Shown piece after piece: positions 1 through 34,261 of a stretch of 34,261 nt of DNA. The DNA lies in contig NZ_JAQTYM010000022.1 in NCBI RefSeq assembly GCF_028688295.1, positions 1 through 34,261 on the forward strand, in the 5' to 3' direction. The stretch's first letter is position 1, and each line of letters opens with the position of its first letter. Under the pieces are notes generated by a model. The model saw nothing but the letters and a program-made list of their open reading frames with translations. It had not been told where the DNA came from and searched no databases. This DNA comes from Sulfuricurvum sp. GTDB lineage: Bacteria > Campylobacterota > Campylobacteria > Campylobacterales > Sulfurimonadaceae. The position numbers and the translations under genes were made by a program.

Positions 1-201
1 GATGCTAAAAGTGACATCGATATACTCGTCGAAGCGACACCGCAATTTGCCTCAAAATACGGTTTTCAAGCCTTTGAACGTATCCGTCAAATACAAAATG
101 AACTTAGCAATGCACTCGGCGCAAAAGTCGATTTAGCGGATCGTACAGGGATGGGGAAAACAGCTCAAAAATTTATCATTGATCGGGCGATTTATGTCTA
201 A
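1..201 (+). CDS. MNT-type nucleotidyltransferase (antitoxin), 5' end outside window
   Basis: This open frame enters from the left edge and gives 66 residues ending in AIYV. It begins with DAKSDIDILVE, the second half of the nucleotidyltransferase active site (GSx10DxD, with two metal-binding aspartates); the GS part lies outside the window. A later VDLAD supplies the likely third aspartate. MNT proteins of this size act as antitoxins of HEPN RNases, which they inactivate by adding AMP to a tyrosine. The stop codon overlaps the next frame by 8 bases (ATGTCTAA), the usual MntA-HepT arrangement. The family call is firm; the antitoxin role is inferred because the partner is truncated. Confidence 0.85.
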   Translation, partial: DAKSDIDILVEATPQFASKYGFQAFERIRQIQNELSNALGAKVDLADRTGMGKTAQKFIIDRAIYV

Positions 202-325
202 AGAATCGATCAGTAAAATCTATCTCGAATACATCGAAGAAATTATAAGAGAAGCGGGAAGTATAACGAGAGCACTGGAAGATGCCGTTACCAAACGCCC
301 TCACTATCGCGGAATAATTCAATAA
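194..325 (+). pseudogene. Truncated HEPN-like partner of the MNT gene
   Basis: A 43-residue frame starts at an ATG inside the end of the MNT gene (MSKESISKIYLEYIEEII...) and stops at 323-325. Its start and opening helix resemble HEPN/HepT (DUF86) toxins, which are normally about 110-140 residues. The catalytic Rx4HxY motif of that family lies well past residue 43 and is absent. I found no continuation in the other frames before the next gene. It is most simply a 3'-truncated toxin remnant. A genuine small protein is possible but less likely. Confidence 0.5.
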
Positions 326-356
326 ACTCAAGTAGGTTAATGACGGATTATTGAAA

Positions 357-402
357 ATAAAAAGCTTCAAAAATACAAATTGAATATAAAAAGCTTCAAA
401 AA
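357..402 (+). repeat. Two 17-base direct repeats, 29-base period
   Basis: ATAAAAAGCTTCAAAAA occurs at 357-373 and again at 386-402. The second copy is followed by TGAAG at 404-408, which could pair with CTTCA at 394-398 as a weak hairpin. The repeat lies in the AT-rich gap between the truncated HEPN frame and the esterase gene. It may be a replication-slippage scar; no function is evident. Confidence 0.6.
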
Positions 403-439
403 CTGAAGTTGATACAAAAATATTCACTAAGGTTGAGTG

Positions 440-997
440 ATGATAATCTACCTACACGGCTTTAGAAGTCATGGAAGAGGGGTAAAGGCGGTTGCGTTGC
501 GACACTTTTGTGAGGAAGAGAACATAGGTTTTATCGCTCCTTCTTTGTCTTCAATCCCTGATCTTGCGATACAGACACTAGAAGATCTGATTGAAGCATT
601 TTTAAAAACAGAACAAGTTTATCTTATCGGATCTTCGTTAGGTGGATATTATGCGATGTATTTTGCTCATAAATACCATCTGCGATGTGTTCTGATTAAT
701 CCGGCAATTACTCCTTACTTAACGCTTGAACGTGGCCTCGGTTTTCCTCCTCATGTTTATGATCAAAGCACTTTTGAGTGGAATCGTGCCCATTTAGAAA
801 TGCTTAAAAAATACGACATTCCTGAGTACCGTGGTGAGAACGCACTTTTATTGGTTCAAACAGCCGATGAGGTGCTCGATTATACGGAAGCTGTTAAAAA
901 ATTAAGTGCTGCTGCCATGATAATAGAAGAGGGAGGTGATCATGGGTACCAAGGGTTCGAACGATATTTACATTTCATCTTAGATTTTTTAGAGTAG
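440..997 (+). CDS. YqiA-like alpha/beta-hydrolase (esterase)
   Basis: The 185-residue product matches the short UPF0227/YqiA esterase family of cytoplasmic serine hydrolases. It opens with the family signature IIYLHGFRS. The nucleophile elbow GSSLGG is at 64-69 with Ser66, the acid is in TADEVLDY (Asp143 or Asp147), and the catalytic histidine is His168 in GGDHGYQ. E. coli YqiA hydrolyses short acyl esters in vitro; the natural substrate is unknown. A GTG at 437 directly precedes the ATG at 440. I chose the ATG because AAGG (429-432) is then 7 bases away instead of 4. It appears to be a single gene, followed by a separate promoter for the receptor gene. Confidence 0.85.
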   Translation: MIIYLHGFRSHGRGVKAVALRHFCEEENIGFIAPSLSSIPDLAIQTLEDLIEAFLKTEQVYLIGSSLGGYYAMYFAHKYHLRCVLINPAITPYLTLERGLGFPPHVYDQSTFEWNRAHLEMLKKYDIPEYRGENALLLVQTADEVLDYTEAVKKLSAAAMIIEEGGDHGYQGFERYLHFILDFLE

Positions 998-1048
998 TTA
1001 AAATAATTTAGAATGTTTATTTTAATGTATATATAGATATTAATTTCT

Positions 1049-1054
1049 TATAAT
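1049..1054 (+). promoter_or_regulatory. -10 box upstream of chemotaxis receptor
   Basis: A perfect TATAAT sits 49 bases before the ATG at 1103. Transcription would start near 1061, only about 3 bases before an in-frame upstream ATG at 1064. This favours the downstream start, which has a good ribosome binding site. No clear -35 box is seen; the upstream DNA is strongly AT-rich. Confidence 0.55.
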
Positions 1055-1102
1055 TGTGTTATTATGTTGAGAATAAATTGTGTAGTAAGGCAGGTGTTTT
1101 GT

Positions 1103-2716
1103 ATGCAGATTAAACAGAAATTGATTATTATCAATCTAGGCGCCTTGATCGGTATGCTTTTGGTAGTTGCCATTGCAATGGTTGGGTACGGTTCAGTTTT
1201 GGAAAAAACAATTGAGAGTTCACAAGTCACATTAAAACAAATCGACAAAGCTCGTTCCATTCAAGTAGCTTTTAAAAAGCAGGTTCAAGAGTGGAAAAAT
1301 ATTTTACTTCGTGGTGAAAAACCGGAAAAATATGAAAAATATTTAAAAAACTTTACGAAACAAGAAGAGAAAATTCAACAAGAGATCGAAGAACTTAAAT
1401 CAATTACTGACAATCCAAAAATAGTTGCGATGATTGATGATTTTAGCGCTTCTCACAAAATATTGGGGCAGGAATATCGTCAAGGACTGGTGGCATTTAA
1501 CGGTGCTTCTTCTGAAAAATACAAAGTTGGTGATAAAGCCGTAGATGGAATTGATCGTGCCCCGACGGACAAACTGGATATTTTGGTTGAAGTGTATCAA
1601 AAAGAGTATGTAGAGATGAATGCAGCTATAAAAGTAGAAGCAGTCAATATTAAAACTCTTATATGGGTGGCTGCTTTACTTATTATCGGAATATTAAGCG
1701 GCGGTATTTTTATGATCACTAAATCGATAGTCGCATCGGTTAAGATTGCTGAAGAAGGGTGCGAGGTTATCGTGAAGACAAAGGAACTTAACAGACCTAT
1801 TCCGATTATTAATAATGATGAGATAGGTCATGTGATCGGACATGTCAATAGGTTAATTTCTGAAATGGGAAGTGCGATTATTTCATCCAAAAAATTGGCA
1901 AGTGAAAATGCACAGATCGCTTCGGATCTAACTGATACTTCGGCATTGATCAGTGCCAATACGTATGAAATTACATCGATTATTACCCGTACAAATGCTT
2001 CGTCTCAGGAAGTCTCTCTTCTCCTTGAATCAAGTAGACAACAATCCAAAGAAACCGGTGAGAGTATCAATCAAGCGAATGAGAAAGCTAAAGGTGCTGC
2101 GAATGATGTATTGAATGTGTCTCAATCTTTGCAAACCGCCGTGCAAGATCAGCATGAACTCTCTTCACGGCTGAAACAACTTTCATCTGAAGCGGAGCAA
2201 ATAAAATCAGTCCTAACGGTTATTTCAGATATCGCAGATCAAACGAATCTGCTTGCGCTTAATGCAGCCATTGAAGCGGCACGGGCCGGAGAACATGGCC
2301 GAGGGTTTGCTGTTGTTGCTGATGAAGTTAGAAAACTGGCGGAACGAACACAAAAAAGTCTCTCTGACAGTGGTGCTACGGTAGCAATTATCGTTCAATC
2401 GGTGACAGAAAGTACTGAAATGATGTCTAGAAACGCAGATTATATGGAAGCCCTCGGTAAAAAGTCACTTCAAGTTGAAGAGACAATGCGCAATGTTATA
2501 GACGTTATGGAAAATTCGGTACGAATGGCACAAGATACGGCTGAATCTGCAAAAATTGGGGCAGAAAAAACAAATATGACAATTGAAAATCTTGCAAATA
2601 TTGAAGAATGTGCCAAACGCAATAACTCTGGTACTGAAAGACTGTTAGATCAAGCAAAAACACTGGCATCCATCTCGAGTAATCTTTTAGGTGACTTAGT
2701 GTCTTTTCGATCGTAA
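1103..2716 (+). CDS. Methyl-accepting chemotaxis protein
   Basis: The 537-residue product is an inner-membrane chemoreceptor. A first membrane helix (about residues 7-28) is followed by a periplasmic helical sensor of about 155 residues, containing the [12 protein letters not shown] stretch common in receptors of this group. A second membrane helix spans about 185-206 and leads into a HAMP-like linker. The cytoplasmic signalling hairpin is clear: [21 protein letters not shown] near residue 376, then [19 protein letters not shown], the tip that contacts CheW and CheA. The start at 1103 is preferred over ATG 1064 because AAGGCAGG (1087-1094) is 8 bases upstream and the protein then starts as a membrane anchor. 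The ligand cannot be read from the sequence. The gene looks monocistronic. Confidence 0.95.
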
Positions 2717-2742
2717 TTTTCAAAAACAAGTATAGCTTTTCT

Positions 2743-2767
2743 CATTTTCACGCTTTACGTGGAAATG
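2743..2767 (+). terminator. Hairpin downstream of the chemoreceptor gene
   Basis: CATTTTCACG (2743-2752) pairs with CGTGGAAATG (2758-2767) as a 10-bp stem with one G-U pair and a 5-base loop, 26 bases after the receptor stop codon. The following bases are AT-rich but contain no long T run, so it is a plausible but not textbook terminator. Confidence 0.45.
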
Positions 2768-2841
2768 TTAATTGATTCTCTATAAGTCTAAATTCAACTA
2801 GTAGTATTTTTTAGAGGCATGAAGATATTTTCTAATTTGAA

Positions 2842-2867
2842 TATAATGATGTTTACATCAATATAAT
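2842..2867 (+). promoter_or_regulatory. Tandem -10 boxes flanking a palindrome upstream of gdhA
   Basis: TATAAT occurs at 2842-2847 and 2862-2867, both inside the same ATATAATGA nonamer 20 bases apart. Between them is TGATGTTTACATCA (2847-2860), an inverted repeat with 6-base arms and a 2-base spacer. The half-sites TGAT-N6-ATCA are reminiscent of CRP/FNR-family operators, but the regulator is unknown. A protein bound here would block either -10 box. The gdhA ATG follows at 2901 with a strong AAGGAG. Confidence 0.5.
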
Positions 2868-2900
2868 GAACCAATTTGTATTCGAAATAAGGAGATATAT

Positions 2901-4253
2901 ATGGTCGAAAAAATCTTAGCCAATCTCGAAAAATCAACCTGTGCGGTCGATAATACTTTTTTACAGGCAGTGAGTGAAGTTCTGACTTCATTGGAACCGA
3001 TTATTAAGAGTGATCCACGTTATGAGCAGTTTGCGATACTGGAGCGTCTCGTTACTCCGGATCGTGTTTTACAGTTCAAAGTCCAATGGCTCGATGATAA
3101 TAATCAGGTGCATATCAACAATGGTTATCGTATCCAGTTTAATAATTCACTGGGACCCTACAAGGGGGGATTACGTTTTCACCCCAGCGTTACGACCGGA
3201 ATGTTGAAGTTTTTAGCATTTGAGCAGATCTTTAAAAACTCTCTTACGGGTCTTCCTATTGGTGGAGCTAAAGGGGGATCGGATTTCGATCCTAAGGGGA
3301 AAAGTGATTTTGAGATCATGCGATTTTGTCGTGCATTTATGCGTGAGCTTTATCCATTTATCGGGGCACGTGTTGATGTCCCAGCCGGTGACATTGGTGT
3401 CGGTAGCCGTGAGATAGGGTATTTGTTCGGAGAGTACAAGCGGATGACACATACCTATGATGGGGTTCTCAGCGGCAAGCCTTATGCTTTTGGTGGTTCA
3501 TTGATGCGCCCTCAGGCAACGGGGTATGGGGTAGTCTATTTTGCCAAAGAAATGCTCAAAGAGGAGTTGCAAGAGTCGTTGGAGGGGAAAGTGTGTACGG
3601 TGAGCGGTGCGGGGAATGTTGCCATTCACACAATCGAAAAACTTCAGCAACTCGGGGCTTTAGCGGTTACTTGTAGTGACAGCGAAGGATCCATTTACGA
3701 TCCGCGTGGAATTGATTTACATGTACTGCGTGAACTCAAAGAAAATACTTATCGTTTATCGCTTCGTGAGTATGCAATACGCGTCCCCGGATCGGTCTAT
3801 ATACCAAAATCTGAATACCTAGAAAAAACCCATGCCATCTGGCAGATTCCTTGTTTCGCTGCATTTCCGTGTGCAACTCAAAATGAGTTAACATTATTAG
3901 ATGCTAAAAAATTGTTAGAAAATGGATGTGTGGCGGTAGTCGAAGGGGCAAATATGCCGACTGAACCAGAAGCTATAGAACTTTTCATTCGAGAGGGAGT
4001 ACTGTTTTCTCCAGGGAAAGCATCGAATGCGGGTGGGGTTGCCGTAAGTGAATTTGAAATGTCTCAAAATGCATCTATGGAGAAATGGGATTTTGAGAAG
4101 GTTGACCGTAAACTAGACGAATTGATGCGTCAGATTTACAAGCGGATAGCATTAACGGCAAAGGAATATGGTGTGGAGCGAAACTTTGTAGATGGTGCCA
4201 ATATCGCAGCCTTTAAACGGGTGGCTGAGGCCATGATTCTTGAAGGGGTTTGA
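2901..4253 (+). CDS. gdhA: Glutamate dehydrogenase, NADP-type
   Basis: The 450-residue product makes glutamate from 2-oxoglutarate and ammonium in the cytoplasm. Its length matches the hexameric bacterial GdhA class (E. coli is 447). Family blocks are intact: PYKGGLRFHPSV with Lys88, PIGGAKGGSDFDPKGKSD with the catalytic Lys124, and PAGDIGVGSRE with the catalytic Asp164. The Rossmann region SGAGNVAIHTIEKL is followed by CSDSEG, where serine in place of an acidic residue points to NADPH. AAGGAG lies just upstream of the ATG. The twin -10 boxes around a palindrome suggest regulated expression, plausibly by nitrogen or redox state. It is transcribed separately from ccsBA. Confidence 0.96.
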   Translation: MVEKILANLEKSTCAVDNTFLQAVSEVLTSLEPIIKSDPRYEQFAILERLVTPDRVLQFKVQWLDDNNQVHINNGYRIQFNNSLGPYKGGLRFHPSVTTGMLKFLAFEQIFKNSLTGLPIGGAKGGSDFDPKGKSDFEIMRFCRAFMRELYPFIGARVDVPAGDIGVGSREIGYLFGEYKRMTHTYDGVLSGKPYAFGGSLMRPQATGYGVVYFAKEMLKEELQESLEGKVCTVSGAGNVAIHTIEKLQQLGALAVTCSDSEGSIYDPRGIDLHVLRELKENTYRLSLREYAIRVPGSVYIPKSEYLEKTHAIWQIPCFAAFPCATQNELTLLDAKKLLENGCVAVVEGANMPTEPEAIELFIREGVLFSPGKASNAGGVAVSEFEMSQNASMEKWDFEKVDRKLDELMRQIYKRIALTAKEYGVERNFVDGANIAAFKRVAEAMILEGV

Positions 4254-4274
4254 TTGTTAATTTTAAATTAACAA
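4254..4274 (+). other. Perfect inverted repeat between gdhA and ccsBA
   Basis: TTGTTAATTT (4254-4263) and AAATTAACAA (4265-4274) are exact reverse complements around one central T, starting at the first base after the gdhA stop codon. As RNA this is an AT-only hairpin apart from one G-C pair, and no T run follows, so it would be a weak terminator. It could also be an operator for ccsBA, whose ATG is 53 bases downstream. Confidence 0.5.
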
Positions 4275-4326
4275 ACATTTATCCAACACCCACTACAATA
4301 TCGAATATTTTTCACATAGGTAATCC

Positions 4327-7300
4327 ATGAATAAAGTTCTCACCCTTCTAGGCTCCATGAAAACCATGGCAGCTCTTATGCTCGTTTTTGCCGTTTCTAT
4401 CGGCTATGCGACGTTTATCGAAAACGATTACGGCTCAATGACTGCTAAAGCAGACGTATACAATGCGAGATGGTTTGAAATCCTTCTCGCGTTACTCGCT
4501 ATTAATTTGACTCTCAACATCATCAATTTTAAAATGGCTCGTAAAGGTAAATGGCTTGTATTTATTTTTCACGTTGCTTTTTTAATTATCCTCGTAGGAG
4601 CAACGGTAACCCGTTATATGGGTTACGAGGGGATGATGCACATCCGTGAAGGCGAAAGCAGTGATGTGATTGTTAGTGCTGAGCCTTATGTTACGTTTAA
4701 AGTGACACAAGGAGATAAAACGTATGACTTTAAAGAGGTACTTTTCCTCTCTAAACGTACTTCAAATAGTTTCGAGCGGATGTTGGAGATTGAGGGTAAG
4801 CAAATACAGGTGAAACTGGATAGCTTTATGGGGGATGCTAGCTATGAAGCGGTTGCTGATCCAAAAGGTGAACCTCTTTTTAGTTTGATGGTTACCGGAG
4901 CGCAGGGGGCACAGCAAGTTTCTCTCAAGCAGGGTGAATTTATCGAAGCAAACGATATTGTGATTGATTTTGATTCGAACAAAACGTTTGATAAACCGAT
5001 TATTGCTTTAAGTGTTGAGGGGGATAAACCTTATTTGAATGCCCCTGCAACGCTCGCAACGCTGAGCATGGATACCCAAAAAACATCTTCGCTCGCCTCT
5101 GGAAAACATGAGATGACCAAACGTACTCTGTTCCAAACTCCACAAAGCGGGTTCGTTCTTCGTGATTTTATCCCGAAAGCGTCGATGAAACTGGTCACTG
5201 CTTCTACCAAAGAGAAAAAAGGGCCTATGATGCAACAAGGTTTACACGATGCCCTTACTCTTAGTTTTGCAAGCGGTGATAAAACAGCGACAGAGGTGGT
5301 ATTGGGCTCAGTGGGTGAGGTCGGTGAAGCCAAAAAAATCGTCTTGAATGACACCGTTATCGAGGTTGCATACGGTTCAATTGAACGTCAACTTCCTTTT
5401 TCAATCGCGTTGCGTGATTTTGAGTTAGAACGCTATCCAGGATCAATGTCTCCGGCATCGTATGCGAGTGAAGTGACACTTCTCGATCCGGCTAATCAAG
5501 AGAAATTTGATTTTCGTATTTACATGAACCATATCCTCGATTACCAAGGATATCGCTTTTTCCAATCTTCATTCGATCAGGATGAGTTGGGAACAGTTCT
5601 CTCGGTGAATCGTGATCCGGGGACGCTTATCACTTATATAGGGTATTTATTACTTGCTATTGGGATGTTTGGAGTGCTTATCGTGAAAAATGGTCGTTTT
5701 GCCGCTTTGGGTGAGAAACTCAAATCGATTCAAACCAAAAGTGCAGTTGTGGCGTTAGCGGCAGTACTCTTGGTGATGTTTAATGCAACAAATGCAATCG
5801 CTGCGGATGAGGAAAACCCTGTTATCAAAGTAGCAAAAGGGTTTGATAAAGCCCATGCCGATAAATTCGGTCATCTCATCGTCCAAGATTCCAGTGGACG
5901 AATGAAACCGATGGATACGTTGTCGCACGAGATTTTGGCAAAACTTAACCGTAATGACACTTTTTTAGGTTTGACATCGAATCAAGTTGTATTGGGGATG
6001 ATGCTCCGTCCCGATGCATGGCGTGAGATTGCAATCATCCGTACGGGTGACAAAGCGGTTAACAAACTGATCGGTCTTCCAGAAACTGCAAAAACAGCCG
6101 CATTTTCACAGTTTTTTGAAGCACCGGATGAAATTGCAGGGTACAAACTGGCGCAATTAGTCGATGAAGCGAATCGCAAAGCACCGGGTAAACGGGATAA
6201 ATTTGACAAAGCATTACTCAGTGTTGATGAACGGGTAAACGTCGCTTACATGGTCTATACCGGCTCATTGGTACGTATGTGGCCTAAGCCAAACGATAAA
6301 AACCATAAATGGGATGCAACCATTGAAGCGTTGCAAAACCTGAGCCCTAAAGAGTCTGAAATTGTCCGTCTTTTGGCTATCGGTTATTTCGGCTCAATAG
6401 ACGAAGCAATGAAAAGCGGCGACTGGACAAAAGCGGATGAGGCATTAGCACGCATCGATAAATACCAACGTTTCGTGGGTGCGAGTGTGTACCCAAGCGA
6501 TACGAAGGCTACCGTAGAGATCCTTTATAATAAAGTGAATATTTTCGAACAATTATGGCCTCTTTATTTTGTGGTCGGATTCACGTTGTTGATCTTATCT
6601 TTTATCAAAATTATTAAGCCCGCTATTCGTGCGGAGTGGTTGAGTAAAGTCTCTTTCGCTCTCCTTGTTCTTTTCTTTGTCGCACATACGGCAGGGCTTG
6701 CAATGCGTTGGTATATTTCAGGACATGCACCGTGGTCAAACGGCTATGAGTCGATGATCTATATCGGATGGGCGAGTGTATTGGCCGGATTTATCTTCTC
6801 TAGCCGTTCAGTAATGACGATGGCGGCTACGGCGATTATGACAGGATTGATTCTCTTTGTTGCCCATCTCAACTGGATGGACCCACAGGTGACCAATCTC
6901 GTCCCTGTACTTCAATCGTACTGGCTTACTATCCATGTGGCGATGATTACGGCGAGTTACGGTTTTCTAGGTCTTGGAGCGTTATTAGGGATGATTACCC
7001 TCATCCTCTTTATCCTCAAAAATTCAGCGAACTCTGATCGTTTAAATCTAGCGATTAAAGAGCTTAACGCGATCAATGAGATGAGTCTTATCATCGGTTT
7101 GATACTTCTCACCGTCGGAAACTTCCTCGGTGGAGTTTGGGCAAATGAGAGTTGGGGACGTTATTGGGGATGGGACCCGAAAGAGACATGGGCATTGGTA
7201 ACGATTTTGGTTTATGCGGTGGTTATTCACTTGCGTATGATCAAAGGAGCGTACAGCGACTATATCTTTAGTGTTGTGTCACTCTTGGCATTTACGTCGG

Positions 7301-7455
7301 TACTGATGACTTATTTCGGGGTAAACTACTACCTTGCTGGTCTTCATTCGTACGCAAAAGGAGATCCGGTTCCGGTACCTGATTTCGTACCGTGGACTTA
7401 TGCGGTGATCGCCCTTGTTATTGCGATGGCGTATCCGAAACGCAGTACAAAGTAA
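4327..7455 (+). CDS. ccsBA: Fused cytochrome c maturation protein CcsBA (system II)
   Basis: The 1042-residue inner-membrane protein exports haem and attaches it to CxxCH motifs of c-type cytochromes in the periplasm. The N-terminal part is ResB/CcsB-like: two early membrane segments (about 10-30 and 55-75), a third near 78-97, then a large periplasmic domain and another helix near 438-455. The middle holds a periplasmic region starting with VQDSSGRMKPMDTL. The C-terminal part is CcsA-like, with a periplasmic-face histidine near residue 787 (VAHTAGLAMRW), the tryptophan-rich haem-handling motif WGRYWGWDPKETWAL near 943-957, and a further conserved histidine in GLHSY. Fusion of the two halves is typical of Campylobacterota. 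The next gene begins 6 bases after the stop and may be co-transcribed. Confidence 0.95.
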   Translation: MNKVLTLLGSMKTMAALMLVFAVSIGYATFIENDYGSMTAKADVYNARWFEILLALLAINLTLNIINFKMARKGKWLVFIFHVAFLIILVGATVTRYMGYEGMMHIREGESSDVIVSAEPYVTFKVTQGDKTYDFKEVLFLSKRTSNSFERMLEIEGKQIQVKLDSFMGDASYEAVADPKGEPLFSLMVTGAQGAQQVSLKQGEFIEANDIVIDFDSNKTFDKPIIALSVEGDKPYLNAPATLATLSMDTQKTSSLASGKHEMTKRTLFQTPQSGFVLRDFIPKASMKLVTASTKEKKGPMMQQGLHDALTLSFASGDKTATEVVLGSVGEVGEAKKIVLNDTVIEVAYGSIERQLPFSIALRDFELERYPGSMSPASYASEVTLLDPANQEKFDFRIYMNHILDYQGYRFFQSSFDQDELGTVLSVNRDPGTLITYIGYLLLAIGMFGVLIVKNGRFAALGEKLKSIQTKSAVVALAAVLLVMFNATNAIAADEENPVIKVAKGFDKAHADKFGHLIVQDSSGRMKPMDTLSHEILAKLNRNDTFLGLTSNQVVLGMMLRPDAWREIAIIRTGDKAVNKLIGLPETAKTAAFSQFFEAPDEIAGYKLAQLVDEANRKAPGKRDKFDKALLSVDERVNVAYMVYTGSLVRMWPKPNDKNHKWDATIEALQNLSPKESEIVRLLAIGYFGSIDEAMKSGDWTKADEALARIDKYQRFVGASVYPSDTKATVEILYNKVNIFEQLWPLYFVVGFTLLILSFIKIIKPAIRAEWLSKVSFALLVLFFVAHTAGLAMRWYISGHAPWSNGYESMIYIGWASVLAGFIFSSRSVMTMAATAIMTGLILFVAHLNWMDPQVTNLVPVLQSYWLTIHVAMITASYGFLGLGALLGMITLILFILKNSANSDRLNLAIKELNAINEMSLIIGLILLTVGNFLGGVWANESWGRYWGWDPKETWALVTILVYAVVIHLRMIKGAYSDYIFSVVSLLAFTSVLMTYFGVNYYLAGLHSYAKGDPVPVPDFVPWTYAVIALVIAMAYPKRSTK

Positions 7456-7461
7456 AATGTA

Positions 7462-8562
7462 ATGACCGAAGCGTTAAAAGAACTTTTTGACGCGTATAAG
7501 CATCTCCCGGTTGGGGTGATGTTTTTTAAAGATCGAAAACTTTTTTTTGTTAATGATCATCTTAGAAATGTGTTACTCCTTCAAAATTTAGGGAGTATCG
7601 AAGTGATTCACATCATCGGTGAGATGGTTGGATTAGAAAACTTTTCAGATGAATCTCTATGCGATTTTTTCTTGCACAATAATCTTTTTTTATACCGTGA
7701 TAAACACTTTCAAATTGATCGCCAATCGTATGATAATATTGAGATATTTGTGATCATCCGTGTAAGCGATGAATCGATAAGTACCATTGATAAAACACGT
7801 TCTTTGAGGGAATTGCGTCACGATAATAAGGTAATGAATATACAACTGAGCGATGGTTATCATCAACTGTTACATCAAGCTCTTGGTGATTGGGAAAATA
7901 ATCATTACCCTTCAACCGTCTTATACAAAGGGATTCCGATTAAGGCTGAGTGTATGATTACAGATGCCTCAGGTGGAGAGATCGCTATCCGAGTCGAAAA
8001 AAAACAGTTATCTGCCGCAGGGATCGGGGTCCAGTGGCTAATCGGAAATCGGCGAGACAAGATGGTCCTTGGAACACTCAGTAGATATGATTTATCTCGA
8101 TCAATGATTTGGTTAAATCATCTGGAAATCATTAAAGACGGATTTCATCTCCGTCATGTTATACGCTACGGTGCATCCTCAGAAGATCAAATGATCCTAA
8201 CGATCAATGGTAAAAAATATACCGCTATTTTGCATGATATTTCTGAGAAAGGGGTATCGATTCTAAGTGATAACGGAGCACTTTTAGTTGCACTATCATC
8301 GGCAAAAGGGAAAACTATCAGTTCAGAATTATTCCTCTCAAATATCAAAATAACGGTTCATGCTGTTTGGCTTTATACGATAGCAATGGAAGAGGGGATA
8401 CAGATGAAAGCAGCATTTAGTATCGGGTATGACCTGCATAATGGAAGTTTATTGCGAGAATGGCTCAATGTAAAACAGCTTCAGTTGATTAAAGAAGTAC
8501 GTGCTTTTGTTCAGATGATCCCAACACCAGCTGTAAGTCATGAAGTAGAATGGGTCATTTAA
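7462..8562 (+). CDS. PAS-like / PilZ-domain protein, predicted c-di-GMP receptor
   Basis: I do not recognise this 366-residue soluble protein by name, but its C-terminal part is a PilZ domain. The binding signature is present as RHVIR (Arg231, Arg235) followed by DISEKG (Asp259, Ser261, Gly264), the RxxxR and DxSxxG motifs that hold c-di-GMP. The N-terminus (LPVGVMFFKDRKLFFVNDHLRN) reads like the start of a PAS sensor domain. A stretch at about 153-200 containing TDASGG could be a degenerate second PilZ-like barrel; this is uncertain. The gene starts 6 bases after ccsBA with little ribosome binding site, suggesting translational coupling. It is tail-to-tail with an HD-GYP gene, 14 bases apart, which fits a shared c-di-GMP circuit. 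Confidence 0.75.
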   Translation: MTEALKELFDAYKHLPVGVMFFKDRKLFFVNDHLRNVLLLQNLGSIEVIHIIGEMVGLENFSDESLCDFFLHNNLFLYRDKHFQIDRQSYDNIEIFVIIRVSDESISTIDKTRSLRELRHDNKVMNIQLSDGYHQLLHQALGDWENNHYPSTVLYKGIPIKAECMITDASGGEIAIRVEKKQLSAAGIGVQWLIGNRRDKMVLGTLSRYDLSRSMIWLNHLEIIKDGFHLRHVIRYGASSEDQMILTINGKKYTAILHDISEKGVSILSDNGALLVALSSAKGKTISSELFLSNIKITVHAVWLYTIAMEEGIQMKAAFSIGYDLHNGSLLREWLNVKQLQLIKEVRAFVQMIPTPAVSHEVEWVI

Positions 8563-8576
8563 AGAGCTTTTTATTC

Positions 8577-10316
8577 TTAGCGTTTTGCTAAACGCGCTTG
8601 CAAGGCATCCAAATCAGTAAGCATTTCATCGTCTAATTTAATGATAGATACCGTTATATTAATTCCTACCTCTTTGAGCCAGTGGGCGTAGAGATCCCCA
8701 ATTTGCGGTACTTTATCATCTTTACGGAAGATGATAAAATCATCCCCTTGAAACCGAATAATTGGGAGGTGAGGAAAATAGTCTTGAAGTGTTTGCGCGT
8801 AATGTTTGAGAAGATCATCCCCTTTATCCCAGCCGTACGATTTATTAAACTGTCCGATATTACCTAAATTGACTAGCCATAATTGCTGATATTGGTCAAA
8901 ATCAGGCTCGAAAAAGAGAAAATTGAGATAGGCAGAGGTATAGACCCCGGTTAACGAATCTTTATAAAAATAAGAGAATCGCTCCATCTCCATAGGGGTT
9001 GTAGGGCGTTGGGAGTGAGGAATTTCTAACGAGATGTTGGATAGTGCTACTAAAGCCGCGTCGATCACGTCAGCACGGAATTTGATCCCTCTGAGAGATT
9101 TTAACTCTTCTAATGCTTCTGAGAGGGATTTACGCCCTTTATAGATACGGTTAGTCGTCATGGCATCGACACAATCAGCGACTGCCATGATTTGAGAGAG
9201 AAGCGGTATCGCATCACCGGAAATTTTATTAGGGTATCCGCTCCCATCGAGACGTTCATGGTGATATCGGATGATTTCGGCGATGGAGGCAAAGATATCT
9301 ACCCGTTTTAAAAGGGCATAACCTGCATTTACATGCTCTTCGATTAAAGCCCGTTCTACAGGTTCTAAAGGACCTGGTTTTAGCAAAATAGAATCAGGAA
9401 TAGCCACCTTTCCGATATCATGCAAAGCCCCCGCACGGTAGAGTTCTTCTTGTATCTGGTGTTGAAGCCCCATTTTTTTCGCGATTAGTCGTGAATATTC
9501 ACCGACACGCTGACCATGTCCGGCGGTGTAGTTATCACGCTGTTCGATGAGCGAGACGAGAGAGAAGAGATTTTGTTCGTATAAATCGATTTTTTCTTGG
9601 ATTCTGTGAACGGATGAGCGGTATCCCCATCGAAAACTTAATAGCCCTAGAACCCATACCAACAGGAATATACTGATGGTTGTAATTAATCCTTTTAAAA
9701 AAACATCATCGTATCGATCCATTGTAAGCGAGATGGTAAGTGCACCTCGAATATCCCCTATCTTATACCCTTGATCTCCATGGCATTTCATACATTCGGA
9801 TTTTATAAAAAATGGGGTCATGTAGCTTAGATACTCTTTATCATCGATTGTGCGAAACTCATAGACATCTTCTTTTGTTCTTGCCAGAGTTTGAAGTGAT
9901 CTTTGTTCCCAAGTGTCAGGTGCATTTTTAGGATTGATGAATTTGTCGCTAGAGAGGTGGCTCGTGATACCGTAAAGTACGCTGTATTGTTCGGTAATTT
10001 GACGCAATGCATAGGCGGGATTAATCAGAGTGAGTTGGATTCCGGATGTTGTGTTTAGATCACGATTTGGGATTTTGAGATAAGGGTTAGGTTGAGTCTC
10101 TTTAGAGATAGGGACATAAACACCGCCGTGGGTGGCGACCCATTTACGATAAGCGATGTCTTTATTGATACTAATTTTGGCTTCGAGAAGGGCTAAATCT
10201 TGGATCTGTTCGTATTTTTGATAGGTGAGATAGAGGACTATCAGTGCAATAAAGAGTGTCCAGACAACACTGATAATGGTGAAGATGTTGAAAAGCTGTT
10301 TTCTATCGGTACGCAT
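8577..10316 (-). CDS. Membrane HD-GYP phosphodiesterase with c-haem sensor and degenerate GGDEF
   Basis: The 579-residue protein has a membrane helix at about 11-31 and a second near 209-229, with a periplasmic sensor between them. The sensor resembles DUF3365/Tll0287-like domains and carries one c-type haem motif, Cys175-x-x-Cys178-His179 (CMKCH). The HD-GYP domain follows: HGQR at 267-270, HD at 299-300 in ALHDIGK, HHERLDGSGYP at 352-362. All its hallmark residues are present, so it should hydrolyse c-di-GMP. A C-terminal GGDEF-like segment begins at KDSLTG (452-457), but the signature is QGDDF (523-527) and the domain looks short, so cyclase activity is doubtful. ATG 10316 is preferred to the upstream GTG/TTG codons because AAAGG is 5 bases away. 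It lies 45 bases after dnaJ and may be co-transcribed. Confidence 0.9.
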   Translation of the reverse strand: MRTDRKQLFNIFTIISVVWTLFIALIVLYLTYQKYEQIQDLALLEAKISINKDIAYRKWVATHGGVYVPISKETQPNPYLKIPNRDLNTTSGIQLTLINPAYALRQITEQYSVLYGITSHLSSDKFINPKNAPDTWEQRSLQTLARTKEDVYEFRTIDDKEYLSYMTPFFIKSECMKCHGDQGYKIGDIRGALTISLTMDRYDDVFLKGLITTISIFLLVWVLGLLSFRWGYRSSVHRIQEKIDLYEQNLFSLVSLIEQRDNYTAGHGQRVGEYSRLIAKKMGLQHQIQEELYRAGALHDIGKVAIPDSILLKPGPLEPVERALIEEHVNAGYALLKRVDIFASIAEIIRYHHERLDGSGYPNKISGDAIPLLSQIMAVADCVDAMTTNRIYKGRKSLSEALEELKSLRGIKFRADVIDAALVALSNISLEIPHSQRPTTPMEMERFSYFYKDSLTGVYTSAYLNFLFFEPDFDQYQQLWLVNLGNIGQFNKSYGWDKGDDLLKHYAQTLQDYFPHLPIIRFQGDDFIIFRKDDKVPQIGDLYAHWLKEVGINITVSIIKLDDEMLTDLDALQARLAKR

Positions 10317-10361
10317 CAACACCTTTCGGAGGAGACTATTATTATTTATAATACCGCCAGT

Positions 10362-11477
10362 TTATTTAAACCAACCTTTCACTTTTTCAAAGGTTGATTC
10401 GAAAAGTGATTCATGCGGTTTGGATTCGATCCCAAAACTCTCTTGGAGTTTTTGGAGTAACTCTTCTTGCGCTGTATTGAGACGGTTAGGGTAGGTGAGG
10501 TGGATTTGGGCGATCAAATCTCCTTTGCCACGTCCGTGAACATCCGCTACCCCTTCGCCACGGAAGCGGTACTGTTGGCCATCTTTCGTACCTGTTTCGA
10601 GTTCCAGTGTAATTTCGCCGTTAAGGGATGGTATCGTGATATCCTCTCCGAGAACTGCTTGGGTGAAAAACACCGGAACTTCGAGATAAATATCATTACC
10701 GTTACGGATAAAGTGGCTGTCCTCTTCAACTTCGAACGTCACATACATATCGCCACGTACACCGCTTTTGCCTGTGTTACCGCGTCCCGAAACGCGTAGA
10801 CGGTTTCCGGTGTCGATCCCTGCTGGGATTTTGATCGTGACGCTCTCTTTGGTCTCTGTGTAGCTTTTACCTTTACAATCACCGCATTTCTCACTCGCCA
10901 TCGTCCCCTCACCGTGACACGCAGGACACGTTTGGGAGAAGGTCATGAACCCTTGGCGAACGTAGACTTGCCCTTTGCCACCGCATTGACTACAGCTGGT
11001 TACTTTGCCGTCTTTGGCACCCGTACCTTTACAGGTTTTGCACGAATTTTTTGTGGTAAATGTCACCTCTTTTTCGCATCCGAAAACCGCCTCTTTGAAG
11101 CTCACACGCATCTCCACACCCATATCGAGCGGGAATTTATCCGTTGCCGCACGTGATTGTTTTCGACCACCTCCGGCAAATCCGTTGAACATCTCTTCGA
11201 AAATAGAGCCTAAATCATCAAAACCACCGCTTTGACGTCGTCCACCGCCCCCTTGAAGCCCCTCTTTACCGTAACGGTCATAGCGTGCACGTTGTTGATC
11301 GTCACTGAGGACTTGGTACGCTTCATTGCAGAGTTTGAACTTATGCTCGGCACTCTCATCATCCGGATTACGGTCAGGATGATAGAGTTTCGCCATTTTG
11401 CGATACGCTTTTTTGATCTCATCACCATTCGCATTTTTAGTGACTTCTAAAATTTCATAATAACTCAAATTTTCCAC
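10362..11477 (-). CDS. dnaJ: Chaperone DnaJ (Hsp40)
   Basis: The 371-residue protein is a type I Hsp40, the co-chaperone that stimulates DnaK ATPase and delivers unfolded clients. The J domain carries HPD at 33-35, followed by a Gly/Phe-rich linker (about 74-104). Four zinc-finger cysteine pairs follow: CKTC (146-149), CSQC (162-165), CPAC (184-187), CGDC (198-201). The last repeat ends KGKS instead of KGxG, a mild deviation that keeps the cysteines. The frame runs 15 codons further upstream, but GTG at 11477 is the likely start: it gives the normal [12 protein letters not shown]-terminus and has GGAG 7 bases upstream. No HrcA-type CIRCE element is visible upstream. Confidence 0.96.
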
Positions 11478-11507
11478 GAATTGACTCCGAAAACATATTT
11501 TCGCGCA

Positions 11508-11516
11508 ATTATACCA
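11508..11516 (-). promoter_or_regulatory. Extended -10 promoter of dnaJ
   Basis: On the minus strand this reads TGGTATAAT, a perfect -10 box with the TGn extension. It places the transcript start about 20-25 bases upstream of the dnaJ GTG. It lies inside the longer open frame, supporting the shorter DnaJ start. Confidence 0.6.
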
Positions 11517-11703
11517 TGTCAAAAAGAGTGTTAGCTTAATTGAGTCATACAGACTAAAGATGAATATCTATATCTAACAAGTGGAGTAAAATTTTAATAG
11601 CTTTAAAATGAAACATTTAGCCTCATTTGCATAGAATGTAAAATATTAAATAGTTACGTGTTTAATAGAGAAACAAAAATTAGATGTAAAACAGAGAAAT
11701 ATA

Positions 11704-14700
11704 ATGACAATTATCAATGAACTAAAACGACGAAGTGAAAATACATCAGATGATGTAAAAATTGAATTAAAACTTTACACGCTTGCAGATGATTTAGAAA
11801 AAAAAGCCAGAGCACATCTCAAACGAATCACTAATATACTTCCCGAATTTGATATTCATGATGAAAAACATAGCGAAAAAGTAATTTTTAATATCGAACA
11901 GTTATTAGGCACTAAAAAGCTCAAAGAATTATCTTCTTATGAGCTATTTTTTCTATATTTAGCTTCTTATTTTCATGATGCGGCTATGGCTCCTTCAGAT
12001 TGGGAAATATACACTTTAAATCTTACGGAAGGTTCTGATAAATTTAGTTCGTTTGGACATTCTATTAAACATGATTTAAAGACACCATTGAAACTATCGT
12101 TAGCAATTGAATTAATAAAAGAAAAAAAAGAGATTCTCTACTCTAAATTTGAAGGCGATGTAAAAGATTGGTTATTTAGCCCGAAGCAAGAAAACACACT
12201 TATTGATTACTTAGCTACACTACTTATTGATTACCAAAGTTTTAGAAATGGTTTTACAGATAAAATTAAGAAGATTGAAAATCAAAAAGACTTTGATGAT
12301 TTGAATGAATATATCCGAATTGATTACATCAGAGCAACCCATCATATCAGAATAGAAGCGTATATTAAAAATTTAGAAGCATCATTTGGCAATGCATTCG
12401 AACAGCCTGCTTGGGGAAAAAAGCTAGCGCAAGATTTAGCATTAATTTGTAGATCACATGGAGAAGATGCCAGTTTTATTAATCAGTTTAATGCTAATGC
12501 ACAATATTATGGTTCTGAGAGTGCCAATTTACAATTTATTGCCATTTTGCTTAGATTAGGAGATATTATCCACTTTAGTTTCGATAGAGCACCTTTTGAT
12601 TTGCGTTCTTCTCGATTATTCAAATCCGAATATAGTTTTCAAGAATGGGCTGTAAAAAATAGTGGCGTAAATTATACTATTGAAAACGGTGAGATATCTT
12701 TTAGAGCATATTGTGAAACACCGGAAACTTATTTTAAATTGCATCAATATATAAAATGGATTGAGTATGAAATACAAAATTATTTTATTTTTCAAAGACA
12801 ATGGGATAAAAAGTATATAGAAAACCTAAAAGACAAAGTTGATACAAGAAACATAGCAAATGACACAGAAAAATTTCTGCCCCAACTAGGGTTGAGTTTC
12901 TCTTTAAATCAAAATAAAATCATTGAGTTGTTGATGGGAGTTGGACTGTATAAGGATAAATTTGCTTGTCTAAGAGAACTCTATCAAAATTCGTTAGATG
13001 CCTGCCGTTGTGCTTTATCAGAAGATAAAATAACTGATAGAACATCTAAAGGATTAATTGAATTTTCCCTGATTCAAGAGGAGGATGACATTTATTTATC
13101 TTGCTTAGATAATGGGATTGGAATGTCTAAAGATATTATTGAAAGATATTTACTCAAAATAGGTAATTCCTATTATAAATCATCTGATTTCTACAAACAA
13201 CAAGCTCTTTGGGGAGGCAATTTTACTCCAACATCTCAATTTGGCATAGGTATTCTATCCTGCTTTATGATTGGAACTAAAATAGAAATTACTTCTAAAA
13301 TGAGAGACAACGATTATGTTTCCTGCTCAATAAATGGACCGCATGAAAACTTTTACTATAAAAGTACAACAGAACTTGAAAAAGAAAAACTTCCTTTTTC
13401 TGGTACTTTGATAAAGATACTTTTAAATGATGAAACAAAACAGAATTTATTCAATAGTGAAATCAATAAATTAGGACTCGTATTGTTTGATAAACCAAAC
13501 CGATTTTCAGACAATTTTGAAAAATATCAATCATACTATAAAAATTGGAAACACCATTTATATAATAAGATAAATGGATTTGTTCACGTAATACCAAATG
13601 AGATTGAAGTCAATATTGTTTTGGCAAACAATCAAAAAAAATCAATAATGTCTAAACCGATTGTACTTGATTTGAATGATGATAGATTAGATATTGATGA
13701 AGATGATTTAGATTTTATCCATTATGTAGATAACTATAGACGAAGAACTCCTTTAAAAGAAAAATATAGTGAAACAAAAGAATATGTTGAAACATATATC
13801 ATTGCAATTAATTATAGTACATTGGAATATAAAACAACACTAACTTTACCTAAAAAGAATTTCAATTTTCAAGAGTTAGAAAGCCTATATACTGTCCCAG
13901 TGATAAGTAGCACTGGAGTGTGCATTGATGGAATTTATATAAATCACAGTCATTCAGTGGGTTCTGATAATGATTACACTCAAACACTAATACATAGTGG
14001 TGTTATGAATTTTACAGGCGAATTAAGACCACAATTATCTGTTGATAGAACTCAGATAGTAAATTATCCAAATGAATGTGAAGTTTTAGCTAAGGGATTA
14101 ACTGAGTTATTAGTTAAAGAGATTTTAAATATTACAAAAAAGCATATTAATACTTACGAAATAATAGATGATACATTAAGCCTTGCATGGGAATATGTAT
14201 TTGATAAAATTAATTTTGCTGATACATATTTCATCAATGAATTATCATTAACCGATTATGGAGATATACTTTGGGAAGGTTTAGCAAATACTATCAAGCA
14301 AAAAATATCAATTCGAGATTTCTTGTTAGCAGAAAAAATAGAAATTAATAACTTTAACTATTCTAATCTTGATATTTTGAGTCAAAAGCTAGTTTTAACT
14401 AAATTAATTAGTTCAAATAAAATTGAAGTGAGTGATGATGCTATATTATTAGAATCTCATGCTTTGTTAACTACAGATTTAATCAGGAAAGGAAGGTCTC
14501 CTTCTGAGGATGATATAGTAATATCTTCGGACAAATGGACTGGAACTATTACTGAATATGACATCATTTCCAATCTATATCCGCTTGTACCTAACAGACT
14601 ATTCTCTATCATTAACCATGAAAGAACTCAAGAAATTAATACTAGAATCAAACGTTTGCATTCTTATAGCAATGGCATAACTGCTTTTTTCAAGCAGAGC

Positions 14701-15135
14701 CCTTTGTTAATTAAAGAAAATTTAGGATTATATGATGTTGAACATGGTAGTTTCGGAAAAAAGAAAAGTAAAATCAATGCTTTCGATAGAAAACGAACAG
14801 ATTTTTGGCTTTTTGAATTAAATGAACGAAATTATGAAAATGAAAATAAAGATAGGTATGTTTTAGTTGTTTTTATTTCATCTCAAGAATTAACAACAGA
14901 AGAAGAATCCGACTTACAAAAAATTAAAGATACTGATCCATCATATTTTAAAGGTATTAAGGAAGGGTGGAGTTTACTTGTTACTGGAATGAAAAAAGAA
15001 AATATTGTCATTATTCCTGGTAAGAGCACTAGAAAAGAATTAGTAGATAAATTATCAGATTCATTTTGGGAAGAATATAAAGAATATTGTTTTAAATTTA
15101 CAGATGGAACTGCAATGACGAAAGCTATGGAATGA
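11704..15135 (+). CDS. HD-domain / HSP90-like GHKL ATPase fusion protein
   Basis: This 1143-residue protein has no assigned name that I recognise. Residues 1-300 form an HD-type metal phosphohydrolase: His52 (IHDEKHSEKV), His91-Asp92 (YFHDAAM), histidines at 213-214 and 252, and Asp287 (RLGDIIHF). Residues about 395-560 form a GHKL ATPase closest to HSP90/HtpG: Glu425, Asn429, Asp432 in RELYQNSLDAC, CLDNGIGMS at 467-475, and SQFGIGILSCFMIG at 511-524. A later GELRPQLSVDR near 772 sits where HSP90 has its middle-domain arginine loop. The C-terminal third is unassigned. No signal peptide or membrane segment is seen. The DNA is much more AT-rich than dnaJ or recR, suggesting transfer. A conflict or defence role is inferred from architecture and neighbours only. 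The start has only a weak AGAG site. Confidence 0.8.
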   Translation: MTIINELKRRSENTSDDVKIELKLYTLADDLEKKARAHLKRITNILPEFDIHDEKHSEKVIFNIEQLLGTKKLKELSSYELFFLYLASYFHDAAMAPSDWEIYTLNLTEGSDKFSSFGHSIKHDLKTPLKLSLAIELIKEKKEILYSKFEGDVKDWLFSPKQENTLIDYLATLLIDYQSFRNGFTDKIKKIENQKDFDDLNEYIRIDYIRATHHIRIEAYIKNLEASFGNAFEQPAWGKKLAQDLALICRSHGEDASFINQFNANAQYYGSESANLQFIAILLRLGDIIHFSFDRAPFDLRSSRLFKSEYSFQEWAVKNSGVNYTIENGEISFRAYCETPETYFKLHQYIKWIEYEIQNYFIFQRQWDKKYIENLKDKVDTRNIANDTEKFLPQLGLSFSLNQNKIIELLMGVGLYKDKFACLRELYQNSLDACRCALSEDKITDRTSKGLIEFSLIQEEDDIYLSCLDNGIGMSKDIIERYLLKIGNSYYKSSDFYKQQALWGGNFTPTSQFGIGILSCFMIGTKIEITSKMRDNDYVSCSINGPHENFYYKSTTELEKEKLPFSGTLIKILLNDETKQNLFNSEINKLGLVLFDKPNRFSDNFEKYQSYYKNWKHHLYNKINGFVHVIPNEIEVNIVLANNQKKSIMSKPIVLDLNDDRLDIDEDDLDFIHYVDNYRRRTPLKEKYSETKEYVETYIIAINYSTLEYKTTLTLPKKNFNFQELESLYTVPVISSTGVCIDGIYINHSHSVGSDNDYTQTLIHSGVMNFTGELRPQLSVDRTQIVNYPNECEVLAKGLTELLVKEILNITKKHINTYEIIDDTLSLAWEYVFDKINFADTYFINELSLTDYGDILWEGLANTIKQKISIRDFLLAEKIEINNFNYSNLDILSQKLVLTKLISSNKIEVSDDAILLESHALLTTDLIRKGRSPSEDDIVISSDKWTGTITEYDIISNLYPLVPNRLFSIINHERTQEINTRIKRLHSYSNGITAFFKQSPLLIKENLGLYDVEHGSFGKKKSKINAFDRKRTDFWLFELNERNYENENKDRYVLVVFISSQELTTEEESDLQKIKDTDPSYFKGIKEGWSLLVTGMKKENIVIIPGKSTRKELVDKLSDSFWEEYKEYCFKFTDGTAMTKAME

Positions 15136-15209
15136 ATCTTATAAAAGCTCATTTCATTAGAGTATGAAAAAATATTGCTATACCGAATAATTAATTAAAG
15201 GGAACCGAT

Positions 15210-16211
15210 ATGGAAGAAGAAAGTAATATTATCATCTACAACACCGCAGACGGCAAAGCCTCTGTTTCGCTCCTTACGAAAGATGGAACGGCATGGCTAA
15301 ATCAAAATCAACTTGCTGAACTTTTTGCAACCTCTAAACCGAATATCAGTATGCATATATCCAATATATTTGAAGAGGGTGAGCTTGAGAAAGATTCAGT
15401 TGTTAAGGATTACTTAACAACTGCCGCTGACGGCAAAAATTACTCCGTATCTCATTACTCTCTTGAAATGATTTTGGCTATTGGATTTCGGGTGCGAAGC
15501 AAACGGGGAACACAATTTCGACAATGGGCAGGTAAAAATCTAAGCGAGTATATGATCAAAGGCTTCGTGATGGATGATGAACGGCTCAAAAATCCTGACG
15601 GAAAACCAGACTATTTCGATGAACTTTTGGCACGTATCCGAGATATACGAGCTTCGGAAAAACGGTTCTATCAAAAAGTTAGAGACCTTTTTATGATTAG
15701 TCGTGATTATGATGCCAGCGACAAAGCGACACAACTGTTTTACGCTGATGCTCAAAATAAACTCTTATTTGCCATTACGGGGCAAACTGCCGCCGAAATT
15801 ATCGTCAGTCGAGCGAATGCATCAGAAGAGAATATGGCACTTACCAGTTTCAACGGTTCCATAGTCCGTAAGCAAGACATTTATACCGCAAAAAATTATC
15901 TTACAGAGGATGAAATTGATAGTTTGAACCGTTTTGTTGTGGTCTTTCTCGAAACCGCAGAACTCCGAGCAAAAAACCGTCAAGACGTGACGATGGATTT
16001 TTGGCGGGAAAATATTGACCGTATTATCGAATTCAACGACAAAGAAGTACTCAAAGGGTATGGAAGTATCGGACATGAACAGATGAAAAAAATGGTTGAA
16101 AAAGTCTATGAGACATTCGATGCAAAACGCAAAGCTATTGAGGCTGTTGAAGCTGATGAACAAGACCTTGCCGAATTGAAACAGATTGAAGAGAAAGTAA
16201 AATCGCGATGA
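15210..16211 (+). CDS. RhuM-family protein
   Basis: The 333-residue product matches the Virulence_RhuM family (COG3943), named after a gene in Salmonella pathogenicity island 3 and still without a settled biochemical function. The N-terminal half has the family pattern IIIYNTADGKASVSL, then a helix-turn-helix-like WLNQNQLAELFATSKPNISM, then SHYSLEMILAIGFRVRSKRGTQFRQWA. The C-terminal half is helical, ending in a charged coiled-coil-like tail. RhuM genes are common in mobile and toxin-antitoxin-rich regions. AAAGGGA upstream of the ATG is a good ribosome binding site. The stop codon overlaps the next start (ATGA), so the two are translated as a pair. Confidence 0.88.
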   Translation: MEEESNIIIYNTADGKASVSLLTKDGTAWLNQNQLAELFATSKPNISMHISNIFEEGELEKDSVVKDYLTTAADGKNYSVSHYSLEMILAIGFRVRSKRGTQFRQWAGKNLSEYMIKGFVMDDERLKNPDGKPDYFDELLARIRDIRASEKRFYQKVRDLFMISRDYDASDKATQLFYADAQNKLLFAITGQTAAEIIVSRANASEENMALTSFNGSIVRKQDIYTAKNYLTEDEIDSLNRFVVVFLETAELRAKNRQDVTMDFWRENIDRIIEFNDKEVLKGYGSIGHEQMKKMVEKVYETFDAKRKAIEAVEADEQDLAELKQIEEKVKSR

Positions 16212-16432
16212 GCATCCAATCTGAAACAATCCTCGAAGCACTAAAAAAAGTTCAAGGTGCTGAAATCCTCCTCTCGATCACGCAGGGGCTCGATGATGTA
16301 AAACAAGGTAAAGTTTCCCCTATCGAATCTCTGTGGGATGAGTTGAAGAGTACCTATTCCAAAACCGAAAAAGAGAGTATCAACGATCAGGAACTTATCG
16401 AGATTCTCAAAGAGACTATGGATAAGCAATAA
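16208..16432 (+). CDS. Small antitoxin-like protein overlapping RhuM gene
   Basis: A 74-residue acidic protein starts at the ATGA overlap with the RhuM stop codon. I do not recognise a family with confidence. The segment LLSITQGLDDVKQGKVSPIESL resembles the short helical tails of several type II antitoxins, where an acidic helix is followed by a G-K/R-V-S-P/S motif. The tight overlap suggests the two proteins are made together and may interact. No DNA-binding domain is apparent in so short a protein. A promoter for the next gene follows at 16483, so this two-gene unit seems to end here. Confidence 0.65.
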   Translation: MSIQSETILEALKKVQGAEILLSITQGLDDVKQGKVSPIESLWDELKSTYSKTEKESINDQELIEILKETMDKQ

Positions 16433-16482
16433 ACAAATTTAGAAGCAAAAGCCGATTGCTAATGGATAGAGAGATTTTTGGT

Positions 16483-16488
16483 TATAAT
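16483..16488 (+). promoter_or_regulatory. -10 box upstream of second MNT gene
   Basis: A perfect TATAAT (in GGTTATAATC) lies 33 bases before the MNT ATG at 16522, giving a leader of roughly 27 bases that contains the AGGGG ribosome binding site. Confidence 0.55.
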
Positions 16489-16521
16489 CTTTCAAAATAA
16501 AGTGGTTTGATAGGGGTTTTT

Positions 16522-16815
16522 ATGACGAAAACGTTTATATTAGACTTTTTAGCACAACATAAAAATGATTTTTCTCAAAAATACGGTGTTACAAAAATAG
16601 GGCTTTTTGGAAGCTATGCCCGTGAAGATTTCAAAGATGGCAGTGATATTGATATTGCGATAGAGATGCAAAACGATAAAAAAAGTTTAAACACATTTTT
16701 TTCTTTAAAAAGAGAGCTTGAGGCAGCATTTAATCTAAAAGTTGATCTTGGAATAGAGAGCTCTCTCAAAGCTATTGCAAAAGAAAAAATCATGAAAGAG
16801 ATAGTCTACGTCTAA
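16522..16815 (+). CDS. MNT-domain nucleotidyltransferase, MntA-like antitoxin
   Basis: The 97-residue protein is a minimal nucleotidyltransferase. The active site reads GSYAREDFKDGSDID, with Gly30-Ser31 and the metal-binding Asp42 and Asp44; a third acidic residue is in KVDLG near residue 77. In characterised MntA-HepT systems this enzyme adds AMP units to a tyrosine next to the toxin's catalytic histidine and so neutralises it. The ATG at 16522 is chosen over TTG 16507 because AGGGG sits 5 bases upstream. The 3' end overlaps the HEPN frame by 8 bases (ACGTCTAA). It is similar to the other MNT gene at 33478, with GS and DxD at the same residue numbers. Confidence 0.9.
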   Translation: MTKTFILDFLAQHKNDFSQKYGVTKIGLFGSYAREDFKDGSDIDIAIEMQNDKKSLNTFFSLKRELEAAFNLKVDLGIESSLKAIAKEKIMKEIVYV

Positions 16816-17152
16816 AAGAGGCGAGCTTCTCTTTTTACAAGATATTTTGGATTCGACGGAAGCTATATTCGAATTCACAAACGGGCTTAGTGTGGATGAA
16901 TTTTCTATCAATAGACTCGTGTATAGTGCCACCATTCGAGAATTTGAGATTATAGGTGAAGCGACCATTCACCTCTCGGATGAAACACTAGCCAAATATG
17001 ACCAAATTGTATGGAGAGATTTAAAAGATTTTAGAAATCTTTTGATTCACGAATATTTTGGGGTAGACAGTCAAATAGTTTATAATACAATCAAAAATGA
17101 TTTACCTCTTTTAAAAAATGTTGTATTAAAAATGATAGAAGATTATTCTTAA
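16808..17152 (+). CDS. HEPN (HepT/DUF86) RNase toxin with abnormal ACG start position
   Basis: The frame encodes a HEPN toxin, an RNase paired with the MNT antitoxin. The catalytic Rx4HxY motif is intact: RNLLIHEY, with Arg, His and Tyr at residues 76, 81 and 83 if counted from 16808. The usual EIIGEA helix is also present. There is no ATG, GTG or TTG at the expected start. Where HepT genes begin, overlapping the antitoxin stop, the codon is ACG (16808), followed by a normal HepT beginning SKRGELLFLQDILDSTEAI. The first standard start is TTG 16847, which would drop 13 residues of the first helix. Either a rare ACG or the TTG is used, or the toxin is poorly translated. About 114 residues from ACG, 101 from TTG. 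Confidence 0.8.
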   Translation, partial: TSKRGELLFLQDILDSTEAIFEFTNGLSVDEFSINRLVYSATIREFEIIGEATIHLSDETLAKYDQIVWRDLKDFRNLLIHEYFGVDSQIVYNTIKNDLPLLKNVVLKMIEDYS

Positions 17153-17174
17153 ACCGATAAGGAACATCCTTTGC

Positions 17175-17180
17175 TACAAT
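17175..17180 (+). promoter_or_regulatory. -10 box directly before recR (leaderless)
   Basis: TACAAT within TTGCTACAATA ends only 6 bases before the recR ATG. Transcription would start at or next to the A of the ATG, so the mRNA would lack a leader. No ribosome binding site lies at normal distance; the only AAGGA is about 25 bases upstream. Confidence 0.55.
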
Positions 17181-17186
17181 ACGACT

Positions 17187-17756
17187 ATGAAACGTTCCCT
17201 AGAGAAATTTAACCGCCTCGTCGATGCTCTCCAACAGCTCCCTGCTATCGGGCAAAAGTCTGCCACCCGATTAGCGTACCACATGGTGATGCATGATAGT
17301 TTCGGTGCACTCAAACTCGCCCATGCTATCGAAAATGCGATTACTAGCCTCAAAAAATGCCGATCCTGCGGTGGTCTGAGCGAAGATGAACTTTGCTCGA
17401 TTTGCAGTGATGAGCGACGCAATCACGAAATCCTCTGTATCGTTGAAAATGCCAAAGATATTTTGACGTTTGAAGAGAACGCTCTTTTTGATGGCCGTTA
17501 TTTCGTCCTAGAAGCCATCGAAGAACTCGATATTTCTCATCTGCGCGGTATTATCAAAAGCGGGATTAAAGAGGTGATTTTTGCTCTCACTCCCTCCATC
17601 GCGAATCAGGGGGTAATGCTCTATATCGAGGATAAACTAATCGATTGCGATGTCAGGTTCAGCCGTATCGCACAGGGTGTTCCGACGGGGGTGAGTTTGG
17701 AGAACGTCGATATCCTCTCGCTGAGTAAAGCGATGGAAGATCGGGTGAGTATCTAG
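17187..17756 (+). CDS. recR: Recombination mediator RecR
   Basis: The 189-residue protein is RecR, a toroidal DNA clamp that helps load RecA at gaps. It contains the N-terminal helix-hairpin-helix (LPAIGQKSATRLAYHM at 18-33), the four-cysteine zinc site C58, C61, C70, C73, and a Toprim domain starting at EILCIVENAKDI (81-92). The C-terminal RIAQGVPTGVSLENVD is the conserved end region. The Toprim domain departs from the proteobacterial standard (YFVLEAIEELD, LTPSIANQG), as is usual for the Campylobacterota. Length is slightly under the common 198-200. The gene marks the right border of the accessory island and has its own promoter. Confidence 0.95.
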   Translation: MKRSLEKFNRLVDALQQLPAIGQKSATRLAYHMVMHDSFGALKLAHAIENAITSLKKCRSCGGLSEDELCSICSDERRNHEILCIVENAKDILTFEENALFDGRYFVLEAIEELDISHLRGIIKSGIKEVIFALTPSIANQGVMLYIEDKLIDCDVRFSRIAQGVPTGVSLENVDILSLSKAMEDRVSI

Positions 17757-17799
17757 TATTTTCTTGATTTTTAATAACATTATGTTTTGTTTTTCTATT

Positions 17800-17827
17800 T
17801 TACTTAAGTAATTATTAATAATATAAT
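17800..17827 (+). promoter_or_regulatory. Adjacent palindromes and -10 box upstream of secreted-protein cluster
   Basis: TTACTTAAGTAA (17800-17811) and ATTATTAATAAT (17811-17822) are perfect 12-base palindromes sharing one base. TATAAT at 17822-17827 overlaps the second. The transcript would start near 17834, with AAGGA at 17852-17856 before the ATG at 17864. The palindromes could be operator sites, though AT-only palindromes arise easily by chance. Confidence 0.4.
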
Positions 17828-17863
17828 AAATAAACTGTAGTATGAAACATTAAGGATTTTGTT

Positions 17864-19435
17864 ATGAAACACGCAAAAATGGTAAGGTTTTTTCCTTATA
17901 TCCTCAGTAGTCTTCTCTTGAATGTCGCTCATGCTGAAAACAGCATACGGATCGATAATGATTTTTACTTCCAGCATAATGACATTTCTGGCAACACTTC
18001 TAGCTCAACACTTACGAATGGTTTGACCTATTATGATGTTTTCTCACTATATATGAACGGTAATCTTGAAGATTATACTTATAGTCTGAACGTTGGGATT
18101 AGATTAACGGATGATGAGAGAAAAGATCCTAAAAATATTTCTTTGTATACGTTGTCTGGACAAATAAAAAATGATGAGCAAGTGTTAGACTTGGGTGATT
18201 ATTTTAGATCGTACTCTAAATATTCTATGAATTCAGGCCTTAAAGGTGCAGCATATACATATAGCAGTGATACGGGTGACACAATAGATGTTTTGTATGG
18301 GATTGCTTATCCTAGGTGGGATAGTTTTTGGAGTAACGAAGCTGAATCAACAAAACGAAATGTTTACGGGGTACGTTACAGTAAAAAGATAAATGAGGAA
18401 CTCACAGCCGGCATAGATATGGTTAAAACGGATGATAGTAATGGGGTGGTAGAGAATATTCCTCTCTATAATACAACACTCATGACGCTCAATTCTACCT
18501 ATAGACCAATACCTGGGCTGAAGCTTTATGGAGAGTATTCATTTTCACAAAATGAAACCAGTGAAACCGGTACTGCAAAACAAAGTGGCGGAGCATTTTT
18601 TTTACAGGCAGTAGGGAATAAGAATCCAAGTCGTGTGCAATTAGAATATGAGAGAGTATCTCCTGAATTTAAAACTCTTACAGGCTCAGGAACCCCTGAT
18701 AGAGAAAAAATCAAAGGAACATGGCGATATAAAATCACCGATAAAACAACGTTTAATACGGGAATGTTATGGTTCAGAGATAATTTAGATGGAGATAAAG
18801 AAAATACCACGAATACCTATAGACCTAATATAGGATTTACGTTTAAAGAAGTTTTTGAGAGACGTTATGCGGTTGTTGATCTAAATTACAAATTAAATAA
18901 TATTAATGATGGAGTGACTAAAACTTCAGATGATATGTATGATATGAACTATCGAGATAGATTCGGTATCGTTTATTCGGATATTGGTCTTGGCTATAAT
19001 GTTTACGATACTAGCAATAATGTGAGATCTCAGAACGAATTTCGCTTCAATACTGCATTTAATACACGTCACACCTATGAAAATTTCGTCTTGAAACCGT
19101 CATTAATCGTCGGTATATTAGACATGAATGATGAGCTTACCAACAATGGAAACAATCAGTATGAACAAGCTGCATTGGGATTAGGGTTAGATATCCCTAA
19201 ACAAAATATTTCCTCCAATTTTAGAATCGGTAAAAACAGATCGACAAGAGATGTCGGTGATAATATGGATTATATGTTTAGTTCTTTAGATCTCTATTGG
19301 AATGTAGGTAAGGTAGATCAATTTAGTAATATAATGATCTATTTTAAAACATTTCTAAATGACTACCAATATACGACATTGGTCAACAACTATCGAGAAG
19401 AAAGTGTACTTCTCGGTGCAAAATTCTCGTTTTAA
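17864..19435 (+). CDS. Predicted outer-membrane beta-barrel protein
   Basis: I do not recognise a named family for this 523-residue protein. It has a signal peptide (FFPYILSSLLLNVAHA, cleavage near residue 24), then many alternating short strands rich in Tyr, Asn, Thr and Gly, such as YSLNVGIRL, KLYGEYSFS and ANFRIG-like turns. It ends LLGAKFSF; a terminal phenylalanine is the typical signal for insertion by the BAM complex. These features point to an outer-membrane barrel of roughly 20 or more strands. The next gene starts 9 bases after its stop, so the two are co-transcribed. A role in surface display or export linked to the RTX protein downstream is possible but unproven. Confidence 0.7.
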   Translation: MKHAKMVRFFPYILSSLLLNVAHAENSIRIDNDFYFQHNDISGNTSSSTLTNGLTYYDVFSLYMNGNLEDYTYSLNVGIRLTDDERKDPKNISLYTLSGQIKNDEQVLDLGDYFRSYSKYSMNSGLKGAAYTYSSDTGDTIDVLYGIAYPRWDSFWSNEAESTKRNVYGVRYSKKINEELTAGIDMVKTDDSNGVVENIPLYNTTLMTLNSTYRPIPGLKLYGEYSFSQNETSETGTAKQSGGAFFLQAVGNKNPSRVQLEYERVSPEFKTLTGSGTPDREKIKGTWRYKITDKTTFNTGMLWFRDNLDGDKENTTNTYRPNIGFTFKEVFERRYAVVDLNYKLNNINDGVTKTSDDMYDMNYRDRFGIVYSDIGLGYNVYDTSNNVRSQNEFRFNTAFNTRHTYENFVLKPSLIVGILDMNDELTNNGNNQYEQAALGLGLDIPKQNISSNFRIGKNRSTRDVGDNMDYMFSSLDLYWNVGKVDQFSNIMIYFKTFLNDYQYTTLVNNYREESVLLGAKFSF

Positions 19436-19444
19436 GGATCAAAA

Positions 19445-20731
19445 ATGAAAACTAAAATAGTTTTGTTGGTTATCGGTTTTTTATTTATTTTAGCCCCTTC
19501 ATTGGAAGCAAAATGGTGGATTTTTGGAGGTTCCGAAGAAGAAGTCGGTTTTGATTATCTTTATGTCAATAGTTTATCGTTTGATGATGTTGATAAAGAA
19601 GCTGTTTTACCAAAAGAGAGCCTTGATAAAGGATATTTACACATCAGAGGTAAAGCGAGAACGGGAAAAAATGGAGTCGGTGCTATTACTGTTTCATTAG
19701 ATGGTGGCAAAACATGGGGAAAAGCTAAGTTCGAAAAAGATGGAGGATTTGATTTTTCTTTTGAACCGAATTTTACACAGTTTTATGATGTTTATGTAAA
19801 AGTGATTGATACGGCGGGTAAATCAAATGAAATTGATAATAGCCACATCAAGATCAGTTTTACTGATACGGATTATCGATCATTGATCGCTGAGACGCTT
19901 AATAAGCTTAAAGGCTATTATGAAAGAGAAGACGACTCTGGTTTCATGCAATATGTTGACCGAAATTTTGAAGGTGATGATATGACCTTGGAAAGAGCAT
20001 TGCGTAAAGATTTCTCTGCATTAGAAACGATACGAATCGATTTCACTTTAAGCAGTGTAGCCTTTTCGAATAATCACTATTATGCTTCTGTATTATTTAA
20101 CCGTACAGTGACCGCTTCGAGTACAGGCACTACTTACAGTGATAGAGGAATAACCGAGTTTACTTTTTCTGTCGGGGAAAAAGGTGCAATGCTCCTGTCG
20201 ATGAAAAATCCATTAATTTTCGGATTAACGTATGCGGCTGATGTGGCTACAGGGACGGTGGCCAGTTCTCAGAACAACAGTCAGTTTCTGAGTATCAACG
20301 ACAGTGGTACGGTGGGAGAAAGTAGTTTGTCTGATATCATGAACGATACAGCCAGTAATGATTATATGACTAGCGGAACCTTTTATCTTGAAAATAGCTG
20401 TACACCTCCTTGTAATAATGCAGATGGTTTTAATTTTACCAATGATGAAAAAACATTCCTCATAAGTGACAGCGAAATTTATAAAGAGATGAATTTACTC
20501 TGGGGGAATAACGGTGCTCAGGTACAAAATATGGGTGCGGTTGCTTTTAACGGGGTCACTGTTCCGGAGACAGGCTATAACAGTAATGTAAATATCTCGA
20601 CGATTGGTGATGTGATAGCGGTTAAATTGCCAAACAATACCTATGGAGTTATAAAAATTACTAATATTGCCGGTGCAAGAGTTTATTTTGATTATAAATA
20701 TAATCCTAACGGCTCACGCATATTTCCATAA
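19445..20731 (+). CDS. Exported protein with Ig-like and NTF2-like regions
   Basis: The 428-residue product has a signal peptide (IVLLVIGFLFILAPSLEA, cleavage near residue 22). Residues about 55-135 look like an Ig-type sandwich: GYLHIRGKAR, ITVSLDGGKTWGKAKF, YDVYVKVIDTAGKSNEID. Residues about 142-260 read as an NTF2-like fold, with a helical start (AETLNKLKGYYEREDDSGFM) and strands such as IDFTLSSVAFSNNHYYASVLF. The rest has two nearby cysteines (CTPPC) and a beta-rich end. No lipobox is seen, so it should be periplasmic or extracellular. It is probably in one transcript with the barrel gene. Domain calls are from pattern only, and the function is unknown. Confidence 0.65.
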   Translation: MKTKIVLLVIGFLFILAPSLEAKWWIFGGSEEEVGFDYLYVNSLSFDDVDKEAVLPKESLDKGYLHIRGKARTGKNGVGAITVSLDGGKTWGKAKFEKDGGFDFSFEPNFTQFYDVYVKVIDTAGKSNEIDNSHIKISFTDTDYRSLIAETLNKLKGYYEREDDSGFMQYVDRNFEGDDMTLERALRKDFSALETIRIDFTLSSVAFSNNHYYASVLFNRTVTASSTGTTYSDRGITEFTFSVGEKGAMLLSMKNPLIFGLTYAADVATGTVASSQNNSQFLSINDSGTVGESSLSDIMNDTASNDYMTSGTFYLENSCTPPCNNADGFNFTNDEKTFLISDSEIYKEMNLLWGNNGAQVQNMGAVAFNGVTVPETGYNSNVNISTIGDVIAVKLPNNTYGVIKITNIAGARVYFDYKYNPNGSRIFP

Positions 20732-20743
20732 ATCAATTTTTAA

Positions 20744-20769
20744 ATGTAAGCTTTGAAAAAAGCTTACAT
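20744..20769 (+). other. Strong intercistronic hairpin with GAAA loop
   Basis: ATGTAAGCTTT (20744-20754) pairs perfectly with AAAGCTTACAT (20759-20769): an 11-bp stem closed by GAAA, a GNRA-type tetraloop. It lies between the exported-protein gene and the next gene of the cluster. No T run follows. It may shield the upstream mRNA from 3' decay or set the ratio of the two products; partial termination is also possible. Confidence 0.65.
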
Positions 20770-20786
20770 GTCAATGAGGTAATTCC

Positions 20787-23700
20787 TTGAAAATACACTC
20801 CTCTTTTCTTTTATCCCTTTTTGTTTTTGGGACACTTAGTCCATTAACTGCTGGGCCTCTTTTGACAAAATCTGAAGAATTTTCAAAAGTAGCAACGTAC
20901 GGTATGAATATGGCAACCTACACTGCCGAAAAGAAAGATGGCAAAGAAGCCGCCGCTAAACTTCTTTCGTTTGATATTCTATGGGATATTATGGGCAAAG
21001 GAGAAGAATTTTTTCTTAATGGTGATCCGGATGCTTTCCCAAAATTTAAAGATGATGTCTTAAAAATCAAATTGGTTATCGACAAAATAGCTGAAGTCTC
21101 TACCAAATTAGGTGCTGGAGAGTACGATGAGGCTTTAATTTCTTCGGTGGATGGAACCGTTGGCATTGTTAACCATCCTGTAGTCAATACTTTATGGGAA
21201 GCCGTCAAGCTAAGCTACGAGTCTCACAAGCTCTTTAAAAGCACCAAAGCAGCATTGCAAATTGAAACACTGTATGGTGTTGTCAATCAAGACCGAAGAA
21301 TCATAGGCTCAAGTTCCGGTGACGCTCCTGCGACGATTCCTGTAGATAGCGATACGGTTACTTATTTTTTTAACAAATATCTCATCACCGACCCTTCCAC
21401 CAGAGAATTGGTCAAGGCGTATGTCAAAATAAAACTAGGAGAAGATTTTCCTGAAATATCTGTTTCTTTGTGGGACCGCATGAGTGGCTCAGCTCAAGCT
21501 ATTCAAGAAGAGGGTGAGTTGGCTCAATTACAAGAATTTGAAAATGTTTCAAGAAGATGGATTAAAGAGTTGCTTCAAGATTTAAACAAACAAGTCCAAA
21601 AAGAGTGGACAGAAGCACGTTTAAGACAAGAGATTGAAAAGTTTAAAACATTCAGTGAACAATTTGGAAAAGCTTTCAATAATATAGATGAAGTTATCGC
21701 TTATTATACAAAACTCAAGACCCTTGAAAAACAAAAAGCACTTTTCCCTGCAAAATTAGCAGAGCTACAAAAAATCAAAACTGGGGCAGAAGCCAATGCT
21801 CAAAGTCCTGATTTTGCACTCAAGCAAAACGCAAGAGGGGTATTTTTTAAGCTTGCGGAAGAGAGCAATGTTTTTGCAGTCAATGCCATGGTTATCAGTG
21901 AATACGCTCTGGAAAAAGAGTTTGCCGCTCTTCAACTTCAAGCACTTGATTGGGTTAAAAAACTCGATAAAGAGATAGACTCCAACAAAGGAGAGATTGT
22001 CCAAAATCTTCATACACCAGATAAAAAAGCTTCTCCTACTATGCAAGAATTTGAAAAATCTCTTTTAGAGCCTTTTAAACCTCCCCTTGAGCTCGCCAAT
22101 GAAAAAACACTTGAATACAAAGAACCCGCTTTTGATGAATTACAGAAAATACTCTCTAATAATGATTTGGAGGGAGCTCTACGCTTTGTGAGTGAATGGG
22201 TGACGTTACAAGATACTCTTTTTAAAGAACTAGGTCCTTTGTTTAACGACAAACTTAATGCGGTAGAGTCATCCAAGCCATCCGTCAATACAACACCTCA
22301 TATTCAATGGCTTAAAAGCGAAAATAAAAAAATTCAAGAAGATGATATTCGCATGGCGCAAGAAAGTTTGGATTTGGGATGGAAGAATGCGAAAGAAAAA
22401 ACCGTGAAGGCTTACGATGTACTTGAAGCTATTGCTATGTATCGCTATAGAAGTGATAAAGCGCGATTAAATGAGATGATCAATCACGTCATGACAGAGA
22501 TGAAACGCGTAAGTAGCACTGTTTACCAACAAAGAAATGCACTAGGGACCTTTTTGCAAAAGCTCTCAGGAACATACGGCAAAGGCTATAGTACACTTCA
22601 TGACTTTAATCCAGACAATGTCACAATGCATTGGAAGCCCGACATTGAGAATGCCTCAATAGGGGCAAATGCATACCTCAAAGAGCACGTATACACAGCT
22701 ATTGGCAAGATTAATGATGAAGGTGTATCGCTTCATTCAGTTGAACATATCATTGCCTCACGTAAAGAGCTAATTATCGCTCCCTCATCAACACATGACG
22801 CTATCATTGCCTCTCTCTCCTCTCTTGAGAGCGCTCTTTATAGCCTTGAGGCAGTAAAATCTGAATGGAAAAATTTTCCTAAATTAGATGATCAAACCCT
22901 TGCCCTCTTTAATGATTTAGCCTCAAAGACAGAAACTGAGGCTGAACAAAAAGCCAAATTAGTGACTGCTTACACCATAGAAGAGAGCAATGGGATTAGA
23001 CAATTGTATGGTAATGTCAATGGTTACAGAGAAACCATCCGCAAAGTAGATGAACGAATGTCAAACATCGATCTATCAAAAATTCGCTCTGAAGCAACCC
23101 AATATTTAACTGCTGTAGAAAGTGAGCTGAGCAACCGTCAAAGGGATTATGAATACTTAGACAAACTTCAAAAACAGTGGAGAGAATGGTACACTCAGTT
23201 GCTTTCTCAAGATATTCTTTCGATGGACGCAGAATCAGGAAAAATGGTTCTTACTGCAGGCATGAAGCGATCTAAAGAAGGAAATTATGCCATTATTTTT
23301 GAGCCTTATTCACATTATGCCCTAGAGAAAGAACTGGCAAAAAATGAAAAGCTTGAAAAAGTAAAAAAAGATCTCGTAAAATTAAACGTCTATCAATTTA
23401 TCCAAGGCAATATGCCCAATACAAAAGCTTTACTGAATAATTTTTTTGAAGGCAAAGCATTTAAACCAGCTCCTGAGGATAATTTTCTTGTGAATGACAC
23501 GGTTGTCTGGAAAAGCACTTTGGAAAAATGTGAGAAACTTATAGGAGAGATGGATATCAAAAAAGAGGATTCTTACCTAGTAAAACTGAAAGAAATTGCT
23601 CCATTGCTTCCCTTTACAGTAACATTCCCACCGCTTCTTGATGATATGAAAAATAGTCCTGAAACAGTATATTATGCAAAATATGGAAAATTTAATGATA

Positions 23701-24464
23701 CCTTTACGACTTATTCTTTTGAGGATTTTCCTCTTGGAAAAAAATTTATAGAGCTTAGACTTCGCATTCAAGAGTTGATGGCGCTTAAAGGAAAACTCAT
23801 TGAACAAAAACGCTTGGAAGAGTCTGTTGTAGAATCTGTGATGCTTCGTGAAGTAAAAACCCTTCACGCAAAAGTAGAAGTGCTTGCTATTAGTGAAACA
23901 CAAGAATATATCGATACCTATAAAGCGCTCAATGCGGAGCATAAAATATATGCAGCAACACTTGAAGAGGCAAAAACAAAAGGTACACCTCTGCCAGACC
24001 AAATGCTAATAGCCAATCTATTGTATAAAATTCAAGAGCGTTTAGCATCTCATAGTGATGCCGTCCGATCGTTCTCAGCTATCAATCAACAATCACTCAT
24101 CCAAGAACTTTACCAGCGTTTTGCACAAGAATATTCCAACAAAAATCTCTCATCCTTGATGAGCTTACTGTCTGATGAATGGATGAGTAGCAGTGATGGT
24201 ACCACCCTTATGGATTTAGAAGAGACGTTGGGAAACAGCTTTTCTATTTTTAATGAAGTTAAATGCACCATAGACTCACTCTATATTTCTCCGGCAGGAG
24301 CTAATAAATATCGTGTCAATTATACAATCACGATAGAGGGATATAATTACGAAAATGATATTAAACACGTAGAAAAATCATCTGTTAGCGAAGAAGTAGA
24401 ATTTATTGATGGAAAAGTAAAAATAGTCAAAACTCTCAATGGAAAGTATTGGACAACAAGATAG
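20787..24464 (+). CDS. Large exported helical (coiled-coil) protein with C-terminal NTF2-like region
   Basis: The 1225-residue protein is not recognised as a named family. It starts at TTG 20787 with GAGGT 6 bases upstream; the next methionines are past the signal peptide (SSFLLSLFVFGTLSPLTA, cleavage near 22), so the TTG is well supported. Most of the protein is predicted helix rich in Lys, Glu, Leu and Ala, with coiled-coil-like stretches. The last 110 residues or so (LYQRFAQEYSNKNLSSLMSL onward) switch to a helix-then-strands pattern ending VEFIDGKVKIVKTL, typical of NTF2-like domains and similar in layout to the gene upstream. It could be a periplasmic scaffold or surface protein. The metalloprotease gene follows after its own promoter. 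Confidence 0.65.
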   Translation: MKIHSSFLLSLFVFGTLSPLTAGPLLTKSEEFSKVATYGMNMATYTAEKKDGKEAAAKLLSFDILWDIMGKGEEFFLNGDPDAFPKFKDDVLKIKLVIDKIAEVSTKLGAGEYDEALISSVDGTVGIVNHPVVNTLWEAVKLSYESHKLFKSTKAALQIETLYGVVNQDRRIIGSSSGDAPATIPVDSDTVTYFFNKYLITDPSTRELVKAYVKIKLGEDFPEISVSLWDRMSGSAQAIQEEGELAQLQEFENVSRRWIKELLQDLNKQVQKEWTEARLRQEIEKFKTFSEQFGKAFNNIDEVIAYYTKLKTLEKQKALFPAKLAELQKIKTGAEANAQSPDFALKQNARGVFFKLAEESNVFAVNAMVISEYALEKEFAALQLQALDWVKKLDKEIDSNKGEIVQNLHTPDKKASPTMQEFEKSLLEPFKPPLELANEKTLEYKEPAFDELQKILSNNDLEGALRFVSEWVTLQDTLFKELGPLFNDKLNAVESSKPSVNTTPHIQWLKSENKKIQEDDIRMAQESLDLGWKNAKEKTVKAYDVLEAIAMYRYRSDKARLNEMINHVMTEMKRVSSTVYQQRNALGTFLQKLSGTYGKGYSTLHDFNPDNVTMHWKPDIENASIGANAYLKEHVYTAIGKINDEGVSLHSVEHIIASRKELIIAPSSTHDAIIASLSSLESALYSLEAVKSEWKNFPKLDDQTLALFNDLASKTETEAEQKAKLVTAYTIEESNGIRQLYGNVNGYRETIRKVDERMSNIDLSKIRSEATQYLTAVESELSNRQRDYEYLDKLQKQWREWYTQLLSQDILSMDAESGKMVLTAGMKRSKEGNYAIIFEPYSHYALEKELAKNEKLEKVKKDLVKLNVYQFIQGNMPNTKALLNNFFEGKAFKPAPEDNFLVNDTVVWKSTLEKCEKLIGEMDIKKEDSYLVKLKEIAPLLPFTVTFPPLLDDMKNSPETVYYAKYGKFNDTFTTYSFEDFPLGKKFIELRLRIQELMALKGKLIEQKRLEESVVESVMLREVKTLHAKVEVLAISETQEYIDTYKALNAEHKIYAATLEEAKTKGTPLPDQMLIANLLYKIQERLASHSDAVRSFSAINQQSLIQELYQRFAQEYSNKNLSSLMSLLSDEWMSSSDGTTLMDLEETLGNSFSIFNEVKCTIDSLYISPAGANKYRVNYTITIEGYNYENDIKHVEKSSVSEEVEFIDGKVKIVKTLNGKYWTTR

Positions 24465-24541
24465 ATAATAAAGAAGCTAAATATAATAGAAATTTTTTTA
24501 CTCTATATTTTTAATATATCTCTTTTTTGAATATTCCTTGC

Positions 24542-24547
24542 TACAAT
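24542..24547 (+). promoter_or_regulatory. -10 box upstream of RTX metalloprotease
   Basis: TACAAT within TTGCTACAATA, the same decamer as before recR, lies 34 bases before the ATG at 24581. The transcript would start near 24554 and include the AGAGAGG ribosome binding site. The box falls inside a longer open frame beginning at TTG 24527, arguing against that upstream start. Confidence 0.55.
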
Positions 24548-24580
24548 ATAATATTACAAGACTTCAGAGAGGTATGTTTA

Positions 24581-27500
24581 ATGGCTACTTTAAGTAAATG
24601 GACTACTGCTCAAGTTCTGAATCAGCTCAATTCAGGCTATAAGTGGAGTGGTCCATCAATAACATATACTTTTCCGACATTGGCCAGTGCTATTTATGGA
24701 ACTTCAGAACTCGCCGGTTTTTACGGCTTTAATACTGCACAACAATCGTTATCAACTTTAGCACTTCGTATCTGGGACGATATTATTGCTCCTTCAATCT
24801 CGTATACATCTGGCAGTGCTAACCTTGAGTTTGGTAATAGTACAACAGGGATTAGTTACGCTCATGCGTATTACCCATCGATCGGTTCTGTATGGATGTC
24901 TGCTAACTATGCCGATCTTCTTAGTCCGACAATAGGAAAGCATTCGTATGTTAGTTTAGCGCATGAAATCGGTCACGCACTTGGGTTAGATCATTCCGGC
25001 AATTATAATGGTTCTGGGACATGGAAGCCATCGAACTATTATGACAGTACTGTTTATACGATTATGTCCTATTTTGGTCCAAGCTGGGGAGTGGGATTAC
25101 AAGCGGGTCTTGGATTAGTGGCCTGGGCAGATTGGATCGGAGCAGATGGACAAATGTATTCACCTCAAACTCCTATGCTGCACGATATTCTGACAATGCA
25201 AAGTATGTATGGAGCCGATACGCAAACGCGCTTAGGTAATACTATCTATGGCTTTAATTCAACGATTGTCGATGAATCAGCTGCTATTTACGATTTTTCA
25301 TCCAATGCACATCCCATCTTAACTTTATATGATACTGGAGGGGAAGATACTCTCGATTTGAGTGGTTGGTTAGGTAACAGTACTGTTAATCTCAATCCGG
25401 GAAGCTTTTCATCCGGAAATTCAATGACAAATAATATTTCTATTGCTTATAACACAATTATTGAAAATGGTATTGGTGGAAGTGGAGACGATATCTTGAT
25501 CGGTAATAGCATTGCTAATATCTTGGATGGAGGTATCGGTGCTGATAAAATGTCCGGAGGAAACGGTGATGATATCTATGTGGTGGATAATATCAGGGAT
25601 ATTGTTACTGAATCGAGTATGGGTGGCATCGATACCGTTAGAACATCTATAAACTACACTTTAAGTGGTTATGTTGAAAACTTGACCTTATTGGGTGCTA
25701 CAGCGTTGAATGGAATCGGGAATACCCTCAATAATATTTTAATCGGAAACTCTGCCGCCAATGTTTTAACGGGCGGCTCAGGGAACGATCGTTTGGACGG
25801 TGGGAACGGTTTAGATACGATGCTTGGGGGAATTGGGAACGATACGTATGTAGTGGATAATGTAGGCGATATTGTGAGTGAAATGACAGTATTAAATGGA
25901 ACTACGAATGCCGGTGGGGTTGATACGGTAGAAACTGTTTTGTCGAATTATACACTTGGGCTATATTTTGAGAATTTGACATTTTTGGGTCTCAATGGGG
26001 TAGTAGGAACGGGGAATACTGTAAATAATGTAATTGTTGGTGCAGATGCTACAGATAGATTATATGGATTATCGGGTAATGATACACTTCGAGGCGGACT
26101 AGGAGATGATACCCTTGATGGCGGTGTTGGGAATGATATTCTTGATGGTGGTATTGGAGCCGATACATTGATCGGAGGCAGTGGGAATGATATTTATGTA
26201 GTCGATAATCCAAGTGATATCATCAGTGAAACATCAACACTCGCTACAGAGATCGATACCGTACAAAGCTCAACCAGTTGGACACTGAGCACGAATTTAG
26301 AAAACTTAAAATTAATAGGAACAGCGAATATTAACGGTACAGGTAACAGCCTCAAAAACACCATGACTGGCAATGAAGGGAATAATATCATCAACGGAGG
26401 GGATGGTGTCGATATGATGATCGGCGGTGCGGGAGATGATACCTATATCGTTGATAATGTAGGGGATAGCATCAGTGAGACGAGCAGTATAGGAAATGAC
26501 ACTGTACAAAGCAGCGTTACGTATACTCTTAGTCCTTATATCGAAACGCTGATGCTAGTCGGTACTGGAAATATTAATGGAACCGGAAGTACTCAAAATA
26601 ATACAATTATCGGTAATAGCGGTAATAATATTTTGAGTGGAGGATTAGGGATAGATACTCTTGTTGGTGGATTAGGTAATGACACTTATATTGTTGATAA
26701 TATAGCCGATATCGTCGTAGAAACAAGCGTAGTAAGTTCTGAAATTGATTTAGTGAAAGCTTCTGTTACCTATACAGTGAGTGACAATGTCGAAGATTTA
26801 CTTTTGATGGGTTCAGTTCATATTCATGGTACGGGCAATGGATTGAACAACAGAATAACGGGTAATAGCGGCAATAATATACTTTTAGGGCTAATCGGTG
26901 ATGATATTCTTAGTGGAGGGATTGGCAACGATCGTTTAGACGGTGGTAGCGGATTGGATACGATGCTGGGTGGAGTGGGTAATGATACCTATGTAGTGGA
27001 TAATTTAGGAGATATCGTTAGTGAAATGACGGTATTAAACGGAGTAACAAATGCAGGGGGAATCGATACAATCGAGACGATATTAAGCAGCTATACTCTA
27101 GGGGCTAATTTTGAAAACTTAAGCTTTATGGGTATGGATAGTGCGACAGGTATCGGTAATAATTTTAATAACCTCATAATTGGTTCGAGTAATTCAGATG
27201 CTTTGTATGGGTTAACAGGGAATGATATTCTAAGAGGAGGGATGGGATCCGATATTCTAGAGGGTGGGATTGGTAATGACACGCTTGATGGGGGAATTGG
27301 AGCCGATACGATGACTGGGGGAACGGGCAATGATATCTATGTCGTAGATGATCTGAACGACACCATTATCGAGACATCAGTGTTAAGTACTGAAATAGAC
27401 ACAGTACAAAGTTATATTAGCTATGTATTAGAGAATAACGTAGAAAATTTGACGTTATTAGGGAGTGGCAATTTAAGTGGGACTGGAAACACGTTAAAAA

Positions 27501-28138
27501 ATACAATGATAGGAAATAGTGGAGACAACCTGCTTGATGGCGGGCTTAATGCCGATATTATGAGTGGCGGAGCAGGGAATGATACCTATGTGGTTGATAA
27601 TATTGCAGATAAGATTACTGAGGCAGTGAGCAGTGGAAATGATAGTATTTATAGCAGTGTAAGCTATACATTGGGATCGCATATAGAAACACTAATTTTG
27701 AGCGGAACTGCAAATATTAACGCAACTGGCAGTACTCAGAGTAATACTTTGATCGGTAATAGCGGTAATAATATTCTTAATGGTGGTCTTGGGATTGATA
27801 TATTGACTGGAAACGGTGGAACAGATAAATTTTATTTTACGAAAACATTGGGTGTCTCAAATATTGATAAAATTACAGATTTTACCCATTTGGAAGATTT
27901 AATATGTTTGGAGGATCTGATTTTTACAAAAATAGGAATTACCTTAGATGTTACCGAGTTTATCAGTGGAAATGGATACAGTAAGGGACTCGATACGAAT
28001 GATCGAGTAATTTATAATACGTCCACAGGAGCTCTGCACTATGATGCAGATGGAAGTGGTGCTGCTATTTCTGTACAGTTCGCTACTCTATCGGGTATAC
28101 CTACAAATCTCAGTTATACTGATTTCGTAATAGTCTAA
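24581..28138 (+). CDS. RTX serralysin-type (M10B) zinc metalloprotease
   Basis: The 1185-residue secreted protease begins with a catalytic domain carrying HEIGHALGLDH at 128-138 (three zinc-binding histidines and the catalytic Glu129) and the Met-turn IMSYF at 161-165, as in serralysins. From about residue 300 onward come calcium-binding RTX nonapeptides (GGxGxDxxx) mixed with eight copies of a longer module starting NDxYVVDN. The end (YDADGSG then a hydrophobic DFVIV) is a typical type I secretion signal; there is no N-terminal signal peptide. ATG 24581 has AGAGAGG 8 bases upstream. No type I ABC transporter, fusion protein or TolC is encoded in the window, and no protease inhibitor gene is recognised. 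It may work with the exported proteins upstream. Confidence 0.9.
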   Translation: MATLSKWTTAQVLNQLNSGYKWSGPSITYTFPTLASAIYGTSELAGFYGFNTAQQSLSTLALRIWDDIIAPSISYTSGSANLEFGNSTTGISYAHAYYPSIGSVWMSANYADLLSPTIGKHSYVSLAHEIGHALGLDHSGNYNGSGTWKPSNYYDSTVYTIMSYFGPSWGVGLQAGLGLVAWADWIGADGQMYSPQTPMLHDILTMQSMYGADTQTRLGNTIYGFNSTIVDESAAIYDFSSNAHPILTLYDTGGEDTLDLSGWLGNSTVNLNPGSFSSGNSMTNNISIAYNTIIENGIGGSGDDILIGNSIANILDGGIGADKMSGGNGDDIYVVDNIRDIVTESSMGGIDTVRTSINYTLSGYVENLTLLGATALNGIGNTLNNILIGNSAANVLTGGSGNDRLDGGNGLDTMLGGIGNDTYVVDNVGDIVSEMTVLNGTTNAGGVDTVETVLSNYTLGLYFENLTFLGLNGVVGTGNTVNNVIVGADATDRLYGLSGNDTLRGGLGDDTLDGGVGNDILDGGIGADTLIGGSGNDIYVVDNPSDIISETSTLATEIDTVQSSTSWTLSTNLENLKLIGTANINGTGNSLKNTMTGNEGNNIINGGDGVDMMIGGAGDDTYIVDNVGDSISETSSIGNDTVQSSVTYTLSPYIETLMLVGTGNINGTGSTQNNTIIGNSGNNILSGGLGIDTLVGGLGNDTYIVDNIADIVVETSVVSSEIDLVKASVTYTVSDNVEDLLLMGSVHIHGTGNGLNNRITGNSGNNILLGLIGDDILSGGIGNDRLDGGSGLDTMLGGVGNDTYVVDNLGDIVSEMTVLNGVTNAGGIDTIETILSSYTLGANFENLSFMGMDSATGIGNNFNNLIIGSSNSDALYGLTGNDILRGGMGSDILEGGIGNDTLDGGIGADTMTGGTGNDIYVVDDLNDTIIETSVLSTEIDTVQSYISYVLENNVENLTLLGSGNLSGTGNTLKNTMIGNSGDNLLDGGLNADIMSGGAGNDTYVVDNIADKITEAVSSGNDSIYSSVSYTLGSHIETLILSGTANINATGSTQSNTLIGNSGNNILNGGLGIDILTGNGGTDKFYFTKTLGVSNIDKITDFTHLEDLICLEDLIFTKIGITLDVTEFISGNGYSKGLDTNDRVIYNTSTGALHYDADGSGAAISVQFATLSGIPTNLSYTDFVIV
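25770..27800 (+). repeat. 1143-base tandem super-repeat in the RTX gene
   Basis: A block of several RTX modules occurs twice in tandem. AACGATC of the GNDRLDGG motif is at 25784 and at 26927, and GGTAATAGCGG of GNSGNN is at 26612 and at 27755, both exactly 1143 bases (381 residues) apart. The distinctive EMTVLNG-TTNAGG/VTNAGG segment also appears in both copies. The identical offset at both ends shows no net insertion or deletion since the duplication. The second copy loses similarity near the C-terminal secretion region. Confidence 0.8.
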
Positions 28139-28141
28139 CCA

Positions 28142-30658
28142 TTACATCTGTTTTTTCGTTCTGCTTGTCGCCTCGGCTGTGCGCGGATCATCGGGCCAGT
28201 AATGTTTTGGGTAACGCCCTTTTAGCTCTTTTTTGACATCACTGTAGGAACCCTCCCAGAATCCTATGAGATCGCGGGTTACCTGTATCGGACGGCGGGC
28301 AGGGGAGAGTAGATGTACCAGTAAAGGGAGTTTTCCCTCCATGACGCTCGGATGCTCACTTAGTCCGAAAACCTCCTGTATCCGCACCGCCAATATCACC
28401 GCTTCGGGATTGGAATAATCCAGTGCAATAGAACTTCCTGTCGGGGCGATGTAGTGTGTCGGCAATAGAGCATTGATCCGTTGAGTTTGTTCCCACGTTA
28501 GCTGCGCAGAGAGAATGCTATAGAGATCGAGATTCTCACATTCACGTAGAGAACTTTGGGTCGTGAGGTGGGGCAAGAGCCATGTTTCCAAAGAATCCAA
28601 GAGGGCTGCATCGCTAAAATCTCCATAGGCATTCACGGGATCATAATGATGCAGTGCCATGAGACGATGGCGCAGAGAGAGTGCTTGTGCTGAGAATGAG
28701 AGCGAGTTCAGCCCATGCAGACGAATCCCCTCTAAAAGAATCCGGCTAACCTCCGCAGGATCAGGGTTAAGGAGCGGATGTGAGTCGATGAGGATTGCTC
28801 CGATGCAGAGTTGCTCTCTGGCCTCGACACGTTTTGTATCACTATTCCACGTGATCTTTTTTTCACGCTCGAAGAGATCGGGGAGATAGTGCTTTAGTAA
28901 ATCGATATCGAGAGGGGCACAGAGATAGATTCGTGCCATCGATGAGTTACCATCGTTTTGTGTGATGATGAGCCACTCTTCACCGACTAAATCATCCTCT
29001 GCGGATAACACGGATTCTTTGGCGTTGCTCATGAGATAGCGTCTCTCTTTTGGGTTGCGTTGACGGGCAATACGGTCGGGATAGGCCAATGTCAGTAAAA
29101 TCGCTATCATCGAAGAGGGGAAATCCGAGGACAAACGAAGTGTTGTATGGAGCCGTCCTGAGAGTTCACGTGCTGATTTTACGATGATCGTTGCATTCTC
29201 AACGAGGGTAGGAGAGATACGGTTTTCACGGAGGTAATCTGAGAGTATCCAAAAACGCTCACTCATGTCCGAAGAGGAAAAAGGGGTTTTGGCGTATAGA
29301 TCGCGTTCGTGTAGCATTGCGGCGAGAAGGATTGCCTCGGATTCATATCCCATATTGCGCCCGATGAGTATCATGTGGGCTAAACGGGGATGAATCCCTA
29401 AACCCATCATCTCTTTTCCATGTTCGCTAAGATGCCCTCGCTGATCAATCGCCCCTAATGCACGAAGGAGTGAACGCCCATGCTCTAGTGCTTTCATTGG
29501 TGGCGGATCGATCCAAGAGAGTTCCGAATCACCCCATGCGCTAAGCTCCAATGCCAATGGGGTAAGATCGCACAAACGAATTTCGGGGGATTTATGGGCT
29601 ATGAGGGTGTGGTGCTGCATCTCACTCCAAAGGCGGTAACATTTTCCCGCTCCTAGCCGTCCGGCACGACCGGCGCGCTGCTCGGCTGACGCACGTGAAA
29701 TCTTTTGGGTGACCAGTTGCTCCATCCCACTGTGAGGGTCAAATGTGAGGACTTTTTCTAAACCCGAATCGACAACGATTTTGATTCCTTCGATAGTGAG
29801 ACTCGTTTCGGCGATGTTTGTGGCGAGGACGATTTTACGTTTAGGGCTAGGGGCGATGGCACGCTCTTGTGCTTCTTTGGAGAGTTCACCGTACAGTGGA
29901 GCGATATCGACATCCATCGAGCGGCAATGCTCTCTTAGAGAGGTTTCCAGCGCTTTAATCTCATAGGTTCCGGCTAAAAAGACGAGGATATCCCCCTCAT
30001 CGTTTGAGAGGATGGTTGGGATTAGGCTCATCAGCGCAGAGAGTATTTTTTTAGGCTCGATGAGGGGAATGTTGGGCTCTCGATACTCAATAGCGACGGG
30101 AAAACTACGTCCCTCACTACTAATAAGAGGAGGGTGGTTTAAGAGTGTTTGGAGAGTTCGGGTATCGAGCGTTGCCGACATCACCATGATCTTTAAATCT
30201 TCGCGTAAAAATTCCTGAGACTGGAGGGAAAAAGCGAGGGAGAGATCACTGTGGAGATGGCGCTCATGAAACTCATCAAAGAGTATTAGAGCGATATTCT
30301 CCAAAGAGGGATCGTTTTGGAGCATACGGGTTAAAATCCCCTCGGTGACAACGAGGATTTTAGTCTCCTGAGAGAGTTTTTTCTCCGAACGGATTTGATA
30401 ACCGACCCGCTTTCCTACACTCTCACCCAACAACTGTGCCATACGTGACGCGGCGCTGCGAGCAGCGATACGGCGGGGTTCTAAGATGATGATCTGTTTG
30501 CCTAGTAGCCATGGTTCATCGAGAAGAGCGAGGGGGACGGCGGTCGTTTTCCCCGCACCCGGAGGGGCTTGGAGGATGAGACGATTATGTGAAAGTAGGG
30601 TGGATCTGATTGTAGAGATTTGCTCCCAAATAGGGAGCGTTTGGAGTGTTTGAAACAT
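28142..30658 (-). CDS. hrpB: ATP-dependent RNA helicase HrpB
   Basis: The 838-residue protein is a DEAH/DExH-type helicase of the HrpB family. Walker A is APPGAGKTT (31-39), motif II is DEFH (128-131), motif III is MSATLD (near 157), and motif VI is QRAGRAGR. The C-terminal HrpB extension ends with KGRYPKHYWPDDP, a family signature. Its cellular role is not settled; links to mRNA processing or surface attachment have been reported for some homologues. The start is preceded by TAATTG: the stop of the upstream gene, a TTG, then ATG 30658. With no ribosome binding site, translation is probably coupled to the upstream gene. It ends 3 bases from the convergent protease gene. Confidence 0.93.
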   Translation of the reverse strand: MFQTLQTLPIWEQISTIRSTLLSHNRLILQAPPGAGKTTAVPLALLDEPWLLGKQIIILEPRRIAARSAASRMAQLLGESVGKRVGYQIRSEKKLSQETKILVVTEGILTRMLQNDPSLENIALILFDEFHERHLHSDLSLAFSLQSQEFLREDLKIMVMSATLDTRTLQTLLNHPPLISSEGRSFPVAIEYREPNIPLIEPKKILSALMSLIPTILSNDEGDILVFLAGTYEIKALETSLREHCRSMDVDIAPLYGELSKEAQERAIAPSPKRKIVLATNIAETSLTIEGIKIVVDSGLEKVLTFDPHSGMEQLVTQKISRASAEQRAGRAGRLGAGKCYRLWSEMQHHTLIAHKSPEIRLCDLTPLALELSAWGDSELSWIDPPPMKALEHGRSLLRALGAIDQRGHLSEHGKEMMGLGIHPRLAHMILIGRNMGYESEAILLAAMLHERDLYAKTPFSSSDMSERFWILSDYLRENRISPTLVENATIIVKSARELSGRLHTTLRLSSDFPSSMIAILLTLAYPDRIARQRNPKERRYLMSNAKESVLSAEDDLVGEEWLIITQNDGNSSMARIYLCAPLDIDLLKHYLPDLFEREKKITWNSDTKRVEAREQLCIGAILIDSHPLLNPDPAEVSRILLEGIRLHGLNSLSFSAQALSLRHRLMALHHYDPVNAYGDFSDAALLDSLETWLLPHLTTQSSLRECENLDLYSILSAQLTWEQTQRINALLPTHYIAPTGSSIALDYSNPEAVILAVRIQEVFGLSEHPSVMEGKLPLLVHLLSPARRPIQVTRDLIGFWEGSYSDVKKELKGRYPKHYWPDDPRTAEATSRTKKQM

Positions 30659-30661
30659 CAA

Positions 30662-31927
30662 TTAAGAAGCAGGTTTGGTCGGATTTGTTTTGTCGTTTTT
30701 AGTCATATTTTGGTTGAGGCGGATGAGCCCTGCCGCTGTATAGACGTTGCGCGGATTCCACAAAATCCATCCGCAGCTACCGAAGTCATCACTAGCGCGG
30801 ATTTGATCTCGAATCTCTTTGTCACCGTAGATACGGCGATCAAACGCGTAGTCACGGAATGCTTGGAGCCACGGTCTATAAGCCAGAGGTGAGCCTCCCG
30901 ATTTTTCGAGTGCTTTATCGAGGGAGTGTTTCACGATCTCATAGTTTGCCGCTACCGGATTGGTGTATCCCGGAATACCTGCATTAAATCCTGATGGGTA
31001 GAGCATTGGAGAGAGATAATCGACATACGGGGCGAGCGCATCGACACGCTGGCCGATTTCGATATCGGCGTTATGCCAGCTGACATAACCGAATATATCA
31101 GCAGAGATGAAAACGTTATACGGGATGAGACGTGTACGGGCACTCTCTAAAAAGCCGCTGATCGCTTGTACACGGTTAGCTTGGTTGTTTTCAACCGAAA
31201 ATTTGATCCCTTTGCGATCCGGAAAACGGACATAATCGAATTGAATCTCATCAAAGCCCGCTTTAGCCGACTCTTCGGCAATATCGATAATGTATTTCCA
31301 AGAGTCTTTGCGGGATGCATCGACCCAGTAAAGTCCCTCTTTATCTTTAAAGAGTGTTCCGTCGGTTTTTTTGACGCCGTATTGTGGATGAGCCGTGACG
31401 TAGGGGGTATCTTTAAATGAGACGATACGGGCGATGGTATAGATCCCCTCCTTTTTCAAATCGGCCACGAATTTCGGTAAATCTTTAAAGAGGATAATCT
31501 CTTGTGCTCCGATTTTGTTAGCGATAGGATTGGCGGTTTTAAAAGCAATTTGCCCGCGATCCATTTTGATGTCGATGACGAGAGCATTAATTTCGGTCGT
31601 ATTAATCAAATTTTTCGCATTTCCCATCAGCTTTGAACTGGTAGCACCGAAACTGGAGAGATAGAGTGCTTTGGGTATGACACGTTCGAGATACATTTTC
31701 CCGCCGCTTTTGTAAAATTTACGTTCATATCCGACTGCGCGTACTCCAATAAATTTGGTTTGCGGAATACGAAATGTACCGTTTTCATCGGTTCGGTACT
31801 CTTTATTGCCGGCGATAACGATGGCGGATGCAATTGGTTTTAAACTCTTTTTATCTAATACAATTCCGCTTGTCGAAGCTCCCCATACAAACGCTGTTAA
31901 CGTCACTAAAAGCACGATTGCTTTCAC
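30662..31927 (-). CDS. Exported DUF4015 putative glycoside hydrolase
   Basis: The 421-residue product has a signal peptide (AIVLLVTLTAFVWG, cleavage near 17) and a small carboxypeptidase-regulatory-like beta domain (about 17-80: SGIVLDKKSLKPIASAIV, RTDENGTFRIP). The main body is DUF4015, a TIM-barrel family grouped with glycoside hydrolases: ALVIDIKMDRG, then AGFDEIQFDYVRFPD around 235-250, then YLSPMLYPSGF. Acidic residues in the FDEIQFDYVRFP strand are the likely active-site region; the substrate is unknown. The start is GTG at 31927 with GGGAG upstream. It shares a transcript with hrpB, with no gap. Confidence 0.88.
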   Translation of the reverse strand: MKAIVLLVTLTAFVWGASTSGIVLDKKSLKPIASAIVIAGNKEYRTDENGTFRIPQTKFIGVRAVGYERKFYKSGGKMYLERVIPKALYLSSFGATSSKLMGNAKNLINTTEINALVIDIKMDRGQIAFKTANPIANKIGAQEIILFKDLPKFVADLKKEGIYTIARIVSFKDTPYVTAHPQYGVKKTDGTLFKDKEGLYWVDASRKDSWKYIIDIAEESAKAGFDEIQFDYVRFPDRKGIKFSVENNQANRVQAISGFLESARTRLIPYNVFISADIFGYVSWHNADIEIGQRVDALAPYVDYLSPMLYPSGFNAGIPGYTNPVAANYEIVKHSLDKALEKSGGSPLAYRPWLQAFRDYAFDRRIYGDKEIRDQIRASDDFGSCGWILWNPRNVYTAAGLIRLNQNMTKNDKTNPTKPAS

Positions 31928-31956
31928 TATTTTCTCCCTCTCAAATCAATTGCGCT

Positions 31957-31962
31957 ATCGTA
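31957..31962 (-). promoter_or_regulatory. -10 box for the DUF4015-hrpB unit
   Basis: On the minus strand TTTTTTTTGCTACGAT ends in TACGAT, close to the TTGCTACAAT form seen at three other genes. It lies 29 bases before the GTG at 31927, leaving room for the GGGAG ribosome binding site. Confidence 0.45.
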
Positions 31963-32045
31963 GCAAAAAAAACGGCATAATGGGGAGGTTTGAAGCGATA
32001 AAATGTTAACATTCGTGAACAAAATACCAAAAAGGTAATATTCAT

Positions 32046-33425
32046 ATGTCATTTACGACTTTAGGGCTTAGCCCGCAGCTTCTAGATACCCTTAGTGAAA
32101 TTGGGTACAGTGAGCCAACACCAATCCAAACACAGGTGATTCCTCTCGTTTTACGGGGTCGTGATGTTCTTGGAGCGGCACAAACAGGGACGGGAAAAAC
32201 AGCGGCATTCGCCCTTCCGATCCTCCATAAACTCATCAGTGCCGGAGGTGCTAAACAAAGCAGTGCCAGAGCGCTAGTGATCGTTCCGACACGCGAACTC
32301 GCCTCCCAAGTGGCTGAAGCGATTGAAACCTATGCACAGGGGCTTGAGATCACAACGCTTGCCCTCTATGGTGGAGCCAATATGGCACGTCAAGCCAAAG
32401 AGCTAGGGGAGGGGGTCGATATCATCGTTGCCACTCCCGGACGTCTTATCGAGCTGAATAAACAAGGGCATGTCCCCCTCTCACGAATCGAGTTTTTAGT
32501 CTTTGATGAAGCTGATACGATTTTTGACATGGGATTTATTCGCGAAGTAGGGCAGATTATCGATCTCCTCCCGATTAACCGTCAAAATATGCTCTTTTCG
32601 GCAACCATGACCCCTGCCGTGAAACAGTTGAGTGAAAAGATCCTCAAAAAACCCCTTTTGATCGAGATCGACAACCTCAAAGCCGCCGATATGACACTGC
32701 GTCAAGTGGTGCATCCGGTTGAAAAAGAGCGTAAAAAAGAGCTATTGTCCTTTTTGATCGGCTCTAACAACTATCCGCAAGTTCTCGTCTTTACCCGTAC
32801 GAAAGTTGAAGCGGATGAGGTAAGTGCCGATCTAACAGCTAGTGGGCTTAAAAACGTTGTTATCCACGGCGATAAAAAACATGGTGCCAGAGATCGTGCC
32901 CTCAGTGAGTTTAGAGAGGGGAGTGCTCGTATCCTCGTTGCCACCGATATCGCCGCACGAGGACTAGATATCGATGGACTGGATGTTGTCATAAACTACG
33001 ATATCCCCCACGTCAGCACCGACTACCTCCACCGTATCGGACGTACCGGACGCGCAGGGAATGATGGTTTGGCGATTACACTCCTCTCTTCGGGTGAGCA
33101 TATCTCATGGTCAAAAATCATCACCATGCTCGGTAAAAACGTTGAGACGATTTTAGTTCCTGGATTTGAACCCCCAGCCGATAATGCACTGGTAAAAACA
33201 CGCGGTAAAAGCCTCTCCAAAGCAGACGAGAAAAAAGAAAAAACAGCCGGAGCATTCGGTAATAAACGTAAAAAAGCTCCCGTTCAGCCGAAATTTGTCG
33301 GCAAGCGCGGACCGCGTTTAGCGCGCGAAGAGGTTGCCGATAAGGGAAATACCTCGACGAGAAACAGTGCCTTTGGAAACACGAAAAAACCTTCCCCTAA
33401 AAAATCGGGCGGACGGGGGAGATAA
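32046..33425 (+). CDS. rhlE: DEAD-box RNA helicase, RhlE-like
   Basis: The 459-residue protein is an ATP-dependent RNA helicase of the DEAD-box family. Motifs run in order: Q motif (LGLSPQLLDTL, PTPIQ at 25-29), Walker A AQTGTGKT (45-52), PTRELA, TPGR, DEAD in VFDEADTIFDMGF, SAT, and HRIGRTGRAG. The C-terminal tail after about residue 375 is Lys/Arg-rich and low in complexity, as in RhlE proteins that act on ribosomes or structured RNA. The sub-family name is less certain than the helicase call. AAAAGG precedes the ATG. It is divergent from the DUF4015 gene, with a 118-base gap. Confidence 0.9.
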   Translation: MSFTTLGLSPQLLDTLSEIGYSEPTPIQTQVIPLVLRGRDVLGAAQTGTGKTAAFALPILHKLISAGGAKQSSARALVIVPTRELASQVAEAIETYAQGLEITTLALYGGANMARQAKELGEGVDIIVATPGRLIELNKQGHVPLSRIEFLVFDEADTIFDMGFIREVGQIIDLLPINRQNMLFSATMTPAVKQLSEKILKKPLLIEIDNLKAADMTLRQVVHPVEKERKKELLSFLIGSNNYPQVLVFTRTKVEADEVSADLTASGLKNVVIHGDKKHGARDRALSEFREGSARILVATDIAARGLDIDGLDVVINYDIPHVSTDYLHRIGRTGRAGNDGLAITLLSSGEHISWSKIITMLGKNVETILVPGFEPPADNALVKTRGKSLSKADEKKEKTAGAFGNKRKKAPVQPKFVGKRGPRLAREEVADKGNTSTRNSAFGNTKKPSPKKSGGRGR

Positions 33426-33428
33426 TAG

Positions 33429-33458
33429 ATAGAGTAGAATATGCTACAATCACTCTAT
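33429..33458 (+). promoter_or_regulatory. -10 box inside an inverted repeat before the third MNT gene
   Basis: TACAAT (33445-33450, within ATGCTACAATC) lies between ATAGAGT (33429-33435) and its exact reverse complement ACTCTAT (33452-33458). The arms flank the -10 box, which suits a repressor site, for instance autoregulation of an antitoxin. It could instead be a weak hairpin ending the helicase transcript. AAAAGGA follows, 5 bases before the ATG at 33478. Confidence 0.45.
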
Positions 33459-33477
33459 TAAAATCAAAAGGACACGA

Positions 33478-33768
33478 ATGCAAAAAGATCAAGCTCTTGA
33501 TATTCTAAAGCAGTTCAAGAATGATTTCGCCGATCATTTCGGTATCGTTCGTATAGGTCTTTTTGGCTCAACTGTCCGTAATGAAGCCACACCAAATAGC
33601 GATATCGATGTAGTGGTGGAAACTAAAACTCCTGATATGTTCGCTATCGTTCATGCTAAAAACACACTTCAAGAACTTTTTCATCTCAATGTTGATGTCA
33701 TCCGCTATCGTGAAAAAATGAATCCCTATCTCAAACAGAATATTGAGAAAGAGGCTATTTTTGTCTGA
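33478..33768 (+). CDS. MNT-domain nucleotidyltransferase without a HEPN partner
   Basis: This 96-residue protein has a complete active site, [15 protein letters not shown], with Gly30-Ser31, Asp42 and Asp44, plus a later NVDVI acidic strand. It resembles the MNT protein at 16522 throughout, including the DF-xxxFG-I/V-xxIGLFGS lead-in. Such proteins normally neutralise a HEPN toxin encoded just downstream. Here the downstream frame overlapping the stop (TTGTCTGA at 33761) runs only 15 codons before a stop inside arfB, so the toxin is missing. The gene may be an orphan antitoxin, or may act on another HEPN protein in trans. Confidence 0.88.
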
Positions 33769-33782
33769 CAACAAACAAGTTA

Positions 33783-34205
33783 ATGCTGCAAATCTCCCAC
33801 ACCGTTAGTATCCCAGACTCTGAAATCGAAATAAACGCGATCCGTTCTCAGGGAGCTGGCGGGCAAAATGTCAACAAAGTCTCCACCGCGATCCATCTTC
33901 GCTTCGACATAAACGCCTCAACACTCCCTGATTTTTACAAAGAACGCCTCCTTGAGATCACCGATCACCGTATTACCAAAGACGGGATCATCAACATCAA
34001 ATCCCAAGAATCGAGAAGTCAGGAAGAGAACAAAGAAGCGGCATTGGAACGTCTCAAAGAGCTTATCAAAAGTGTTACTATCGTTCAAAAAAAGCGTAAA
34101 CCGACCAAACCGACGAAGAACTCACAAAAACGACGGATGGACAGCAAAACGAAGCATGGGAATACTAAGAAAATGCGGGGGAAAGTGGATAAAGGGGAAG
34201 GGTAA
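33783..34205 (+). CDS. arfB: Alternative ribosome-rescue factor ArfB (YaeJ)
   Basis: The 140-residue protein is a release-factor-like peptidyl-tRNA hydrolase that frees ribosomes stalled on mRNA lacking a stop codon. The catalytic GGQ is at residues 26-28 within [12 protein letters not shown]. There is no stop-codon-recognition domain. The basic tail ([16 protein letters not shown] and on) matches the ArfB C-terminus that enters the empty mRNA channel. Length equals E. coli ArfB. The gene starts 14 bases after the MNT stop with a poor ribosome binding site, so it may depend on read-through from the MNT gene. This is a core gene next to a toxin-antitoxin remnant. Confidence 0.94.
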
Positions 34206-34261
34206 GTTAACCATTTTCTATGGGCAAAATCTCAGAAACAGTAGGAAAAAGCTATACTTAT

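Follow-up and report, generated by a model that had tools for sequence, protein, structure and literature searches.

The closest described counterpart of the protein analysed here is VcSduA (GHKL-Shedu, paraMORC3) of Vibrio cholerae, likewise a single-gene system with a GHKL ATPase and one catalytic effector. Both parts are needed for its defence, which was lost with the ATPase mutant E27A as well as with the nuclease mutant K557A (PMC12137116). The HtpG/HSP90 chaperones, the HD nucleotidases of the SAMHD1/dGTPase type and the Pfam family HD-CE (PF24391) are the other relevant groups. The latter is a domain family only and tells nothing of a clamp or a trigger. According to PMC9122126, antiviral systems have a hotspot at the gpA-gpQ locus, which carries old and tin in P2.

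The window, i.e. the whole stretch of DNA that was analysed, comprised 34,261 nt of Sulfuricurvum sp. (assembly GCF_028688295.1, contig NZ_JAQTYM010000022.1, positions 1-34,261 of the forward strand). The gene under study was confirmed to be a single intact and uninterrupted ORF of 1143 residues at 11704-15135, as read in an earlier note made from the letters alone. The probability of an open frame of 1143 codons arising by chance at the gene's G+C was about 1e-42. The fusion of an HD domain and an HSP90-type ATPase in one protein, claimed in the same note, agreed with the Pfam and NCBIfam profile matches. The host genome holds one copy of this HD-CE-HSP90 gene and a separate HtpG of its own. 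The features of the gene were as follows.

11704..15135, + strand: coding sequence, 1143 aa, with HD-CE domain, HSP90-type ATPase and fast-evolving middle and C-terminal regions
11839..12780, + strand: HD-CE phosphohydrolase domain, residues 46-359, with metal-site candidates H52, H91, D92, H213, H252 and D287 (Pfam match, invariance, AF2 model)
12895..13467, + strand: HSP90-type GHKL ATPase, residues 398-588, with E425, N429, D432, DNGIGM 469-474 and QFGIGILS 512-519 (profiles, PDB, invariance)
13468..14193, + strand: HSP90 middle-domain-like region, about residues 589-830 (Foldseek of the full model; borders approximate)
14017..14049, + strand: GELRPQLSVDR, residues 772-782, aligned to the HSP90 middle-domain loop with the catalytic Arg (forced global HMM-HMM alignment)
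14194..15132, + strand: C-terminal region, residues 831-1143, fastest evolving, candidate recognition region (dN/dS 0.26)

In VcSduA the ATPase is N-terminal and the effector is a C-terminal DUF4263 nuclease, whereas here the HD domain is N-terminal and the HSP90-type ATPase lies in the middle. Membership in Shedu was rejected because the DUF4263 PD-(D/E)XK nuclease was absent from the Pfam scan of the protein. No family of PADLOC-DB 2.0.0 matched it at E values up to 1.

Residues 46-359 matched HD-CE over the whole profile (positions 1-263 of 263) with an E value of 6.6e-42 and a score of 144.5 bits, the cut-off being 27. In an alignment of eight sequences, the window protein and seven full-length homologues 42-56% identical to it (Bacteroidota 51-56%, Moritella 42%), all the HD residues listed in the earlier note, His52, His91-Asp92, His252 and Asp287, were invariant. 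His56, Arg210 and His213, which that note had overlooked, were invariant as well. HD-CE is also fused to an HSP90-like ATPase in 14 divergent relatives, and the invariant columns of their alignment were mostly those of the two active sites; in the HD part these were H, HD, RxxH, H and D, corresponding to H52, H91-D92, R210xxH213, H252 and D287. With the extra invariant His213, the metal-site set reads H-HD-H-H-D. The additional histidine gives the site a binuclear-type look, and such HD sites occur in Cas3-type nucleases and in phosphodiesterases. The HD superfamily residues are common to the window protein and the SAMHD1/dGTPase nucleotidases, from which it differs by the conserved His213. 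Identity with dGTPase or SAMHD1 was rejected, as the profile scans resulted in no dGTPase family match and the fold search in no significant one.

The AF2 model of the HD domain alone had a pLDDT of 85.7 and a pTM of 0.88, and by this model the domain is likely folded. The PDB fold search with the model gave no significant match; the top non-significant ones were cyclic-nucleotide phosphodiesterases, and exopolyphosphatase, dGTPase and SAMHD1 ranked after them. Nor did the HD region match any PDB sequence in a profile search. Since the model is good but lacks a significant PDB match, the substrate cannot be read off from it. The term nucleotidase, used in the earlier note, is unproven; the binuclear-type site would equally fit a predicted nuclease or phosphodiesterase.

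The ATPase region, residues 398-588, was covered by NCBIfam HSP90 models with an E value of 4e-18 and matched HATPase_c_3 with 1.5e-6, above the cut-off of that model. It also matched HSP90 N-domains in PDB, and in the HMM-HMM comparison with 14 HtpG sequences residues 403-588 matched with a probability of 98.2%. Glu425, Asn429, Asp432, Asp469, Gly471-Met474 and Gln512-Gly516 were invariant among the eight homologues, and the 14 divergent relatives shared the E, Q-N, D, DxGxG and FGIG motifs. The GHKL residues reported earlier (Glu425/Asn429/Asp432, DNGIGM, QFGIGILS) were intact and invariant in the former set, and their core was found in the distant one. The scores against the HtpG/HSP90 equivalog models were 65.2 of 455 and 54.7 of 371 bits, the latter for HtpG, and missed the cut-offs. 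Membership in HtpG was rejected, as the protein scored far under the curated cut-offs. Judged by these profiles, the ATPase is HSP90-like, not HtpG.

The structure models were single-chain predictions, and the full-length AF2 model was poor (pLDDT 64.8, pTM 0.45). The best Foldseek matches of this full-length model (pTM 0.45) were HSP90 chains with E values of about 1e-12. Many of them spanned about 450-490 columns of the poor model, i.e. beyond the N domain. The GELRPQLSVDR segment was present as noted earlier; its alignment to the loop of the HSP90 catalytic arginine had been missed. Arg782 of this segment falls on HtpG Arg343 in the catalytic loop PLNVSRE, only in a forced global HMM-HMM alignment. 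By profile and fold the protein resembles the HtpG/HSP90 chaperones in the ATP-binding domain and possibly in the catalytic arginine loop of the middle domain. It differs from them by the extra HD domain and the fast-evolving middle region, and no HSP90 C-terminal dimerisation domain was recognised in it. Residues 831-1143 gave no family match above cut-off in Pfam and NCBIfam.

The closest orthologue, 75.2% identical to the window protein, was used for the determination of evolutionary rates. The HD and ATPase parts of this pair were 86-87% identical with a dN/dS of 0.08, whereas the middle and C-terminal regions were 63-64% identical with dN/dS values of 0.22-0.26, the C-terminal region having 0.26. 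Purifying selection was strongest on the HD and ATPase parts and weaker on the middle and C-terminal regions. The contrast in identity between slow and faster parts was repeated in six other pairs. In pairs of HtpG, unlike the HD-CE-HSP90 protein, the middle domain was about as conserved as the N domain. The rate pattern fits conserved enzyme modules combined with a changing recognition surface, although relaxed constraint would look similar.

The gene is located on an AT-rich island of about 5.6 kb between dnaJ and recR.

10362..11522, - strand: dnaJ, left flank of the insertion site, present in relatives with 77-97% identity
11559..17160, no strand: inserted island between dnaJ and recR (borders from empty sites of close relatives)
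15210..16211, + strand: RhuM-family protein, PADLOC candidate PDC-S05 (PF13310, E 4.6e-107)
16208..16432, + strand: small RelN-antitoxin-like ORF, weak (NF050107, E 2e-4, under cut-off)
16507..16815, + strand: MntA-like nucleotidyltransferase, antitoxin (PF01909, E 1.6e-14; NF047752, E 7e-13, under cut-off)
16847..17152, + strand: HepT-like RNase toxin (PF01934, E 3e-25)
17187..17756, + strand: recR, right flank of the insertion site

Homology with the relatives having empty sites stopped at 11558 on the left and, for four of the five, restarted on the right at about 17158-17168 (twice at 17161), while in the fifth, L150, the local alignment continued to 17124. The G+C content of the gene was 0.290, more than three standard deviations lower than that of windows of the same length elsewhere (0.414 +/- 0.036), in line with the AT-rich DNA described earlier. 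The closest orthologue has a G+C of 0.305 in a neighbourhood of 0.575. The toxin-antitoxin-like neighbours of the earlier note were recovered by profile matches to RhuM, RelN-like, MntA-like and HepT-like proteins. No evident integrase or structural phage gene was present in the island. The HepT-like frame (16816-17152) is open upstream of its first TTG and has no usual start codon there, the start being lost or unusual. Outside the island, a protein at 8577-10322 that by eye resembles a sensor with HD-GYP and GGDEF-like parts lies beside dnaJ; it is unrelated and adjoins dnaJ in several relatives too.

In 23 of the 28 other genomes of the genus holding recR, dnaJ abuts recR with no insert. 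The other five carried different inserts (loci L178-L182): a gene for an OLD-like AAA ATPase together with one further gene, a Phd/RelE pair, a RhuM gene alone (its product 96% identical to that of the window), a WYL regulator with a PD-(D/E)XK nuclease, and one insert with secreted-type proteins and a rotamase. Toxin-antitoxin or defence-like cargo was carried by four of these five. Within the genus, the junction of dnaJ and recR is therefore a hotspot where varying inserts are found, with conflict-type genes in most occupied cases.

Full-length orthologues were found in 2 of 121 genomes of the family and in 2 of 395 genomes of a Bacteroidota class. The HD-CE domain was detected in 9 of 397 genomes of the phylum and, as strong matches, in 10 of 395 genomes of the Moritella order. 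The orthologues are rare and scattered, and their position is not conserved. The horizontal transfer suggested previously is well supported by the empty site, the G+C content and this sparse distribution across phyla.

Fifteen HD-CE-HSP90 relatives were encoded on IMG/VR contigs. In two P2-like prophages (L103 and L135), the relative stands exactly between the replication gene A and the portal gene Q, i.e. in the gpA-gpQ hotspot of old, tin and other systems, whereas the window copy is chromosomal and lies between dnaJ and recR. The two prophage proteins are 59% identical to each other. Their HD regions share just 20-23% identity with that of the window protein, so their context transfers to it only loosely. 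No orthologue of the window type was found in the viral contigs, the P2-borne relative had no DNA match in complete E. coli genomes, the search of phage records with the window protein gave HSP90-domain fragments only, and no match to the window protein was present in PHROGs.

On plasmids, the neighbours of relatives included Shedu and a type I R-M system (A. butzleri), a type I R-M system (Priestia), recombinases, an integrase and AbiEii (Hymenobacter), and an ATPase-UvrD pair with an integrase (Pantoea); from its annotation we read the Pantoea pair as of the Gabija type. The A. butzleri relative (L039:11671-14492) is annotated as two consecutive ORFs split in the ATPase region and may be broken. 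The plasmid and P2-hotspot relatives belong to diverged families, and their function need not transfer. Two Bacteroidota genomes have the same SMC-like three-gene operon flanking the HD-CE-HSP90 gene, on opposite sides (L107:10524-14809 and L108:3363-7666). Two small protein families adjoin HD-CE-HSP90 genes in three loci each, the first having a weak resemblance to ADP-ribosyltransferases (ART).

L049:11703-12299, L050:8757-9365 and L039:14489-15070 (A. butzleri plasmid): shared ART-like small protein
L105:5379-5867, L106:8191-8664 and L009:15472-16026: shared small membrane protein family

In Moritella (L009:9992-18999), two HD-CE-HSP90 proteins are encoded at a distance of about 3 kb, and they belong to different subfamilies. 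One solo HD-CE gene (327 aa) was observed at L051:5994-10634, where its companions are an ORC-CDC6-like ATPase (PF24389), a DNA methyltransferase and a protein with weak likeness to HFX_2341; the setting is an apparent mobile element and possibly a separate multi-gene HD-CE system. In Bacteroidota, orthologues of the window gene are for the most part single genes surrounded by ordinary ones; the neighbours of the window gene and its orthologues differ, and no common partner was seen. When 140 proteins neighbouring 28 HD-CE loci were set against 140 proteins at 20 control loci of the same genomes in a crude PADLOC comparison, 160 and 120 families were matched, respectively, with no clear enrichment; these counts are inflated by single proteins matching many models, and no enrichment is claimed. 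The neighbourhood survey of homologues proposed in the earlier note turned up prophages, plasmids and the hotspot on the one hand, and PADLOC counts not clearly enriched and many orthologues among ordinary genes on the other.

Taken together, we see about an even chance that the protein is a conflict protein that works as a single gene and has spread horizontally, most likely a predicted anti-phage defence with a clamp-gated HD effector. The conflict or defence role had been proposed earlier; the context of the relatives and the pattern of slow enzyme and fast recognition parts speak for it, and the crude neighbour test does not. A possible but unlikely variant is that the HD domain is a nuclease: the clamp would load on phage DNA or nucleoprotein, and the HD domain would cut it directly as in restriction, with no nucleotide depletion. 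The invariant binuclear-type set agrees with such an activity, and VcSduA, in which a GHKL ATPase is joined to a nuclease, spares the cell (PMC12137116), but the protein matched no DNA-binding domain or nuclease family in Pfam and NCBIfam, and phosphodiesterases of cyclic nucleotides were the best, though non-significant, fold matches. It is rather improbable that the HD domain is a regulator erasing a nucleotide signal while a separate protein is the killing effector. Some distant subfamilies do have an adjacent shared small gene, ART-like or membrane, in three loci each, but the window gene and its orthologues, with their differing neighbours, showed no such common partner.

Little probability is given to a specialised HSP90-type chaperone or stress protein that carries an HD domain and has no defence role. 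The true HSP90 N-domain, the middle-like region and the occurrence of most orthologues as single genes among housekeeping genes are in its favour; against it are the HtpG that the host already has, the sparse distribution with no conserved position, and the relatives carried by prophages and plasmids. Those same mobile relatives, along with the toxin-antitoxin genes in the window island, would suit a selfish or inter-element weapon, for instance one by which a prophage or plasmid achieves superinfection exclusion, anti-defence or addiction. We regard this as quite improbable: neither an integrase nor a structural phage gene is evident in the island, and superinfection exclusion is defence under another name.

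For the defence protein with a clamp-gated HD effector, the following mechanism is proposed. Both active sites are present and conserved in one chain, which is under purifying selection and encoded on an acquired insert. The protein would dimerise into a clamp of the HSP90 kind, and a phage product may be bound by its fast-evolving middle and C-terminal regions. ATP-driven closure, involving Glu425 and Arg782, would put the HD domains into the active state, and these would hydrolyse nucleotides, cyclic nucleotides or oligonucleotides, or nucleic acid, so that phage growth is stopped. The gating of the HD domain by the ATPase, assumed already in the earlier note, is a reasonable proposal, for which VcSduA is an experimentally tested analogue. 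More tentatively, and with more doubt than confidence, the HSP90-family clamp may be an intracellular immune sensor, with the phage product as its 'client' and an ATPase cycle that switches on the HD hydrolase, so that the infected cell dies or is arrested or the phage nucleic acid is destroyed.

The effector had been called undescribed. HD-CE is already named in Pfam; the literature search resulted in no experimental work on HD-CE and no source paper, two related eLife papers do not mention it, and PADLOC has no model. The new element is a GHKL-gated, single-gene putative defence in which the effector is an HD domain and the clamp is of HSP90 type. Should this hold, a fold familiar from protein folding, that of HSP90, would in bacteria also have the task of sensing phages, with client recognition coupled to the effector within one polypeptide. 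Next to VcSduA it would be a second case of immunity gated by a GHKL ATPase, with another enzyme as effector and in an experimentally simple form, as a one-gene system is easy to test in a laboratory strain. The finding would also give a function to HD-CE, for which no tested one was found in the literature searched.
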